64,000 bases of DNA from Polyangiaceae bacterium. GTDB lineage: Bacteria > Myxococcota_A > Polyangia > Polyangiales > Polyangiaceae. Positions 1 to 64,000 of this stretch are shown here, piece after piece; the stretch's first letter is position 1, and every line of letters starts with the position of its first letter. The DNA is taken from contig JADLEQ010000107.1 of the NCBI GenBank assembly GCA_020846005.1, positions 1 to 64,000 on the forward strand. Reading direction: 5' to 3'. Position numbers and translations under genes: made by a program. The notes under the pieces were generated by a model that saw only the letters and a list, made by a program, of their open reading frames with translations, was not told the DNA's origin and ran no database searches.

Positions 1-51
1 CGCTCGCGGGCGGGAAGCGCGGCGATCTATCCCGCGGTGCGGGCGGCGTGA
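1..51 (+). other. possible C-terminal end of a gene entering from the left
   Basis: Frame 1 is open from base 1 to a TGA at 49-51 (17 codons ending ...AVRAA). Its stop falls inside the hairpin at 41-63, as expected for a gene end. There is too little sequence to identify a product, and chance openness is quite possible at this G+C. Confidence 0.2.
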
Positions 52-63
52 CAGACGCCGCCC
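41..63. terminator. perfect 9-bp hairpin without T-tract
   Basis: GGGCGGCGT (41-49), loop GACAG, ACGCCGCCC (55-63) form a perfect 9-bp stem. No T-run follows on either strand. It lies between a possible + gene end and the stop of the minus-strand lipoprotein at 83, so it could serve convergent transcripts. Confidence 0.4.
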
Positions 64-82
64 TCGACAACCCGGCTGCTCA

Positions 83-847
83 CTAAATTCGACCGATGAC
101 CTTCTCAAACTCGTTGACACGTTCCGGTACGCACAGCGACCCGCCGCCGGTGCACGCGAGCGAGCAGGCACCCGCGACGCACGCCAACCCGGCGCCGCAA
201 GCCACGCCGCACGCGCCGCAGTCCTGCGCGTCAGAGGCCAGGTTCGCGCAGTAGCTCGAGCCGCCCTCCGGAATGCAGAGCGTCGTCCCGGCACCGCACG
301 TGAGCGTGCACTCGCCACCGGTACAGACGCGCCCGGCGTCGCAGGTGGTCCCACAAGCCCCGCAGTTGAGCGGATCGACCGCGAGCTCCGCGCAGCGAGG
401 CGGCAGCCCGATGGGGGTGCAGAGCGTCGCGCCCGAGCTGCAGGTGACCCCGCAGCTCCCCCCTGAACACACCTGCCCGGACGGACACGCTGCCGCGCAC
501 GCGCCACAGTTCTCGTTGTCCGTGGCCAGGTTCGCGCAGTAGCCGGCGCCCCCCTCCACGGCGCACGCCGTGGTCCCACCCGCGCACGCCAGCGCGCATG
601 CGCCTTCGACGCACGAGAGGCCGGACGCGCAGGGCTGATCGCAGCCTCCACAGTGGCTCTCGTCCGTCTGCGTGTCGACGCAGCGCCCCCCGCACGAGCT
701 CTCCTGGGTCGGGCAGCCGCGGTCGGTACCTGCGTCGGGACCCGGCCCGGGCGCCGCCTCGTTCCCACCTGAGCACGCCACCGCTAGCGCCAGCGGAAAG
801 AACGCGACCCACCGACGCCCGCACACACGCGAAGTCAACCAGTTCAT
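83..847 (-). CDS. Cys-rich repeat lipoprotein
   Basis: A 254-residue secreted lipoprotein of unknown function. The N-terminus has Arg residues, a hydrophobic stretch (AFFPLALAVA) and a lipobox ending at Cys26 (LAVAC-SGG), so it should be processed by Lgt/Lsp and anchored in a membrane. The rest is about five repeats of a Cys module of the type HCGGCxxxC...GxxCxxGxC, the Cys-rich surface-protein repeat frequent in myxobacteria. The ATG at 847 is preferred because it opens the signal peptide and lies exactly at the predicted +1 of a sigma-54 promoter (858-873), which implies a leaderless mRNA. The last about 12 residues (after GGSLCVPE) break off the repeat pattern, so the C-terminus may be truncated. 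Confidence 0.75.
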   Translation of the reverse strand: MNWLTSRVCGRRWVAFFPLALAVACSGGNEAAPGPGPDAGTDRGCPTQESSCGGRCVDTQTDESHCGGCDQPCASGLSCVEGACALACAGGTTACAVEGGAGYCANLATDNENCGACAAACPSGQVCSGGSCGVTCSSGATLCTPIGLPPRCAELAVDPLNCGACGTTCDAGRVCTGGECTLTCGAGTTLCIPEGGSSYCANLASDAQDCGACGVACGAGLACVAGACSLACTGGGSLCVPERVNEFEKVIGRI

Positions 848-857
848 ACCCCCCCTC

Positions 858-873
858 AGCAAGCAGCGTGCCA
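858..873 (-). promoter_or_regulatory. sigma-54 (RpoN) promoter of the first lipoprotein gene
   Basis: Read on the minus strand the element is TGGCACG-CTGC-TTGCT, a full match to the sigma-54 consensus TGGCACR-N4-TTGCW. Taking the GC at 860-859 as -13/-12, +1 falls at 847, the A of the lipoprotein ATG. A co-linear degenerate copy lies at 3197-3212. Expression should need an enhancer-binding activator. Confidence 0.65.
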
Positions 874-957
874 TCCGCGCTCACGATCACCAGCGCGGCC
901 GGCACTCGGGTCGGCGGGGTCTCGGCGTGGATCGGGGTGCGGCCGATTGCCGCACGG

Positions 958-965
958 TTGCACAA
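958..965 (-). promoter_or_regulatory. candidate upstream activator site TTGTGCAA
   Basis: TTGTGCAA on the minus strand lies about 111-118 nt upstream of the predicted sigma-54 start. The same octamer occurs at 3297-3304, exactly 91 bp from the copied promoter element in both places, while the sequence between is poorly conserved. That pattern fits an enhancer-binding-protein site. Confidence 0.4.
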
Positions 966-1017
966 GTTGGCCGCGCGTATCGTGATCCCAGTGCGCAGCG
1001 CGGTCAGCTCCGTCGCG

Positions 1018-1063
1018 CCGCGGTCCGCCCGGGCGACGCGCTGGAGAGGCGGGCGGACCGCGG
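1018..1063. repeat. 14-bp perfect inverted repeat
   Basis: CCGCGGTCCGCCCG (1018-1031) and its exact complement (1050-1063) flank an 18-nt loop. It lies 93 bp downstream of the minus-strand gene ending at 1156, so a termination or mRNA-protecting role is likely. There is no T-tract. Confidence 0.5.
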
Positions 1064-1066
1064 GCG

Positions 1067-1122
1067 CTCGACGCGCCTGCGGAGCGCGTGTCTCCGCGCC
1101 GCGGGCGCCGCCGCGCGTCGAG
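1067..1122. repeat. 10-bp perfect inverted repeat with inner hairpin
   Basis: CTCGACGCGC (1067-1076) pairs perfectly with GCGCGTCGAG (1113-1122). A smaller GGAG/CTCC hairpin lies inside. Together with the neighbouring 14-bp repeat it forms about 105 nt of strongly foldable sequence. Confidence 0.45.
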
Positions 1123-1155
1123 GGAGGGTCCACGGCCGGTGGGGTGGGCCGCCCG

Positions 1156-2337
1156 TCAGTAGGAGTCGCCAGGATCGTACTGGCTCGAGCAGTCCGCATG
1201 GCGATTCCGGCCGCATCCGGACTGCCTCTCGCAGCGCTGCTTGGCGGCCTCGAAGTACTCTCGACGCAACGAGTGCTCCTGGGCCAGGAGGCTTGGGATG
1301 GCGCGCCAGGCGCGCACCATGCAGATCCGATAGGACCGCCCCACCGCAGCCGCCTGCTTCGCCTCGCGCTCCTGCGCCTTCTCATCTTCGATGCGGGCCT
1401 TCTCCTCGGCCAGTTGCTCTTTGCCCTGCTCGGAGCAGTCGGCATGGCACCTGATCAAAATGGGGTGGTCCGCGCCCACGCCCGCACTCGCCACGCACGA
1501 TCTCTGCTTGCCTCCGCTCGCGACGTAGTTCGCCCTGCACTCGTTCACGGTGCCATGGTAGGCTGAGCGAAGGCCTGCGCGGCACGACTCCAGACACGTC
1601 GCGCCCAACCTGTCCGCGAGCGAGCCGACGGTGTCGTCCTCGCGCACCAGCGTCCAGGTCCTCGGGCGACGGGCGACCGAGACCGCGAGGGCCGCTGACG
1701 CCGCATCCTGGAATCCTCGCTCGCAGGTCGCGTGGGTGTCGGACCACTCGCGCGCACAGATCCGCCGGACCTCCTCGGTGGCGCTCTCGAATCGACGCAT
1801 CGCGACGGTTGCGTCCTCGAGCTGAAGCTCCACGAGCTGTCTCTCTGCCGCGGCTCGCGCTGCCTGCTGGGCGGCTGCGCGCTGCCGACTCGCCTCGCGC
1901 CTCGCCGCCGCCTGCTCGGCTCTCCGTTTGCGCTCCCGCGCCTCGCGAAGCTCCCGCCATTCACACGCCACGCTCACGGCCACGACCCGCATCGTGCCCA
2001 AACCCCGAGCCTCGTCGGACGGGACGGTCGCGTCCCGTCTCCACTGTTCGCCGACCCGGGGGATGGGCTTCCCGGGTCGGATGCGCTCCCAGGTCTCCTC
2101 GCGGCGGGCCGCTGCGTCGGAGTGCGCGCAATCACCGCCTTCGCACGCCCAGAACACGCTGCAACTCGCTGGTTCTTCCTCGATGGGGTGAGCGTCGTGA
2201 CACCGGACCAGCAGCTCGCCTTCGGCACCCTGGCAGGACGCGACGCGCGCGTCGTACTGGGACTTCACGGAGGAGCCGCACAAGACGACGAGCGCGGCAG
2301 CACCGACGAGCCACGACGCGATCACAGCTCGCTTCAC
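1156..2337 (-). CDS. membrane-anchored Cys-rich coiled-coil protein, unknown function
   Basis: I do not recognise this 393-residue protein. It starts with a basic residue and one hydrophobic segment (about residues 3-22), then a Cys-containing region. From about 110 to 165 runs an Arg/Ala/Glu/Gln-rich stretch likely to be coiled coil, followed by a second Cys-rich half with several CxxxC spacings. The segment ends in Leu-Cys, a poor lipobox, so I expect a signal anchor with the body in the periplasm. The GTG at 2337 is chosen because the open frame upstream of it is compositionally unlike protein and overlaps the gene at 2510-2953. Confidence 0.55.
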   Translation of the reverse strand: MKRAVIASWLVGAAALVVLCGSSVKSQYDARVASCQGAEGELLVRCHDAHPIEEEPASCSVFWACEGGDCAHSDAAARREETWERIRPGKPIPRVGEQWRRDATVPSDEARGLGTMRVVAVSVACEWRELREARERKRRAEQAAARREASRQRAAAQQAARAAAERQLVELQLEDATVAMRRFESATEEVRRICAREWSDTHATCERGFQDAASAALAVSVARRPRTWTLVREDDTVGSLADRLGATCLESCRAGLRSAYHGTVNECRANYVASGGKQRSCVASAGVGADHPILIRCHADCSEQGKEQLAEEKARIEDEKAQEREAKQAAAVGRSYRICMVRAWRAIPSLLAQEHSLRREYFEAAKQRCERQSGCGRNRHADCSSQYDPGDSY

Positions 2338-2509
2338 GCCATCTCGACGGAGCGCCGCCGCCGGCGTCGTGCCGAGCAGCCCGGGACGAGTGGGCGGCGA
2401 TCTCGCCCTCGGGGCGCCGACGATCCGGCGTTGTTCGCGCGCACGCCTCGACCGTCCCTGGCTCGACCCCAGCGTTCCCCAGTAGCGGGCGCGGGCTGTT
2501 GGAGGAGGC

Positions 2510-2953
2510 TCACCCCACTCCTCCGCCAGTCCCGTCGGGGAGCTCGTCGTCGTGGGTGGGAGCGGCGCTCGGGAACGAGAAGTTGGCCAAACGACCCGTG
2601 GCGTCGACCTCAACGTCGCCATAGCGCACGGGACCGAACATCTCGATGCCGGTCCACAGCATGGCGGTGGCCCAGTCCGTGGGGTCCAGTTCGGCGGCTG
2701 GGATGTACTTGCGGCCGGCTCCGACTGCGCCGACGGGCATCACGGGCCACCGGTCTGCGTCGATCTCCACGCGATAGGCGGAGACGACGCGCCCGCGGAG
2801 CACGCCGAACGCGTATCGCACCCCGTGGGCCTTCGCAGCCGATACCTGCCACCACCCGCAAGTACAGTTGCGTAACGCCCAACCGTCACGCTGGGGGTCA
2901 GCGAGCTGGGCATGAATTTCGTTCAGACTCACGAAGATGGCTCTTGACGTCAT
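2510..2953 (-). CDS. hypothetical 147-residue protein
   Basis: A soluble protein with natural composition (no Arg/Ala shadow bias), Trp pairs and alternating hydrophobic strands. The segment RYAFGVLRGRVVSAYRV followed by a Trp resembles the strand layout of small beta-barrel domains of the ASCH/EVE kind, but I cannot assign a family. The ATG at 2953 follows GGAG at a suitable distance, so this gene appears leadered. It precedes the gene ending at 1156 on the same strand with a 172-bp gap. The Gly/Pro-rich C-terminus looks unstructured. Confidence 0.5.
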   Translation of the reverse strand: MTSRAIFVSLNEIHAQLADPQRDGWALRNCTCGWWQVSAAKAHGVRYAFGVLRGRVVSAYRVEIDADRWPVMPVGAVGAGRKYIPAAELDPTDWATAMLWTGIEMFGPVRYGDVEVDATGRLANFSFPSAAPTHDDELPDGTGGGVG

Positions 2954-3111
2954 CTACTCACTCCAACCCGGGCACTCCGGGCTCCTCGCTTGCGGTCGGG
3001 CGGGCGGCTGGTCCGTCCAGGCGCGGCATCATCGGGGAACGGCGGTCGCACCGCGCGCCGCGCGTCCAACGGCCCGGCGGCGCGCCGAAGCGAGGCCGGC
3101 GGATGGAAACC

Positions 3112-3184
3112 GCAGACCCACCGACGCGAACCCGCGCGCGCCCCACCCCCGGTTCACCCGCGCGCTCGGCGTCGACCATTCCAT
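3112..3184 (-). pseudogene. remnant of the 5' end of a lipoprotein gene related to 83-847
   Basis: From an ATG at 3184 the minus strand starts M-E-W, compared with M-N-W in the gene at 83-847. It carries GCGTCGGTGGGTC (3115-3127) identical to bases 806-818 of that gene, then loses the signal-peptide frame. The upstream region is also shared: a C-tract, CGTGCCATCCG (3206-3216 vs 867-877) and TTGCACAA (3297-3304 vs 958-965), the last two 91 bp apart in both. About 30 bp of extra sequence lies in the coding part. No Cys-rich body follows, so this is best read as a fossil of a duplication. Confidence 0.45.
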
Positions 3185-3196
3185 CCCCCCCCTAGG

Positions 3197-3212
3197 AGCA
3201 CGCGCCGTGCCA
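3197..3212 (-). promoter_or_regulatory. degenerate copy of the sigma-54 promoter
   Basis: On the minus strand TGGCACG-GCGC-GTGCT keeps the -24 GG and -12 GC of sigma-54 promoters and differs from consensus at one key base. Predicted +1 is 3186, 2 nt before the remnant ATG at 3184. It may still fire without a product, or it may be decaying. Confidence 0.35.
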
Positions 3213-3372
3213 TCCGGGGCGGCGGGCGCCGCTCCGCTCCCCGGGGCCGCTCGAGGGCGCGCGGCTGGGGCCGCGGGTTCCGAGGTTGTCACGGCTTTGC
3301 ACAACCTGCGCGCGCGGTCGGTGAGCGCGCTGCGCGGGCGGCGGATCGCTGGCCTCCCGCGTCGGTCCCGCC

Positions 3373-3378
3373 TACGCT
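3373..3378 (+). promoter_or_regulatory. -10 box TACGCT for a leaderless gene
   Basis: TACGCT ends 9 nt before the ATG at 3388, and no Shine-Dalgarno lies between. Transcription would start at or next to the start codon. Confidence 0.45.
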
Positions 3379-3387
3379 CGCGCGGGC

Positions 3388-4557
3388 ATGGGTGCACGCG
3401 ATCCGGGCTGGAGGTTGGTGCGTCTCGGGGGCCGCCGGGCGCTCGCGCTGGGCGGCGCTGCGGTCGCGGTCGCGCTGGGGGGCGCGTGTGGCGGCGGCGA
3501 GGCGGGCACGTCCCCGGGCCCGGCCACGTGCGCGGGCGGCGAGAAGACGTGTGACGGGCGCTGCGTCGACGTCGACGATCCCGCGTTCGGGTGCGCCGCG
3601 GACGGCTGCGCCCCGTGCCCGTCGGCGGGCGTACCGATGGCATGCGGCGCGGGCGTCTGCGTGGTCGGCGAGTGCCCGGCGGGCACGGCGGACTGCGACG
3701 GCGAAGCGGGGAACGGCTGCGAGATCGACACGCGCAGCGAGGATCTCCACTGCGGCGCGTGCGGGGCGGAGTGCGCCGGGCTCACGCGGTGCTCCGGCGG
3801 GACCTGCTCGCCGATCTCCGTCGCCGACTGGCTCGCGTCGCAGCGGCACGGGTGGTGCCAGGACGAGCCCAACGAGCTGATGAACCTCTGCGGCGACGTG
3901 CCCTTCTGCTTCGACACCGACGTGATGCGGCCCTACCCGGATGGCTTGGAGATCCACGCGGGCTTCCACTACGACGGCGTGAGCGACGGCATCCTGTTCG
4001 ATCTGGGGGGCGACTGCGACCTCAAGCGTGCGAGCTGCGTCTTCGAGACGGCGGGCACGCTCTCCTGCAGCGGGCCCGCCGGCCCCAGGGTGAGTTCGCC
4101 GGTGCTCGGCGCGGGGCCGCACCTCGTCACCCTGCGCGCTTCCGAGGCAGGGACCTGGCTGTTCGTCGACGGTGTCGAGGTCGCGTCCGGCGGGGGGAGT
4201 TCCGTGGCACCCGAGCTGATCGGCGAGTGCGGTCCCGGCCTGGTGCTGGGTCAGCGCATCTCCTACTGGTGGGAGGACACCTCCGCCGGCTGGTGGCTCC
4301 GGCACGCGCCATTCCTGCTCCACCTGAGGAGCCGAGCGCGCAGCGACGCGTGGAGCCTCTCCGCGGCGATCGAGCCCGACCCCGACAGCGTGCTGCTGTT
4401 CGACTCGTCGGGGGTGGACGGCGTGAGCTGGACGGATCGGGTGCACGGGAAGGTCGGCGTGCGCTGCGGCGGCCGGAGCTCGCCCGAGGCGAGCGGATAC
4501 GCGGTCCCGTGCGAGGGCCCGGGGTGGGTGCTAGATGCCGCGCAGGCCTGCCTCTGA
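3388..4557 (+). CDS. Cys-rich lipoprotein with C-terminal LamG/ConA-like domain
   Basis: A 389-residue exported protein. It has a basic N-terminus, a hydrophobic core at about 18-32 and a lipobox (LGGAC-GGG, Cys34). Two Cys-rich repeat modules (CAGGEKTC...C and HCGACGAEC...C) occupy about residues 48-143, then a domain of about 240 residues. The latter has beta-sandwich features (HLVTLRASEAGTWLFVDGVEV) typical of LamG/concanavalin-like carbohydrate- or protein-binding folds. A leaderless -10 box precedes the ATG. It overlaps the next, similar gene by 23 bp, so the pair is a translationally coupled surface-protein operon, probably recent paralogues. Confidence 0.7.
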   Translation: MGARDPGWRLVRLGGRRALALGGAAVAVALGGACGGGEAGTSPGPATCAGGEKTCDGRCVDVDDPAFGCAADGCAPCPSAGVPMACGAGVCVVGECPAGTADCDGEAGNGCEIDTRSEDLHCGACGAECAGLTRCSGGTCSPISVADWLASQRHGWCQDEPNELMNLCGDVPFCFDTDVMRPYPDGLEIHAGFHYDGVSDGILFDLGGDCDLKRASCVFETAGTLSCSGPAGPRVSSPVLGAGPHLVTLRASEAGTWLFVDGVEVASGGGSSVAPELIGECGPGLVLGQRISYWWEDTSAGWWLRHAPFLLHLRSRARSDAWSLSAAIEPDPDSVLLFDSSGVDGVSWTDRVHGKVGVRCGGRSSPEASGYAVPCEGPGWVLDAAQACL

Positions 4558-5539
4558 GCGCCGTGACCTCACGCGTCGGGGGCGAGCGCGGGCTCCGGCG
4601 ATCGGAGCGGGTGCGCTCGCGCTCGGCGTAATCGCGCTGGCGCCCGGGTGCTCCCTCGCGGCGCCGGACGCCGAGCTGCTCAGCGGCGGCCTCGCCTGCG
4701 CCGTCGGCCTGGCCGACTGCAACCGCGACGCGGCGGACGGCTGCGAGGTCCGCGTGGCGCGCGATCGCGCCCACTGCGGGGGGTGCGGCATCGGGTGCGG
4801 CCCCGACGACACCTGCCTCGACGGCCGCTGCGTCTCGCGATGCGGCGGCGTCCGGTTCCTCCACGACGACGCGAGGCTGTCGCTCGGCTCGGCGGGCTAC
4901 GCCCTGGGCGAGGGCGACTTCACCGCGGAGGCGTGGGCGCGGGTGCCGTTCGCGGCCGCCCCGGCGCACGATCTCGACAGCCTCATCTGGGCGAGCCGCG
5001 ACGATACCGCAGCAGCGAGCCTCGCCTTCGGCGCGGGGTCGACGTGGCTCGGGTGCTGGCTGCGGGACGCGGCGGGCACGGTCGCGTCGCTCGAGGCGCG
5101 CCGCGAGCTCGGCGTCGGCTGGCGTCACGTCGCCTGCCAGCGGCGCGGGGGGAAGCTCGAGCTGTGGTTGGACGGCGAGCTCGTGATGGCGTCGAGCGCC
5201 ACCGGCTCGATCGGCCCCTCCGCCGCCGCGGTCCTCGGCCGTCCCCGCTGGACCAGCGGACCGCCCCGGGCGGACTCGATGGTCCACGACCTCGGGCCGC
5301 TCAGGATCTCTCGGGTCGCGCGGTACCCCGCTCGCTTCGTCCCGGAGTGGCGCTGGGAGGTCGACGCCGACACCGTCTCGCAGCACCTCGTCGCGGGCGG
5401 GCTCGACCCGGATCGCCTGGCCCTGTGTCGCAAGGGCGGCACCTGTGCGCACCTGCTCGCGGACGAGGCCGGCGGAGACAACGACGCCTTCGCCCCCGCC
5501 GGCGTCGAGCCGCTCACCGGGCCGCTACCGTGCGACTGA
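4535..5539 (+). CDS. lipoprotein with one Cys repeat and LamG-like domain
   Basis: A 334-residue protein. An Arg-rich N-terminus precedes a hydrophobic stretch ending LAPGC-S (lipobox Cys about residue 39). One Cys-repeat module (CAVGLADC...HCGGCGIGC...C) lies at about 54-97, and a LamG-like beta-sandwich fills about residues 100-290 (FTAEAWARV, GWRHVACQR and LELWLDGELV are typical LamG strands). The start lies inside the upstream gene (23-bp overlap), favouring translational coupling. Function is likely adhesion or binding at the cell surface; the ligand is unknown. Confidence 0.7.
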   Translation: MPRRPASERRDLTRRGRARAPAIGAGALALGVIALAPGCSLAAPDAELLSGGLACAVGLADCNRDAADGCEVRVARDRAHCGGCGIGCGPDDTCLDGRCVSRCGGVRFLHDDARLSLGSAGYALGEGDFTAEAWARVPFAAAPAHDLDSLIWASRDDTAAASLAFGAGSTWLGCWLRDAAGTVASLEARRELGVGWRHVACQRRGGKLELWLDGELVMASSATGSIGPSAAAVLGRPRWTSGPPRADSMVHDLGPLRISRVARYPARFVPEWRWEVDADTVSQHLVAGGLDPDRLALCRKGGTCAHLLADEAGGDNDAFAPAGVEPLTGPLPCD

Positions 5540-5570
5540 TCCGACGTCCCCCACGCCGGCGCCCCGCCCC

Positions 5571-6530
5571 TCAACGCCGCGCGCCGCCCGCGCGCGCGGC
5601 CTCCGCCGTGAGGTGGCGCATCTGCGACGCGAGGGCGACCAGCGCCTGGTGGGTGCGAGGGAGCTGGGCGGGAAGGCGCTTGTCGTGGGCGAGCCAGAGC
5701 GTGGCGACGTGAGCGCCGATCTCACCCCCCTCGGTCGGGACCTCGACGGCGTCCCGCCCGAGCGTCGCGCCGAGGAGCACGGGGAGCACCGCCGCGTATC
5801 CGACGGCCACCGCGGCTCGAGCCTGCGCGAAGGTCTCGCAGCGGAGGGCCGGCCGCAGCGCGAGCCCGTGCGCCGCCGCCGCGTGCAGCACCTTGCGCTC
5901 GAAGCCGACCTCGCTCACCTGCAGCGCCAGCGGCACGGCGCGGAGGACCTCGCGCGCCGACGCGCCCCGGGGCACGAGCGCGCGGGGCGCGTAGAGCCTG
6001 CAGTCCCACTCGCCGATCGCCTGCGCCTCGTGTTCACGGCGCCGCGGGCGCTCTCTGGCGATCACCGCGTGGGCGCGCGCCGAGACGAGCAGCTCGTAAG
6101 GGTTCTCGGCCGGGACGGCCTCGAGCGTCGGCACGAGGCGCGGCAGCGCGGCCAGGACCCGCGCGATCGCCGGGACGACCAGCCCGGAGAGCACGCTGTC
6201 CCCGGCCGCCACCGTGAGGCCGAGCGGCGCGTCCGGCGACGCCCGGTGCCGCAGACCAGCGACCGAGCGCAGGAACTCGCGCGCCAACCTCGCCAGCTCG
6301 GCGCCCTCCTCCGTGAGCCTGACGTTGCGCCCCTGGCGGCGCGTCACCGGCAAGCCGAGGTACTGTGCGAGCTCACCGAGCTGGCGCGAGAGCTGACTCT
6401 GCTCGGAGGGGGAGTCCGTCGCCGCCGCGATGCCGCCCGCGTCGTAGACTCGGACCAGCGATCGGAGCCGCTCGAGGGAGAGGCCGGGGCGGTCGAACAG
6501 CTCGCCCAGATCGTCGGGCGTGGAACTCAT
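5571..6530 (-). CDS. LysR-family transcriptional regulator
   Basis: A 319-residue LysR-type regulator. The winged helix-turn-helix occupies about residues 15-80 (LERLRSLVRVYDAGGIAAATDSPSEQSQLSRQLGEL in two short runs), followed by an effector-binding periplasmic-protein-like domain. It is divergent from a deacetylase-like gene at 6601, its probable target. ATGs at 6536 and 6530 both follow a TACAAT -10 box (6564-6569). A GTG at 6563 would directly abut that box, so the later starts are preferred. A perfect inverted repeat (6532-6547) lies across the start region, suggesting autoregulation. Confidence 0.8.
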   Translation of the reverse strand: MSSTPDDLGELFDRPGLSLERLRSLVRVYDAGGIAAATDSPSEQSQLSRQLGELAQYLGLPVTRRQGRNVRLTEEGAELARLAREFLRSVAGLRHRASPDAPLGLTVAAGDSVLSGLVVPAIARVLAALPRLVPTLEAVPAENPYELLVSARAHAVIARERPRRREHEAQAIGEWDCRLYAPRALVPRGASAREVLRAVPLALQVSEVGFERKVLHAAAAHGLALRPALRCETFAQARAAVAVGYAAVLPVLLGATLGRDAVEVPTEGGEIGAHVATLWLAHDKRLPAQLPRTHQALVALASQMRHLTAEAARAGGARR

Positions 6531-6531
6531 G

Positions 6532-6547
6532 ATCATGGAGTCATGAT
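6532..6547. promoter_or_regulatory. operator candidate ATCATG-GAGT-CATGAT
   Basis: A perfect 6-bp inverted repeat with a 4-bp spacer lies between the divergent LysR and deacetylase genes. A 10-bp palindrome CATGATCATG (6528-6537) overlaps it. It sits upstream of the 6601 promoter and over the start of the regulator gene, a position that would let one site activate one gene and repress the other. Confidence 0.5.
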
Positions 6548-6563
6548 ACCTGCAGGTTTCCAC

Positions 6564-6569
6564 ATTGTA
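6564..6569 (-). promoter_or_regulatory. -10 box TACAAT for the LysR gene
   Basis: Five of six bases match TATAAT on the minus strand. The box ends 27-33 nt before the chosen starts, so this transcript would have a short leader. I see no strong -35. Confidence 0.4.
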
Positions 6570-6573
6570 GAGT
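6568..6573 (+). promoter_or_regulatory. -10 box TAGAGT for the deacetylase-like gene
   Basis: TAGAGT ends 27 nt before the ATG at 6601 and overlaps the opposing LysR -10 box. The two promoters would therefore compete for the same DNA. The inverted repeat at 6532-6547 lies in the usual LysR activation position. Confidence 0.35.
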
Positions 6574-6600
6574 CATGCTGCCAGGCGCAGGTTGGTGCGC

Positions 6601-7470
6601 ATGAAACACCCCACTCTCCTCCCCGTCTGGTTCACCCCCGCCATGGTCGCCGACTCGGCGTCGTACTCGCCGAGCGCCGCCAAGCCCCGGCCCGTGGTCG
6701 AGCGTTGGCTCGCGCTCGGGCTGCCGATCCACCTGGAGACGCCCGAGCCCGTCGACGAGGCCACGCTCGGGCTCGCCCACGACCCCGACTACGTCGCTGA
6801 CGTGCTCGCCGGGCGCCGGGCGAACGGCTTCAACAACCGGTCGATCGAGGTGGCGCGATCGCTGCCCTTCACCACGGGCGCGATGCTCGCGGCCGCCCGC
6901 AGCGCCCTCCAGTCACGGCGCGCGGCGTGCGCGCCTTGCTCGGGGTTCCACCACGCACGCTGGGACTCGCCGTCCGGCTACTGTACCTTCAACGGCCTCG
7001 CGGTGACCGCGCTCGCGCTGCTGCGCGACGGCGCAGCTCGGCGGGTCGGCATCCTCGACTGCGACTATCACTACGGCGACGGCACGGACGCCATCCTCGA
7101 GCGCGTGCCGCAGGCGGCGTCCATCGTCCACTTCACCGCCGGGGAGCGCTACCACTCGGCGTCACAGGCGCGCGCCCTCCTCGCGGCGCTGCCGCGCGAG
7201 CTCCGGCGGATGGCAGACGCCGGCTGTGACGTGGTCCTCTACCAGGCGGGCGCCGATCCCCACGTCGACGACCCGCTCGGCGGGCTCCTGACGACCGCTC
7301 AGCTCGCGGAGCGAGATCGCCTGGTTTTCGTGGAGGCCCGCCGGCTCGGCCTGCCCGTCGCGTGGAACCTCGCGGGCGGCTACCAGCGAGACGCCGACGG
7401 CAGCATCGAGCCAGTGCTCCAGATCCACGAGAACACGATGCGGGCGTGCATCGAGGCGTGGGCGGAGTAG
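6601..7470 (+). CDS. histone-deacetylase-family (AcuC/HDAC) hydrolase
   Basis: A 289-residue zinc-dependent deacetylase of the arginase/HDAC fold. The tandem-His motif SGFHHA (about 114-119), the metal site DCDYHYGDG (from Asp153) and the second metal motif GADPHVDDPLG (about 217-227) are intact, so it should be catalytically active. In bacteria such enzymes remove acyl groups from acetyl-lysine, acetylpolyamines or small amides; the substrate cannot be read from sequence. The ATG at 6601 follows AGG at a fair distance. The divergent LysR gene probably controls it. Confidence 0.85.
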   Translation: MKHPTLLPVWFTPAMVADSASYSPSAAKPRPVVERWLALGLPIHLETPEPVDEATLGLAHDPDYVADVLAGRRANGFNNRSIEVARSLPFTTGAMLAAARSALQSRRAACAPCSGFHHARWDSPSGYCTFNGLAVTALALLRDGAARRVGILDCDYHYGDGTDAILERVPQAASIVHFTAGERYHSASQARALLAALPRELRRMADAGCDVVLYQAGADPHVDDPLGGLLTTAQLAERDRLVFVEARRLGLPVAWNLAGGYQRDADGSIEPVLQIHENTMRACIEAWAE

Positions 7471-7580
7471 CTGGTCGCGCCTCGCCGCGCCGCCGAGCAC
7501 GAAGGCGCTCGGCGCCGGCGGGCGCCACGGGAGCCGCTCGGGGCCACACGCCCGCAGCAGGCGCCCGTCGTCCGCCGTGT

Positions 7581-7586
7581 TACGCG
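7581..7586 (+). promoter_or_regulatory. -10 box TACGCG before a leaderless GTG start
   Basis: The box ends 6 nt before the GTG at 7593, with no Shine-Dalgarno. Its last base departs from TAnnnT. Confidence 0.35.
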
Positions 7587-7592
7587 CGCCGC

Positions 7593-8291
7593 GTGACTCC
7601 CCGCTTCCTCCGGGCCCACGACCCCCTCGATCGTGATGCGCTCGCGCACTTCCTCGCCCAAACCCTGCCCGGCGCCCGGGTGGAGCGCGACAGCGCGGCC
7701 CTCGGCAGCGTACACGCCTACCTGACGTTCGGTGGTCTGGCGATCCACCTCGAGGCGGGCAAAGCGAACACCCCCCGCGGTCCGCGAGTCCCGTGGATGA
7801 CCGCCGCGGTCGCCCTCCCCACCCACGGGCTGGAGATCGACTGGGTGCGTGAGTTCAACGCCCGCGCGTACCAGGTCCCCGTCGTGCGCGAGGGCGCGTT
7901 CATCGGCACCGGCGGACCGGCGGAGCTCGTGGCAGCGACGTTCGACCCGGGCATCCGCGCCGCGCTCGGCGCGCTCGCGAGCGCGGACGCGCTCGACCGC
8001 GTCGAGATCCGCAACGATCGCGTGGTGCTGCACCTGAACGGCTGGCCTGCGGACGCGGCTACTTCGTCGTTCGTGCTGGAGACGGCGCACGCGATCGCGT
8101 CGCGGGTGGGCCACGGCGTCGGCGCGTTCCTCGCGAGCGGGCGCGCGATCGACGGCGACGCCACGCTCGCGGCCTATCGCGCGGGCCTCGGCCGCTCGGC
8201 GCAGATCGGCAAGCTGATCCTGCTCGGCCTGCTCGTGCTGCTCCTCGCCATCGTAGGCTTCGCGATCCTGGTGATCGTGTTGATCGGATAG
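7593..8291 (+). CDS. tail-anchored membrane protein, unknown function
   Basis: A 232-residue protein I do not recognise. Residues 1-200 are soluble with mixed alpha/beta composition. A single strongly hydrophobic segment (about 210-231, LILLGLLVLLLAIVGFAILVIV) ends at the C-terminus with no tail, so the body should face the cytoplasm as a tail-anchored protein. The start is set at the GTG at 7593, which follows a leaderless -10 box; the open frame upstream is low-complexity shadow of the deacetylase gene. It is 122 bp after that gene and probably independent. Confidence 0.55.
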   Translation: MTPRFLRAHDPLDRDALAHFLAQTLPGARVERDSAALGSVHAYLTFGGLAIHLEAGKANTPRGPRVPWMTAAVALPTHGLEIDWVREFNARAYQVPVVREGAFIGTGGPAELVAATFDPGIRAALGALASADALDRVEIRNDRVVLHLNGWPADAATSSFVLETAHAIASRVGHGVGAFLASGRAIDGDATLAAYRAGLGRSAQIGKLILLGLLVLLLAIVGFAILVIVLIG

Positions 8292-8380
8292 TCGCGTCCA
8301 GGCAGCGTGGGTGATGGCCGGGCCCGCCCCGGGTGAGCAGGGTGGCGCCGAGCATGCGCGGGCACGCGGACCGCCTGGGC

Positions 8381-9925
8381 TCACCGCTCGTCGGCGCCGA
8401 GGTCGTCGTCTCCTCCGCCGGGGCGCGGCTCGCCATCGACATCGTCCCACACGCCCGGCGACGCCAGGGTGCCGGCTTCGTCGATGGCGCCGGTAGCGGC
8501 GGCGGTGAGGTGCAGATCGCCCGCCGCCGCATCGACGAACCAGGACGCGCTCGCCTGCCCGTTGCTGGAGGCGAAGATCGAGCCGTCGCCGCTGGTCCGA
8601 TCGCGGACGGGCAGCGCGTTGACGAGGTTGTTCATCACGGTGACCGCGCCCCCAGCGAGCGGGAAGACCTCGACCGCCCCCGCGTACCCGGGGTGCCACA
8701 CGGTGTTGTGGTACACGAACACGCCGTCCGCGCGCCCGACGGCGATGCCAAAATCCTGGACGGCGGCGGGCCCCACGAAGTTGTTCCGGATGACGCCCCC
8801 GACCTGGTGGTAATTCCCGTGGCGCCCCGACGCCGGCGGCCCGGCGGCGAAGTTCGGGCCGAGGGTGATGCCCATCGCGCAGTTCACCAGCACGTTGCGC
8901 TCGACGACGGTGTCGAAGCAGCCGTTCCAACACGCGATGGCGGCCGAGACGGGGAGCGCCCCGGTAGACGTGACCATGTTCTCGACGACGTTGTCGCGCA
9001 CCAGCCAGCGCGCCCCGGCGTGGATGTCGATCGCCTGCGAGTAGGTGTTACCGGGCGGCTGGATGCTCGTCGTCATGCCGACGAGCGAGCACTCGATGAC
9101 CCCATCGTCGTTGTACGGGCTCCCCGGGTTCACCTTGAACACCTGCTGCCCCGAGTCGAGCAGGCGCGTGCGGTGGACGCGAAGCCCGGTGTTCCCGCTG
9201 TTGACCTGGATCGCGTGGCAGCGGTGATCGATGAGCGTGAGATCGCTGATCACGAGATCCGTGGTGTCGAAGAGCTGGAAGCCTTCCTGCTCGGGCGAGC
9301 AGCTCGTGCTGACGCCGGCCGCGCCCGGCCCCTGGAGGATCACCTGCTCGGCGTGGCCGGGGCGGCCGCGGATCGTGAGCTGCGCCTTGTTCGAGATCAC
9401 GATCGTCGACGAGATCGCGTACGTTCCGTCCTCGATCACGATGGTCGTCCCCGGGGTCGCCGCCTGGATCGCGTCGCGCAGGCCCTGGACGGTGTCGACG
9501 ATCACCGCGTCCACCGGGGGCGCAGGCAGCGGCTCGCAGTGGGCGAGCGCCCCCGCGCCGCCTCCGGTGCCGCCGCCTCCGGTGCCGCCGCCTCCGCTGC
9601 CGCCGCCTCCGCTGCCGCCGCCTCCGGTGCCGCCGCTAGCCGACCCTCCTCCGGTACCGGACCCACCCCCGGCCCCGCCGGTGCCGGCGCCACCTCCGCT
9701 GGCTCCGCCTCCGGCCCCGGACGCGGCGCCCGAGCCCGCAGCCCCACCCGTCGCGCCAGCCCCGCCGGTCCCCGACCCGCCCGCCGCACCCCCCAGCGCC
9801 GCGTCGCCGGCGTCTGCGCCGCCTCCTCCTCCAGCGCCGCCGGTCGAGCCGCCGCTGCAAGCCGCAGCGACGCTCAGCGCCAAGCAACCCAGAGCCCGCT
9901 GCCACCCGAGAACCGCGTGAGCCAT
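8381..9925 (-). CDS. Gly-rich lipoprotein with right-handed beta-helix domain
   Basis: A 514-residue exported protein. The signal peptide ends in a lipobox (SVAAAC-SGG, Cys24). A linker of about 100 residues rich in Gly/Ala/Ser/Thr follows, then from about 140 a pectate-lyase-like beta-helix. Its strand ladder is visible in TIVIEDGTYAI, LTIRGRPG, LVISDLTLIDH, LRVHRTRLLDS and VERNVLVNC. Such domains bind or cleave polysaccharides at the cell surface; no catalytic residues can be named with confidence. The ATG at 9925 opens the signal peptide. It lies 55 bp downstream of the Cys-rich gene 9981-11027 on the same strand and may share its transcript. Confidence 0.75.
   Translation of the reverse strand: MAHAVLGWQRALGCLALSVAAACSGGSTGGAGGGGGADAGDAALGGAAGGSGTGGAGATGGAAGSGAASGAGGGASGGGAGTGGAGGGSGTGGGSASGGTGGGGSGGGGSGGGGTGGGGTGGGAGALAHCEPLPAPPVDAVIVDTVQGLRDAIQAATPGTTIVIEDGTYAISSTIVISNKAQLTIRGRPGHAEQVILQGPGAAGVSTSCSPEQEGFQLFDTTDLVISDLTLIDHRCHAIQVNSGNTGLRVHRTRLLDSGQQVFKVNPGSPYNDDGVIECSLVGMTTSIQPPGNTYSQAIDIHAGARWLVRDNVVENMVTSTGALPVSAAIACWNGCFDTVVERNVLVNCAMGITLGPNFAAGPPASGRHGNYHQVGGVIRNNFVGPAAVQDFGIAVGRADGVFVYHNTVWHPGYAGAVEVFPLAGGAVTVMNNLVNALPVRDRTSGDGSIFASSNGQASASWFVDAAAGDLHLTAAATGAIDEAGTLASPGVWDDVDGEPRPGGGDDDLGADER
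9554..9637. repeat. 15-bp coding tandem repeat
   Basis: Five near-identical copies of a 15-bp unit (GCC GCC GCC TCC GGT on the + strand, with GCT in two copies) plus a partial copy encode GGGGT/GGGGS in the linker of the beta-helix lipoprotein. Copy number is likely to vary between strains by slippage without shifting frame. Confidence 0.7.
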
Positions 9926-9980
9926 GCCCGGACGATGCGGGCGCGCGCGCCCGAGGTCAACTCCAGCCGCGGCTCGCTCG

Positions 9981-11027
9981 TCAGGTGCGGCAGACGCCGC
10001 CCTGGCAGGTCTTGTTCCCGACGCAGGCGGTGCCGCACGTGCCGCAGTTGGCCGAGTCGGTCTGCCGATCGACGCAGGCCCCGCTGCAGCGCGTGAGCCC
10101 CGGCTTGCACTGGCACTGGTACGTGACGCAGGTCTCCGTCGCGGCGTCACACGCGGCCCCGCAGGAGCCGCAGTGGAGCGGGTTCGCGGACACGTCCACG
10201 CAGCCCGCGCCGCAGTCGAGCGTGCCGTACGGGCACTCGCACGCGCCGCCGCGGCACTCCCGCCCGCCGGCGCAGGCCGTGCCGCAGTCGCCGCAGTGCT
10301 GGTCGTCCGAGCGGGTGTTGAAGCAGCCGCCCGGGCACGGCTCGTAGAACTGCGCGTCGAAGAGGTTCGGGTCGCAGATGCAGGCCGAGCTCTCGCAGCG
10401 CGAGTTCACGCCGCACTGCGTCTCGCAGCTGCCGCAGTGGGCTTCGCTCCATTCGATGTCGACGCAGCCGCCGCCGCAGTCGAGCGTGCCGGGCGGACAC
10501 TGGCAGGTGCCGGCGATGCAGCTCCCCGAGCAGCACCCGTGCCCGAACGGGCACGGATCACCCAGGAAGCCGCAGCAGGAGTCGCCGTCGCACGCGCCGC
10601 TGCAGCAGTCGCTGGCGTTGCTCCACGTGCAGACCGCACCCGCCGAGAGGCACGAGCCGCCCGCGCCCCCGGTACCCGCGCCCCCTCCAGCCCCCGCGCC
10701 CCCCGCGCCCGCGCTCGCTCCCGCGCCGCCGGTCGCCTGCGCACCGCCCGAACCCGCACCGCCGCCCGAAGGAGCGCCCCCGGACGCCGCACCGCCCGAA
10801 CCGGCACCGCCCGAACCCGCACCGCCCGACGAGCCGCCCCCCGTCCCGCCCGGCCCCGCGTCGCCGGTCGCGCCGTCGCCGGTCGCGCCGCCGCCCGGTG
10901 CGCCCGCGTCTCCCGCGTCTCCCGCGTACCCGCGTCCTCCCGACGCCCCACTCCCCCCACACGACAGCGGGAGCCAGAGCGGCACGAGCCCCGCCAGCAC
11001 GATCCCTCGGAGCCACGCGCGATGCAT
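9981..11027 (-). CDS. Cys-rich repeat lipoprotein with Gly/Ser linker
   Basis: A 348-residue secreted protein. The signal peptide ends PLWLPLSC-GG (Cys about 23). A Gly/Ser/Ala-rich linker of about 100 residues follows, then some 220 residues of Cys modules with several HCGxCxxxC...C repeats and EGF-like spacings (GTLDCGGGCVD, GTLDCGAGCVD). It has the same architecture as the proteins at 83 and 3388 and is probably a surface or matrix protein. A TATGCT -10 box ends 6 nt before the ATG at 11027, so the mRNA is likely leaderless. Confidence 0.7.
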   Translation of the reverse strand: MHRAWLRGIVLAGLVPLWLPLSCGGSGASGGRGYAGDAGDAGAPGGGATGDGATGDAGPGGTGGGSSGGAGSGGAGSGGAASGGAPSGGGAGSGGAQATGGAGASAGAGGAGAGGGAGTGGAGGSCLSAGAVCTWSNASDCCSGACDGDSCCGFLGDPCPFGHGCCSGSCIAGTCQCPPGTLDCGGGCVDIEWSEAHCGSCETQCGVNSRCESSACICDPNLFDAQFYEPCPGGCFNTRSDDQHCGDCGTACAGGRECRGGACECPYGTLDCGAGCVDVSANPLHCGSCGAACDAATETCVTYQCQCKPGLTRCSGACVDRQTDSANCGTCGTACVGNKTCQGGVCRT

Positions 11028-11033
11028 CCGCGA

Positions 11034-11039
11034 AGCATA
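11034..11039 (-). promoter_or_regulatory. -10 box TATGCT for a leaderless gene
   Basis: On the minus strand TATGCT ends 6 nt before the ATG at 11027. No Shine-Dalgarno is present. Confidence 0.5.
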
Positions 11040-11146
11040 GCATCCGGCGCGGGGGTGGGGACGAGCCACCGAGCACCCCCGCCCTCCCCACCCTCCCCGC
11101 CCCCATCGACTCCGCCGGCCGCGCCTGCGACGATGGGCAGCCGCCC

Positions 11147-12310
11147 ATGGCTGCCCCGACCCGGCCGCTCCACGAGCTCTGGCCCGCGCTCGCGCGGCGC
11201 GCGCCGCTGGTCGCCCTCGGTGAGCTGCCGACGCCCGTCGAGCCGCTCACGCCGCTCGCGCACGCCGTCGGGGTGGGCGACCTCGGGTGGGTGAAGCGTG
11301 ACGATCTCAGCTCGCCCGTGTACGGCGGCAACAAGGTGCGGACGCTCGAGGCGCTGTTCGCCGAGGCGCTCGAGGAGGGCGCGACGGACGTGTGGTCGAC
11401 CGGCGCCTACGGCACGAACCATGGGCTCGCCGCCGCGTTGCACGCCCCGCGCGCGGGGCTGGGCGCCGGCCTGGTCGTGTTCCCGCAACCACGGAGCCCG
11501 AGCGCCCTCGAGAACCTGCGCACGGTGGTCTCACTCGGCGCTCCGCTGGTCGCTCTCCGGCACTGGTCCGAGCTACCCGCGGCGATGTGGCGACTCGGGC
11601 GGCGCGAGCGCGCCCGCGGGCGGCGACCGTTCGTCATGGTGCCGGGCGGCGCGACGCCTCGGGGAGCGCTGGCGTACGTGTCGGCCGGCCTGGAGCTCGC
11701 ACTGCAGGTCGCGGCCGGCGAGCTGCCGGCGCCGGGTACGGTCGTCGTCGGCGCGGGGTCGACGTGCACCGTCGCGGGGCTGCTCGTCGGGGTCGCGCTG
11801 GCGGCGCAGAGGGGCGTCGGGTTTCGCGACGCGCGCGGCCGGCCGGCAGCGCCGCGCGTGCTCGCCGTGCGCGTCGTCCCGTGGGTGGTCACGAGCCGGG
11901 CGCGGATCCTCTCGCTGGCCGCGCGGACGGCACGCCTGCTCGCGCTCCTCGCCGGCGATCCGCGCCTCGCGCTCGACGCGCGCACGTTGGGCGTGCTCCT
12001 CGGCACGAGCGGGCGGTTCCTGGGCGCGGGCTACGGGCTCGCGACCCGTCGCGGGCGACGGGCGCTCGAGATCTTCGGCGCGCACGCCGGGATCGCGCTC
12101 GACACGACGTACTCGGGGAAGGTGGCGGCGGCGTTCCTCGAGCTCCTCCGCCGAGCCGCCGGCGGGGAACACGCTCCCCCCGCTCAGTACCCACCCCCCT
12201 ACCTCTTCTGGTCGACGAAGTCCACGGCGCCGCTCCCGGCGACGACCCCCGGCGCCGTGGCGCGCGCCCCCGAGCGCCTGCGGCGCTGGCTCGACGCAGG
12301 CGACGCGTGA
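11147..12310 (+). CDS. PLP-dependent D-cysteine desulfhydrase / ACC deaminase-like enzyme
   Basis: A 387-residue fold-type II PLP enzyme. Near the N-terminus VKRDDLSSPVYGGNKVRTLE contains the PLP-binding Lys of the family (GGNKxR). GAYGTNHGLA, and GAGSTCTVAGLL for the phosphate loop, fit the D-cysteine desulfhydrase/1-aminocyclopropane-1-carboxylate deaminase branch. Likely products are ammonia, a 2-oxo acid and possibly sulfide, but the substrate is open. The length exceeds that of typical family members (about 330) because of inserts in the C-terminal half. It converges on the GntR gene and shares a hairpin with it at 12324-12378. Confidence 0.75.
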   Translation: MAAPTRPLHELWPALARRAPLVALGELPTPVEPLTPLAHAVGVGDLGWVKRDDLSSPVYGGNKVRTLEALFAEALEEGATDVWSTGAYGTNHGLAAALHAPRAGLGAGLVVFPQPRSPSALENLRTVVSLGAPLVALRHWSELPAAMWRLGRRERARGRRPFVMVPGGATPRGALAYVSAGLELALQVAAGELPAPGTVVVGAGSTCTVAGLLVGVALAAQRGVGFRDARGRPAAPRVLAVRVVPWVVTSRARILSLAARTARLLALLAGDPRLALDARTLGVLLGTSGRFLGAGYGLATRRGRRALEIFGAHAGIALDTTYSGKVAAAFLELLRRAAGGEHAPPAQYPPPYLFWSTKSTAPLPATTPGAVARAPERLRRWLDAGDA

Positions 12311-12323
12311 GCTCGTCGCGGGG

Positions 12324-12378
12324 CCGCTGGCGCCGTCGCTTCCCCTGAGCCGTGGGCTCTCCGCGGGGGCGCTAGCGG
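12324..12378. terminator. nested inverted repeat between convergent genes
   Basis: CCGCTGGCGCC (12324-12334) pairs with 12368-12378 with one mismatch, and an inner perfect hairpin GAGCC-GTG-GGCTC spans 12347-12359. It lies between the stops at 12310 and 12372 and overlaps the GntR stop. The position suits a bidirectional terminator. It lacks a T-tract. Confidence 0.45.
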
Positions 12379-13181
12379 CGACGCTTCCCCTTCGGAGTCG
12401 GCTCGTGAGGAGCGGGGGACGCGACGGGCGGCTCACGATCGCCGGCCGTCGCGCCGAGCGCCGCCTCCACGGCCGTCGCGAACGCTGCGTCTACCCGCTC
12501 GTAGTAGCGCTGGATGGCGCCGCTCACTCGGGACTCGTCCCGCGCCTCGAGCCCGACCAGCACGTCGCGCAGGTGGTCGGGGAAGGCGTCGTCGAGCACC
12601 CAGAGCTGGGGGAAGCGATCGAGCATCTCCCGGTACGCCTCGAGGAAGGGGTTGGCGATCCAGCGCGCGCCCATCGAGTGCGTGGCGTCGATGATGGCGT
12701 CGAGCCAGCGATGGAACCCGCGCGCGATGACCCCGGCGTCCCGCCGCTCGAAGGCGGTCACCAGCAAGTCGGTGATGTCGTGGATGCGCTCGATGTCGCC
12801 GCGATCGGCGCGCCGTACGGCGAGGCGCGCCAGGAAGTCGATCACCATGAGGCGCGCGGGGAGCAGATCGCCGAGGAGGCTCAGCACCTCCGCGGGGCTC
12901 GGCCCCGTCTCGAGGTAGGGCGGGAGCAGCTCCATCGTTCCGTTGCGCCGGAAGTCGGCGACCGTGACGCCCTGGCCGTGGCGCACCGTGACCAGGCGCG
13001 CCTGCTCGAGCTTGCGCACCGCCTCACGCAAGGTGTTGCGGTTGGTCGCGTACTTCTGCGCCAGCTCGCGCTCGCCCGGCAGCCGCTCGCCGGGCTTGAG
13101 CCGCCCCCCGAGGATCGCCGCCCGCAGGTCACGGTACACCGTCGCCGCGATGCCGTCGGAGGCGGGGCGGGCGTCGTCCAT
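12372..13181 (-). CDS. GntR-family (FadR/FCD-type) transcriptional regulator
   Basis: A 269-residue regulator. The winged helix (about residues 12-80) has the GntR signature LRAAILGGRLKPGERLPGE...LAQKYATNRNTLREAVRKLE. The helical C-terminal domain (about 95-245) is of the ligand-binding FCD type, usually sensing an organic acid or amino acid with a metal. The C-terminus is Pro/Lys/Arg-rich (TPKGKRRR). It is divergent from the hydrolase-ABC operon starting at 13320, its most likely target, across 138 bp. Confidence 0.8.
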   Translation of the reverse strand: MDDARPASDGIAATVYRDLRAAILGGRLKPGERLPGERELAQKYATNRNTLREAVRKLEQARLVTVRHGQGVTVADFRRNGTMELLPPYLETGPSPAEVLSLLGDLLPARLMVIDFLARLAVRRADRGDIERIHDITDLLVTAFERRDAGVIARGFHRWLDAIIDATHSMGARWIANPFLEAYREMLDRFPQLWVLDDAFPDHLRDVLVGLEARDESRVSGAIQRYYERVDAAFATAVEAALGATAGDREPPVASPAPHEPTPKGKRRR

Positions 13182-13306
13182 CGGCGCCGGTTCTCTCACG
13201 TCGGCGGGGGCACGTCGAGGGTCGCGCGGGCAGCGCTCGGACGCTGGGGTGCGAGCCCACCGGACGCCGCGCGCCCCCGCGGGTTCGCCGGGCGTCGGGC
13301 GCGCGC

Positions 13307-13312
13307 TAGCGT
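13307..13312 (+). promoter_or_regulatory. -10 box TAGCGT for a leaderless gene
   Basis: TAGCGT ends 7 nt before the ATG at 13320. The intervening bases contain no Shine-Dalgarno. Confidence 0.5.
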
Positions 13313-13319
13313 GCCGCGC

Positions 13320-14264
13320 ATGGAGTTCTCGGCCGAGGTCCTCGCGTGGCGCAACCGCGGCGCCTTTCACGTGCTGGCGGGGCGCGAGATCTTCGTCCTC
13401 GACACGAGGGAGCCAGGCCGACAGGCGGAGCCAGGGCCGGACCGCGCGCGCGAGGGCGTGCTGGTGCTGCACGGGTTCCCGACCTCCTCGTTCGACTGGC
13501 ACCGCGCGTTGCCGATCCTCTGCGCGCGCGCTGCGGCGCCGCGGCGCGTGGTGCTCTTCGACTTCCCGGGCTACGGCCTCAGCGAGAAGCCCGCAGAGTA
13601 CTCGTACTCGCTGCTCGAGCAGGCGGAGACCGCGATCCTGGTCGCGCGCGCGGCCGGGCTCGACCGTGTGCACCTGGTAGCGCACGACATGGGGACGAGC
13701 GTCGCGTGCGAGCTCGTGGCCCGGCGCGAGCTCGGCCTGCTGCCGTTCGAGCTCGCCTCGCTCGTCCTCTCGAACGGCAGCGTCCACCTCGAGCTCGCGC
13801 ACCTCACGCCCTCTCAGCGCCTGCTGCGCTCGCCGCTCGGCGAGCTGTTCGCGCGCCTCGCGCGGCCGGAGACGTTCCGCGCGCAGCTCCGCCGCGTGTT
13901 CGCCTCGCCGCCGCCGACGAGCGAGCTCGACGCGATGTGGGCGCAGCTCCGGCACCGCGGCGGGCACGCACGGCTCCCGCGCGTCATCTCCTACCTCGAC
14001 GAGCGGGTTCGCTTCGCACGGCGCTGGATCGGCGCCCTCGAGCGGCTGGACGTGCCGGCGCTCGTCCTCTGGGGGCGCGAGGATCCCGTGGCGGTGGCGG
14101 CAATCGCCGAGGCCCTCGCGGCCGAGATCCCGGGCGCGCGCCTGCGCTGGCTCGACGGCGTCGGCCACTACCCGATGCTCGAGGCGCCCGACCGGTTCGG
14201 CGTCGCGGTCGCCGAGTTCCTCGCAGCGCACGAGGGCTCGCCGCTGGCCGAGGGGAGCGCGTGA
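13320..14264 (+). CDS. alpha/beta hydrolase with Asp nucleophile (epoxide hydrolase-like)
   Basis: A 314-residue alpha/beta hydrolase. The oxyanion loop is HGFPTSSFDW (about 57-66). The nucleophile elbow VAHDMGTS puts Asp123 where lipases have Ser, and the remaining triad is Asp255 (WGREDP) and His283 (GVGHYPM). An Asp nucleophile is the mark of the epoxide hydrolase/haloalkane dehalogenase branch. The halide-binding Asn/Trp pair of dehalogenases is absent, which favours an epoxide hydrolase or similar reaction. The gene is leaderless, and its stop overlaps the GTG of the ABC ATPase gene, so hydrolase and transporter are co-translated. Confidence 0.75.
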   Translation: MEFSAEVLAWRNRGAFHVLAGREIFVLDTREPGRQAEPGPDRAREGVLVLHGFPTSSFDWHRALPILCARAAAPRRVVLFDFPGYGLSEKPAEYSYSLLEQAETAILVARAAGLDRVHLVAHDMGTSVACELVARRELGLLPFELASLVLSNGSVHLELAHLTPSQRLLRSPLGELFARLARPETFRAQLRRVFASPPPTSELDAMWAQLRHRGGHARLPRVISYLDERVRFARRWIGALERLDVPALVLWGREDPVAVAAIAEALAAEIPGARLRWLDGVGHYPMLEAPDRFGVAVAEFLAAHEGSPLAEGSA

Positions 14265-15079
14265 CGGCGGTGGCCCGCGACGCGCCCCCCCCCCTCCTCG
14301 AGCTCCGCGAGCTGCGGGTCGAGGCCGGCGGGCGCGCGCTCCTCGACGGCGTCGGCCTGGTCGTCCGCGGCGGCGACATCGTGCTCGTCGCCGGCCCGAA
14401 CGGCGCCGGCAAGTCGACGCTGCTCCGCGCGTGCGTGGGGCTGGTGCGGCCCACGCGGGGCCAGGTGCTCGTCTGCGGCGACCCGGTCCTCGACCTGCCG
14501 GCGCGCTCGCGCGCGGGTCGGGTCGCGTGGCTCCCGCAGCGCCTGGAGGCGGACGACTCCCTCACCGCGCTGGAGCTGGCGGTGACTGCGCGCTTCCGCT
14601 TCGACGAGCCCGCGCTGGTGAGCCGCCGCGAGGCGCGGGCCGCGCTGGGTCGGCTGGGCGTCGAGGCGCTGGCGGATCGCAGGCTCGGCTCGCTCTCGGG
14701 CGGAGAGCGCCAGCGCGTCGCGCTCGCGCTGCCGCTCGCGCAAGGAGCCCCGCTGGTGCTGCTCGACGAGCCGGCCAACCACCTGGACCCGCGACACGCG
14801 CTCGCCACCCTCGAGTGGCTGGCAGAGCTCGCGGCGGGCGGCCTCGGCGTCGTGTGCGTCACCCACGACCCCGCGCTGGCGGCGCGGGCGCTCGCGGGGC
14901 GAGGGGCGCGCCTCCTCGGTCTGCGCGACGGCCGCGCGCGAGGCGAGCACGGGCTCGACGACGCCGACCTCGCGACCGCGCTCGGGCAGCTCTTCGACTC
15001 CCCGTTCGAGGCGCTGCGCGACGCGGGCGGGCGCCGGGTGATCGTCCCTGCCGTCACGCCAAACGAGGAGGCGCGTTGA
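14261..15079 (+). CDS. ABC transporter ATP-binding protein (FecE/BtuD-type)
   Basis: A 272-residue ATPase. It has Walker A GPNGAGKST (about 45-53), the signature LSGGERQR (about 145-152), Walker B LVLLDEP followed by the D-loop NHLDP, and the switch His in VTHD (about 204). The family energises iron-siderophore, heme or cobalamin importers, and the next gene is a FecCD permease. The GTG start overlaps the hydrolase TGA (14262-14264). No substrate-binding protein gene is adjacent. Confidence 0.85.
   Translation: MTAVARDAPPPLLELRELRVEAGGRALLDGVGLVVRGGDIVLVAGPNGAGKSTLLRACVGLVRPTRGQVLVCGDPVLDLPARSRAGRVAWLPQRLEADDSLTALELAVTARFRFDEPALVSRREARAALGRLGVEALADRRLGSLSGGERQRVALALPLAQGAPLVLLDEPANHLDPRHALATLEWLAELAAGGLGVVCVTHDPALAARALAGRGARLLGLRDGRARGEHGLDDADLATALGQLFDSPFEALRDAGGRRVIVPAVTPNEEAR
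15065..15071 (+). promoter_or_regulatory. Shine-Dalgarno GAGGAGG deciding a TTG start
   Basis: GAGGAGG ends 4 nt before the TTG at 15076, which overlaps the ATPase stop (TTGA). It is one of the few canonical ribosome binding sites in the window and supports the unusual TTG start of the permease. Confidence 0.55.
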
Positions 15080-16017
15080 GCCGCGTCGCGCGCGTCGCGC
15101 TCGGGGCGGCCGCGTGCGGCGCCGCGGTGGCGGTCGCGCCGCTCGTCGGTGGGCTCCCCGCCGGAGAGCTCGGCGACGTCGTGCTGTGGCAGCTCCGCGC
15201 GCCTCGGGTCGCGGCCGGCGCGCTGGTCGGCGGCACGCTGGCGACGGTCGGCGCCGTCTACCAGGTGACGTTCGCGAACCCGCTCGCCACACCCAGCACC
15301 GTCGGCACGCTGGCGGGCGCGACGCTCGGCGCGCTGCTCGCGTTGGTGGTCGGCCCGCGGGATCTCGCGCTCCCGGTCGTCGTGGCCGCGGCCTTCGCCG
15401 GCGCGCTCGCGATCGGGAGCGCGGTCGCGGCGGTCGCCGCGCACCCCCGAGCGCGCACCGACGACGTCCTGCTCGCCGGCATCGCGCTCTCGCTCGCCGC
15501 GAGCGCGATCTCGACGGGGCTCGAGTACGGCGCGGACGCGCAGACGCTGTTCGCCGCCGCACAGTGGTCGCTCGGGCGCCTGCCGCAGGTCGGTTGGCGG
15601 GGAGTGCTCAGCGCGGCGCCGTTCCTCGCGGCGTCGTGCGGGGCCGCGCTGCTGCTCGTCCGCGCGCTCGGTTCGCTCGTCGCCGGCGCGGACGTCGCGC
15701 ACGCCCAGGGCGTCCACGTCGCCCGCGTGCGTGCCCTGGCGGTGGGGACCGGGGCGCTCGGCGTGGCCGCCTGCGTCGCGTGGTGCGGCCCCATCGCGTT
15801 CGTGGGGCTGATCGTGCCGCATCTCGTGCGCCTGGCCTCGGGGAGCGCCGCGCCAGCGGTCGTCGTGCCGCTGTCGCTGCCGTTCGGCGCGGCGTTCCTC
15901 GTGGTCTGCGACGTCCTGGCGCGCACGCTGCTGCCCGGTCGGGACCTGCCCGTCGGCGTGCTCACCGCGGCGCTCGGCGCGCCGGCGCTGCTCGCGCTGC
16001 TCGTGCGTCGCCGGTAG
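15076..16017 (+). CDS. FecCD-family ABC permease
   Basis: A 313-residue inner-membrane permease with about nine hydrophobic segments. It shows family features such as LRAPRVAAGALVGGTLATVGAVYQ near the N-terminus, the coupling region and IAFVGLIVPHLVRL near the C-terminus. It pairs with the ATPase upstream to import an iron complex, cobalamin or a similar ligand. The Ala/Val-rich sequence is typical for this G+C. The start is TTG with a strong Shine-Dalgarno (15065-15071). A binding protein must come from elsewhere, or the system works with an unlinked one. Confidence 0.85.
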   Translation: MSRVARVALGAAACGAAVAVAPLVGGLPAGELGDVVLWQLRAPRVAAGALVGGTLATVGAVYQVTFANPLATPSTVGTLAGATLGALLALVVGPRDLALPVVVAAAFAGALAIGSAVAAVAAHPRARTDDVLLAGIALSLAASAISTGLEYGADAQTLFAAAQWSLGRLPQVGWRGVLSAAPFLAASCGAALLLVRALGSLVAGADVAHAQGVHVARVRALAVGTGALGVAACVAWCGPIAFVGLIVPHLVRLASGSAAPAVVVPLSLPFGAAFLVVCDVLARTLLPGRDLPVGVLTAALGAPALLALLVRRR

Positions 16018-16108
16018 CGGCGCTCGCCGTGGCCGCGTCCGAGCCGGCACCGGCGCCGCGGTCGCTCCCCCACGCTCGGGCCCGAGCCACGCGTCCCCCG
16101 AGCGGTGC

Positions 16109-16114
16109 TACGAG
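16109..16114 (+). promoter_or_regulatory. -10 box TACGAG for a leaderless gene
   Basis: TACGAG ends 6 nt before the ATG at 16121. The final T of the consensus is replaced by G. Confidence 0.4.
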
Positions 16115-16120
16115 GCCCGC

Positions 16121-16450
16121 ATGACCAGCGGCGCACCGAGCGAGGACGACCTCCTGCGGGAGCGCGTGCGCGCCAGGTTGCGGGACGTCATCGATCCCGA
16201 GGTCGGGCTCAACATCGTCGATCTCGGCCTCGTGTACGGCGTCGAGGTCCAGGGAGGCGAGGTGACCGTGCAGCTCACCATGACGACGCCGGCGTGCCCG
16301 CTCGGGGATCAGATCGTGGAGGACGCCCGCGACCGCATCTCGGACGAGGTCGGGGTGGTCGCCGTCCACGTCGACCTGGTGTGGGAGCCGCCCTGGAGCC
16401 CGGAGCGGATGTCCCCCGAGGCACGGCAGACCCTGGGTTGGTCGGGGTGA
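16121..16450 (+). CDS. MIP18/DUF59-family metal-sulfur cluster assembly factor
   Basis: A 109-residue protein of the DUF59 family (PaaD/SufT-like). The diagnostic region DVIDPEVGLNIVDLGLVYGV (about 22-41) and the TMTTPACPLGD loop with the conserved Cys (about 70) are present. Family members help mature Fe-S proteins. The downstream membrane protein starts inside its stop codon (GTGA overlap), so the two are translated together. This hints that the membrane protein or its partner carries a metal centre. A leaderless -10 box precedes it. Confidence 0.8.
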   Translation: MTSGAPSEDDLLRERVRARLRDVIDPEVGLNIVDLGLVYGVEVQGGEVTVQLTMTTPACPLGDQIVEDARDRISDEVGVVAVHVDLVWEPPWSPERMSPEARQTLGWSG

Positions 16451-17517
16451 GCGCGGGCGGCTCGCTCTTCGTCCGGCGCGCGCTCCTGCTCGCGGTCGCG
16501 CCGACCGCCGCTGCCGCGGTGCTCGGCGGGCTCGGTCGCCTGGGGATCGTGGAGGGCCTCGCGGCGGCGCACGCCCCCGCGCACGGCCCGCTGTTCGTGC
16601 TCGGGGTGTTCCTCACCGTAATCTCGCTCGAGCGCGCGGTGGCGCTCGGCGCGGGCTGGAGCCTCGGGGTGCCGGCCGTCGCCGCGAGCGGCGCGGCCGG
16701 GATGCTGGCGGGAGTCGCGGGCGCGGCGTGGGTGTCGGCCGGCGCGGCGCTCGGGCTGGTGGCGGTGAACGCCGCGATCGTGCGCCGGCAGTCGGCGGTG
16801 TTCACCTGGCTGATGCTGCTCGGCGCGACCGCGCTCGCCAGCGGGACGGTCGCGTGGGCGGTGGGGCAGCCCGTGTCTGCGGTGGCACCTGCGTGGATCG
16901 CGTTCTTCGTCCTCACGATCGCGGCCGAGCGGCTGGAGCTGTCACGGCTCGCCCCCACGCCTCGCTGGGCGACGTGGGTGCTCGCGAGCGTGTCCGTCGC
17001 GCTGGCGGGGCTGTCGCTGGCGCTGGCGTTCGGGCGCCCGGCCCCCGCCTGGGCGCTCGGGGCGGCGCTCGCGCTGATCGGAGCCTGGCAGCTCCGGTTC
17101 GATCTCGCGCGGCGGCTCGTGCGCCAGCGAGGCCTGCCGCGCTTCTCGGCCGCGGGCGTCCTCGCCGCGGCGACCTGGCTCTTGGCGTCGGGCGCGGTCG
17201 TCGCGCTGCGCGGCAGCGGCGACGCGAGCGGCCCCGCCTACGACCTCGCGCTCCACGGCGTGTTGATCGGCTACGTCCTCTCGATGGTGTTCGCGCACGC
17301 GCCGATCATCCTGCCGGCCGTCGCGCGCGTGCAGGTGCCGTTCCGGGGCACGTACTACGCGCCGCTCGCGGCCCTGCACGGCGGCCTCCTCCTGCGCGCG
17401 GCAGGGGATCTGCTGCCGGACGCGTCCCTCCGGCGAGCGGGGACGCTGGGCAACGCGCTGGCGCTGGCGCTCTTCGCCGCCACCGTCCTCCACGCTCGGC
17501 TGCGGCCTGCCCGGTAG
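16447..17517 (+). CDS. multi-pass membrane protein, NnrS-like (tentative)
   Basis: A 356-residue integral membrane protein with about 11 hydrophobic segments. His residues sit in membrane-flanking motifs (AHAPAHGPLF near the N-terminus, LALHGVLIGYVLSMVFAHAPI and AALHGG in the C-terminal part). This pattern resembles NnrS-type heme/copper membrane proteins of nitrogen-oxide metabolism, but I cannot confirm the family. Its overlap with the Fe-S assembly factor gene supports a metal-related role. A strong hairpin follows 20 bp after the stop. Confidence 0.55.
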   Translation: MSAGGSLFVRRALLLAVAPTAAAAVLGGLGRLGIVEGLAAAHAPAHGPLFVLGVFLTVISLERAVALGAGWSLGVPAVAASGAAGMLAGVAGAAWVSAGAALGLVAVNAAIVRRQSAVFTWLMLLGATALASGTVAWAVGQPVSAVAPAWIAFFVLTIAAERLELSRLAPTPRWATWVLASVSVALAGLSLALAFGRPAPAWALGAALALIGAWQLRFDLARRLVRQRGLPRFSAAGVLAAATWLLASGAVVALRGSGDASGPAYDLALHGVLIGYVLSMVFAHAPIILPAVARVQVPFRGTYYAPLAALHGGLLLRAAGDLLPDASLRRAGTLGNALALALFAATVLHARLRPAR

Positions 17518-17537
17518 CCTGGCCGGGGGGCCTGGCG

Positions 17538-17564
17538 CCCGCCGCCGCTCGCCGCGGCGGCGGG
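17538..17564. terminator. perfect 11-bp hairpin after the DUF59 operon
   Basis: CCCGCCGCCGC (17538-17548), loop TCGCC, GCGGCGGCGGG (17554-17564). It lies 20 bp after the stop at 17517 and just before the next gene. No T-tract follows, so it would act as a U-independent or pause hairpin. Confidence 0.5.
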
Positions 17565-17587
17565 GCCGTGGTAGTCGCGGGCGCCGC

Positions 17588-18271
17588 GTGCTCGCTCGTC
17601 CCTTCGCCATCGCTAGCGTCTTGGCGCTGGCCCTCTCGTCGCTCGTCGCGCGTCCCGCGAGGGCTCAGTGCGTCGACGAGGAGCTCCGCGAGCAGCTCGT
17701 CGGGCGGCGCGCGTACCGCGGTGTGGTGGAGCGAAAGTTCCAGAAGGCGCTCCGCCACGAGCTCTCCCCGATGGGCGGCTGGTGGGCGGCCGACGTGGCC
17801 GACGGCGCGCCGATGTATGGCGGCGCCTACACGTTCCACTTCAGCGAGGATCTCGGGCTCGAGGCGTCCTACTTCCGCACCGAGCAGCGCTACACGCTCC
17901 TCGAGTCGGTCATCGATCGCCAGCAGGGGCTCGTCGGGCTGACCGAGTCGCCCGCCGAGCCGGTGAACCTCTTCCTCGGGCACCTCGTCTGGTCGCTCGC
18001 GTACGGCAAGGTGCGGTGGCTGGGCGGCGCCATCGGCCGTTTCGACTTCCAGCTGTCGCTCGGCGCCGGCGCGGTCGACGTGCCCGGCAGCACGGGGATC
18101 GCGGGCAGCGGCGGCTTCGGGATGAAGTTCTACCTGGCGCAGTGGCTCGCGCTCCGCCTCGACGTGCGCGACCTCGTGAGATCCCAGCGAGCCCCGCTCG
18201 GCACCGACGCGCTCGTGAACGACGTGAGCCTCCTCGGGGGGCTCAGCGTCTTCCTCCCCTTCTCGTCATGA
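17588..18271 (+). CDS. outer-membrane beta-barrel protein, myxobacterial type
   Basis: A 227-residue protein. The signal peptide is about residues 1-26 ([16 protein letters not shown], signal peptidase I site ARA-Q). The rest has alternating short strands with aromatic ends ([34 protein letters not shown]) typical of eight-stranded barrels in the myxobacterial outer-membrane family. Start is GTG at 17588. The last codon overlaps the gpmA ATG (ATGA), an odd coupling of a membrane protein with a glycolytic enzyme. A TA-containing -10 candidate (17572-17577) lies 10 nt before the start. Confidence 0.7.
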
Positions 18272-19017
18272 CACACACGTTGGTCCTCCTCCGCCACGGC
18301 GAGAGCCAGTGGAACCGCGAGAACCGCTTCACCGGCTGGGTGGACGTCCCGCTCAGCGAGCGCGGCGTGGAGGAGGCCCGCGCGGCCGGCCGCCTCCTGC
18401 GGGCCGAGGGCCTCGCCTTCGATCGTGCTTTCACCTCCCTCCTCCGGCGCGCGATCGAGACGCTCCACCTCACGCTTTCGGAGCTCGACGAGCTCTGGAT
18501 CCCGGTGGAGAAGTCCTGGCGGTTGAACGAGCGCATGTACGGCGCGCTGCAGGGTCTCGACAAGGCGGAGACGGCGGCACGCCACGGCGAGGCTCAGGTG
18601 AAGCTCTGGCGCCGGAGCTACGACGTTCCGCCCCCGCCGCTGCCGGCGGACGCGCCGGGCCACCCGAGCCACGATCGTCGCTACGCCTCGCTGCGTGCGG
18701 ACGAGGTGCCCGCGAGCGAGTCGCTGCGGGACACCGTCGCGCGGATGGTGCCGTATTGGGAGAGCCACCTCGCGCCAGCGCTCCGGCGCGGGGAGACGGT
18801 CCTCGTGGCCGCTCACGGCAACAGCCTGCGCGCGCTCGTGAAGCACCTCGAGTCGATCGACGACGACGCCATCGTCGAGCTGAACATCCCGACGGGCATC
18901 CCCCGCCTGTACCGCCTGGACAGCTCGCTCCGCCCGGTGGAGCGCCGCTATCTCGGCGACGAGCACGCTGCGCGCGCCGCGGCCGAGGCGGTAGCGCGGC
19001 AGGGCGCCGCGCGGTAA
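18268..19017 (+). CDS. gpmA: 2,3-bisphosphoglycerate-dependent phosphoglycerate mutase
   Basis: A 249-residue cofactor-dependent mutase interconverting 3- and 2-phosphoglycerate in glycolysis/gluconeogenesis. The phospho-acceptor motif LRHGESQWN (His10), [13 protein letters not shown], the [14 protein letters not shown] loop and [10 protein letters not shown] (His about 183) are all present. The length matches the E. coli enzyme (250). It is translationally coupled to the outer-membrane protein gene upstream (4-bp overlap). Confidence 0.9.
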
Positions 19018-19025
19018 CCGCTCCG

Positions 19026-19898
19026 TCAGATCGCGAGCGGGTCGGTCATGCGCATGAGCGCCTCCTGCGCGACCGACGCCACGAGCGTGCCGTCCGCCCT
19101 GAAGATGCGCCCGTGGTTCATCCCGCGCCCGCTCGCCGAGCTCGGGCTCTCGCACACGTAGAGCAGCCACTCGTCCGCGCGAAACGGGCGATGGAACCAG
19201 ATCGCGTGGTCGAGGCTCGCCGCCATCAGCCGCGGATCGAGCCAGGTCACGCCGTGCCAGAGGATGCAGGAGTCGAGCAGCGAGAGATCGGAGGCGTACG
19301 CCAGCACGCACTGGTGGATGAGCGGGTCGTCGGGGAGCGCACCGCCGGCTCGGAACCAGACGCGGTGCGGCGCCTGGTGCTTCCGTGGGCGCGTGGGGTC
19401 GACGGCGTCGAGGTCGCGCTGCTCGATGGGGCGCTCCAGCGCCTTCAGGAACTCGAAGAGCGGGTTCCCGGTGGCGGCGAGCGCCTCGTCGATCCGCTCC
19501 GAGTTGCTCGGGACGGACTCGGGAGGCGCCGCCTCCGGCGCGGGCAGCTGGTGCTCGAGCCCGCGCTCCTCCGCGTGGAAGGACGCGCTCATGCTGAAGA
19601 TCGCCTCGCCCTTCTGGATCGCCACCACCCGGCGAGTCGTGAAGCTGCGGCCATCGCGGATGCGGTCCACCTCGTACAGGATGGGACGAGACGGATCCCC
19701 GGGCCGGAGGAAGTAGGCGTGCAGCGAGTGCGCGAGGCGCCCCTGGACGGTACGGCACGCCGCGACGAGCGCCTGCCCGACGACCTGGCCCCCGTACACC
19801 CTCGGGCGCCCGTCCTGCGGGGAGTGACCCCGGAAAAGGTTGGAGTCGAGCGTCTCGAGGTCCAGCCGATCGAGCAGAATGTGGACGCTGTCGCTCAT
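19026..19898 (-). CDS. tesB: acyl-CoA thioesterase II (TesB family)
   Basis: A 290-residue double-hotdog thioesterase hydrolysing acyl-CoAs to fatty acids and CoA. RVYGGQVVGQAL, LHAYFLRPGDPSRPI, SLDHAIWFHRPFRADEWLLY (carrying the catalytic Asp) and GRGMNHGRIF match the family throughout, and the length is standard. It converges with gpmA (8-bp gap). The ATG at 19898 follows a TACGCG -10 box by 6 nt, so leaderless. Confidence 0.88.
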   Translation of the reverse strand: MSDSVHILLDRLDLETLDSNLFRGHSPQDGRPRVYGGQVVGQALVAACRTVQGRLAHSLHAYFLRPGDPSRPILYEVDRIRDGRSFTTRRVVAIQKGEAIFSMSASFHAEERGLEHQLPAPEAAPPESVPSNSERIDEALAATGNPLFEFLKALERPIEQRDLDAVDPTRPRKHQAPHRVWFRAGGALPDDPLIHQCVLAYASDLSLLDSCILWHGVTWLDPRLMAASLDHAIWFHRPFRADEWLLYVCESPSSASGRGMNHGRIFRADGTLVASVAQEALMRMTDPLAI

Positions 19899-19904
19899 GG
19901 CAGG

Positions 19905-19910
19905 CGCGTA
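19905..19910 (-). promoter_or_regulatory. -10 box TACGCG for the TesB gene
   Basis: The minus-strand hexamer ends 6 nt before the ATG at 19898 and there is no Shine-Dalgarno. It lies back to back with the promoter at 19944. Confidence 0.4.
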
Positions 19911-19943
19911 CCACGGCCCGGCGCAGGGCGCCCCGCGCTGCGC

Positions 19944-19949
19944 TATCGT
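19944..19949 (+). promoter_or_regulatory. -10 box TATCGT deciding the GTG at 19956
   Basis: TATCGT ends 6 nt before GTG 19956. The in-frame GTG at 19950 directly abuts the box and is unlikely to be transcribed, so the box helps choose the start. Confidence 0.45.
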
Positions 19950-19955
19950 GTGGCC

Positions 19956-20489
19956 GTGAGCTGGTCGCAGACACCCGGCGGGGCCTCCGTCCTCGCGAGC
20001 ACCGCCGCGATCATCGCTCTCACCGCGAGCTGCCGCGGCACCCCGACGGAGCCGGCGGCGAGCGCGGCGGCCTCCGCGAGCGCCGCCGCGTCGGCGGCCC
20101 GCGCGACGCGCTACCGCGCCCTGTCGGCCGCCGATCGCCTCGCCGAGGCACGGACCACGTGCTGGCTCGGAGACGACTGCGACCTGAGCCTGGGGACGAC
20201 GTTGCTCGCCGCGGCCGCGGACGACGACGAGCGGCGCGCGCTCCAGCGCGCAGCTCGCGCCGCGCTCGTGACGGAGTGGCACCGCAGGCTGCTGGCGAAG
20301 GGCACCAAGATCGCGGTCGTCCGCGCGGGCGGCGTCGACTCCGCCACGCTGGAGTTCGAAGGTGAGGCGTGCACTCGCGGATGGATCGAGGACCAGCTCC
20401 TCGGCAAGCACGGGCAGCGCCTGCGCGAGGTGGGGTTCTTGCAAGCGTCGTGCAAGAGCGCCGCGGGCGGCGTGAAGCTGGGCCTCTGA
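19956..20489 (+). CDS. small lipoprotein, unknown function
   Basis: A 177-residue exported protein. The signal ends ALTAS-C (lipobox Cys about 27). A Pro/Ala/Ser linker (about 30-50) and a helical C-terminal domain with three Cys (CWLGDDC, CTRG, ASC) follow. No family is recognised. It is first of three consecutive genes for exported proteins on this strand (with 20666 and 21444), but a hairpin at 20532-20556 separates it from the other two. Confidence 0.55.
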   Translation: MSWSQTPGGASVLASTAAIIALTASCRGTPTEPAASAAASASAAASAARATRYRALSAADRLAEARTTCWLGDDCDLSLGTTLLAAAADDDERRALQRAARAALVTEWHRRLLAKGTKIAVVRAGGVDSATLEFEGEACTRGWIEDQLLGKHGQRLREVGFLQASCKSAAGGVKLGL

Positions 20490-20531
20490 GCGCGAGGGCC
20501 GGGGCGCGTCCGCCCGACCCCAGCGGGGCGG

Positions 20532-20556
20532 CGGCCCGCCGTGAGCCGCCGGGCCG
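20532..20556. terminator. 7-bp G+C hairpin after the lipoprotein gene
   Basis: CGGCCCG (20532-20538) pairs with CGGGCCG (20550-20556) across an 11-nt loop, 43 bp after the stop at 20489. No T-tract. Confidence 0.35.
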
Positions 20557-20650
20557 GGTCCGCGCCGGGCGCCCGAGCGGACGGCTCTCCAGCCCTCCCG
20601 CGCGCCGATAGCGCCGACACGCCGCCGGCGCTCCACCCGTCGCGCCATGT

Positions 20651-20656
20651 TACCCT
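20651..20656 (+). promoter_or_regulatory. -10 box TACCCT for a leaderless gene
   Basis: TACCCT ends 9 nt before the ATG at 20666. No Shine-Dalgarno lies between. Confidence 0.45.
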
Positions 20657-20665
20657 GGGCCCGCC

Positions 20666-21433
20666 ATGCGCGCGCGCCGCCTCTCGCTCCTCGCCTCCAT
20701 CGGCCTCGCCACCCTCGCGATCGCCGCGCTCGCTCAGCCGAAGCGCGGATCGAAGCCCAAGGCCGCAGACACGGCGGCGTCCGCGAGCGCAGCCCCCGCG
20801 CCGGCGTCCGCGAGCGCGGAGCCGCCGGCGCCGACCGAATCGGCGACCCCGCGCGAGCCGCGCCCGAGCCCGGAGCTCGGCGACGCGCCACCGCCCGCGA
20901 CCTCGCGGCCGAAGACCCAGCCGTCGCCACTCGACCCAGCGCCGGAGGAGCTCCCCGACGCGGGCCCCCACGCCCCGCCGGTCAACTACGAGAAGCTGAT
21001 GGGCGAGATCACCGCGCTGCGCGGTCGCGTCGCCGCCTTGACGACGACGCTCTTCGCGAGTCGGCTTCGGGTCGTGGTGCAGGTCGAGGGCGACGACGCT
21101 CGCACACGCGCGCTCCGAGTCACGCTCGACGACGGCGTCGTCTTCCAGGCCCCGGAGCGCTTCGTCGCCGAGGACGAGAAGACGGTGTACGAGCACGCGG
21201 TCGCCCCGGGCCACCACGTCCTCGGCATCGAGATCGAGCGCAACGACGCCCGCGGCAAGCAGTGGGTCACGCAGCAGACGACCCGCTTCTCCGTCGTGGT
21301 GCCCGAGGGCAAGCGGGTCGAGGCGCTGCTGCGCGTCGAGGACGACTCGGACATGGCGGAGTCGTTCCCGGAGGACCAGGACGGCGAGTACGACCTGCGC
21401 GTGCGGCTCCGAGCGCGCGTCGCCGCGGAGTGA
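20666..21433 (+). CDS. exported protein with Pro/Ala-rich linker, unknown function
   Basis: A 255-residue protein. The signal peptide is about residues 1-23 (LASIGLATLAIAALA-Q). A linker of about 75 Ala/Pro/Ser/Glu residues follows, then a short helix (YEKLMGEITALRGRVAAL). The C-terminal beta-rich domain of about 120 residues (LRVVVQVEGDD, HHVLGIEIERND, TTRFSVVV) recalls the Ig-like/PEGA fold. The linker makes automatic pipelines call such proteins dihydrolipoamide acyltransferase; nothing here supports that. It is followed after 10 bp by the TPR protein gene with GGAG between, a two-gene operon. Confidence 0.6.
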   Translation: MRARRLSLLASIGLATLAIAALAQPKRGSKPKAADTAASASAAPAPASASAEPPAPTESATPREPRPSPELGDAPPPATSRPKTQPSPLDPAPEELPDAGPHAPPVNYEKLMGEITALRGRVAALTTTLFASRLRVVVQVEGDDARTRALRVTLDDGVVFQAPERFVAEDEKTVYEHAVAPGHHVLGIEIERNDARGKQWVTQQTTRFSVVVPEGKRVEALLRVEDDSDMAESFPEDQDGEYDLRVRLRARVAAE

Positions 21434-21443
21434 CGGAGCCCGG

Positions 21444-23621
21444 ATGCGCGCCTCCCCTCCCCGGAGATCCTCGGAGCCGCCCCGCGGTCACGCGCCGACG
21501 CGCCGCCTCGGCGCGCTCGTCGCCGTCCTCGCGCTCGCAGCCCCGGCGCTCGCCCAGCGGGGTGGGCGTCAGCGGCCGCCGCCCTCCGACAACCCCTACG
21601 GCGCCCCCGCGGGAGCGGCCGCCTCCACCGCGCCCGCGGCAGCGCCGCCAACGGAGACCGCGCCACCTGCGGAGGCGCCCCCCCCGCAGCCCTCGGGGGC
21701 GACGCCGCCCCCCGCACCGGTCCCCGCGGCGCCCAGCGGGGACGCCCCACGCGCAGCCGCGGGCCCGGATACCCGCTCCGCCGCCGTGCGCGCCTACTAC
21801 GCCGCGCTCGGGCGTCGCAAGCTCGCGCCCATCGCGGCGCTCTCGCGCGCGCGGCTCCGCGATGAGCTCGCGGCCATCGAGCGCAAGCTCGCCGCGGGGC
21901 GCCGGGATGAAGCGATCGGCGATCTGGTCTACGTGGTGGAGTCGCCTCGCTTCGACGCCTTCGCGCGCTCGGAGGAGGGACGCGCCATGGTGTTCTGGCT
22001 CGGCGACGCGCTGGGCCGGGCGGGCGCGCACGAGCCGGCGCGCGGCTACTTGGGCCGCCTGCTCCGCGGTCGACCCGACGACACCTGGGCGCGCCGCGCA
22101 GCGCGAAGCCTGGTCGACTTCGGGCTCGACTCCGACGACGCGGCGCCGTTCCTCGGAGATCTGGCGGCCGTGCCCCCGAGCGCGCCAGCGGAGGTCCGCG
22201 GTGACGTAGCGTATCTCCGCGGCCGGTGGCTCGAACAGGCCGGCCGCCCCGCCGCCGCCCTCGCGGAGTACGCCAAGGTGACGCCGCGCTCGCGCTTCTG
22301 GGCACAGGCGACGTACCTGGCGGGCCTGCTCGAGGTCCAGCGCGGCCGGCTCCGGGCCGGCGAGCGACAGTTCTGCAAGATCGCCGATCCCAAGCAGACA
22401 CCGCGCGAGGCGCCGCTGTTCGGTCACGGCGAGTTCTTCCGTGTCCGCGACCTGGCGCGGTTGGCGCTCGGGCGCGTCGCGCACGAGCAGCTCCGCCACG
22501 ACGACGCTCGTTACTACTACTACACGGTCCCGGCCGACTCGGAGCACCTCCCGGAGGCGCTGTACGAGTCCGCCACGACTCGCTACGAGAAGAAGGACTA
22601 CGCCGGGGCGCGCGAGCTGATGGACGAGCTCCGCGCACACCGAGGGCACCATCCCTACCAGGACGAGGCCTGGGTGCTCGACGCCTTCCTCGACCTCGCG
22701 ACGTGCCAGTTCCCGCAGGCGGAGCGGAAGCTCGCGACGTTCTTGCGCAAGTACACGCCGATCCGCGACGCCGCGCGGCGCATCGCCAAGGACCGCACCG
22801 CCGTCGTCCGCCTCGCGGAGGCGGTGCGCACGTCGGCGGATCCGAGCGCTGCCGGGCTCGGGCTGGACGCCGAGGTCGCGCGGACCCTCGCGGTCCTGCT
22901 CCGCGTGGACGCCGGGTACGCGCGCGCGTCCGAGCGCGTGGCTCGGCTCGAGCACCAGGCGCGCGGGCTCCTCGGCGCGATCGCCGAGCTGGACGAGGTC
23001 ACTCGACGCCTCGCGGCACCGAGGGAGCTGCGCCCGCAGTCGTCGTCGGCCGACGCCGGCGCAACGGAGCGCGTGGAGCGGATGGAAGCGCAGCTCGCCG
23101 AGGTGCGCCGTCTCCTGCGCGAGGCCGAACGCGCGGGGAAGAAGGCGCGGGGCGGCAAGGACCTCGCCGAGCTCGAGCGCCAGCTCGACGAGCTCGAGGT
23201 GCGGGTGCGCGCGGCGCGCACGAGCCTCGCGCCCGCCGGAGCCACCGGGAGCAGCGGCGACGAGCTGGCGGAGCTCGTCCGCAAGGATCGCGCGCTCGCC
23301 ACGCGCCTCTACGCGGCCGCCGAGCGGATCCGCGAGGAGGCGGTCGCTCAACAGGCCGCGCTGGCCCGGGACGCGCTCGTGCGGCTCGATCGCCGCCTGA
23401 CCCGTCTCCTCGCGCGGGCGCGCCTCGGGAAGATCGAGGTGGTGTTGGGCAAGAAGCGCTCCCTCGAGCTCGAGGTGGAGGCGCTCGCCCAGGGCCTGCT
23501 GCCACAGTCGCTGGTCGACTCGTTGGACGCGGAGCGATACCTGCGGGACGACGAGGAGTACTGGCCGTTCGACGGCGAGGACTGGGAGGACGAGTACGTC
23601 GGCGGGGAGGGGCTGCGGTAG
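21444..23621 (+). CDS. periplasmic TPR-repeat protein, possibly envelope/motility related
   Basis: A 725-residue exported protein. The signal peptide is about 21-38 (ALVAVLALAAPALA-Q), a Pro/Ala linker extends to about 110, and a long alpha-helical array follows. Recognisable TPR-like pairs include ARGYLGRLLRGRPDD, YYYYTVPADSEHLPEALYES and KKDYAGARELMDEL. A coiled coil lies at about 545-600 and the C-terminus is acidic (DDEEYWPFDGEDWEDEY). Large periplasmic TPR proteins of this plan occur in myxobacterial gliding machinery (GltC/AglT type), but I cannot show orthology. It is in an operon with the exported gene upstream. Confidence 0.6.
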   Translation: MRASPPRRSSEPPRGHAPTRRLGALVAVLALAAPALAQRGGRQRPPPSDNPYGAPAGAAASTAPAAAPPTETAPPAEAPPPQPSGATPPPAPVPAAPSGDAPRAAAGPDTRSAAVRAYYAALGRRKLAPIAALSRARLRDELAAIERKLAAGRRDEAIGDLVYVVESPRFDAFARSEEGRAMVFWLGDALGRAGAHEPARGYLGRLLRGRPDDTWARRAARSLVDFGLDSDDAAPFLGDLAAVPPSAPAEVRGDVAYLRGRWLEQAGRPAAALAEYAKVTPRSRFWAQATYLAGLLEVQRGRLRAGERQFCKIADPKQTPREAPLFGHGEFFRVRDLARLALGRVAHEQLRHDDARYYYYTVPADSEHLPEALYESATTRYEKKDYAGARELMDELRAHRGHHPYQDEAWVLDAFLDLATCQFPQAERKLATFLRKYTPIRDAARRIAKDRTAVVRLAEAVRTSADPSAAGLGLDAEVARTLAVLLRVDAGYARASERVARLEHQARGLLGAIAELDEVTRRLAAPRELRPQSSSADAGATERVERMEAQLAEVRRLLREAERAGKKARGGKDLAELERQLDELEVRVRAARTSLAPAGATGSSGDELAELVRKDRALATRLYAAAERIREEAVAQQAALARDALVRLDRRLTRLLARARLGKIEVVLGKKRSLELEVEALAQGLLPQSLVDSLDAERYLRDDEEYWPFDGEDWEDEYVGGEGLR

Positions 23622-23651
23622 CTCGCGCCGGCGCCGCCCACCCGGCGGATC

Positions 23652-23665
23652 GCGGCGCGCGCCGC
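23652..23665. terminator. 14-bp perfect palindrome between convergent genes
   Basis: GCGGCGCGCGCCGC reads the same on both strands and folds as GCGGC-GCGC-GCCGC. It lies between the stops at 23621 and 23676, so it could end both transcripts. No T-tract. Confidence 0.45.
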
Positions 23666-23675
23666 AGCGTCGCGC

Positions 23676-24254
23676 TCAGACCGCCGGGGGCGGCCCCTCG
23701 AGGACGGTGATCTCGGCGTCGCGCAACCGCTGGAGCCGGCGACGCTGCGCCACGAGCGGCCACCAGTCGTAGAGGATCAGCTCGAGGGGGCGCCACATCG
23801 CGACCCAACCGAAGATGACGAGTCCCTCGCGCAGGATCTGCCGAGCTGCCCCCACCGGGAGCGCCTGCGTGAGCTCGGCGAGAGACAGGAACGCGACCAA
23901 CACGCCGACACCGAGGAGGAGCGCGAGCTCGGCGCGCCGCGTGTGCTGCCGGACGGTGCGGCCGAGTCGCGTGAGCTCGTAGTCGAAGTGCGCCCTCATC
24001 GCCGCCTCGAGCGTCGCCGGGCCGAGCCCGGGGGTGGGCTCCGCCACCCACACGACGACCTTGAACGGCCGGTGGGCGCCGAGATCGTCGGCGGCGCCGA
24101 GCAGGTACTCGACCGCATCGTCATCTAGGTCGCGCTCGCGGAACGGCGCAGGATCCCTGCCGTCGAAGAGCTGGGACGCGTTCTGGAGGTGGAGGTCGAT
24201 GCACGACCTCCCACCCTCGAGCCGGTACCGCGACTGCACGCCGCACGACACCAC
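23676..24254 (-). CDS. small two-span membrane protein, unknown function
   Basis: A 192-residue protein with two hydrophobic segments (about 108-126 LALLLGVGVLVAFLSLAEL and about 137-153). The N-terminal soluble domain (DLHLQNASQLFDGRDPAPFRERDLDDDAVEYLLGA) and basic C-terminal helix probably face the cytoplasm. No family is recognised. Start is GTG at 24254. Its promoter faces the mogA promoter. Confidence 0.5.
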   Translation of the reverse strand: MVSCGVQSRYRLEGGRSCIDLHLQNASQLFDGRDPAPFRERDLDDDAVEYLLGAADDLGAHRPFKVVVWVAEPTPGLGPATLEAAMRAHFDYELTRLGRTVRQHTRRAELALLLGVGVLVAFLSLAELTQALPVGAARQILREGLVIFGWVAMWRPLELILYDWWPLVAQRRRLQRLRDAEITVLEGPPPAV

Positions 24255-24340
24255 GCCGGGGGCCCGGCGGCAACCGGGCCGTCGCTCGAACGACCCGTGC
24301 GGCGCCGCCGGCCGGCGGCTAAGCTGCGCGGCGCGCCGCG

Positions 24341-24934
24341 ATGACCCCGACCCCTCCGCTCCAGGCCGCCCGGATCGGCCTCGTCTCGGTGAGCGACCGC
24401 GCGTCGCGAGGCGAGTATGAGGACGCCGGGATCCCCGCGCTCCGCGAGTGGCTGGTCCGCGCCGTCGCCAGCCCCTTGGAGCTGGTGGAGCGGGTGATCC
24501 CGGATGAGCGTGCGCTCGTCGAGGCCACGCTCATCGCGCTCGCGGACAGCGAGGGCTGCGACCTGGTGCTCACCACCGGGGGGACGGGCCCCGCGCCGCG
24601 TGACGTGACGCCGGACGCCACCCTCGCCGTCGCCGATCGCGTGATGGACGGGTTCGGCGAGCGAATGCGACAGATCGGGCTGCGGTTCGTCCCGACGGCG
24701 ATCTTGTCCCGCCAGGTGGGGGCGCTCCGCGGGCGGACGCTGATCGTCAACCTCCCGGGCCAGCCGAAGGCGATCCGAGAGACGCTCGAGGGCGCGCGCG
24801 GCCCGGCCGGTGAATGGCTGGAGATCGGGATCTTCAGCGCGATCCCGTACTGCCTCGAGCTGGTCGGCGGTCCCCGAATCGAGACCCGCCCCGAGGTCGT
24901 GCCGGCGTTCCGGCCGAGGTCCGCCGGGGCGTAG
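24341..24934 (+). CDS. mogA: molybdopterin adenylyltransferase MogA
   Basis: A 197-residue enzyme that adenylates molybdopterin before Mo insertion in molybdenum-cofactor synthesis. The family core is clear: IGLVSVSDRASRGEYEDAGIPAL, VIPDE, LVLTTGGTGPAPRDVTPDAT (about 74-93) and the NLPGQPKAI loop. The length matches E. coli Mog. No other cofactor genes are nearby. A TAAGCT box (24320-24325) lies 15 nt before the ATG, giving a very short leader. Confidence 0.9.
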   Translation: MTPTPPLQAARIGLVSVSDRASRGEYEDAGIPALREWLVRAVASPLELVERVIPDERALVEATLIALADSEGCDLVLTTGGTGPAPRDVTPDATLAVADRVMDGFGERMRQIGLRFVPTAILSRQVGALRGRTLIVNLPGQPKAIRETLEGARGPAGEWLEIGIFSAIPYCLELVGGPRIETRPEVVPAFRPRSAGA

Positions 24935-24950
24935 CGAGCCCTGGCTCGCC

Positions 24951-25838
24951 TCACCGCCCCAGCCGCGCGCGGAGCTCCTGCTCGACGCGCCGGGTCTCGT
25001 TCGGCTCGCTCGCCCCGTAGACGACGTAGCCGTCGCGAGTCTGGACGAAGAGGAACGGCGGGCGATCGGCGTCGAGGAAGAGCTTGCCGTCGCCCCACTC
25101 CCGCAGCCGGAAATGACCGCGGAGCCGGGCGCCGAGCGCGGTGCCGTTCGTGCGCAGCTCGATCGGGGGCAACCGATCGACCAGCTCGACGCGCACCACC
25201 TCCTCAGGACGCACGTGCGCCGAGTACACGAGGCTGGACACGTGGAGCCCCGCCTGGTCGACCTCCGCGACCGGGGGACGCGACTCGCCGAACAAGAGGC
25301 CGCCGACGCCGAGAGCGGAGACGAGCGCGAGCGCGATCACCAGCGTGAGCCAGCGTCGAGCGCGCCCCGCGGTGAGCTCGATCTCGGCCTGTGTGGGCGG
25401 CGGTGGGTCCCCCAGGCGAGCGCGGAGCGCCGCCGCCAGCGCCTCGGGCTCGTCGGTGCCGATCCGGAGCTCGGTGCCGTCCCGCAAGACGATCTCGACC
25501 GCGCGCAGCCCGGAGACGTTGTAGAGCACGCCTCGCCGGTAGATGCGCACTCCCCAGCCGAGGAGCCACGAGCTCTCCACGGGCCGCCAGCTGCGGATCA
25601 GCGCGAGCGGGAGCGTCTTTCCGATGAGGCCGGGGCCGAACCAGAACCTGAGCTCCCGGTCGTCCACCGTGACGGTGAGCGACGCGAAGAGCGCGGCCGT
25701 GACCGCGAGCAACGACCCGACCGCGCTGGCGATCGCCCCGTACCCCGCCAGCGCGAGCGGCACCGAGAGGGCCACGGCCGCCCCCCCGAGCGACCCGAGG
25801 ATCACCCAGCCGAGCTGGCGGTGTCGGTAGTCGGCCAC
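24951..25838 (-). CDS. membrane protein with PH-like domain
   Basis: A 295-residue protein. Two hydrophobic segments (about 10-52) are followed by a bacterial PH-like region (LTVTVDDRELRFWFGPGLIGKTLPLALIRSWRPV...GVRIYRRGVLYNVSGLRAVEIVLRDG). A third hydrophobic segment (about 163-182) precedes a second beta domain in the C-terminal half. The role is unknown. The GTG at 25838 follows TAGGAT by 7 nt (leaderless). It is convergent with mogA (16-bp gap). Confidence 0.6.
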   Translation of the reverse strand: MADYRHRQLGWVILGSLGGAAVALSVPLALAGYGAIASAVGSLLAVTAALFASLTVTVDDRELRFWFGPGLIGKTLPLALIRSWRPVESSWLLGWGVRIYRRGVLYNVSGLRAVEIVLRDGTELRIGTDEPEALAAALRARLGDPPPPTQAEIELTAGRARRWLTLVIALALVSALGVGGLLFGESRPPVAEVDQAGLHVSSLVYSAHVRPEEVVRVELVDRLPPIELRTNGTALGARLRGHFRLREWGDGKLFLDADRPPFLFVQTRDGYVVYGASEPNETRRVEQELRARLGR

Positions 25839-25845
25839 ACGAGAG

Positions 25846-25851
25846 ATCCTA
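25846..25851 (-). promoter_or_regulatory. -10 box TAGGAT for a leaderless gene
   Basis: TAGGAT ends 7 nt before the GTG at 25838 on the minus strand. No Shine-Dalgarno. Confidence 0.5.
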
Positions 25852-25941
25852 CCCGGGGCGCGCGGCGCGGGCCATGGGCGGGCGGGTGCGGTCGCGCTGC
25901 CGACACCCGCACACGAAGCTGCTAGCCTCGCGCCGATCGCG

Positions 25942-27753
25942 ATGCGCGTGGCGCTGCTCTACCCGCCGCCGTGGAAGCTCGAAGCGCCGGGCGGGCCGTC
26001 TGTGCCTCCGGGGTCCGGCCCGCCCGACGGATGGAGTGAGGGCGATCTGGACGCGGACTTCCACCAGGTCCCGTACGGGCTCCTCTCCCTCGCCGCACAG
26101 GCGGAGCGCGCCGGACACAGCGTCGTGGTCCTGAACCTCTCGGCGTCGCAGTGGCCGGAGGTCGAGCGCATCCTCGGATCGCTGGTCGCGGACGTGGTGG
26201 GGCTGAGCTGCTGGACAGCGAACCGACGCGGGGTCGGCTACGTCGCGCAGGCGGTCAAGGCGGCGCGGGCAGACACCCACGTCGTGGTCGGCGGGCCGCA
26301 CGCGTCGCCGCTCGCCCGCGAGCTCCTGGCGCACCATCCCGCCATCGATACGGTGTGCATCGGCGAGAGCGAGGAGACGTTCCTCGAGCTGCTCGCGAGG
26401 CTCGAGCGCGGCGAAGGGCACGCGGGGATCGCGGGCACCGCGTACCGTGACGTAGGCGTGCCGGTGCTCGCGCCGGAGCGCCCGTCGATCGCGGACCTGG
26501 ACACGCTCGCCTCGCCGCACGACCGGTTCGCGACCCACATCGTGATGACGTCGCGAGGCTGTCCCTGGCAGTGCACCTTCTGTGGCGCAGAGACGACCTG
26601 GGGCCGCGGCTTCCGCGGCCGCAGCGTCCCGCGAGTGCTGGACGATCTAGCCGCGGCGCTCGAGCGCGTGCCGGTCCGCGTCCTCCTCGTCAAGGACGAC
26701 ACCTTCACGGCGAACCGGCGGCGCGCGCTGGCGATTTGCCAGGGGATCCGCGAGCGCGGCCTGCGCTTCGCCTGGAGCTGCGACACGCGCGTCGACGTGC
26801 TGACCGAGGAGCTGGTGCGGGAGATGCGCCTCGCCGGTTGCGAGCGCCTGAGCCTGGGCGTGGAGTCGGGCGCCGAGAGCATCTTGCGCAACATCGACAA
26901 GAGGATCTCGGTCGCACAGATCGAGGACGCGGCCGCGCTGGCTCGCCGGTACGGCCTGCGGACCCGCTTCTACATGATGCTCGGCAACCGCGGCGAGACA
27001 CGGGAGACCTTCCGCGAGTCGCTGGCGTTCCTCGAGCGCGCGCGGCCGAGCCAGTACGTCTTCTCCTGCCTCTCGGTGTATCCAGGGACCCTCGACGCGG
27101 AGGCGGCCGAGGCCGCAGGCTGGCTCGACCGCGAGGTGTGGTTCCAGGGCTCCTTCCAGGAGCTCAAGGTCCCTTTCGACGCGCCGCCCGAGCTGACCCG
27201 CGAGCTCGACGAGTGGTTCGCCGCTCACAAGGGCGTGCGGACGATGCACCGCCCGGGCGCGGCCGAGTGCGGCGAGGTGCTCGCGCGGCTGGGAGATCAC
27301 CCTCCCGCGCACCTGGACCTCGCCGTCGCGTGCTTCCGCGAGGGGGAGCTCGCCCGAGCCCGCGGGCACGCGGGGCGCGCGCTCGAGCTCGGGCATCCGC
27401 TCCCTGGCCTCGTCTTCAACACGCTCGCGTGCGTCGCGCTCGCCGAGGGTGACGTGGAGGGCATGCAGGCGTGGCTCCTGCGAGCGGCGCGGAAAGACCC
27501 ACAGCACGCGATCCTGATCCGGAACGTGAACGCCGCGCGCGCGTGGTTCGCTCGGCGCGGCCCGGAGCGCAGCGAGCCGCTCGAGCTGGACGCGGAGCTC
27601 GACTTCCAGCTCCTCGAGCGCACGCTGCAGCCGACGCTCCCGGGGCCCGTCTCGGCCGGGCTCCTCGAGTGGCCGCCAGCCGGGCCGGGCCGCAGCGCGT
27701 CGGGCCCCATGCGGCTGCCGCTCGCCCCCCACGCAGCGCCGAAACCTTGCTGA
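25942..27753 (+). CDS. cobalamin-binding-domain radical SAM protein
   Basis: A 603-residue B12-binding-type radical SAM enzyme. Residues 1-190 form the Rossmann-like domain (RVALLYPPPW, VVGLSCWTAN, HVVVGGPHAS, CIGESEETFLELL). The [4Fe-4S] motif is CPWQCTFC with Cys207, Cys211 and Cys214, and the barrel continues to about 400 (KDDTFTANRRRALAIC, LSLGVESGAESILRNI). The classic DxHxxG cobalamin ligand is not evident. Residues about 420-520 add a helical, TPR-like extension, unusual for the family. The chemistry is unknown. A TAGCCT box (25923-25928) lies 13 nt upstream of the ATG. Confidence 0.75.
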   Translation: MRVALLYPPPWKLEAPGGPSVPPGSGPPDGWSEGDLDADFHQVPYGLLSLAAQAERAGHSVVVLNLSASQWPEVERILGSLVADVVGLSCWTANRRGVGYVAQAVKAARADTHVVVGGPHASPLARELLAHHPAIDTVCIGESEETFLELLARLERGEGHAGIAGTAYRDVGVPVLAPERPSIADLDTLASPHDRFATHIVMTSRGCPWQCTFCGAETTWGRGFRGRSVPRVLDDLAAALERVPVRVLLVKDDTFTANRRRALAICQGIRERGLRFAWSCDTRVDVLTEELVREMRLAGCERLSLGVESGAESILRNIDKRISVAQIEDAAALARRYGLRTRFYMMLGNRGETRETFRESLAFLERARPSQYVFSCLSVYPGTLDAEAAEAAGWLDREVWFQGSFQELKVPFDAPPELTRELDEWFAAHKGVRTMHRPGAAECGEVLARLGDHPPAHLDLAVACFREGELARARGHAGRALELGHPLPGLVFNTLACVALAEGDVEGMQAWLLRAARKDPQHAILIRNVNAARAWFARRGPERSEPLELDAELDFQLLERTLQPTLPGPVSAGLLEWPPAGPGRSASGPMRLPLAPHAAPKPC

Positions 27754-27782
27754 AACGGTAGGCTATATTTCACTTTCGCAAG

Positions 27783-27796
27783 ATCGCATCGGCGAT
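27783..27796. repeat. inverted repeat ATCGC-ATCG-GCGAT upstream of the small RNA
   Basis: Perfect 5-bp arms with a 4-bp spacer are centred about 70 bp upstream of the predicted RNA start, a usual distance for a sigma-54 activator site. It lies in an unusually A+T-rich stretch (27754-27860). A direct repeat TGAATT (27813-27818 and 27823-27828, one helical turn apart) lies closer in. Confidence 0.35.
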
Positions 27797-27833
27797 ATGC
27801 TGGCCAAGTAGCTGAATTTGCATGAATTGACTG

Positions 27834-27849
27834 TGGCACACTGATTGCT
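27834..27849 (+). promoter_or_regulatory. sigma-54 promoter of the small RNA gene
   Basis: TGGCACA-CTGA-TTGCT matches the sigma-54 consensus at every conserved position; +1 is predicted at 27860. A sigma-70 reading is also possible (TTGACT at 27827-27832, 16-bp spacer, TAGTAT at 27849-27854 with an upstream TGC) and would start within 1-2 nt of the same base. Confidence 0.65.
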
Positions 27850-27859
27850 AGTATTCGTG

Positions 27860-27937
27860 CAGCGGCGACGTTCACGCCGTGTCCGACCTCGCAGCGGCCC
27901 GGGGTGCCCCCCCCCCTCCCCCCGGGCCGCTGTTTTT
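27860..27937 (+). ncRNA. predicted 78-nt small RNA with C-rich terminator loop
   Basis: This segment is bounded by a strong promoter and a strong intrinsic terminator, with no coding frame between. It would fold into a 5' hairpin (CGGCG 27863-27867, 7-nt loop, CGCCG 27875-27879), a short linker, and the terminator stem (27892-27904 with 27920-27932). The 15-nt loop of that stem is almost all C with one CCTCC. A C-rich loop of this sort is complementary to Shine-Dalgarno sequences, as in bacterial sRNAs that block translation. The neighbouring genes (radical SAM ending 27753, ftsB-like on the other strand) do not explain it. Confidence 0.6.
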
Positions 27938-27941
27938 ATTT
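27892..27941 (+). terminator. strong Rho-independent terminator of the small RNA
   Basis: A perfect 13-bp stem CAGCGGCCCGGGG/CCCCGGGCCGCTG with a 15-nt loop is followed by TTTTTATTT. It is the only classical U-tract terminator I noticed in the window. On the minus strand no T-run follows, so it works for + transcripts only. Confidence 0.9.
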
Positions 27942-28079
27942 CGAGTCGGCCGCGCGGGGACTCATGACGCTGGCCGTGCGTGGCGGGCGGGCGGCGACGC
28001 GCGGAGGCGGGCGGATCCTCGCGCGGGGCCTCTCGGGCGTCGCCGGAGCGACGTGCAGCTCGAGGCGCCGCCGCGCGAA

Positions 28080-28373
28080 TCAGCGGCCGAACTGGTAGAC
28101 GATCTCCGTCCGGCGCACGAGCCCGAGCTGGTCCCGGGCGACTCGCTCCACTGCTGACGGATCGTTCTTGACTCGCTGCACGTCGGACCGGAGTCGGTGA
28201 ATACGCTCCGCCAGCCTCGAGGCCTCTTCGTCTGCGCGGGCCTTCTCGGCGCGGAGCGTCTCGAGGCGGGCGAGCCCGTCCTCGGAGAGCACCATGACGG
28301 GGACGGACACCACCGCGAGCGCGAGGATCGCGACGGGGAGCAGCCGCTCGCCGATCAGGGTCCGGTCGAACAT
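28080..28373 (-). CDS. ftsB: FtsB/DivIC-like septum formation initiator
   Basis: A 97-residue bitopic membrane protein. A transmembrane helix (about 12-30, LLPVAILALAVVSVPVMVL) is followed by a coiled coil (about 38-70, LETLRAEKARADEEASRLAERIHRLRSDVQR). The FtsB-type ending is NDPSAVERVARDQLGLVRRTEIVYQF. In the divisome FtsB links FtsL and FtsQ and signals septal peptidoglycan synthesis. The ATG at 28373 is chosen as the start directly before the membrane helix. It stands alone here, divergent from the large kinase gene. Confidence 0.75.
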   Translation of the reverse strand: MFDRTLIGERLLPVAILALAVVSVPVMVLSEDGLARLETLRAEKARADEEASRLAERIHRLRSDVQRVKNDPSAVERVARDQLGLVRRTEIVYQFGR

Positions 28374-28462
28374 GACATGCACCGTTACCGCGCCGCCGGG
28401 CACCGGGTCCAGATTTCGTGCCGGGGCGCGCCCGGGCCCCGCTGGAAGACGCGAAATCCGGC

Positions 28463-28489
28463 TTGTATGCGGCCTCGCCTCGCTATGAT
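28463..28489 (+). promoter_or_regulatory. promoter of the kinase/TPR gene
   Basis: TATGAT (28484-28489, 5 of 6 consensus) lies 15 bp after TTGTAT (28463-28468). Transcription would begin near 28496, giving a leader of about 48 nt with a strong Shine-Dalgarno GGAAGGAG (28531-28538). Confidence 0.4.
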
Positions 28490-28543
28490 GCCGGCCCCCG
28501 CGCGCCGCCCCCATGGCGTGCCGCGGGCCTGGAAGGAGCGACC

Positions 28544-31500
28544 ATGGAGCTGGACATCCTGCGCGCGGAGCTCGAGCGGCTCTTCGGCCTCGACGAGCTG
28601 ACGGCGACGACCCGCGATCTGCTCGGCTTCGACCCCGAGCGGATCGGCGGTACCTCGGCGAAGGGATCGTTCGTCCGCGCGCTGGTCGACCACTGTCTGG
28701 AGGCCGACTCGATCGAAGCCCTCTGCGACGTGGTCCTGGCGCTCCACCCGACGGCGAACCCGAAGATCACCCAGCTCCGGGTGAACGGCGTGACGCTGGA
28801 CGAGGAACTCGCGGCGGGCACGAGCTTCGGCGAGTACGTCGTGACGCGCAAGCTGGGCGAAGGCCGGCTCGGCGCCGTGTACGTGGCGCGCCACGGTGGC
28901 GCCGATCACCGCCTCAAGGTGCTCCGTCGCGAGGCGACCCGGGATCGGCGCGGGCTGCAGCGCTTCATGACGGTGAGCCGGCTCGTCGGCGGGATCGACC
29001 ACGCCGGACTGCCGCGGGGCGTGGTGGCGGGCGAGACGGCCGGCCGCTGGTTCGTCGCCCACGAACTCTTCGACGGCCAGCCGCTCGCCGCGCGGATCGC
29101 CCGCACCGGCCCGATGCACCTGAACGAGGCGAAGCCGCTGCTCAAGGCGCTCCTGGAGCCGCTCGCCCGGATCCACGAGCGGCGCCTCTCGCACGGCGAT
29201 CTCCGGTTGGACAACGTCCTCGTCTTCCGGCGAGCGGACGGCTCGCAGCAGGTGGTGCTCCTCGACGCCGGGTCGGATCGGCTCCGCGCCCGAGCGCGCG
29301 TGGGTCAGGTCGAGCTGTTCTCGACCGTCGGCTCGCCACGCACCGTGGCGCCCGAGATGATCCGCGGCCTCGCGAGTGAGCCGCGCAGCGACGTGTACTC
29401 GTTTGGCGCCGTGCTGTACGAGGTGCTCACCGGCAAGCCGCTCTTCGGGGACGTGTCGACCGCGTCGGAGATCGGGGCGGCGCACCTGAACCGCGTCCCG
29501 CCGCCGCCGAGCACGCTCGCGCCGCGAGGTTGGATCGCGAAGGAGGTCGACGACTTCGTCCTCGGCCTGCTGGAGAAAGATCCGGAGAAGCGTCCCCGCA
29601 GCGCCGACACCGTCCTCGAGGCGCTGGAGGGCCTCGGCCGCACGGCGCAGGCCGCCGCCGGGAAGAAGATCGACGACGCGGAGCTCGAGTCCCGCATCGA
29701 CGCGCTGGTCGCAGACGCGGAGAGCGACGAGGCCGGGGTCGCGCTCGAGGCCGCGGTCGAGGAGGGCGGCGATCCCGCGAAGGTCGCGGAGGCGTTCACG
29801 ATGGCCGCGGAGGGCCTCGAGGCCGGGGACGACCCGAAGAAGCGCGAGGCGAAGAAGAGCCTGTGGTTCCGCGCCGCGCGGATCTGGGAGCACCAAGCCA
29901 AGGACATGGCCCGCGCGGAGCAGACGTACCAGTGGATCGTCGAGCTCGATCCGTCGGACGACATCGCGACGACCGCGCTCGAGGACGCGCGCCGCGCGCT
30001 CGGCAAGTACGAGGAGCTGGTCGAGATGCTCCTCGCGAAGAGCGAGAACGCCTCGACGCGCACGGAGCGCGCGCGTGCGCTGGCGGAGATCGGTCGCTTG
30101 TACGCGACCGAGCTCGACGACCGGGACCAGGCCATCGTGGCCTTCGTGCAGGCGTTCTGCGAGGACTCCCACCAGGCGAGCCACGCGGACGAGGTCGAGC
30201 GGCTCGCGGGGGATCGCCCCGAGGCGTGGGCCGAGGCGCTGCAGAACTGCGCGCAGGTGCTGGCGGCCGACGAGCTGCCGCCCGAGAGCAAGAACCTCAT
30301 CTTGGTGCGGGTCGGGCGCTGGTACGACTCCAAGGTCCAGCGCCCGGATCTGGCGCTGCCCTGCTTCCAGGCCATCCTGACGAGCGATCCGGCCAACGAC
30401 GCCGCGCTGGAGGGGATGGCCGCGATCTACCGGCGAGCCCAGCAGTGGCCGGAGCTCGGCATGGTCCTCACCCGGCGCGCCGACGCCGCAGCGACACCCG
30501 CTCGCGCGCGTGACTACCGCACGGAGGCCGCGGAGATCCTCGAGGTGCAGCTGAACGACGTGGGCGGCGCCCGCAAGCTCTACGAGGACGTGCTCGGCGA
30601 CGACGCCGGCCACCCGAAGGCGAGCGAGGCGCTGGCCCGGATCTACGAGCGGCAGCAGGACTGGGCGGGCATCGTCAAGCTGCTCGAGCGGCGCGCCGAG
30701 TCTCAGCGGGGCGAGGAGCGGCTGGCTACGGTCGTGAAGATCGGCGAGCTCCACGAGGTCCGTCTCGGCAACGACGCCGAGGCGATCCACCGCTACGGCG
30801 CAGTGCTCGGCGAGGACCAGCGGAACCTCGACGCTCTGCGAGGCCTCGATCGTCTGTACAGCAAGGCGGGCCGGTTCCAAGATCTGCTCGCGAACCTGGA
30901 GCAGCAGATCGCGGTCGCCGCGACCCCACGGCAGAAGATCGCGCTCTGGGAGCGCGTCGCCGGCATCCACGACGAGGAGTTCCTCGACCACGGGAAGGCG
31001 GCGAGTTCGTGGGAGTCCGTGCTGACCATCGACCCGGCCCACGAGGGTGCGCTCATGGCGCTCACCCGGCACTATCGCGCGCTCGACCGCTGGGAGGATG
31101 TCGTCGGTCTGTACGACCGCCACCTCAAGCTGGTGACCGAGGGGGCACGCCGCGTCGAGCTTCTGCTCGCCAAGGCGCGGGTGCTGGTCGAGCAGGTCGG
31201 CTCTCCGGAGCGCGCTCTCGGCGTCTACGAGCAGGTGCTCGAGGTCGATCCGGCCCACCCCGGGGCGCTCGAGGCGCTCGCGCGACTTCGGGAGTCTTCC
31301 GGCGACGCCGACGCGGCGCTGACCGCGATTGAGGCGCTGGCCGCGAAGGCCGCGACGCCCGAGGCGAAGGCAGAGCAGCTGCTGCGCGCGGCCAAGCTCC
31401 TCGAGCAGCGAGGCGATCGGGACGGCGCGATCGAGCGGCTCAAGCGCGCCCTGGAGGCCAACCCCACCGACACCAGCATCGCGACCTCGCTCCGAGCCGC

Positions 31501-33865
31501 CTACGTGGCGCGCGGCGACATCAACGCCGCGATCCAGCTCCTGGAGCGCGAGCTCGAGCGCGCCGAGAGCGACGTTGCGAAGGGGCGCCTCGCGGGAGAG
31601 ATCGCCACGCTCGCGCGCGACCGGCTCAAGGACGATCGGCGCGCGGAGGACGCGGCGAAGCGCGCCATCGGCTTCGATCCCACGAACGCCGATGCGCTCT
31701 CGCTCCTCGGCGACGTCGCCTTCGAGGCGAAGCGCTTCCTCGAGGCCAGCCGTCACTACGAGGTGCTCGCTGACACGGCCGGTAGCCTCGACAAAGCGCG
31801 CGCCACGCGCCTGCTCATCCGGTACGTCGACGCGCTCGCCGCCACGGGCTCGACCGAGAAGGCGCTCACCGCGATGGACACGTTGCTCCGCGTAGCGCCC
31901 GACGACGCGGCCGCCCTGCTGCGCGTGGCCCAGGTGACGTTCGAGCACGGAGCGCCGAAGCGCGCTGTCGAGCTCTTCCGCGATCTCTTCGATCGCTTCG
32001 GGGAGTCGATGAAGGGCTCCGAGCGCGCCACCTCACTCTACCGCATGGGCGAAGCGCTCCGCCGGGCGGGCGAGCTCGATGCCGCCATCCCGCCGCTCGA
32101 GGACTCGATCGAGCAGGATCCAGGCGCGACCGATCCGCTGGTGTCGCTCGCCGCCGTCTTCGAGGCGAAAGAGGACTGGGAGCGCACGATCAAGACGAAG
32201 ACGCTCCACCTCGATCTGGCGGGGCCTGACCAGCGCCTCCAACTCCTCATCGAGATCGGCGACATCGCGAGCGCGAAGCTCGGCGATCGCACCCGCGCGG
32301 CGAAGAGCTACGTCGCCGCGCTGGAGGATCGCCCGGACGACCGCCGCCTCCTCACGAAGCTGATGCAGCTCTACAGCGAGGAGAAGGACTGGGGCAAGCT
32401 GATCGATGTCGTCGTGAAGCTCGCTGGCTTCGTCGAGGACAAGAAGCAGAAGGCGAAGTACCTTCACACCGCCGCGGGCCTCGCGGCCAAGCAGCTCGAG
32501 GACGTGGACCGGGCGCTCGAGTTCTACGGCCAGGTGCTGGAGCTCGACCCCACGATGGATCGGGCGCTCGACGAGGCGATCGCGCTGGTCGCCGGCGCCG
32601 GGCGCCGCGTCGACCAACAGCGCCTGCTCGAGAAGCGCCTCGAGCTCGCCAGCTCCGCCAACGACAAGCCGCGGATGCTTCAGACGTTCACCGAGCTCGG
32701 CGAGCTGTTCGAGAAGCACCTCGGCCTGGTCGATCGCGCCGTCGACGCGTACGAGGCCGCGCAGACGTTCGACCCGGAGAACCGGCAGCGCGCCGAGCAC
32801 CTGGCGGGGCTCTACGCCTCCGATCCGCACAAGTACCTGGACAAGGCCGTCTCGGCCCAGGCGGTGCTCCTGCGGCAGAACCCGCACCGCGCCGAGGTCT
32901 ACAAGCTCCTCCGCAAGCTCTTCACTGAGGTGAAGCAGGCGGATCCGGCGTGGTGCGTGTGTCAGGCGCTCTATGTGCTGAACCTCGCGGAGCCGGACGA
33001 GGAGCGCTTCTTCCGAAGGATGCGCGCCGAGACGGCCGCGCCCGCCCAGGCAGCGCTGAACGATGAGGACTGGGTCACGTTGCTCCTCCACCCGGACGCC
33101 GATCCGCTGCTCACCGGCATCTTCGCGTTGATCGAGCCCGCTGTGATCTTGGCGCGCGGGCAGAGCTTCGAGCAGCTCGGCTACGACTCCCGGTACCAGA
33201 TCGACCTCGCGCAGCACCCGTACCCGATCAGCCAGACGCTCCACTACGCGGCGGGCGTGCTCGGCATGACCCCGCCGCCCACGTTCCAGAACACCAACGA
33301 TCCGGGCGGCCTCTCGTTCCTTCACGCGCACTCGCCGTCGATCGTGCTCGGGATGGCGGCCTTCTCGACCGACGTTCCGTCCCAGGCTGCGGCGTTCATC
33401 GCCGCCCGGCACCTGACGTACTTCCGGCCCGGCATGTACGTGCGCCACCTCGTCCCCACCGGGACGGGGCTCAAGGCGTGGCTGTTCGCTGCGATCAAGC
33501 TCATCGTCCCTCAGTTCCCCGTCGCGGCGGAGATGGAAGGGCCGGTCGGCGAGGCGACGCGCGCGCTCGAGGCGCACCTCTCGGGACAAGGCCGGGATCA
33601 GCTCGCGCGCATCGTCCCGAAGCTCCTGCAGTCGGGCGGGTCGCTCGACCTCAAGCGATGGGTCGCGGGTGTGGACCTCACCGCGGATCGTGCGGGGTTC
33701 GTCATCGCGCACGACCTCGAGACCGCGGTCGAGATCATCCGCGCCTCCGCCGAGGACTCCAGCGCCGTGCCGAACCAGGAGCGGTTGAAGGAGCTGGTGC
33801 TCTACGCGGTGAGCCGCCCGTACTTCGACTTCCGCCGCCTGGTCAGCGTGACCATCGACGTCTGA
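28544..33865 (+). CDS. giant Ser/Thr kinase-like protein with long TPR array
   Basis: A 1,773-residue cytoplasmic protein. Residues about 95-365 form a Hanks-type kinase fold with glycine loop LGEGRLGAVY (about 103), a Lys in LKVL, the catalytic loop HGDLRLDN (Asp219, the usual HRD Arg replaced by Gly), DAG (Asp241) instead of DFG, and the APE motif. Catalytic Asp and Asn remain, so activity is possible but the motif drift resembles pseudokinases. Some 1,100 residues of TPR-like helices follow (WELDP/NPTDTSIA-type repeats every 34-40 residues), then a conserved C-terminal domain of about 350. No transmembrane helix. ATG 28544 has the Shine-Dalgarno GGAAGGAG. It likely acts as a phospho-dependent scaffold. 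Confidence 0.75.
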   Translation: MELDILRAELERLFGLDELTATTRDLLGFDPERIGGTSAKGSFVRALVDHCLEADSIEALCDVVLALHPTANPKITQLRVNGVTLDEELAAGTSFGEYVVTRKLGEGRLGAVYVARHGGADHRLKVLRREATRDRRGLQRFMTVSRLVGGIDHAGLPRGVVAGETAGRWFVAHELFDGQPLAARIARTGPMHLNEAKPLLKALLEPLARIHERRLSHGDLRLDNVLVFRRADGSQQVVLLDAGSDRLRARARVGQVELFSTVGSPRTVAPEMIRGLASEPRSDVYSFGAVLYEVLTGKPLFGDVSTASEIGAAHLNRVPPPPSTLAPRGWIAKEVDDFVLGLLEKDPEKRPRSADTVLEALEGLGRTAQAAAGKKIDDAELESRIDALVADAESDEAGVALEAAVEEGGDPAKVAEAFTMAAEGLEAGDDPKKREAKKSLWFRAARIWEHQAKDMARAEQTYQWIVELDPSDDIATTALEDARRALGKYEELVEMLLAKSENASTRTERARALAEIGRLYATELDDRDQAIVAFVQAFCEDSHQASHADEVERLAGDRPEAWAEALQNCAQVLAADELPPESKNLILVRVGRWYDSKVQRPDLALPCFQAILTSDPANDAALEGMAAIYRRAQQWPELGMVLTRRADAAATPARARDYRTEAAEILEVQLNDVGGARKLYEDVLGDDAGHPKASEALARIYERQQDWAGIVKLLERRAESQRGEERLATVVKIGELHEVRLGNDAEAIHRYGAVLGEDQRNLDALRGLDRLYSKAGRFQDLLANLEQQIAVAATPRQKIALWERVAGIHDEEFLDHGKAASSWESVLTIDPAHEGALMALTRHYRALDRWEDVVGLYDRHLKLVTEGARRVELLLAKARVLVEQVGSPERALGVYEQVLEVDPAHPGALEALARLRESSGDADAALTAIEALAAKAATPEAKAEQLLRAAKLLEQRGDRDGAIERLKRALEANPTDTSIATSLRAAYVARGDINAAIQLLERELERAESDVAKGRLAGEIATLARDRLKDDRRAEDAAKRAIGFDPTNADALSLLGDVAFEAKRFLEASRHYEVLADTAGSLDKARATRLLIRYVDALAATGSTEKALTAMDTLLRVAPDDAAALLRVAQVTFEHGAPKRAVELFRDLFDRFGESMKGSERATSLYRMGEALRRAGELDAAIPPLEDSIEQDPGATDPLVSLAAVFEAKEDWERTIKTKTLHLDLAGPDQRLQLLIEIGDIASAKLGDRTRAAKSYVAALEDRPDDRRLLTKLMQLYSEEKDWGKLIDVVVKLAGFVEDKKQKAKYLHTAAGLAAKQLEDVDRALEFYGQVLELDPTMDRALDEAIALVAGAGRRVDQQRLLEKRLELASSANDKPRMLQTFTELGELFEKHLGLVDRAVDAYEAAQTFDPENRQRAEHLAGLYASDPHKYLDKAVSAQAVLLRQNPHRAEVYKLLRKLFTEVKQADPAWCVCQALYVLNLAEPDEERFFRRMRAETAAPAQAALNDEDWVTLLLHPDADPLLTGIFALIEPAVILARGQSFEQLGYDSRYQIDLAQHPYPISQTLHYAAGVLGMTPPPTFQNTNDPGGLSFLHAHSPSIVLGMAAFSTDVPSQAAAFIAARHLTYFRPGMYVRHLVPTGTGLKAWLFAAIKLIVPQFPVAAEMEGPVGEATRALEAHLSGQGRDQLARIVPKLLQSGGSLDLKRWVAGVDLTADRAGFVIAHDLETAVEIIRASAEDSSAVPNQERLKELVLYAVSRPYFDFRRLVSVTIDV

Positions 33866-33875
33866 GGCGTCGACC

Positions 33876-36992
<3,117 letters not shown>

Positions 36993-37040
36993 GGCGGGGA
37001 TGGTCTCGCACGGCGCGCGAACCGGCGCACGCCGCCGCGG

Positions 37041-37046
37041 ACCCTA
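37041..37046 (-). promoter_or_regulatory. -10 box TAGGGT for secA
   Basis: The hexamer lies 48 nt before the secA ATG on the minus strand, so secA would be leadered. No convincing -35 is seen. Confidence 0.3.
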
Positions 37047-37086
37047 CCACCTCCGCAGACGACCCGGGGCGGCGCCCGTGGCGAGC

Positions 37087-38469
37087 TCAGTACCCGAAAT
37101 CGGGCGTCCCGCCGGCCTTCGGGGGCGCGCTGGTCGGCTTGGCTGGGGTCGCGGCCGTCGCGGCGGGTTTCGTCCCCCCCGCGGTGGGCCGGGTCGGCGC
37201 CGAGCCCGTCTTGGCCGGGGGATCCTTCGCGGCGCTCTTGGCGTCGGCGGCCGGCGGAGCCTCCGCGGGCGGCTGCGCCGCGCTCGCAGCGGTCGTCGGC
37301 GGTGTCACCGCGACGGCTGTGGGCGTCGCGGTGGCGGCCGTGGTCGCCGCCGGGGGGGCGGTCGAAGCGGCCGCCTGATCGCTCTTTCCCGAGAGGACGA
37401 CCGCGGTCGCGATGCCTCCGACGGCGAGGACGGCGACCACACCGAGCCCGGCGAAGAGCGGCGCGTTCGACTTCTTCGGAGGTGCCGGCTCAGCCGTGCC
37501 GCTCTGGGTCGCCCACGAATTCGCCGTCATCCCGTGCGGTCGTGCGCCGCGGGGGACGGCCGCGGCGACGCGATCCTCGTACGAGGCGTCCGCCGGCGCC
37601 GCGACGCCCATGCCCGTCTGCGCCCAGGTGTTCAGCGCCTCGATGAACTCGTCCGACGACTGGAAGCGCTGCGCGACGTCGTTCGCCATCGAGCGCGCGA
37701 TGATCGTCTCGAAGTTCGGATCGAGGTCGGGGACCACCTCGCGCGCCGGCGGCGGCTGAGACAGCACGATCTTGAAGAGCAGCTCGTTGAACGTGTTGGC
37801 GTCGAACGGGACGCGGCCGGTGACCGCCTCGTACAGGATGACGCCGATCGAGTAGAGGTCGCTGCGGCCGTCGGTGCGGTCGCCCTTCGCCTGCTCCGGC
37901 GACATGTAGTACGGCGTCCCGAGCACCGCGCCGGTGCGCGTCATCTTCATCGAGTCGTCGCCGAGCACCTGGAACTTCGAGATGCCGAAGTCGATGATCT
38001 TGACGAAATCCTGCTGCCCGGCCTTCTCCTTCAGGATGAAGATGTTGTCGGGCTTGAGGTCGCGGTGCGTGATGCCCGCTCGATGCGCGGCGCCCAGGCC
38101 CTTCAGCGACTGGACGGCGATCGGGTAGAGCTGCTGCGGCGTGAGCCGCCCGAGGCGCTCGATGCGCTGCCCGAGCGTCTCGCCGTCGAGGTACTCCATC
38201 ACCATGTAGCGCTCGCCCGACTCCAGTGAGCCGAGGTCGAGCACCTCGAGGATGTGGTCGCTGCCGATCTGGCCGGCCGCCTGCGCCTCACGTTCGAACC
38301 GAGCCACCGCGTCCCCGCTCTCGACGGTCGCCGCGTGGAGGACCTTGATGGCGACGCGCCGCTTGATGCGCGCGTTCTCGCCCTCGTACACAGCTCCCAT
38401 CCCGCCCTCGCCCAGCAGGCGAACGATGCGGTACTTGTCGTCGATGATCTGGCCGACGGTTAGCGACAT
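37087..38469 (-). CDS. transmembrane Ser/Thr protein kinase
   Basis: A 460-residue Hanks-type kinase. The catalytic domain spans about 12-275: LGEGGMGAVYEG, VAIKVL (Lys), THRDLKPDN, IDFGISKF, GTPYYMSPEQ, DLYSIGVILYE. All key residues are intact. A juxtamembrane segment precedes one transmembrane helix (about 345-367, APLFAGLGVVAVLAVGGIATAVVL). The extracytoplasmic part is only a low-complexity Ala/Pro/Thr tail with no sensor domain. A leader of about 30-35 nt is predicted from TATGCT (38509-38514). It is divergent from the rseP operon. Confidence 0.9.
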   Translation of the reverse strand: MSLTVGQIIDDKYRIVRLLGEGGMGAVYEGENARIKRRVAIKVLHAATVESGDAVARFEREAQAAGQIGSDHILEVLDLGSLESGERYMVMEYLDGETLGQRIERLGRLTPQQLYPIAVQSLKGLGAAHRAGITHRDLKPDNIFILKEKAGQQDFVKIIDFGISKFQVLGDDSMKMTRTGAVLGTPYYMSPEQAKGDRTDGRSDLYSIGVILYEAVTGRVPFDANTFNELLFKIVLSQPPPAREVVPDLDPNFETIIARSMANDVAQRFQSSDEFIEALNTWAQTGMGVAAPADASYEDRVAAAVPRGARPHGMTANSWATQSGTAEPAPPKKSNAPLFAGLGVVAVLAVGGIATAVVLSGKSDQAAASTAPPAATTAATATPTAVAVTPPTTAASAAQPPAEAPPAADAKSAAKDPPAKTGSAPTRPTAGGTKPAATAATPAKPTSAPPKAGGTPDFGY

Positions 38470-38508
38470 GGCTTGGACCCGGGGCGCGAAGGCGCCCTCC
38501 GTCCTACG

Positions 38509-38514
38509 AGCATA
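38509..38514 (-). promoter_or_regulatory. -10 box TATGCT for the kinase gene
   Basis: The box lies 39 nt upstream of the ATG at 38469 on the minus strand, giving a leadered transcript. A second TA-containing hexamer TAGGAC lies at 38500-38505. An A+T-rich island with TGTACA sits farther up (about 38588-38612), between this gene and rseP. Confidence 0.35.
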
Positions 38515-38676
38515 GCGCCCCGGCCCTCCCCCGGGCCAGCCGCGCTCCCCGCCAGCGGCCGGGGCCCGCGCGCCTATGGCTCCAAGTGTCTGAATGTACA
38601 CAACTAATTTGTCGGCGCGGCGGCTCCGGGGGGGCCGGCGGCCGAGTGCGCTATCCCCGGGAAGCTCGGCTCAGCG

Positions 38677-40353
38677 ATGGACCTCGTCTATTTCATCCTG
38701 CTCACGAGCTCGCTGATCTTCGTGCACGAGCTCGGGCACTACCTGGTCGCCAAGGCGTTCGGGGTGAAGGTGCTGACGTTCAGCCTCGGGTTCGGGCCGC
38801 GCCTGCTCCGGTTCCGAGGGCGGGAGACGGAGTACAGCGTGGGGCTCCTCCCGCTCGGCGGTTACGTCCGGATGCTCGAGTCGAGCAAGAACGACATCGT
38901 GATGCCGGAGGACCGCCACCGAACCTTCGAGCAGCTCGCCGTCCACAAGCGCGTGCTCGTGGTGCTGGCGGGGCCTGCGATGAACCTCGTGTTCCCCGTC
39001 CTCCTCTACTTCTCGGTGTTCGTCGGCGACGGGCCGTTCCTGCCGCCGACGGTCGGCATCGCGCTCCCGGGCCACGCTGCGTACGGCAAGCTGCGGGAGG
39101 GCGACCGTGTCATGAGCGTGAACGGCGCGGAGATCGGGACGTTCGACGAGCTCCGCCGCATCGTCTCGCGCAACCCCGGACACACCCTCCGGCTCAAGGT
39201 GTTCCGCGACGGCAAGCACGTCGAGGTCGAGGTGACCCCGGAGGAGACGATCGTGCGACGCGAGCTCGACATCGTCGAGCGCGTGGGCACGCTGCATGTC
39301 GAGGCGAGCGCACCCGCGGCAGTGATCGGCGTGATGCGCACCGAGTCGCCTGCGTATCGCGCAGGGCTCCGCACGTTCGACGTGGTGACGCACGTCGCGG
39401 GGGCGCCCGTGCGGAGGTTCGTCGATCTGCAGGCGGCGCTCGCCGACAACCACGGCGAGACGGTGCCGGTGACGTACCTGCGCCCGATCATGGTCCCGGA
39501 CGCCGTCGGGCGCCTCGCGCAGCTCGCGGTCTACGAGGCGGGGGTCGTCGCCCTCACCCCCGCACCGACCGGCGCCGACGTCTTGGAGCGCACGGGCCTC
39601 GAGCTGGCGGATCTCTACGCCGCGGTCGTCCCCGAGGAATCGTCACTCCACCAGGCGGGCGTCCGCCCTGGGGACCGCCTCCTCCGGCTGGACCAAGACA
39701 CGCTCCCCGCGTGGTCGACGTTCAAGGAGCGCCTGCGCGCGGAGCCCGAGCGCGAGCACCACGTCGAGTACTTCTCCGCCCGCGAGGGCCGCGAGCGCAG
39801 CGGCACGTTCCGCGTCCGGCGCGAGGACTTCGTCGACGAGCGGGGACAGGCGTTCGCGCGCTACGTGCTGAGAGTCCAGCAGTGGATCCCGCTGGCGCCC
39901 GAGTCGCGGGTCGACCACCCTCACCCGATCCGCTACGCGCTCGAGAAGGCCGTCGAGGAGACCGCGGACGTGACGCGGTTCGTGCTGGTCGCCATCGTAC
40001 GACTCGCGCAGGGGAGGCTCAGTCTGGACTCGCTCTCCGGTCCCATCACGATCTATGAGGTCGCCGGCGAGGAGGGGCGGAAGGGTGCAGACTACTTCGT
40101 CTGGGTGATGGCGCTCCTCAGCATCAACCTCGGGCTCCTCAACCTGTTGCCGATCCCGGTGCTGGACGGCGGGCACCTCATGTTCTTCGTGATCGAGGGG
40201 ATCCTGCGCCGGCCGCTCCCGCTGCGCGTCCGTGAGATCGCGCACATCGTAGGGATGGCGGTGCTGGTGGCGCTGATGGCGCTCGCTTTCAAGAACGACG
40301 TGGAGAAGCGCTGGGACGCGATCGCGGGGCGCGTACGGAGCCTGAGCGGGTGA
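38677..40353 (+). CDS. rseP: site-2 protease RseP (RIP metalloprotease)
   Basis: A 558-residue intramembrane zinc protease that in proteobacteria cleaves anti-sigma factors such as RseA. The active-site helix HELGH is at residues 17-21 and the C-terminal LDG motif in LPIPVLDGGHL at about 491-501. Between them lie PDZ-like domains (LREGDRVMSVNGAEI; SPAYRAGLRTFDVV; LHQAGVRPGDRLLRLD), apparently three where E. coli has two, which explains the extra about 100 residues. Its stop overlaps the GTG of rsmB by 4 bp. In many bacteria it sits with envelope genes; here it heads rsmB-dapA-dapB. Confidence 0.92.
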   Translation: MDLVYFILLTSSLIFVHELGHYLVAKAFGVKVLTFSLGFGPRLLRFRGRETEYSVGLLPLGGYVRMLESSKNDIVMPEDRHRTFEQLAVHKRVLVVLAGPAMNLVFPVLLYFSVFVGDGPFLPPTVGIALPGHAAYGKLREGDRVMSVNGAEIGTFDELRRIVSRNPGHTLRLKVFRDGKHVEVEVTPEETIVRRELDIVERVGTLHVEASAPAAVIGVMRTESPAYRAGLRTFDVVTHVAGAPVRRFVDLQAALADNHGETVPVTYLRPIMVPDAVGRLAQLAVYEAGVVALTPAPTGADVLERTGLELADLYAAVVPEESSLHQAGVRPGDRLLRLDQDTLPAWSTFKERLRAEPEREHHVEYFSAREGRERSGTFRVRREDFVDERGQAFARYVLRVQQWIPLAPESRVDHPHPIRYALEKAVEETADVTRFVLVAIVRLAQGRLSLDSLSGPITIYEVAGEEGRKGADYFVWVMALLSINLGLLNLLPIPVLDGGHLMFFVIEGILRRPLPLRVREIAHIVGMAVLVALMALAFKNDVEKRWDAIAGRVRSLSG

Positions 40354-41660
40354 GCGCGACCGCCCCCGCCGCCCGCGGCGACGGTCGCGCCGTCGCCGCG
40401 CGAGTGCTCGTCCGTGTCGAGCGGGACGCCGCGTTCGCGGCGGCGGCGCTCGACGCGGAGCTGGCTCGGGCGGCGACGCTGGCGCCCGTGGAGCGCGCGC
40501 TCGCCACCACGCTCGTCTACGGCGCGCTGCGGGCGCGTGGCGCCCTCATCGCCCGCCTGTCGACGCTCGCGCCGCGGGGGCTGCCGCGGGACGAGCTGAC
40601 GCGCGCCCACCTGCTGCTCGCGGCGCACCAACTGCTCCTCTTGGATCGCATCCCCGCTCACGCGGCGGTCGACGTGGCGGTCAGCGCGCTCCGCCGCGAG
40701 CGGGGCGCGCGGGTCGCCGGCTTCGCGAACGCCGTGCTGCGCAAGCTCGCGGCGCACCCGAAGATCGACGAGCGCGCCGCCGTCCTCGAGTCGGCTCCGG
40801 CGTGGCTGCGGGAGCAGCTCGTCGCCGTGGCCGGGGAGGCCGGCGCTGCGGCCCTGCTGGGCGCGGGAGAGGCGCCGGCGGTCGGGCTGCGGCTCTCGCG
40901 CGGCCGGTCGCTCCCCGAGTGGCTCGCCGCCGCCGAGCCCGGGCGGGTCGCGCCGCGCGCGAGGCGGGTGCGTCGCGAGGGAGATCCGCGCAAGCTTGCC
41001 GGCCACGCGGCGGGCGACTTCAGCGTGCAAGAGGAGGGCGCGCAGGTCGTCGGGCTGCTCGTCGGCGCGCGACCGGGCGAGCGCGTGCTCGACGCCTGCG
41101 CGGGGCGCGGCGGCAAGGCAGCGCTCCTCGCGGAGGCGGTGGGCCCGGGCGGCGAGGTCTGGGCCACGGACGTGCACCCGTCGAAGCTCGACGCGCTGCG
41201 CGCCGAGCTCGAGCGGCTCGGCCTCCAGCCGGCGCAGACGCGAGCCGTCGACTGGACGGTGGGGGCGGCCGACGTCCCCCGGGGGTTCGACCGGGTGCTG
41301 GTCGACGCCCCGTGCTCGGGGACCGGGACGCTCCGTAGGCGCCCGGAGATCGCTCACCGGCTGGGGCCCGACGATCCGGAGCGCCTCGCCGAGCTCTCCG
41401 CGCGCATCCTGCGAGCCGCGGCGACCCGCGCGCGCCCCGGCGGCCGCGTCACGTTCGCGGTGTGCAGCGTGCTGCCCGTGGAGGGCGAGGAGGTCGTCGC
41501 CCGGGTCGCCGACGTGCTCGAGCCGGCGCCGTTCGACGCCCCGGAGCTGCTGCCGCTCGTCGCGGGCGGCGCGACCCACCTGCGGCTCCTCCCGCACGTT
41601 CACGGCACGGACGGTTACTTCGTCGCGAGCTTCGTCGCCCGCCCGGACACGTCCCCGTGA
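40350..41660 (+). CDS. rsmB: 16S rRNA (cytosine-C5) methyltransferase, RsmB type
   Basis: A 436-residue SAM-dependent methyltransferase. An N-terminal NusB-like RNA-binding domain (about 12-135; RVLVRVE...ALATTLVYGALR) precedes the Rossmann domain with DACAGRGGKAALLAE (SAM motif I, about 247-261). DAPCSGTGTLRRRPEI (motif IV, catalytic-site Cys) and VCSVLPVEGEEVV (motif VI) follow; motif VI has V-C-S where T-C-S is usual, keeping the nucleophilic Cys. It should methylate C967-equivalent in 16S rRNA. Start GTG overlaps the rseP stop. Confidence 0.87.
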   Translation: MSATAPAARGDGRAVAARVLVRVERDAAFAAAALDAELARAATLAPVERALATTLVYGALRARGALIARLSTLAPRGLPRDELTRAHLLLAAHQLLLLDRIPAHAAVDVAVSALRRERGARVAGFANAVLRKLAAHPKIDERAAVLESAPAWLREQLVAVAGEAGAAALLGAGEAPAVGLRLSRGRSLPEWLAAAEPGRVAPRARRVRREGDPRKLAGHAAGDFSVQEEGAQVVGLLVGARPGERVLDACAGRGGKAALLAEAVGPGGEVWATDVHPSKLDALRAELERLGLQPAQTRAVDWTVGAADVPRGFDRVLVDAPCSGTGTLRRRPEIAHRLGPDDPERLAELSARILRAAATRARPGGRVTFAVCSVLPVEGEEVVARVADVLEPAPFDAPELLPLVAGGATHLRLLPHVHGTDGYFVASFVARPDTSP

Positions 41661-41700
41661 CGCCCTTGCGTCGCGGCGCGACCGGGGCAAGAGAGCCGGC

Positions 41701-42615
41701 GTGCACGCGCTCTCGCTGACCGGTACCTGGACCGCGCTCGTCACTCCCTTCACCGCCGACGGCTCGGCCATCGACTGGGACGCATACGAAGCGCTCGTGG
41801 ACTCCCAGCTCGCCGGGGGGGTCTCGGGCCTGGTCCCGTGCGGGACGACCGGAGAGACGCCGACGCTCAGCGAGCCCGAGCAGCGCGAGCTCGTCCAGCG
41901 CACGGTGCGGCGGGTCGCCGGGCGCGTGCCGGTGATGGCCGGCACGGGCAGCAACTCGACGAAGAAGACGGTGGAGGCCAGCCGCGCGGCGCTGGAGGCC
42001 GGCGCGGACGCCGTGATGGTCGTCATGCCGTACTACAACAAGCCGAGCCAGGACGGCATGCGCGCTCACGTCGAGGCGATCGCGCGGGAAGTGGGCGCGC
42101 GGGAGGTGGGCGCGCCGATCGTCCTCTACAACATCCCGGGACGGACGGGCGTGGAGCTCGGCGTCGACACGCTGGTCGCGCTGCTGGAGACCTGCCCGAA
42201 CATCATCGGCGTGAAGGACGCCACCGGGCACGTCCTCCACTGTCAGGAGACGCTCCGGCGCACCGGCGACCGCGCCTCGATCCTCTGCGGCGACGACCCG
42301 CTGACGGTCCCGATGATGAGCGTCGGCGCCCGCGGCGTGATCAGCGTCACCTCGAACCTCTACCCGTCGAAAGTAGCTGCCGTGACGACCGCCGCGCTGG
42401 CGGGGCGGTGGGAGGAGGCGCGCCGCGCCCACCTCGCGCTCTTGCCGGTGCACCGCGCGATGTTCGTCGAGCCGAACCCGCAGCCGCTCAAGGCAGCGCT
42501 GGCCGCGCGCGGCAGGATGCAGGCGAGCGTTCGCCTCCCGCTCCTGCCCGCGAGCGAGGCGACGCGAGCTGTGGTCGCGCGGGTCATGGCGGACTACGAG
42601 CGCGAGGCGCCGTGA
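41701..42615 (+). CDS. dapA: 4-hydroxy-tetrahydrodipicolinate synthase
   Basis: A 304-residue (beta/alpha)8 aldolase that condenses pyruvate with aspartate semialdehyde, the first step towards lysine and meso-diaminopimelate for peptidoglycan. GTTGETPTLS (pyruvate site), LYNIPGRTG (the catalytic Tyr) and IIGVKDATG (Schiff-base Lys, about 170) are intact. A short duplication-like insert (REVGAREVGAP, about 131-141) is unusual. Start GTG 41701, 40 bp after rsmB; its stop overlaps dapB by 4 bp, so the two lysine enzymes are translated together. Confidence 0.93.
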   Translation: MHALSLTGTWTALVTPFTADGSAIDWDAYEALVDSQLAGGVSGLVPCGTTGETPTLSEPEQRELVQRTVRRVAGRVPVMAGTGSNSTKKTVEASRAALEAGADAVMVVMPYYNKPSQDGMRAHVEAIAREVGAREVGAPIVLYNIPGRTGVELGVDTLVALLETCPNIIGVKDATGHVLHCQETLRRTGDRASILCGDDPLTVPMMSVGARGVISVTSNLYPSKVAAVTTAALAGRWEEARRAHLALLPVHRAMFVEPNPQPLKAALAARGRMQASVRLPLLPASEATRAVVARVMADYEREAP

Positions 42616-43418
42616 GCGACCGAGCGAGCCCGATCCGCGTCGCGCTGCACGGCGCGTCGGGACGCATGGGGCTGGCGCTGACGCGCCTGATCCGAGAGCG
42701 TCCCCGGTTCGCGCTGGTGGGCGCCGCAACGGCGGCGGACGACCCGGCGTGCGGGCGGGACCTGGGGGAGCTGGCGGGTCAGGGTGCGCTCGGCGTGACG
42801 CTGAGCGCCGACCTGGGGAGCGCGCTGCTCGGCGCGGACGTGGCGATCGACTTCTCGGCGCCAGGCGCGGTGCCCCGGTTGGCGGCCGCCGCCGCGAGCG
42901 GGGGGGTGGCGCTCGTGAGCGGGACCACCGGGCTGCCGGAGGCGGCGCGCGCCGCGCTCGAGCGGGCGTCCGCGCGGATCCCCGTCCTGTGGGCGCCCAA
43001 CACGAGCCTCGGCGTCCAGGTGCTCGCAGAGCTCGTCACCGCGGCCGTGCGTCAGCTCGGCGAGGCGTTCGACGTAGAGATCGTCGAGGTGCACCACGGG
43101 CGCAAGACCGACGCGCCGAGCGGCACCGCGTTGCGCCTCGCCGAGGCGGCGCGCCTCGCGCGTCCCGCCCTCGCGGAGCGCCACGGCCGCAGCGGCGCCG
43201 TGGGCGCGCGGGGGCACGACGAGCTCGGCGTGCTCGCGGTGCGCGGCGGCGACGTGATCGGCGACCACACCGTTCACTTGCTCGGCGCGGGCGAGCGCCT
43301 CGAGCTCACGCACCGGGCGACGAGCCGGGACGTGTTCGCGCTCGGCGCGCTGCGCGCTGCCGAGTTCGTGGTCGGGCGCCCACCCGCGCTCTACACCCTG
43401 CGCGATCTGCTCGCCTGA
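42612..43418 (+). CDS. dapB: 4-hydroxy-tetrahydrodipicolinate reductase
   Basis: A 268-residue NAD(P)H-dependent reductase, the step after DapA. It has the nucleotide-binding GASGRMG (about 13-19), VALVSGTTGL, NTSLGVQVL and the substrate/catalytic motif EVHHGRKTDAPSGTAL (about 159-174). The length equals that of E. coli DapB. The GTG start is coupled to the dapA stop. An 18-bp tandem repeat begins 22 bp after its stop. Confidence 0.93.
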   Translation: MSDRASPIRVALHGASGRMGLALTRLIRERPRFALVGAATAADDPACGRDLGELAGQGALGVTLSADLGSALLGADVAIDFSAPGAVPRLAAAAASGGVALVSGTTGLPEAARAALERASARIPVLWAPNTSLGVQVLAELVTAAVRQLGEAFDVEIVEVHHGRKTDAPSGTALRLAEAARLARPALAERHGRSGAVGARGHDELGVLAVRGGDVIGDHTVHLLGAGERLELTHRATSRDVFALGALRAAEFVVGRPPALYTLRDLLA

Positions 43419-43440
43419 GCTTGCGTCGGCGCGCGCGCGC

Positions 43441-43530
43441 ACCGCCTCGCGCGCGCGCACCGCCTCGCGCGCGCGCACCGCCTCGCGCGCGCGCACCGCC
43501 TCGCGCGCGCGCACCGCCTCGCGCGCGCGT
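43441..43530. repeat. five tandem copies of an 18-bp unit
   Basis: The unit ACCGCCTCGCGCGCGCGC occurs five times in perfect register (last base T in the final copy), preceded by a partial GC-run and followed by one diverged half-unit. It lies between dapB and the metalloprotease gene. The unit is a multiple of 3 but shows no coding role, and the alternating CG tracts are Z-DNA-prone. Confidence 0.85.
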
Positions 43531-43570
43531 CGATCGACGGCGCCGCCTCGCGCGCGACGACGCGCCGCGC

Positions 43571-43576
43571 TATGCC
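43571..43576 (+). promoter_or_regulatory. -10 box TATGCC for a leaderless gene
   Basis: The box ends 6 nt before the ATG at 43583. It lies 40 bp after the 18-bp tandem repeat, so repeat copy number would change the sequence upstream of this promoter. Confidence 0.4.
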
Positions 43577-43582
43577 CCGGTC

Positions 43583-45403
43583 ATGCGGGTCGCTCCGTTC
43601 GCGTTCGTCGCGCTCTCCGGTACCGTCGCGCCGGCGCTGGTCGGCGCCGCCACGCCCGCGCGCGTCGGGCCCTCTCGCTTCGTGCGCATCGACGAGGCCG
43701 AGCGCCGCGGCGAGCTGTCCGCAGCGGTGGCCTCCCTCCGCCGGGTGCAGGCCGTGCGAGCGCCCGAGCGCCTCCCCGCTGCGCTCGAGGCCGAACCGGG
43801 CGCCGGCCCGCACGAGCTCAGCGACCTCCTGCGCCTGGCGGCGCTGAGGCGCGGAGCGCTCGCCCCGCCGCTCGCGGCCGAGCTGCGCGACCTGCTCGCG
43901 CGGCCGACGGACGCGAGCGACCCGTTCGCGTGGTCCGTGACGCCCGAGCCGGCCTACTGCACCGAGCATTTCTGCCTGCACTGGGTCGCGAGCGGGCCCG
44001 ACGCGCCGCCCTTGTTTGACCCGGACGGCGACGGCGTCCCGAAGTTCATCATCGACGCGGGCGACCAGTTCGAGACGGCGTGGCGCGCGCTGACGGCGAT
44101 CGGCTACTCGTACCACGGGGTGGACGACGGCGGCCTCGGCGGCGACACGCGGATCGACGTGTACGTGAAGGACGCCGGCGGCGACTTCGCGGCCGCCGTG
44201 TTCCCGGAGGACTTCGTCGAATCGAGCCCGGTCCGCTTCTCGAGCTGGGTCATGCTGAACGCCTCGGTGCTCGATATCTTCCCCCCGGCGTACGTCGCCG
44301 AGGTGATCGCGCACGAGCTCAAGCACACGTTCGACGCCGCGACCTTCGGCAACGCGCCGAGCTGGCTCTTCGAGAGCTCTGCGACGTGGGTGGAGAACGA
44401 GGTCTACGACGACGCGAGCTACTACTACCCCTTCCTCGAGTGCTGGTTCGGGTTCCCCGAGTTCAGCCTCGACGTGACGCGCTACGACGAATACCCGACC
44501 GAGCAGCGGGCGTCCTATGCGTGCGCGGCGCAGCCGACCCACATCTACGGGTCGAGCACCTTCTGGTTCCACGCGACGGCCCGCTTCGGCCTGGGGATCC
44601 AGCGTGACACGTGGGACCAAGGCGGCGTGGCCTGCGCCGCGGAGACGGACCCGGATGGTCCCTCGGCGCGACGCTGCGTGATGGACGTGATCGACCAGCT
44701 CCTCGCCGCACACGGTGAGTCGCTCGAGGCCGTGTTCGCGCAGATGGCGTTCGAGAACGCCGTCCCGCGGGCGAGCCCCGCGCTGCTGTCGATCGAGACC
44801 CCGGGCGAGCTCGCCGACTGGCCCGCGGCGGCCTGGGTCGACGCCAAGCACTACGCCTACCCGGTCGACGAGACGGTCGAGCTCGCGCACCTGTCCGCCC
44901 GGTACGTCGACTTCCGCCCGCCCTCGGGCCGGAGGGGGACGGTGCGGATCACGGTCGACGGCCCCGACGCGTTCGCGTTCGCCGCCGCGATCCAGCTCGT
45001 CCCACCGACGGGGCCGCGGGTCGAGCAGCCGCTCGTACTCGACCCCGCCACGCGGACGGCGTCGGCGGAGGTGAGCGGCCTCGGGTCCCAGTGGTCCCGC
45101 GTCGCCCTGATCCTCGTCAATCCGAGCCGGATCGAGACGGACAGCATGAGTGACGGACTCGCCGCGCGGTACCAGGCCTCGTTCGAACCGGAGACCGTCA
45201 CGCCGATCGACGCGGGCGCGCCTCCACCGGTCGACGCCGGAGGCGCCCCGGCGGAGGGTGGCGCGCCAGCCGCGCAGGCGGAGGGTGGAGGCGGCTGCGC
45301 GTGCGGCGTGCCCGCCACGCACGAGCGGGCGTGGGGCGCGCTGCCCGCGCTCGGGCTCGCGGCGGCGCTCCGGGCGCGATCGCGGCGGCGCCGCCGAGGC
45401 TAG
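43583..45403 (+). CDS. secreted metalloprotease-like protein with MYXO-CTERM tail
   Basis: A 606-residue exported protein resembling the MXAN_6640-type family. The signal peptide is about 1-22. The catalytic region starts with FDPDGDGVPKFIIDAGDQFETAW and GDTRIDVYVKD; the zinc motif HELKH (HExxH) is at about 248-252 with SSATWVENEVYDD as the likely third-ligand region. A beta domain follows. The C-terminus has a Pro/Ala/Gly linker, GGCACGVP, a hydrophobic helix and RSRRRRR: the MYXO-CTERM signal processed at Cys by myxosortase for outer-surface lipid anchoring. Its mRNA seems leaderless. Confidence 0.82.
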   Translation: MRVAPFAFVALSGTVAPALVGAATPARVGPSRFVRIDEAERRGELSAAVASLRRVQAVRAPERLPAALEAEPGAGPHELSDLLRLAALRRGALAPPLAAELRDLLARPTDASDPFAWSVTPEPAYCTEHFCLHWVASGPDAPPLFDPDGDGVPKFIIDAGDQFETAWRALTAIGYSYHGVDDGGLGGDTRIDVYVKDAGGDFAAAVFPEDFVESSPVRFSSWVMLNASVLDIFPPAYVAEVIAHELKHTFDAATFGNAPSWLFESSATWVENEVYDDASYYYPFLECWFGFPEFSLDVTRYDEYPTEQRASYACAAQPTHIYGSSTFWFHATARFGLGIQRDTWDQGGVACAAETDPDGPSARRCVMDVIDQLLAAHGESLEAVFAQMAFENAVPRASPALLSIETPGELADWPAAAWVDAKHYAYPVDETVELAHLSARYVDFRPPSGRRGTVRITVDGPDAFAFAAAIQLVPPTGPRVEQPLVLDPATRTASAEVSGLGSQWSRVALILVNPSRIETDSMSDGLAARYQASFEPETVTPIDAGAPPPVDAGGAPAEGGAPAAQAEGGGGCACGVPATHERAWGALPALGLAAALRARSRRRRRG

Positions 45404-45439
45404 CCTGGCCGCCGGTTGAGACTATCCTCGGCGCCGCTC

Positions 45440-46558
45440 ATGCTCCCGAACTTCACGTGGGACATCGATCCCATCCTGGCGTCGATCGGCCCGTTTCAGT
45501 TCCTCTCCTGGTCCATCGGTCCGCTCGAGCTCCGCTACTACAGCCTGCTCTTCGTCTTCGTCTTCCTCGGGGGGTATCAGCTCCTCCGCTGGCAGGTCGT
45601 GCGCGGCGGTGGGGACGAAGAGGACGCCGGGGATTTCATCGTCTACGGCGTGATCGCGGTGCTGGCCGGGGCGCGGATCGGGCACGTCCTCTTCTACGAT
45701 CTCGACAAGGCCGTCGCCGATCCGGTGTGGATCCTCAAGATCTGGACCGGGGGCCTCGCGAGCCACGGCGCCGTGCTCGGCCTCATCCTCGGGATGTACT
45801 GGTTCACGAAGCGCCGGGACATCGCCTTCCTCGAGGGCTCGGACCGCTTCGCCTTCAGCGCGGCGCTCGGCGCGACGCTGGTGCGCATCGGCAACTTCTT
45901 CAACTCCGAGATCGTCGGGCGCCCCACGGACCAGACGTGGGGGGTCCGCTTCCCGCGGTTCGACGCCCGCGCGCTCGAGCCGCAGCTCCGCCACCCGTCC
46001 CAGCTCTACGAGACCGCGCTCGGGCTCCTCGTGATGTTGGCGCTCTACCTGGCCGACCGCGCGTGGGGGAAGGAGAAGCGACCCCGCGGGGCGCTCATCT
46101 CGCTGTTCTTCACGCTGTACTTCCCCGGGCGATTCCTCATCGAGTTCGTGAAGGAGACGCAGGGGGTGGACGACGGGTGGAGCCTCACGATGGGGCAGTG
46201 GCTGAGCATCCCGGGGATGCTGCTCGGCATCTACGGGCTGACCTGGGCCTTCAAGCACCGCCTGCCCGTGGGGTGGAAGACCCGCGAGCAGTACCTGATC
46301 GAGGCGCGGCGCGCGCTGGAGGCCGAGGAGGAAGAGGACACGATCGAGGCCGACGAGGAGGAGCGGCGCCGCCGCCGCCGCAAGGCGCGTCGCAAGGCGC
46401 GGGCCGCGGCGGCGCGGCGGCCGGCGGCCGAGGGCGCCGACACCGAGCGCCCCGCGACCGGGGACGGCGCGCGCGAGGACGCCGAGGCCCCCGCCGGCGA
46501 GGGCGACCCTCGCGAGGGGGAAGGCGAGCGCGGTGACCGACCTCGCGACGACGATTGA
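45440..46558 (+). CDS. lgt: prolipoprotein diacylglyceryl transferase
   Basis: A 372-residue inner-membrane enzyme that attaches diacylglycerol to the lipobox Cys of prolipoproteins, here including the many lipoproteins of this window. NFTWDIDPIL, LRYYSLLF, GGLASHGAVLGL, LGATLVRIGNFFNSEIVGRPT (with the essential Arg/Asn) and HPSQLYE are conserved. After residue about 285 comes a non-family, highly charged tail of some 85 residues (Glu runs, then RRRRRRKARRKA, then acidic). The ATG at 45440 fits the family start; a TTG at 45416 preceded by TAGCCT is the alternative. Confidence 0.92.
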   Translation: MLPNFTWDIDPILASIGPFQFLSWSIGPLELRYYSLLFVFVFLGGYQLLRWQVVRGGGDEEDAGDFIVYGVIAVLAGARIGHVLFYDLDKAVADPVWILKIWTGGLASHGAVLGLILGMYWFTKRRDIAFLEGSDRFAFSAALGATLVRIGNFFNSEIVGRPTDQTWGVRFPRFDARALEPQLRHPSQLYETALGLLVMLALYLADRAWGKEKRPRGALISLFFTLYFPGRFLIEFVKETQGVDDGWSLTMGQWLSIPGMLLGIYGLTWAFKHRLPVGWKTREQYLIEARRALEAEEEEDTIEADEEERRRRRRKARRKARAAAARRPAAEGADTERPATGDGAREDAEAPAGEGDPREGEGERGDRPRDDD

Positions 46559-46595
46559 CGCGCGGTCCACGGCGCTCGGCGCCGGCGGCCGCGCC

Positions 46596-47015
46596 TCAGC
46601 GGCGATCGAGCGCAGCGTCGACGACCTGGCCCTCGGTCTCGATCACGGCCGGCGCCTGCCGCTCGGCCAGATACGTCCGCAGGCGACCCACCAGGTACGA
46701 GGAGGCGAGCGCCACGGCGCCGAGGTCGTCCAGCCACCCGAGGATGGGGATGACGTCCGGGACGAGGTCGATGGGGAACACCAGGTAGACGACCGCCGCC
46801 AGCACCAGGAGCTTGGCGACCGTCGCCTCGGCTGGGTTGACCAAGAACCGGAACGCCGCGCCCAGCGTGCTCGCCCCCTCGGGAGTTAATCGTCGGCGTC
46901 CGCTAGAGATCCGTCCGGGGCGAAGCGCGCTAGGCGCTCGGCTGCCCCGTGAGTGGGGATGGGGCGGGGAGGGATGGGACACTCTGACGGCCTCTGCGGA
47001 CGCCGACTCCCACAT
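46596..47015 (-). CDS. YkvA/DUF1232-family membrane protein
   Basis: A 139-residue protein whose last about 95 residues are DUF1232: LVNPAEATVAKLLVLAAVVYLVFPIDLVPDVIPILGWLDDLGAVALA, with the hallmark YLVFPIDLVPD...GWLDD. The function is unknown. The first 40 residues are Arg/Pro/Ser-rich and unlike the family, so the true start may lie nearer 46863, where GAGGGGG precedes an in-frame CTG; no ATG/GTG/TTG is present at that point. A TTG at about 46845 is another option. Confidence 0.65.
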   Translation of the reverse strand: MWESASAEAVRVSHPSPPHPHSRGSRAPSALRPGRISSGRRRLTPEGASTLGAAFRFLVNPAEATVAKLLVLAAVVYLVFPIDLVPDVIPILGWLDDLGAVALASSYLVGRLRTYLAERQAPAVIETEGQVVDAALDRR

Positions 47016-47166
47016 CGTAACTCCGTGCTCGAGGCTGGGTAGCCCCCTGCCACGAGAATTCTTGGGCCGCCCCGCCGCCGGGGGCGCTCGGGCGATCCGG
47101 CGAGGCGGGGCCGGGCTCCGGGCCGCGGCGCGACAGCCACGGCCCGGGCGCCGACCCCACGGCCGC

Positions 47167-48399
47167 TCAGAGGCGCTCGATCACGGTCGCCACGCCCATG
47201 CCGCCGCCGATGCACAGCGTGATGAGGGCGGTCGCCAGGTTCCGTCGCTCGAGCTCGTCGAGCGCCGTCCCGAGGAGCATCGCGCCCGTAGCGCCGATCG
47301 GGTGCCCGAGCGCGATGGCGCCGCCGTTCACGTTCACCTTCGCGGGGTCGATCTCGAGCCGGCGGATGGTGTTCAGCGGAACGACCGCGAAGGCCTCGTT
47401 GATCTCCCAGAGGTCGATGTCGTTCGCCGTCATCCCCGCCTTGGCGAGCGCGCGCTCGGACGCGGGCGTCGGCGCGGTGAGCATGATGACCGGCTCCGCT
47501 CCCGCGGTCGCCAGCGAGCGGATCTTGGCGCGCGGCTTCAAGCCGGACTTCTTGACGTAGTCGCCCGAGGCGAGGAGCACGGCCGCCGCTCCATCCACGA
47601 TCCCGCTGGAATTGCCGGCGTGGTGCACATGCTGGATCTCCTTGACCTGCGGGTAGCGGGCCATCGCGACCTGATCGAGGGTCTCCCCGTTCGGCCCGAG
47701 CGGGGCCGACCCCATCGCCACGAACGACGCCTGGAGCCCGGCGAGCGTCTCCAGCGTCGTCCCGGGCCGGGGGAACTGGTCCTTGTCGAGCGCGACGCTA
47801 CCGTCGTCGTTCAGGACGGGGACCAGGCTCTTCGAGAAGCGCCCCTCGGCGACCGCCGCCGCGGTCTTCTGCTGGCTCGCCAGAGCGAAGCGGTCCAGAT
47901 CCTCGCGGGAGGCGCCGTCGAGCGTCGCGATCAGGTCCGCGCTGATCCCCTGCGGCACCTGGAAGATCTTGGCGCGGAGCTTCAGGTTGTGGCCGTCGAG
48001 CATCGCCTCGTCCGAGCCCATCGGCACGCGCGACATGCTCTCCACGCCGCCCCCCACCACGAGATCCTGCTGGCCCGACATCACGCCCATCGCGGCGAAA
48101 TTCACGGCCTGGAGCCCCGAGCCACAGTACCGGTTGAGGGAGACGCCCGTCACGATGTCCGGCCACCCTGCGGCGAGCACGGAATTCCGCGCGACGCACG
48201 CGCCCTGCTCCTTCACCTGGGAGAGGCAGCCGACGATCACGTCCTCCACGTCCTCCTTGCGGAGCGAGCTACGGCCCGCGAGCGCGTTGAGGACCGTGGC
48301 CATCAGCTCCTGGGGATGGATGCCGCTCAGGCCACCCTTGCCGGGCTTGCCGATGCCACGCGGGGTACGGACTGCGTCGATGATGAATGCCTCTGCCAT
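47167..48399 (-). CDS. acetyl-CoA acetyltransferase / 3-ketoacyl-CoA thiolase
   Basis: A 410-residue thiolase-fold enzyme. The acylated Cys lies in [11 protein letters not shown] (about residue 92), the active His in [11 protein letters not shown] and the second Cys in CIGGGMGVA near the C-terminus. It either condenses two acetyl-CoA or cleaves 3-ketoacyl-CoA in beta-oxidation; no partner genes tell which. The ATG at 48399 follows GGAGG at ideal spacing, and a TAGCGT -10 box 28 nt upstream gives an ordinary leader. Confidence 0.9.
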
Positions 48400-48427
48400 G
48401 GAGCCTCCGAGAGTGGATGGGGCGCGC

Positions 48428-48433
48428 ACGCTA
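48428..48433 (-). promoter_or_regulatory. -10 box TAGCGT for the thiolase gene
   Basis: The box lies 28 nt before the ATG at 48399 with a GGAGG Shine-Dalgarno in between, a leadered counterpart to the leaderless genes. Confidence 0.4.
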
Positions 48434-48474
48434 CCACCGAGTCCTCTCGGACGCACCCGCGCCGCGCCTGGCCC

Positions 48475-48978
48475 TCAGCGCTGCGCGGCCCTGCGGGCCG
48501 CCAGCCGCGTGAGCGCGGCGTCGGAGAGGCGAAACGTCGTCCAGTCGTCGAGCGGCTTGGCGCCGAGCGATTGGTAGAACTCGATCGCCGGCAGGTTCCA
48601 GTGGAGGACGGCCCACTCCATGCGCGCGCAGCCGCGCTCCTCGGCCAGCCGCGCGAGCTCGCCGAAGAGGAGCCGCCCGATGCCCCGGCGCCTCCACGCG
48701 GGCCGGACGAACAGATCCTCGAGGTAGAGCCCGCGGCGCCCGCGCCAGGTCGAAAAGTTGTGGAAGAAGAGCGCGAGCCCAGCCGCCTCGCTCCCGACGT
48801 GCGCGAGCACGCACTCGAACACGGGCGGCGACGCCTCGAGCTGGGCGCGCAGGGTCGCCGGGGTCGACTCGACGGCGTTCGGCTCACGCTCGTACACGGC
48901 GAGCTCGACGATTAGCGCATGGACGAGCGGTGCGTCGTCGGGTCGCGCGAAGCGGAGCGTCACCTCACCTTCGATCAC
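48475..48978 (-). CDS. GNAT-family N-acetyltransferase
   Basis: A 167-residue acetyltransferase. The order of motifs is standard: LRFARPDDAPLVHALIVELAVYE (strand 1-helix 1), a middle sheet, VRPAWRRRGIGRLLFGEL (acetyl-CoA pyrophosphate loop, Q/RxxGxG/A) and NLPAIEFYQSLGAKP. It is similar to the spermidine/thialysine acetyltransferase branch (YLEDLFVRP). The substrate is not determinable. GTG 48978 or GTG 48963 (after GAAGGTGAG) could start it. It lies 28 bp after the gene at 49007-50848 and probably shares its transcript. Confidence 0.85.
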   Translation of the reverse strand: MIEGEVTLRFARPDDAPLVHALIVELAVYEREPNAVESTPATLRAQLEASPPVFECVLAHVGSEAAGLALFFHNFSTWRGRRGLYLEDLFVRPAWRRRGIGRLLFGELARLAEERGCARMEWAVLHWNLPAIEFYQSLGAKPLDDWTTFRLSDAALTRLAARRAAQR

Positions 48979-49006
48979 GCGGGTCGAGCTCCCGAGCGAC
49001 TCGGCC

Positions 49007-50848
49007 TCACTGGACCACGACGCGCTTGCCGACGGTGACCGGGTCGCCACTGAAGGGAGGCACCCGCGCGCGGCGCAGCGCCGCGGCGATGCACCCGCCG
49101 GTGGCCGTGCCGGCGAACGGCGGACCGCTGACGACCGCGCTCGTCACGCGACCGGACGGGGCGAACGTTACGGCCACCTGAGCGACGCCGCTCGGGTCGC
49201 CGTCCTTTCTGCACCCGGACGCGGCGCCCGCGGCCGCATCGAGCGCGGCGCGCGCAGCGCCCTTGTCGAACTCGGCCCCGGCGGGCGGCGCCGCTGGGGG
49301 GGGGTCGCCGGCGGGCGTCGGTGGCGTCGACGGCGACGCGCCCGTCGACGGCGGCGCGCCGGTGGGGGCGGGCGCCGTCGAGGTCGGGACCGGGGATCCG
49401 CCGGCCGCCGCAGGCCCGGGCCCGACCCCCGTCGGCGGTCGGCCCGGGGCGGGGCTGCCGGCCGGCGACGCGGCGGTGCCCGTCGCCGGAGGGGATGGCG
49501 AGGTCGTCGTCTCGGGCGGCGGAGGCTCCGTGCCGGTGGCTGGGGGTAGCGGGTCCACCGCGGAAGTCCCAACGGGGCGCTCCGGTACTGGGCCCCCCGC
49601 CGCGGTCGCGGGCGCGCCCGCCGACCCGCCCTCACGGGCGGGACCGCCCGGCGACGCGCCTCGCGTCCCGACCCACACCGCGAGGCCGATCGCGGCGACG
49701 GCGACGAGCCCGAGACCCACGCGGCGACTCGTGGGCGAAGCCGGCGCTGGGTCACGCGACGCGGCGGCCGGCGCCGCGCTGCTCGCGAGCGGCGAGGTGG
49801 GCGAGGATCGGTCGCCCTCGGATGGGCCAGGCCGACGGCGCGGCTCGGTCGCGGCCGGCGGATCGAGCGCGCCGGCGATCCCCGTGAGTGGCGGCGGAGC
49901 CTCCGCCGGGGCCAGCAGCGCGGCGGGATCGGGCGGGGCCAGCAACAGCCCCCCGCCCCCGAGCGAGAGGAGCTCGTCGGCCGCCGCTTCCGACTTCTTG
50001 GCGCGCGGGGCGACCGGCGCGAGCGAGGCGATGGACGGAGGCTCCTCGGACGGCCTCGCCTCCGGCTCCGACTCGATCCTCCTGCGGGGCGGCGGCGGGG
50101 GCGCGCGGTCGGGCTGAGAGCCGGCGCGCGCACGCGGCGGAGGCGGCGACGGGGTGCCCGCGTCCGCGGCCCCCGTCGCGCGCGGCTCCGGGACGCGGCG
50201 CGCCGGCGCGCGGGGCGGCGCCGGGAGGTGTCTCCCCGCGGGGACCCCGAGGGTGCCCCCCGAGAGCGCGACGACCTGGCCAGGTCGATCCGTCGAGTCG
50301 GGCCAGGCCGGGCCGGAGCTGAGCGGCTCGGGCTCGATACTCACCGGCACCTCGTCATCGGCGTCCGGTGAGGCACCGAGCGGGACCGGGTCGATCTTGC
50401 GCCGGGTCGAGGGCTCGACGCTCTCTGGCTGCGGCTCCGTGGGCGGGGGCAGCCGCGCGGCCAGCGCGGGGATCTCGGCGATCGGCTTCCACTCGTCCAG
50501 GCCTTCGCGCCAGACGATGGTCGCCCCGTCGATCTGGCCGCTCGCGAGCGCCGCGGCGATGCCGGCGTCGTCGAGCTCCCGGTCGTCGTCGTCCGCGAAG
50601 CTGACGAGCCACGGAAGCGAGCCGCCCGGCCCCGGGAAGGCCAGCGGCACGGTGGGCGTGCCCTCGACTCCGGCGCTGCGCCCGGACGTGTCGCTCGGGG
50701 GCCCCTCCGCCGTCGCGTCGACGGTGATCGAGGCGCTGCACTTGCGGCAGCGGAGGGTGACCGTGCGCCCTCGGAACCGCCGCTGGTAGAGCTCATCCGA
50801 GAGTTGGAACGTGGCGCCGCACGCGCTGCAGCCGACCGGATGCGCCAT
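49007..50848 (-). CDS. GltJ/AgmX-like zinc-ribbon, GYF and TonB-like protein
   Basis: A 613-residue protein with the plan of the myxobacterial gliding regulator GltJ (AgmX). It has a zinc ribbon with Cys7/Cys10 and Cys34/Cys37, then a GYF_2-like domain at about 78-133 (LPWLVSFADDD...IVWREGLDEWKPIAEIPAL). A long Pro-rich cytoplasmic linker to about 380 precedes one transmembrane helix (VGLGLVAVAAIGLAVWVG). The periplasmic Pro/Thr linker ends in a domain of about 80 residues resembling TonB C-termini (VAVTFAPSGRVTSAVV...ALRRARVPPFSG). In M. xanthus GltJ binds MglA/AglZ through its zinc ribbon. Paralogues with other roles exist. A leaderless -10 box precedes the ATG. Confidence 0.7.
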   Translation of the reverse strand: MAHPVGCSACGATFQLSDELYQRRFRGRTVTLRCRKCSASITVDATAEGPPSDTSGRSAGVEGTPTVPLAFPGPGGSLPWLVSFADDDDRELDDAGIAAALASGQIDGATIVWREGLDEWKPIAEIPALAARLPPPTEPQPESVEPSTRRKIDPVPLGASPDADDEVPVSIEPEPLSSGPAWPDSTDRPGQVVALSGGTLGVPAGRHLPAPPRAPARRVPEPRATGAADAGTPSPPPPRARAGSQPDRAPPPPPRRRIESEPEARPSEEPPSIASLAPVAPRAKKSEAAADELLSLGGGGLLLAPPDPAALLAPAEAPPPLTGIAGALDPPAATEPRRRPGPSEGDRSSPTSPLASSAAPAAASRDPAPASPTSRRVGLGLVAVAAIGLAVWVGTRGASPGGPAREGGSAGAPATAAGGPVPERPVGTSAVDPLPPATGTEPPPPETTTSPSPPATGTAASPAGSPAPGRPPTGVGPGPAAAGGSPVPTSTAPAPTGAPPSTGASPSTPPTPAGDPPPAAPPAGAEFDKGAARAALDAAAGAASGCRKDGDPSGVAQVAVTFAPSGRVTSAVVSGPPFAGTATGGCIAAALRRARVPPFSGDPVTVGKRVVVQ

Positions 50849-50856
50849 CGGGCCCC

Positions 50857-50862
50857 AGCGTA
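50857..50862 (-). promoter_or_regulatory. -10 box TACGCT for a leaderless gene
   Basis: TACGCT ends 8 nt before the ATG at 50848 on the minus strand, and no Shine-Dalgarno lies between. Confidence 0.5.
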
Positions 50863-50912
50863 GCCCGGGTCCGCGAGGTCGACTACCGCGCGCGACGCGG
50901 GGAAACGCGTGT

Positions 50913-51677
50913 TCAGGTGGACCGCGGGACGATCGCGGAGAGGTGCCGGCCGCTGGTCGCGCCGTCGCGCCGATACGAGTGGAAGCGCTCCGGCTCCGAG
51001 TACGTGCAGCCGCGCACGTCGTCGATGGCGTCGTCGGGGAGCCCGGCGGCGCGGAGCTGGGCGCGGACGATCGCGCGGAGATCGATCCGGGTCCTGCCGC
51101 CGTCGCGGGTCACGACCGCCGCCTTCGGCGACGCGGCGACGAGGCGCGCGGCGACGTCCTCGCCGACCTCGAACGCGCGCGGGCCGATGTGCGGGCCGAT
51201 CGCCGCAACGAGCCGCCCAGCGCCCCCCGCGCCCGCGAGCGCGGCGACGGCGGCGACGGCGACGCCCGCCTCGACGCCCCGCCACCCGGCGTGGACGGCC
51301 CCGACGGCGCCGCTCACCGGGTCGGCGAGCAGGATCGGTACGCAGTCGGCGCTGCGGACCCCGCACGCGAGCCGCCCGCTGCGGGCGAGCAGGGCGTCGC
51401 CCTCGATGCGGGCGCACGCCTCCCGCTCGATCGCCGGCTCGGCGACGACGACCGCGGCGCCGTGAACCTGGGAGAGGTAGAGGAGGCGAGCGGGCTCGAC
51501 CCCCAACACGGCCGCGGCGCGCCGGTGGTTCTCCTCGACCGCGGCGGGCTCGTCGCCCACGGTGAGCGAGAACGAAAGGGTTGCGTACGGCCCGGACGAG
51601 GCTCCGCCACGCCGCGTGAAGAATGCGTGCCGAAAGCCCTCACGGGCAAGCCGCGTGCTGGTCAGGAACTCGGCCAC
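50913..51677 (-). CDS. pgeF: peptidoglycan editing factor PgeF (YfiH/DUF152)
   Basis: A 254-residue protein of the multicopper-oxidase-like laccase-domain family, shown in E. coli to edit non-canonical Ser from UDP-MurNAc and also acting as a purine nucleoside phosphorylase/deaminase. FTRRGGASSGPYATLS, LSQVHGAAVVV (His), RSADCVPILLADP (Cys) and AVHAGWRG (His) form the metal site. The length is standard. It converges towards nothing and is divergent from the kinase-PBP pair, a peptidoglycan context. Confidence 0.85.
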   Translation of the reverse strand: MAEFLTSTRLAREGFRHAFFTRRGGASSGPYATLSFSLTVGDEPAAVEENHRRAAAVLGVEPARLLYLSQVHGAAVVVAEPAIEREACARIEGDALLARSGRLACGVRSADCVPILLADPVSGAVGAVHAGWRGVEAGVAVAAVAALAGAGGAGRLVAAIGPHIGPRAFEVGEDVAARLVAASPKAAVVTRDGGRTRIDLRAIVRAQLRAAGLPDDAIDDVRGCTYSEPERFHSYRRDGATSGRHLSAIVPRST

Positions 51678-51735
51678 CGGTGGATTCCTCGGGCTCCGAC
51701 TCGTGGGCCGCCTCGTAGGGGCCGCACGAGTCTGG

Positions 51736-51741
51736 TATCAG
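51736..51741 (+). promoter_or_regulatory. -10 box TATCAG for the kinase-PBP operon
   Basis: TATCAG ends 9 nt before the ATG at 51751. The final T is missing. No Shine-Dalgarno. Confidence 0.35.
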
Positions 51742-51750
51742 AGAACCCGG

Positions 51751-52809
51751 ATGCGCCCCAAGGATCCGTTCATCGGCCGCACGATCCTGGACGGCCAGTT
51801 CGAGATCCTACAGAAGATCGGCACCGGGGGGATGGGCAGCGTCTACAAGGCGTCGCAGCCCGCCATGAACCGCATGGTGGCGATCAAGATCCTCCACCCG
51901 AAGCTCGCCGCGCGGAAGGATCTCGTGGCCCGGTTCCGGCGCGAGGCCCGCGCGATGAGCCAGCTCACCCACCCGAACACGGTGAAGGTGTTCATGTACG
52001 GCGAGCTGGAGGAGGACGGGTCGCTGTACATCGTGATGGAGCTGCTGGAGGGCCGAAACCTGAACCAGACGGTGCGCCGGGAGGGGCCGATGCCAGCCGA
52101 GCGCGCCATCCCCGTGCTCGTGCAGGTGTGCGGCGCGCTCCAGGAGGCACACGAGATGGGGATCGTGCACCGGGATCTCAAGCCGGAGAACGTCTTCCTC
52201 TGTAACCAGGGCGCCCTCGCGGACTTCCCGAAGGTGCTGGATTTCGGCCTGGCGAAGGTGACCGAGCAGCAGATGCGCCCGGGATCGGTGATCCTGACCC
52301 AGGAGGGAATGGTCTTCGGGACTCCGGAGTTCATGTCTCCCGAGCAGGCCCAGGGAAAGACGCTCGACGCGACGAGCGACATCTACTCCCTCGCCGTCAT
52401 CCTCTACGAGGTGCTCACCGGCAAGCTGCCGTTCGCGGCGAAGAGCCCGATGGAGTACATCCAGAAGCACGTCGTCGAGCCGCCGATCCCGCTGAACCAG
52501 CGCGTGCCGGACCGGCACTTCCCGCCGGCGCTCGAGAGCGTGGTCGCGAAGGCGCTGTCCAAGCGACCGCAGGACCGTTACCAGTCCGCCGCCGACTTCG
52601 CGCGCGCGCTCGCGTCCAGCCTCACGCACGGCGACCGCACGACGGAGCCGGGCCCGCCGGAGCCCGCCGACGGCGCGCGGCAGGCCGCGGCCGCGACCGT
52701 CGCGCCGGCGGCGAGGCCGCTGTCCGTGGGGCTCTTGGTGGGAGTGGCGGCGGTCTGCCTCGTGCTCGGCGTGATGCTGGCCATCGTCGGGATGGCGTTC
52801 CTCCGCTGA
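51751..52809 (+). CDS. Ser/Thr protein kinase with C-terminal membrane anchor
   Basis: A 352-residue Hanks-type kinase. The catalytic domain spans about 15-280: IGTGGMGSVYKA, VAIKIL, IVHRDLKPEN, LDFGLAKV, GTPEFMSPEQ, DIYSLAVILYE. All catalytic residues are intact. A linker of about 40 residues leads to a single C-terminal transmembrane helix (about 325-350, VGLLVGVAAVCLVLGVMLAIVGMAFL) with no outside domain. It is 6 bp upstream of the PBP1A gene and must be co-transcribed, suggesting that the kinase tunes peptidoglycan synthesis. Confidence 0.9.
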   Translation: MRPKDPFIGRTILDGQFEILQKIGTGGMGSVYKASQPAMNRMVAIKILHPKLAARKDLVARFRREARAMSQLTHPNTVKVFMYGELEEDGSLYIVMELLEGRNLNQTVRREGPMPAERAIPVLVQVCGALQEAHEMGIVHRDLKPENVFLCNQGALADFPKVLDFGLAKVTEQQMRPGSVILTQEGMVFGTPEFMSPEQAQGKTLDATSDIYSLAVILYEVLTGKLPFAAKSPMEYIQKHVVEPPIPLNQRVPDRHFPPALESVVAKALSKRPQDRYQSAADFARALASSLTHGDRTTEPGPPEPADGARQAAAATVAPAARPLSVGLLVGVAAVCLVLGVMLAIVGMAFLR

Positions 52810-52815
52810 CGCCGC

Positions 52816-55266
52816 ATGGGATCCCGGGCGGAGGTGGTTTCCCGGCCGAGCCCGCTCCGGCGCGCGGGGCGCGTCCTGGCGCGGCTGGCCGCGCTCGCTG
52901 CCCTCCTGGCCGGCGTCTCGAGCCTCGCCGTGGTCCTCGTCGTCCGTCATTACGAGGCGGAGCTCCCCAGCGTGGAGCAGCTGCAGCGCGGCTACGATCC
53001 GCCGCAGGTGACCCGGGTGATCGCGCGGGACGGGACGCCGATCGGGAGCCTCTACGTCGAGCGGCGCACGGTGATCGAGCTCGGTCAGCTCCCGGAGCAC
53101 GTACGGCTCGCGTTTCTCGCCGCCGAGGACGCGACCTTCTACGAGCACGAGGGGCTCGACTACCTGGGGATGGTCCGCGCGCTCGTCGCCAACCTCCGCG
53201 CAGGGCGGACGGTGCAGGGTGGGAGCACGATCACGCAGCAGGTCGTCAAGAACCTCCTCCTCGATCCGGAGCGCACGTACGCACGCAAGCTGAAGGAGAC
53301 GATCCTCGCGCGACGCCTGGAGCAGCACCTCACCAAGGACCGCATCTTCGCCCTGTACCTCAACCACATCTACCTCGGCCACGGGCGCTGGGGGGTGGAG
53401 GAGGCGGCACGGTCGTACTTCGGGGTGCCGGCACGCAGCCTCGACCTCGCGCAAGCCGCGCTGCTCGCGGGCATCGTCGCGGCGCCCGAGCGGTACTCGC
53501 CGCGGCACGCCCCGGAGAAGGCCCTCGCCCGGCGAGCGTACGTCCTCGGGCAGATGCTCGAGAAGGGCTTCATCACCGCCGAGCTGCACCGCGCAGCGTC
53601 GGGGGAGGCAGTCCGTCTGGCGGCGAGCGCCGACGACGAGTCCGCGCTGGCCCCGGAGGTGGTCGAGCACGTGCGCGCGCTCCTCCGGGAGCTCGTGGGC
53701 GAGCGGGCCAAGCTCGGCGGCTTCACGGTGACGACCACCCTCGACCCGCGGCTGCAGGCGTCGGCGCGCAGCGCGCTCCGTCAGGGTCTGGACGACTGGG
53801 CGCGCAGACAACGGCTCACGCCGCCGCTGACGCTCGCGGAGCGCCGCCTCTGGGGCAAACCTTTCCGCGGTACCCCCACTACCGGTCGGGCGTACGTGGG
53901 AACGGTCGCCGCCGTCGACGACGCCGCCGGGACGCTCGACGTCCGTGTCGGCGACGTGCTCGGTCGCATTCGGCTGGCGGCGGAGCGTGGCTACTTCGCG
54001 GGTCTGCGGCCGAGCGCGCTGGCGGCGGTCGGGGCGAGCCTCCGCGTCCGCCTGCTGGCAGAGCCCGGCGCCGATCACGGGATCGCCCCGCTGGCGCTGG
54101 AGCTGGGACCCGAGGGTGCGGTCGTGGCGATCGAGCCGCGCACGCGCGAGGTGCGCGCGCTCGTGGGGGGGCGCGCCGGGGTGCTCGGCGCGCTCGATCG
54201 CGCCACGCAGGCGCGACGCCAGCCCGCCTCGGCGTTCAAGCCGTTCGTCTACGCGTACGCGCTTCGGTCGCGCGCGGTGACGCCGGCGACCGTCTTGGAG
54301 CTCGGGGCGGCGGGCGACGGCGGGGCGCCGAGACGGCTCGCGGTCCGCGACGCGCTCGCGCGTAGCGACAACCTCGCGGCGGAGCGGCTCCTCGCGCTGG
54401 TGGGGGCGTCCGCGGTGGTCACCTGGGCCGGGACGGCCGGGATCGAGTCGCGGCTCGACCCCACGCCCTCGCTGGCGCTCGGAGCCTACGAGGTCCGTCC
54501 CATCGAGCTGGTGAACGCCTACGCGACGTTCGCCGCGGGCGGCGGGGCTGCGCCGTGGGTGCTGGTCACGCGCGTCGTGGGGCCGGACGGTCGCGAGATC
54601 CCGGTGCCGCGCGCGGGCGCGTCGCGCCGCGCCCTGACGGCCGCGGAGGCACACCTGACGACGAGCTTGCTGGCGTCGGTGGTGGAGCGCGGCACCGCCA
54701 CCCGCGCCCGTACCCTCGGGCGCGCGCTCGCGGGCAAGACGGGGACCTCGAACGACGCGCGGGACGCCTGGTTCGTCGGCTACTCGCCAGAGCTGGTAGC
54801 CGGAGTCTGGGTGGGGTTCGACGACCCGCTGTCACTCGGCGCGGGCGAGAGCGGGGCGGCGACCGCGCTGCCGGTGTGGATCGGCTTCATGAAGGACGCC
54901 CACGCCGGCGTGCCCCCGACGACGTTCGTACGGCCGCCGGGCGTCGTAGCCGTCCGCCTCGACCCGGCGACGGGGCTGCTCCCGTACGAGGGCCAGCCGG
55001 ACACCGTGGAGGAGCTGCTGCTCGAGGGCACAGCACCGACGGAGCACGCCGCCGCCGACGCGGGCGCCGCAGAGGCCGGCGCGGACGCAGGAGCAGACGC
55101 ACCGGCGGCCGCCAGCGACGAAGAGCCGGCTCCGGCGCTCGAAGACGCGGGCGCCCCGCCGGGGCCCGCGGCGCCCCCGGCGACCGCGAGCGCGGCGCCC
55201 GGTCACGATCGTGCGGCCGCCAGCGCCTCCTCGGCGCGGGCCAGCGCGGGGGACGCCTCACCGTAG
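52816..55266 (+). CDS. bifunctional class A penicillin-binding protein (PBP1A type)
   Basis: An 816-residue peptidoglycan synthase. It has a membrane anchor at about 18-42, a GT51 glycosyltransferase with EDATFYEHEG (catalytic Glu104) and QGGSTITQQVVKNL, and a transpeptidase with S472-AFK, SDN (517-519) and K641-TG. All active-site motifs are present, so both activities are expected. An insert of about 90 residues with an OB-like region lies between the domains (about 355-420). The tail (after about 735) is Ala/Asp/Pro low complexity. The last 64 bp overlap the convergent acyltransferase gene. Confidence 0.93.
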   Translation: MGSRAEVVSRPSPLRRAGRVLARLAALAALLAGVSSLAVVLVVRHYEAELPSVEQLQRGYDPPQVTRVIARDGTPIGSLYVERRTVIELGQLPEHVRLAFLAAEDATFYEHEGLDYLGMVRALVANLRAGRTVQGGSTITQQVVKNLLLDPERTYARKLKETILARRLEQHLTKDRIFALYLNHIYLGHGRWGVEEAARSYFGVPARSLDLAQAALLAGIVAAPERYSPRHAPEKALARRAYVLGQMLEKGFITAELHRAASGEAVRLAASADDESALAPEVVEHVRALLRELVGERAKLGGFTVTTTLDPRLQASARSALRQGLDDWARRQRLTPPLTLAERRLWGKPFRGTPTTGRAYVGTVAAVDDAAGTLDVRVGDVLGRIRLAAERGYFAGLRPSALAAVGASLRVRLLAEPGADHGIAPLALELGPEGAVVAIEPRTREVRALVGGRAGVLGALDRATQARRQPASAFKPFVYAYALRSRAVTPATVLELGAAGDGGAPRRLAVRDALARSDNLAAERLLALVGASAVVTWAGTAGIESRLDPTPSLALGAYEVRPIELVNAYATFAAGGGAAPWVLVTRVVGPDGREIPVPRAGASRRALTAAEAHLTTSLLASVVERGTATRARTLGRALAGKTGTSNDARDAWFVGYSPELVAGVWVGFDDPLSLGAGESGAATALPVWIGFMKDAHAGVPPTTFVRPPGVVAVRLDPATGLLPYEGQPDTVEELLLEGTAPTEHAAADAGAAEAGADAGADAPAAASDEEPAPALEDAGAPPGPAAPPATASAAPGHDRAAASASSARASAGDASP

Positions 55267-56150
55267 GCGCCGCGGCGCTCCTCGGGGAGCTGGCCGGCGA
55301 TCGCGAGCCCGACCGCGTCCATCATGCGCTTGCGGTTCCCCGCCGCCGCGTCCCGCAGGCGCGCGGCGTCGATCGGCGCGCCCACGTGGACGGTGACCAC
55401 GGCGGGTCGCGCCCGCTCTTCCCCGAGCGGGACGAGGCGGTCGCTCCCCAGGATGGCGAGCGGCACCACGAGCGTCCCTGGGGGATCGAGGTAACGAGAG
55501 ACGGCGGGGAGCGCGGCCTGCATCCGCCCGCTCCGGCTCCTCGCCCCTTCGACGAACACGAGCACGTGATCCCCTGCCGCGCGGCGCTCGGCGAGCGCCT
55601 CGAAGGCCCGCGCCGCGAAGCGCGCGACGTCCCGTCGGCTCATCACCGCCTCGTCGCTGGCGCGATCGCTGCTCTGCGGCGTCTTCACGGCGCCGAACGA
55701 CAGGCTCGACAGGCGCCGGGACGGCGAGAGGTAGACCTTCGGCCCCACCACGACGCAGAGGCGATCCGCCACGTCGGCGAGCCCCTCGCGCGCGAGGAGC
55801 TGATCGAGGAGGTTGGCGTCCGCGTAGGAGAGGTGGTTCGCGCAGAAGAGCACCGGCCGCTCGCGCGCGCTCGCCAGCCGCTCGCACGGGCCGATGCGCG
55901 ATCCGGCCGCGACGACGAGCTCGCCCACCGCGCGGTTCAGCCGCCGCGCGACCGGATCGGGCGGCTGGTACCCGAAGTCGGGCGGATCACCCAGGAAGCG
56001 CGCGACGAGACGGCGGAGCGAGTCGTCGTCGACCGCGTCGAGCACCGCGCGGAGCCGGGCCCGGGCCTCGGCTGCGAGGCTCGCCTCCGGATCGAGGAAC
56101 GCGCACGCGCCCTCCACGATCCGCTCGCGCAGGTCGGCGCCGTTCACCAC
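55203..56150 (-). CDS. lysophospholipid-type acyltransferase (PlsC-like)
   Basis: A 315-residue protein with the acyltransferase HX4D motif in CANHLSYADANLLDQ and the second motif FVEGARSRSGRM (EGxRSR, acceptor phosphate site). VVPLAILGSDRLVP follows, as in glycerolipid acyltransferases. No transmembrane helix is clear, so it may be peripheral. The start is uncertain: GTG 56150 (with GGAG 7 nt upstream) is preferred over GTG 56147 and an upstream start at 56207. Its C-terminal 20 codons overlap the PBP gene antisense. Confidence 0.8.
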   Translation of the reverse strand: MVNGADLRERIVEGACAFLDPEASLAAEARARLRAVLDAVDDDSLRRLVARFLGDPPDFGYQPPDPVARRLNRAVGELVVAAGSRIGPCERLASARERPVLFCANHLSYADANLLDQLLAREGLADVADRLCVVVGPKVYLSPSRRLSSLSFGAVKTPQSSDRASDEAVMSRRDVARFAARAFEALAERRAAGDHVLVFVEGARSRSGRMQAALPAVSRYLDPPGTLVVPLAILGSDRLVPLGEERARPAVVTVHVGAPIDAARLRDAAAGNRKRMMDAVGLAIAGQLPEERRGAYGEASPALARAEEALAAARS

Positions 56151-56253
56151 CGGGCGCTCCGGCGGGATCGGCGCGGCGCATGGCCCGCGCCCCCGACCAC
56201 CCAGCACGCGCGACGGAGGGCTCTGGGGGCCCGGACTCGCGACCGTGCGGGCG

Positions 56254-57600
56254 TCACACCTTCTTGTACTCCTCGACGAACTCCCAGTCGGCGATCAGGT
56301 GCTTGCGGAGCAGGAGCGAGAGCAGCGCCGAGAACAGCGCCTCCCAGCGGACGTTCTCGCCGAGGATCTCCGTGGCGTCGGCGCCGTGAGCCACCGCGCG
56401 CAGCGCGGAGACGAGATCTCGCGCGGTGAACTCGGCCGACTCCCCGCGCGGTTCGCCCGCCGGGCCCGCCGCTCGGGCGCGCGGACCCTTGGCCGGGAGG
56501 GTGACCTGGGTGCCGTCGAGCAGGGTGAGCGTCACCATCCGCTGGCCGCCCGCCACCGGGGCGGGGATCTCGGTCGCGGTGGCGGTGATCTCCGGGCTAC
56601 TCGACGGCGGCGGCTCGGTCGGCTGCGGGCGACTGCGCGCGGCGGCGCCGAACGCCCCCTCCCGCAGCGAGCGCGAGCCCGCCGACGGGGGAACCGACTC
56701 TTCGCTGCTGGCAGGATCGCCGGCCGCCTCGACCGCCGGGGGCGCGACCGCGCTCGACCCCACCTCGGGCGCCGCGGGGCTCCGCGCGACCTCGGGCTCC
56801 ACCTCCACGTCGATGGAGGACGGGAGATCCCGCCGCGGCGCCGGGACCTGCGCGGCCGCGTCCGTCCCGAACACCGCCGTCGCCGCCCGCGCGGCGACCC
56901 GGCCTCCGTCCTCGACCGAGGAGGCGAGCGCCTCGGCGACGTGGGCCGAGAGCGGCATCGTCGCGGCCGGCACGCGGGGCGCCGCGGCGGGCGTCGGCTC
57001 CGCGGGGAGGTCACCGACGACGGCGGCGGGCGGCCGGATCGACGCGGGCGGCGCCACCACGTCGCGGCGCGGGCGATGGGACGGCTCCGCGGCGGTGTCG
57101 GCGAACACCTGCGACTCGGCGACGGCCTCCGAGAGCGACGCCGAGGTGCTGCCGCCGCCGTAGTAAGCGCGGATCGCGGCGCGGATGTCCGACGGCGGCG
57201 CGATCATGGCGCGGACGTGGAGCCCGGCGAACTGCGCCACCTCGCGCTGGGCCGTCTCGTCGCTCGGGTCATCCATCGCGACGTAGAGCGCCTCTCCGAG
57301 GCCACGCACGCGGCGGACGAAGATCGGAACGAGGCAGAAGCGCTCCGCGATCTCGCGAGGCACGAGGTTCAGCAGCTGCCTCGAGAAGTCGATGTGGTAG
57401 AGCGACACCCAGGGCACGCTGAGCTGCTGGCTCAGGATCTGCGTCACCTGAGTCTCGGTGACGAGCTCCGACTCGACCAGCAGCGTGCCCAGGCGCCGGC
57501 CGTCCGAGCGCTGGACGGCGAGGACCTCCGCGAGCTGCTCGCGGGTGATGATCTGGGCCTCGACCAGGAGGTCTCCCAGTCGCACTCGCGGGGTGGCCAT
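56254..57600 (-). CDS. MshEN-domain protein without ATPase domain
   Basis: A 448-residue protein. Its N-terminus (about 5-150) matches the N-domain of PilB/MshE-type secretion ATPases: RLGDLLVEAQIITREQLAEVL and RLGTLLVESELVTETQVTQIL, the RLGxxL...L/Q repeat that binds c-di-GMP in MshEN domains, then VPWVSLYHIDFSRQLLNLVPREIAE. No Walker motifs follow. Instead a Pro/Ala-rich linker (about 165-335) and a small helical C-terminal domain (about 370-448) occur. It may be a c-di-GMP-responsive adaptor. A leaderless -10 box precedes the ATG at 57600. Confidence 0.7.
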   Translation of the reverse strand: MATPRVRLGDLLVEAQIITREQLAEVLAVQRSDGRRLGTLLVESELVTETQVTQILSQQLSVPWVSLYHIDFSRQLLNLVPREIAERFCLVPIFVRRVRGLGEALYVAMDDPSDETAQREVAQFAGLHVRAMIAPPSDIRAAIRAYYGGGSTSASLSEAVAESQVFADTAAEPSHRPRRDVVAPPASIRPPAAVVGDLPAEPTPAAAPRVPAATMPLSAHVAEALASSVEDGGRVAARAATAVFGTDAAAQVPAPRRDLPSSIDVEVEPEVARSPAAPEVGSSAVAPPAVEAAGDPASSEESVPPSAGSRSLREGAFGAAARSRPQPTEPPPSSSPEITATATEIPAPVAGGQRMVTLTLLDGTQVTLPAKGPRARAAGPAGEPRGESAEFTARDLVSALRAVAHGADATEILGENVRWEALFSALLSLLLRKHLIADWEFVEEYKKV

Positions 57601-57609
57601 CGCCCGGCC

Positions 57610-57615
57610 AGCCTA
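57610..57615 (-). promoter_or_regulatory. -10 box TAGGCT for a leaderless gene
   Basis: TAGGCT ends 9 nt before the ATG at 57600 on the minus strand. No Shine-Dalgarno is seen. Confidence 0.45.
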
Positions 57616-57758
57616 GCGCAGGCCCGGTCCGAGGGTACGATCCGGCCAGTCCGACGGGCCCGACCGCGCCGCCGAGCGCGATCCCGGGCGCGCCGGCGGG
57701 GGCGAGGCGGTAGCCTTTGCGTGCGGGTCCGTGCGGTACGATACTGCCCGCCTTCCCC

Positions 57759-60488
57759 GTGTCGGTGACCATCCAAGCCGAACGGCCGGGCATCCCCGGC
57801 GCAGACGCCGGGGGGATCAGCTGCCCGCAGTGCGGCACGGCGTGCGCGCCGACCCACCACTACTGCCCTGGGTGCGGCTTCCCCATCGGCTCCGCGAACA
57901 CGTCCAGCGAGGACCGGTTCGTGGGGCGCACGCTGCCCGGCGGGTACCACATCCTCGACCTCATCAGCGTCGGCGGGATGGGGCGGGTGTACCGCGCGGA
58001 GCAGAGCGCGCTCGGGCGCACGGTAGCCGTGAAGATCATCCACCCGCACCTGCTGGCGGACGAGAACTCGGCCGTGCGCTTCATGACGGAAGCGCGCGCA
58101 GCGAGCCAGCTCAACCACCCGAACTCGGTGGCCGTCTACGACTTCGGTCGCACCGACGACGGCCAGCCGTACATGGTCATGGAGTTCCTGCGGGGGAAGG
58201 ACCTCGCGCGGGTCGCCTACGAAGAAGGACCGATCTCGTTCCGGCGCATCGTCGACGTGCTGCAGCAGGTGCTGGCGGCGCTCGGCGAGGCCCATGAGCT
58301 CGGCATCGTCCACCGGGACCTCAAGCCCGAGAACGTCATCCTGGAGCCGCTCCGCAAGGGGGGCGACTTCGTGAAGGTCGTGGACTTCGGGCTGGCCAAG
58401 CTGCGCGCCGACGCCACGTCGCCGAGCGTGACGAGCCCGGGCATCGTCTGCGGGACACCCGACTACATGGCCCCCGAGCAGGGCCGGGGCGATCCGATCG
58501 ACGGCCGCAGCGATCTCTACGCGGTGGGCGTGATGCTGTTCCAGCTCCTCACCGGTCGCCTGCCGTTCGAGGCCGAGAGTCCCACGCAGGTCGTGATGAT
58601 GCACCTGTCGATCCCGGTGCCGGATCCGAGGCAGGTCGCGCCCGAGCGAGACATCCCGGCTGCGCTCGTCGACGTGACCTTTCGCGCCCTGGAGAAGGAA
58701 GCCGAGCGTCGCTATCAGGACGCGGCCGAGTTCGCGGCGGCGCTCCAGCAGGCCCTCGGCGGCGCGGAGCCGGTCATCGACCGCGTCTCACAGCCGCCGC
58801 CGGCGCGGGTCGTCGGCTCGGTCACCTGCCCGAGCTGCTCGTCCTCGGTCCCGGTCGCGAAGTTCTGCCAGGAGTGCGGTGGCAAGCTCCCGCTGCGCTC
58901 CGTCCCGCCGCCGGCGGCCGCGCCGGCTCCGGCGACGTTCCCGCTGCCCCTGGTGGGGCGTGAGGACGACCTCGCGTGGCTGGAGGCGCGCCGGTCCGAG
59001 ATCCGCGATCGGATGATCGGGGCTCGGATCGTGGGCGAGGCCGGCGTCGGCAAGACGCGCCTCGTGCGAGAGCTCGCCCGCGTCGCCGAGGCGGATGGCG
59101 ACCACGTGGTGCGCGCGGGGCCGGATCCGTACTGGGCGGAGACGCCGTGCTACGCGCTCCGGGAGGCGACCCGGGGACTGCTGGGGCTCGGGCCCGGCCC
59201 GCTCGACCCGAGGACGTTCGACTCGGCGCCGCCGGACGCCCGCCGCGGGCTGCACGAGATCTTCGAGGGGGGCGCGACCCGGGAGAGCTGGCCGGCGGTG
59301 CCGAGCACCACCAGCCCCGCCGAGCGACGGGCGCGGCGGTCGGCGGCGCTGCGCTGGGCGCTCGAGCGGAGCCGTGAGCTGTCGAGCTCCGGCCGCGTCA
59401 TCGTCGTGATCGACGAGCTCCACCGCGTCGACGAGGCGAGCCGAGCCGCGTTCGCGGACCTCGCGGGAGACCCGCCGCCAGGGTGTCCGGGGCTGATCGT
59501 CGCGGTGCACGCGCCCGGCTTCGAGACCGGCTGGGGAGCGCAGCACGCGGCGCGCGTGCTCGCGGGCCTCGCCCCGCCGGCCGTCGCGCGCTTGCTGCAG
59601 GGCCGATCGAGCGATCGACTGCTGGCGGCCGGGGCGAACAGCCGGGGCGTCCTCCCGCTCCACGTCGAGCACCTCGTCCGATTCGCGCTGGAGGGCAACG
59701 GTGACCCGCCGGCGCGCCTCGCCGATCTCGTGGCCCAGCGCGTCGACACGCTCGACCCGGGCGCGCGGCGCGTGCTGCAGGCGGTCGCCGTGCTGGGCGA
59801 CCTCGCCGAGCCCAAGGACATCGTCGCGCTCCTGCCCCGCCCCGGTAAGGTCAACACCGAGCTCGATCTGCTCGCCGCGGCCGGCATGATCGAGCGCGTC
59901 GGCGTCCTCGTCTCGACGGCTCACCCGATGTTGCGCGAGGTCGTGCTGGCAGGGATCCCGGCCGCGGTCCGCCGCGATCTGCACACCAAGGCGCTTCGCG
60001 CGTGCGAGAAGCGCGGCGCGCCGCTCGAGGCCTGCGCGCTGCACGCCTACCACTCGGGGGACTCCTTCCAGGCGCTCCTGCTGCTCGAGCAGGTCGCCGG
60101 GAGGGCGGCGGCGCGGGGGGACACCCAGGCCGAAGTCCTGTCCCTCCGGCGCGGGCTGGAGCTCGCGCGCGCGGAGATCGCCAGAGGCGAGCTCGACGAT
60201 CCGCTGCGCGCGGTGCTCATCTTCGCGAGGAAGCTCGGCGCGGCGCTCGTCCGCGCGGGCAACCTCGCGGACGCCGAGGGAGTGCTCCGCGAGGCGCTCG
60301 ACCTCGCGGATCCGACCGCCGTCGACCGCGCGCGAATCCTCGCCACCCTGGCGGAGGTCGCGCGCGGCCGGGGCCGAGATGGCGACGCGCTCCAGTTGGT
60401 GGAGGACGCGCTGCGCGTCGCGCGCGCGGCGAGCGCCGCAGAGCTGATCGAATCGCTCGTCACGATGCGGCGGCAGTGGGTGACGTGA
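57759..60488 (+). CDS. Ser/Thr kinase fused to zinc ribbons and a STAND-like ATPase
   Basis: A 909-residue multidomain signalling protein. It has a zinc ribbon CPQC...CPGC (about 20-42) and a kinase at about 60-330 with VGGMGRVYRA, VAVKII, VHRDLKPEN (about 187), VDFGLAKL and GTPDYMAPEQ. A second ribbon CPSC...CQEC (about 356-375) precedes an AAA/STAND-type ATPase with Walker A GEAGVGKTRL (about 426) and Walker B VIVVIDELHRVD, then helical TPR-like repeats. The architecture resembles PknK-type kinases. The start is uncertain: GTG 57759 is used because TTG 57717 lies in a possible promoter (TTGCGT-N17-GATACT, 57717-57745). It is coupled to the next gene by a 4-bp overlap. Confidence 0.85.
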   Translation: MSVTIQAERPGIPGADAGGISCPQCGTACAPTHHYCPGCGFPIGSANTSSEDRFVGRTLPGGYHILDLISVGGMGRVYRAEQSALGRTVAVKIIHPHLLADENSAVRFMTEARAASQLNHPNSVAVYDFGRTDDGQPYMVMEFLRGKDLARVAYEEGPISFRRIVDVLQQVLAALGEAHELGIVHRDLKPENVILEPLRKGGDFVKVVDFGLAKLRADATSPSVTSPGIVCGTPDYMAPEQGRGDPIDGRSDLYAVGVMLFQLLTGRLPFEAESPTQVVMMHLSIPVPDPRQVAPERDIPAALVDVTFRALEKEAERRYQDAAEFAAALQQALGGAEPVIDRVSQPPPARVVGSVTCPSCSSSVPVAKFCQECGGKLPLRSVPPPAAAPAPATFPLPLVGREDDLAWLEARRSEIRDRMIGARIVGEAGVGKTRLVRELARVAEADGDHVVRAGPDPYWAETPCYALREATRGLLGLGPGPLDPRTFDSAPPDARRGLHEIFEGGATRESWPAVPSTTSPAERRARRSAALRWALERSRELSSSGRVIVVIDELHRVDEASRAAFADLAGDPPPGCPGLIVAVHAPGFETGWGAQHAARVLAGLAPPAVARLLQGRSSDRLLAAGANSRGVLPLHVEHLVRFALEGNGDPPARLADLVAQRVDTLDPGARRVLQAVAVLGDLAEPKDIVALLPRPGKVNTELDLLAAAGMIERVGVLVSTAHPMLREVVLAGIPAAVRRDLHTKALRACEKRGAPLEACALHAYHSGDSFQALLLLEQVAGRAAARGDTQAEVLSLRRGLELARAEIARGELDDPLRAVLIFARKLGAALVRAGNLADAEGVLREALDLADPTAVDRARILATLAEVARGRGRDGDALQLVEDALRVARAASAAELIESLVTMRRQWVT

Positions 60489-61510
60489 GCCTCGGCTTCG
60501 TCACGCGTTGGGATCTCGACAAGACGTACCTGCGCACGGACTTCGACACGCTCGGCGAGCTGCTGCGCACCGCGATCGAGCGACCGGACCGCAAGCGCAG
60601 CGTGCCGGGGGCGGCGGCGCTACTCCGCGAGCTCGGGGCGCACGGCGCGCGCGTGCACATCCTGAGCGGGAGCCCGCGGCAGATGCGCGGCAAGCTAGAG
60701 GCCAAGCTCCGCATCGACCGCGTGCGGTGGGACGCCATGACGCTGAAGCCGAACCTCTCCAACCTGCTGCGCCTCCGGCTCTCGGCGATGAAGGATCAGC
60801 TGGGTTACAAGCTGCCGGCGCTGCTCGAGGCGCGCGCGACCGATCGAGCCTCGCAGCCGGAGCGGCCGCTCGTCGAGGCCCTCGTCGGTGACGACGTGGA
60901 GGCCGACGCCTTCGTCTACTCGCTCTACGCGGACGTGTGCGCCGGCGCCGTGGATCGCGCTGGCCTCGAGCGGGTGCTCACGGAGGGGCGGCTCTACACG
61001 GATCAGCGGCGGCGCGCGCTCGAGGCAGCGGAGCGACTCGCGCCGGAGCCCGCCGTCGAGCGGATCCTCATCCACCTCGACCGGCAGTCCCCCCCGAGTC
61101 GGTTCGACGCCTACGGTACGCGCGTCGTCCCGTTCCACAACTACCTGCAGGCCGCGCTCGTGCTCGCCGAAGAGACGCGACTCGGCGCCTCCGGCGTCCT
61201 CCGCGTGGCGTCGGAGCTGGCGCTCGAGCATCGCTTCGACGCGGAGGCGCTGGCGAGGAGCTACCTCGACCTGCAGCGCAGGGGTCACGTCATGGGATCG
61301 CTGATCCCGCCGCTCACCGCCGCCGCCGAGGCCGAGCCGCTCGCCAACCCGGCCCGGGAGATCCTGCTCCAGGCGTGCGGCCGAATGTTCGAGCTGCTCG
61401 AGCCCCCCGTCGCTCCGCGCGCCGAGCGACCGCCCCGCGTCGACTACGAGGAGCTGGCGGCGCGGCACCGCGGCGGCCAGAGCCGGCGGCTCCCGCGCGA
61501 CGTGCCGTGA
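60485..61510 (+). CDS. HAD-fold phosphatase, App1-like (DUF2183)
   Basis: A 341-residue protein. The N-terminal half has the HAD catalytic motif TRWDLDKTYL (Asp10-x-Asp12-x-Thr14), motif II LSGSPRQM (about 59-66), a Lys region and VGDDVEADAFVY (motif IV). This layout fits the phosphatidate phosphatase App1 catalytic-domain family. The C-terminal half (from about 200) is helical and unassigned. The GTG start overlaps the kinase stop (GTGA), so kinase and phosphatase are made together. Either lipid phosphate or a phosphoprotein could be the substrate. Confidence 0.75.
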   Translation: MSLGFVTRWDLDKTYLRTDFDTLGELLRTAIERPDRKRSVPGAAALLRELGAHGARVHILSGSPRQMRGKLEAKLRIDRVRWDAMTLKPNLSNLLRLRLSAMKDQLGYKLPALLEARATDRASQPERPLVEALVGDDVEADAFVYSLYADVCAGAVDRAGLERVLTEGRLYTDQRRRALEAAERLAPEPAVERILIHLDRQSPPSRFDAYGTRVVPFHNYLQAALVLAEETRLGASGVLRVASELALEHRFDAEALARSYLDLQRRGHVMGSLIPPLTAAAEAEPLANPAREILLQACGRMFELLEPPVAPRAERPPRVDYEELAARHRGGQSRRLPRDVP

Positions 61511-61542
61511 GAGGCGCGGTCCGCACGACCCGCGAGCCTCAC
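61507..61542. terminator. imperfect hairpin between convergent genes
   Basis: GTGAGAGGCGCGG (61507-61519) pairs imperfectly with CCGCGAGCCTCAC (61530-61542), with small bulges. It spans both stops (61510 and 61539) and could end both transcripts. No T-tract. Confidence 0.35.
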
Positions 61543-62936
61543 GCTCGGGACGTGGCCAGCGCCCGGCCGCGCTCGAGCAGCGCGCCTCGCTCGTTCCTCG
61601 CCGGATCCTCGATCACCTCCTCCACGAGCTGGCGGAGCACCTCCCCGACCCACGGCCCTGGCGTGCGACCGACCGCACGCACGAGCTCGGCGCCGTTCAC
61701 GGCGAGATCCGCGACGCCGAGCGCGGCGCCTGCCGCCAGCAGCGCCGCCGCGCGGGCCTCGAGCGCGTCGACCCGCGCGACCTCATCGTCGGCGTCCCGC
61801 CCCTTGGCCCTCACGTCGGCGCGCACCAGGGTATACAGCTCGGGCAAGAGCTCCGTCCCCACGCGGCGGACCCAGCGGCGGACGGCGGCGTCCGTCCAGC
61901 GCTCGTCGTAGCAGACGAGGTGGTGGCGTACGAGCGCCACCACGCGACCGCGCTCGTCGTTCGAGAAGCGCAGGCGCTCCAGCAGCGGACCCGCGATCTC
62001 GGCGCCGATCCGCTCGTGGTCGTGAAACGTGTAGTCGTTCGTCTTGGAGCTGAGCTCGCGCGAGCGGGGCTTGCCGATGTCGTGCAGGAGCGCGGCGACC
62101 CGGAGCACCGCCTCGGGGGGACATGCGTCGACGCACGCGAGGGTGTGGGTCCACACGTCCCAGGCGTGGTGGCGGTTCTGCTCACAACCGACGGCGTCCA
62201 GCAGCTCCGGAGCGGTCGCCTCGAGGAGCCCGTGCGCGCGCATCACCTCGAACGCCCGGGACGGGCGCCGCGCCTTCATCGTCTTCATCCACTCGTCGCG
62301 GATGCGCTCCGCGCTCACCTTCCGATAGCTCGCCAGGGACGGCTCGATCGCCTGGGCCGTCCGCTCCTCGAGCTCGAGCTCCAGCGTGGCGACGAACCGC
62401 GCGGCGCGGAGCACGCGCAGACCGTCCTCGGCGAAGCGCGCGGCCGGCTCGCCCACCGCGCGGAGGAGCTTCGCCTCGAGGTCCGCGACGCCACCGAAGG
62501 GGTCGACCAGGCGCCCGCCGATCGGATCCCACGCCATCGCGTTCACGGTGAAGTCGCGACGGGCGAGGTCCTCCACGAGATCGTCGACGAAGCGCACCGC
62601 GTCCGGTCGGCGACCGTCCGAGTACGACACGTCCCCGCGCAGCGTCGTGACCTCGTACGCGACGCCGCCGTCGAGCACCGTGACCGTGCCGTGGCGGAGC
62701 CCGGTCGGGATCACCCTCGGGAACGCACGCATCACCTCCTCCGGGCGAGCGTCCGTCGCGAGATCCCAGTCATTGCGGCTCGCGGCGGCCGCGCCCTCGC
62801 GTCGCGCGAGCAGCACGTCGCGGACGCACCCGCCGACGACCCAAGCGCGGCGCCCGACGCTCGCGAGTCGTCGCACAATCGCGAGCACCGGATCCGGCAC
62901 GCTGGACGCGAGCGAGCGCTCGTCGGCGGTGGGCAT
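61539..62936 (-). CDS. cca: CCA-adding-type tRNA nucleotidyltransferase with HD domain
   Basis: A 465-residue class II nucleotidyltransferase. The head has VVGGCVRDVLL and NDWDLATDA (catalytic Asp pair), then RRDFTVNAMAWDP and FAEDGLRVLRAARFVATLELELEE; the HD domain has LLHDIGKPRSR. This matches the CCA-adding/poly(A) polymerase family; distinguishing the two needs comparison of the neck region. It has a small insert (REGAAAASRN) between GGCVRD and NDWD. A TAGGAC box lies 8 nt upstream, so leaderless. It lies 50 bp beyond the start side of the partial kinase gene on the same strand. Confidence 0.85.
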   Translation of the reverse strand: MPTADERSLASSVPDPVLAIVRRLASVGRRAWVVGGCVRDVLLARREGAAAASRNDWDLATDARPEEVMRAFPRVIPTGLRHGTVTVLDGGVAYEVTTLRGDVSYSDGRRPDAVRFVDDLVEDLARRDFTVNAMAWDPIGGRLVDPFGGVADLEAKLLRAVGEPAARFAEDGLRVLRAARFVATLELELEERTAQAIEPSLASYRKVSAERIRDEWMKTMKARRPSRAFEVMRAHGLLEATAPELLDAVGCEQNRHHAWDVWTHTLACVDACPPEAVLRVAALLHDIGKPRSRELSSKTNDYTFHDHERIGAEIAGPLLERLRFSNDERGRVVALVRHHLVCYDERWTDAAVRRWVRRVGTELLPELYTLVRADVRAKGRDADDEVARVDALEARAAALLAAGAALGVADLAVNGAELVRAVGRTPGPWVGEVLRQLVEEVIEDPARNERGALLERGRALATSRA

Positions 62937-62944
62937 GCGCGGGA

Positions 62945-62950
62945 GTCCTA
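62945..62950 (-). promoter_or_regulatory. -10 box TAGGAC for a leaderless gene
   Basis: TAGGAC (extended reading TAGGACT) ends 8 nt before the ATG at 62936 on the minus strand. It lies inside the 50-bp gap after the kinase gene, so the nucleotidyltransferase may have its own promoter. Confidence 0.4.
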
Positions 62951-62986
62951 GCGCAGCCGGGCCGACCGCGGTCCCGAACGACGACC

Positions 62987-64000
62987 TCAGTTGCCCCAGG
63001 GGTCGACGATCTCGCCGCCGCCGATCTTCGGCTTCGGCTTCGGTTTCGTCGCCGGCGGGGGCTCGGGCTTGTCCGCCGGCTTGGCGGCGGCCGCCTTCGC
63101 GCCACCGCCGATCTTCGTGTCACGCTCGAGCTTCAGGCTGCGCCGCGGCTGCGTGGCGTCGATCGAGAACGACTCCGTCCGGAAGCCGTCCCGCCGCACC
63201 TCGACGGTCACGGCCTCGCCTTCGCCGACGTCGAGCACGACGGGGCTCGTACCGAGGTCGGTCTCCCCTCGGAACACGTGGGCGTCCAGCGGCTCGACCG
63301 CGAGTGCGACGGACACCTTCGCGGCGGTCGGTGGGGTCGGGGCCGCGTTCACGGCGGGCTCCGCGGGCTTCGTCGGCGCCGGAGCGGCGACGACGTCCGC
63401 GGCGGGGGCTGCGTCGCTGGCGGCGCTCCGCGCGAAGATGGCTAGGACCAGGCCCACGGCGACGGTCACGCCCGCTGCGCCGGCGACCAGCGGCAGCGCG
63501 CTCCGCCGGCGGCCGCCGCTCGCCGGGCTCGCCGGCAGCGGCTCCGGCATGCCCTTCTTGAAGTAGTCGGCCGGGACGTTGAAGCCGCCGGAGCGCTGCA
63601 TCATCTCGGCGACGGCCGTGGGGATCAGGCCCTCCTCGAGGCGCGTCAAATCCTCGAGCAGTTCCGACATCGTGGCGTAGCGCTGCTCGGGTCGCTTGGA
63701 CAAGCACTTCAGCACGATCGCCTCGAGGCCGGGCGGCACGTCGTTGGGCTGGGGCACCAGCGCGCGGATCGGCACCGGCGCCTTGTACATGTGCTGGGTG
63801 AGGATCCCCATGAAGTTGTCGGCGTCGAACGGCACCTTCCCGCTCGCCAGCTCGTAGAGGATCACACCGAAGGCGTAGATATCGCAGCGCAGGTCGATCT
63901 CGGCCCCGGCGGCCTGCTCGGGGGACATGTAGTGCGGCGTGCCGAACACGGTACCCGCGCGGGTGAGCTTCCCCTCGCTCGAGGTCGACACCTTGGCGAT
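62987..64000 (-). CDS. transmembrane Ser/Thr kinase with PEGA domain (cut by window edge)
   Basis: The C-terminal 337 residues of a kinase whose start lies beyond base 64000; the frame is open to the edge. Visible are the activation-loop end GTVFGTPHYMSPEQ (about 17-30 of the visible part), the rest of the C-lobe to about 130, then one transmembrane helix (ALPLVAGAAGVTVAVGLVLAIFA). An extracytoplasmic PEGA-like domain (VEPLDAHVFRGETDLGTSPVVLDVGEGEAVTVEVRRDGF) and a Lys/Pro-rich tail follow. PEGA domains are thought to bind envelope surface components. The next gene on the strand is the CCA-type enzyme. Confidence 0.88.
   Translation of the reverse strand: MAKVSTSSEGKLTRAGTVFGTPHYMSPEQAAGAEIDLRCDIYAFGVILYELASGKVPFDADNFMGILTQHMYKAPVPIRALVPQPNDVPPGLEAIVLKCLSKRPEQRYATMSELLEDLTRLEEGLIPTAVAEMMQRSGGFNVPADYFKKGMPEPLPASPASGGRRRSALPLVAGAAGVTVAVGLVLAIFARSAASDAAPAADVVAAPAPTKPAEPAVNAAPTPPTAAKVSVALAVEPLDAHVFRGETDLGTSPVVLDVGEGEAVTVEVRRDGFRTESFSIDATQPRRSLKLERDTKIGGGAKAAAAKPADKPEPPPATKPKPKPKIGGGEIVDPWGN

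Follow-up and report, generated by a model that had tools for sequence, protein, structure and literature searches.

The feature of interest lies between two convergent genes, one for a B12-binding radical SAM protein and one for an FtsB/DivIC-like septum protein, within the window (the whole 64-kb stretch of Polyangiaceae DNA that was analysed). An initial annotation had described a sigma-54 element, a 13-bp stem, a C-rich loop and a U-tract in this space, and all of these elements are present in the sequence (Table 1). The sigma-54 element is an exact match to TGGCAC-N5-TTGCW (11/12 when the optional G7 is counted), the terminator stem consists of 13 Watson-Crick pairs (27892-27904 with 27920-27932), and its loop reads UG-C10-UCC. 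The transcription start is a prediction from sigma-54 spacing, and the 3' end of the RNA is placed by the U-tract. The predicted folding energy of an 86-nt segment is -41.8 kcal/mol (z -4.3), which none of the shuffled sequences equalled. The first small stem-loop had been absent from the initial annotation.

Table 1. Features of the predicted small-RNA locus and its two neighbouring genes (window coordinates).
Feature	Positions	Strand	Basis
B12-binding radical SAM protein gene, upstream neighbour, outside the RNA	25942-27753	+	Pfam PF02310, PF04055
Putative activator-binding enhancer dyad TTTCACTTTCGCAA, consensus TTTCA-N4-TGAAA	27768-27781	+	Sequence match
Sigma-54 -24/-12 element TGGCACACTGATTGCT	27834-27849	+	Sequence
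Predicted small RNA, about 82 nt	27860-27941	+	Sigma-54 spacing, U-tract, fold z -4.3
First small stem-loop GCGGCG-ACGTTCA-CGCCGT, without C-run	27862-27880	+	Fold
C-loop hairpin: 13-bp stem, loop 27905-27919	27892-27932	+	Fold, covariance-model match
U-tract TTTTTATTT, putative intrinsic terminator tail	27933-27941	+	Sequence
FtsB/DivIC-like septum protein gene, convergent neighbour, outside the RNA	28080-28373	-	Pfam PF04977

Some of these elements carry limited weight on their own. Two copies of the exact sigma-54 motif lie in the 64 kb (27834 on the forward strand and 873 on the minus strand), so that it is not decisive alone, and C-runs of at least seven are common enough in the window (14 copies) that the C10 run by itself is not unusual. 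The sole TTTCA-N4-TGAAA dyad with at least 8/10 matches in the 64 kb is the one located 66 bp 5' of the sigma-54 element, which the initial annotation had not mentioned, and this uniqueness, together with conservation in relatives, raises the observation above chance. Two further strong sigma-54 elements on the minus strand, at 873-858 (TGGCACGCTGCTTGCT, 12/12) and 3212-3197 (TGGCACGGCGCGTGCT, 11/12), are found without a TTTCA-N4-TGAAA dyad.

We searched related genomes for the hairpin using sequence, pattern and covariance-model approaches. A DNA search of 59 relatives recovered the stem together with its C-loop from a second genus (genome G007); matches at G000:C1:61118 and in G023 and G032 were rejected as C/G-rich chance similarity without a hairpin. 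A pattern combining loop, stem and U-tract was matched in five genera (reversed control, 0), and the matched loci had a sigma-54 element 28-77 nt 5' of the first C-loop hairpin. Arrays in these relatives range from a lone hairpin to tandem rows of six or more. The initial annotation had held that its reading would fall if the loop were not conserved in relatives, and had proposed a covariance-model search; the C-loop is kept, and a first model, built from nine hairpins with the window hairpin among the founders, matched 55 of 108 Polyangiaceae genomes, Sorangium and Polyangium included. A second model (E<=1e-4) matched 47 Polyangiaceae genomes and six others of the order. The window hairpin scored E 8.4e-14 against a model of which it is itself a founder sequence.

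The stems of these hairpins change while keeping their pairing. Among 107 distinct aligned hairpins, two-sided changes were found at all 12 pairs, and 96% of cells were paired. Stem covariation in this alignment, itself fitted to the model, was 0.687, compared with at most 0.11 for slid structures; the first alignment, of nine sequences and made without model fitting, pointed the same way (0.458 versus at most 0.167). Radical SAM or FtsB synteny around the hairpin was not conserved in relatives. Scanned against Rfam at gathering thresholds, the window and four array loci yielded tRNAs and no other Rfam family, and a literature search on C-rich sigma-54 sRNAs in myxobacteria found nothing on a Polyangiaceae hairpin family. 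In two genomes, C-loop hairpin matches were dense over 1.8-2.6 kb (L112, G078:C71:16000-22000; and G033:C1:9574461-9577064), denser than in the other genomes. The initial claim that the RNA contains no coding frame stood in part: a mechanical 92-aa open reading frame (27879-28157) crosses the region, but most array regions in relatives contain stops in varying frames, and a coding reading of the arrays was rejected on these grounds. Conservation turns the single observation into a gene family. We are highly confident that the locus is a small-RNA gene driven by sigma-54 and belonging to a conserved family, and the RNA is very probably a member of an undescribed Polyangiaceae small-RNA family controlled by a two-component activator via sigma-54.

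The promoter evidence was gathered by picking 58 arrays on their hairpins alone and searching up to 260 bp upstream for sigma-54 elements (at least 10/12). Such a match was found for 81% of arrays versus 1.2% of anchors placed at random in those loci, and a match with the right spacing for 72% versus 0.14% of control anchors. The distances from promoter to hairpin formed two classes, in the nearer of which the first hairpin mostly begins within about 6 nt of the predicted start. The TTTCA-N4-TGAAA dyad (at least 8/10) accompanied 87% of 52 promoters versus 1.1% of real control stretches, and lay 64-68 bp upstream of the sigma-54 element in 36 of the 52. Promoter, enhancer and their phasing, like the hairpin, its conservation and its covariation, are computational observations. 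A phased -24/-12 element and enhancer before a predicted terminator-bearing RNA would place the window gene among the sigma-54, activator-dependent sRNAs. The initial annotation had also read a sigma-70 promoter with nearly the same start; the overlap exists here, but is found in only two of the 52 family promoters, the window's included, and is probably incidental.

The dyad and sigma-54 pattern alone, searched without reference to hairpins, gave 52 matches in the 108 genomes versus four in the control. Nearly all of those fetched run directly into C-loop hairpins; the exceptions were a single-domain receiver gene (loci L167 and L168) and one chance match inside a gene (L176). When a C7 run was added and the search extended to 84,980 genomes, 34 stretches were found, nearly all in Myxococcota or Deltaproteobacteria and many in Polyangiaceae, including Sorangium cellulosum and Polyangium fumosum. 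At L167 (1501-2070) and L168 (703-1316), the dyad and sigma-54 element precede a single-domain receiver protein gene beside queA, which at L167 lies directly 3' of the candidate activator gene; the receiver is a possible protein member of the dyad regulon. In two Sorangium cellulosum loci (L263, L264), the dyad and sigma-54 element lead into a CAGAGCGCCCGG hairpin that has no C-run, either a degenerate member of the family or a different one.

Pxr, the Myxococcus RNA that blocks fruiting-body formation as long as nutrients are plentiful, had been named as a precedent in the initial annotation, and the relation proved closer than could have been known from the window. The pxr gene has a sigma-54 promoter and sits 3' of nla19, the gene for the sigma-54 response regulator PxrR, and the RNA was reported only from Cystobacterineae, where it was described as a recent invention (PMC5568312). 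The binding targets of Pxr are stated to be unknown (PMC11928866). In a Myxococcaceae MAG (L187), an NtrC-type response regulator gene (GAFTGA motif, recognition helix STTLWRKMKRLGI) is followed by a pair of dyads, then a sigma-54 element, then an RNA. The Pxr model RF01812 aligns with the whole of this RNA at 42.6 bits (E 2.7e-6), short of the gathering score of 80. Judged by sequence, L187 appears to bridge the Polyangiaceae family to Pxr.

The window's genome encodes a candidate regulator of this type on another contig (G000:C59), with recognition helix SPTTLWRKMTRLGI and 54% identity to the L187 protein and 74% to that of L167; among the other NtrC-type paralogues of these genomes, identity to the L167 protein goes up to about 45%. 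The dyad and sigma-54 element lie just 3' of a PxrR/Nla19-like regulator gene at L167 and in five further relatives. An activator gene beside the arrays was seen only at L187, in Desulfovibrio sp. A2 and at L167 (there before the single-domain receiver gene). Co-occurrence of activator and arrays is not clean, with the activator found without a detected array in several genomes and arrays detected without an activator orthologue in G028. Neither was detected in G012, G013 and G030.

The window RNA thus invites a direct comparison with Pxr. Both have a sigma-54 promoter with an upstream enhancer, an NtrC-type response regulator (in the window's genome a candidate only) and an oligo-C loop. Both also come from bacteria lacking Hfq, which is absent from myxobacteria (PMC5568312) and was found in none of 59 genomes in our search, with controls working. 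SL1, the first stem-loop of Pxr, reads GCTGAAGGTGGTT-C6or7-ACCCCTTCAGC, as deduced from published oligonucleotides (PMC5568312; PMC5684412), and folds with the C-run in its loop; a published C-to-A change at the fifth base of this loop abolishes function. The two RNAs differ in that Pxr carries its oligo-C on SL1 (C6-7) and the window RNA its C10 on the terminator hairpin, that Pxr has three stem-loops and the window RNA two (relatives, one to six or more tandem C-loop hairpins), and that Pxr adjoins nla19/pxrR whereas the window RNA has radical SAM and FtsB genes as neighbours. RF01812 gave no match in the window at E<=10 and none in 20 array loci at E<=3, so we call these RNAs Pxr-like and not Pxr, and common descent of the RNA itself is unproven. 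It is quite likely that the window RNA and Pxr have their regulatory logic and active loop in common.

What the family conserves in the loop is the oligo-C run and not an anti-Shine-Dalgarno core. The run is near-invariant, and its greatest length per loop is mostly 6-9 C, with a mode of 8, over 93 unique hairpins; CCTCC occurs in 35% of the loops. The continuation TCC, the commonest, follows the run in roughly 38%. U-tracts of at least four follow the last hairpin of an array in 44 of 51 cases and inner hairpins in 16 of 42. The initial interpretation is accordingly divided: conservation of the loop favours a sigma-54-driven small RNA whose C-rich terminator loop would be functional, while its anti-Shine-Dalgarno component is weakened by the low share of loops with CCTCC.

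A C-rich loop held constant over changing stems is the pattern of known C-rich-loop sRNAs. In Xanthomonas, sX13 likewise has several stem-loops with C-rich loops and acts on G-rich mRNA motifs independently of Hfq; its loop motifs are 4C/5C, compared with mostly 6-9 C in the Polyangiaceae hairpins, and we know of neither a sigma-54/enhancer arrangement nor a tandem hairpin array for it. RepG (Helicobacter pylori) uses a C/U-rich terminator loop to pair with a homopolymeric G-repeat within the leader of an mRNA, but RepG is not an array, and we know of no sigma-54/enhancer control for it. GsrN (Caulobacter) pairs through a C-rich loop of six cytosines with a G-rich site in the katG leader, and differs in having a single loop and control by a general-stress sigma factor, not sigma-54. 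The CcsR ('CCUCCUCCC') sRNAs (RF02791), known in alphaproteobacteria under other control, share the C-rich loop motif; the CcsR1 covariance model reached 10.2 bits in the window, compared with a cut-off of 65.3. Qrr, GlmY and CrcZ are sigma-54 sRNAs under an NtrC-type activator; they differ in their activator sites and seed sequences and are without an oligo-C loop.

A resemblance outside Myxococcota was found in Desulfovibrio. A non-coding RNA encoded 3' of the DVU0679 gene of D. vulgaris is a target of that gene's product, a GAYTGS regulator, and gave a tiling-array signal. This RNA, Dv_sRNA2, resembles the present family as a sigma-54 non-coding RNA downstream of a GAYTGS response regulator; the regulator's recognition helix differs, and the RNA is likened here from its published description. 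In Desulfovibrio sp. A2, a dyad, a sigma-54 element and several C-run hairpins lie directly 3' of a GAYTGS response regulator gene, and these hairpins are likely the counterpart of Dv_sRNA2. The segment (L266, 1850-4030) also has a histidine kinase gene ahead of the regulator gene, and an FMN riboswitch lies downstream. The Desulfovibrio link to the Polyangiaceae family is suggestive.

We propose, with a probability of about 0.65, that 27768-27941 is a free-standing Pxr-like small-RNA gene controlled by an NtrC-type activator and sigma-54, whose C-loop pairs with G-tracts in mRNAs. An NtrC-type response regulator encoded elsewhere in the genome, for which the PxrR/Nla19-like protein is the candidate, would bind the dyad and switch on sigma-54 RNA polymerase at the -24/-12 element. 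Transcription would start near 27860 and stop at the hairpin's own U-tract, giving an RNA that exposes one C10-UCC loop, or one to six or more such hairpins in relatives, so that array length could set the dose. The loop would then pair with G-tracts of target mRNAs, for the most part close to ribosome-binding sites, and would need no Hfq to do so. From the computed features we infer expression, the activator's identity, this pairing and any developmental role; the pairing is drawn by likeness to the Pxr SL1 loop, sX13, RepG and GsrN, and, given that the RNA is real, we consider it somewhat better than an even bet.

The main rival to G-tract pairing is that the C-loops of this sigma-54 RNA gene are decoys for an RNA-binding protein, in the manner of CrcZ or CsrB. 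Cold-shock and KH-type proteins are candidates, as is Rho, which favours C-rich RNA. RNAs that titrate proteins show this pattern of tandem copies whose loops hardly vary while their stems change freely, and protein binding would explain the conserved loops equally well. No base-pairing target has been found: a rough and uninformative tally of G7 tracts directly ahead of ATG codons in the window's genome showed no excess (54 versus 54 for the reversed pattern). We still regard a decoy as unlikely: the oligo-C-loop RNAs that serve as precedents (sX13, RepG, GsrN) act by pairing to G-rich mRNA, and no oligo-C-binding partner is known in these genomes. A strict anti-Shine-Dalgarno RNA, in which CCUCC would be the active part of the loop and block the GGAGG sites of leadered genes, agrees with the CCCUCC of the window loop and the frequent TCC continuation but runs against the C-run being the conserved element, and is decidedly improbable. 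Least probable is that the hairpin merely terminates the upstream radical SAM gene and the sigma-54 element is a chance match. The hairpin does lie 140 nt past that gene's stop codon in convergent intergenic space, but none was seen behind radical SAM orthologues, the same hairpin recurs in unrelated contexts behind a phased sigma-54 element and dyad, and the dyad is unique in the window. The hairpin may still stop read-through from the radical SAM gene.

Taking the Pxr-like gene with G-tract pairing as the preferred reading, we tentatively extend it, at odds short of even, to a broader scheme: Pxr may be one branch of an older and wider system in Hfq-less Myxococcota, and perhaps some Desulfovibrio, made up of PxrR-type activators and sigma-54 RNAs with the oligo-C loop as their only shared functional part. 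How many loops stand in tandem, from one to six or more, would set the dose of a common G-tract-directed signal, possibly one that gates multicellular development. The enhancer, promoter and oligo-C loop common to Pxr and distant Polyangiaceae (Sorangium, Polyangium) suggest that the C-run is the conserved active part, and the shared loop points to G-tract mRNAs as Pxr targets. The Polyangiaceae family would make the question of Pxr targets testable by species comparison, ties a candidate activator to a putative binding site (TTTCA-N4-TGAAA), and may serve as a simple model of how GC-rich bacteria regulate without Hfq.
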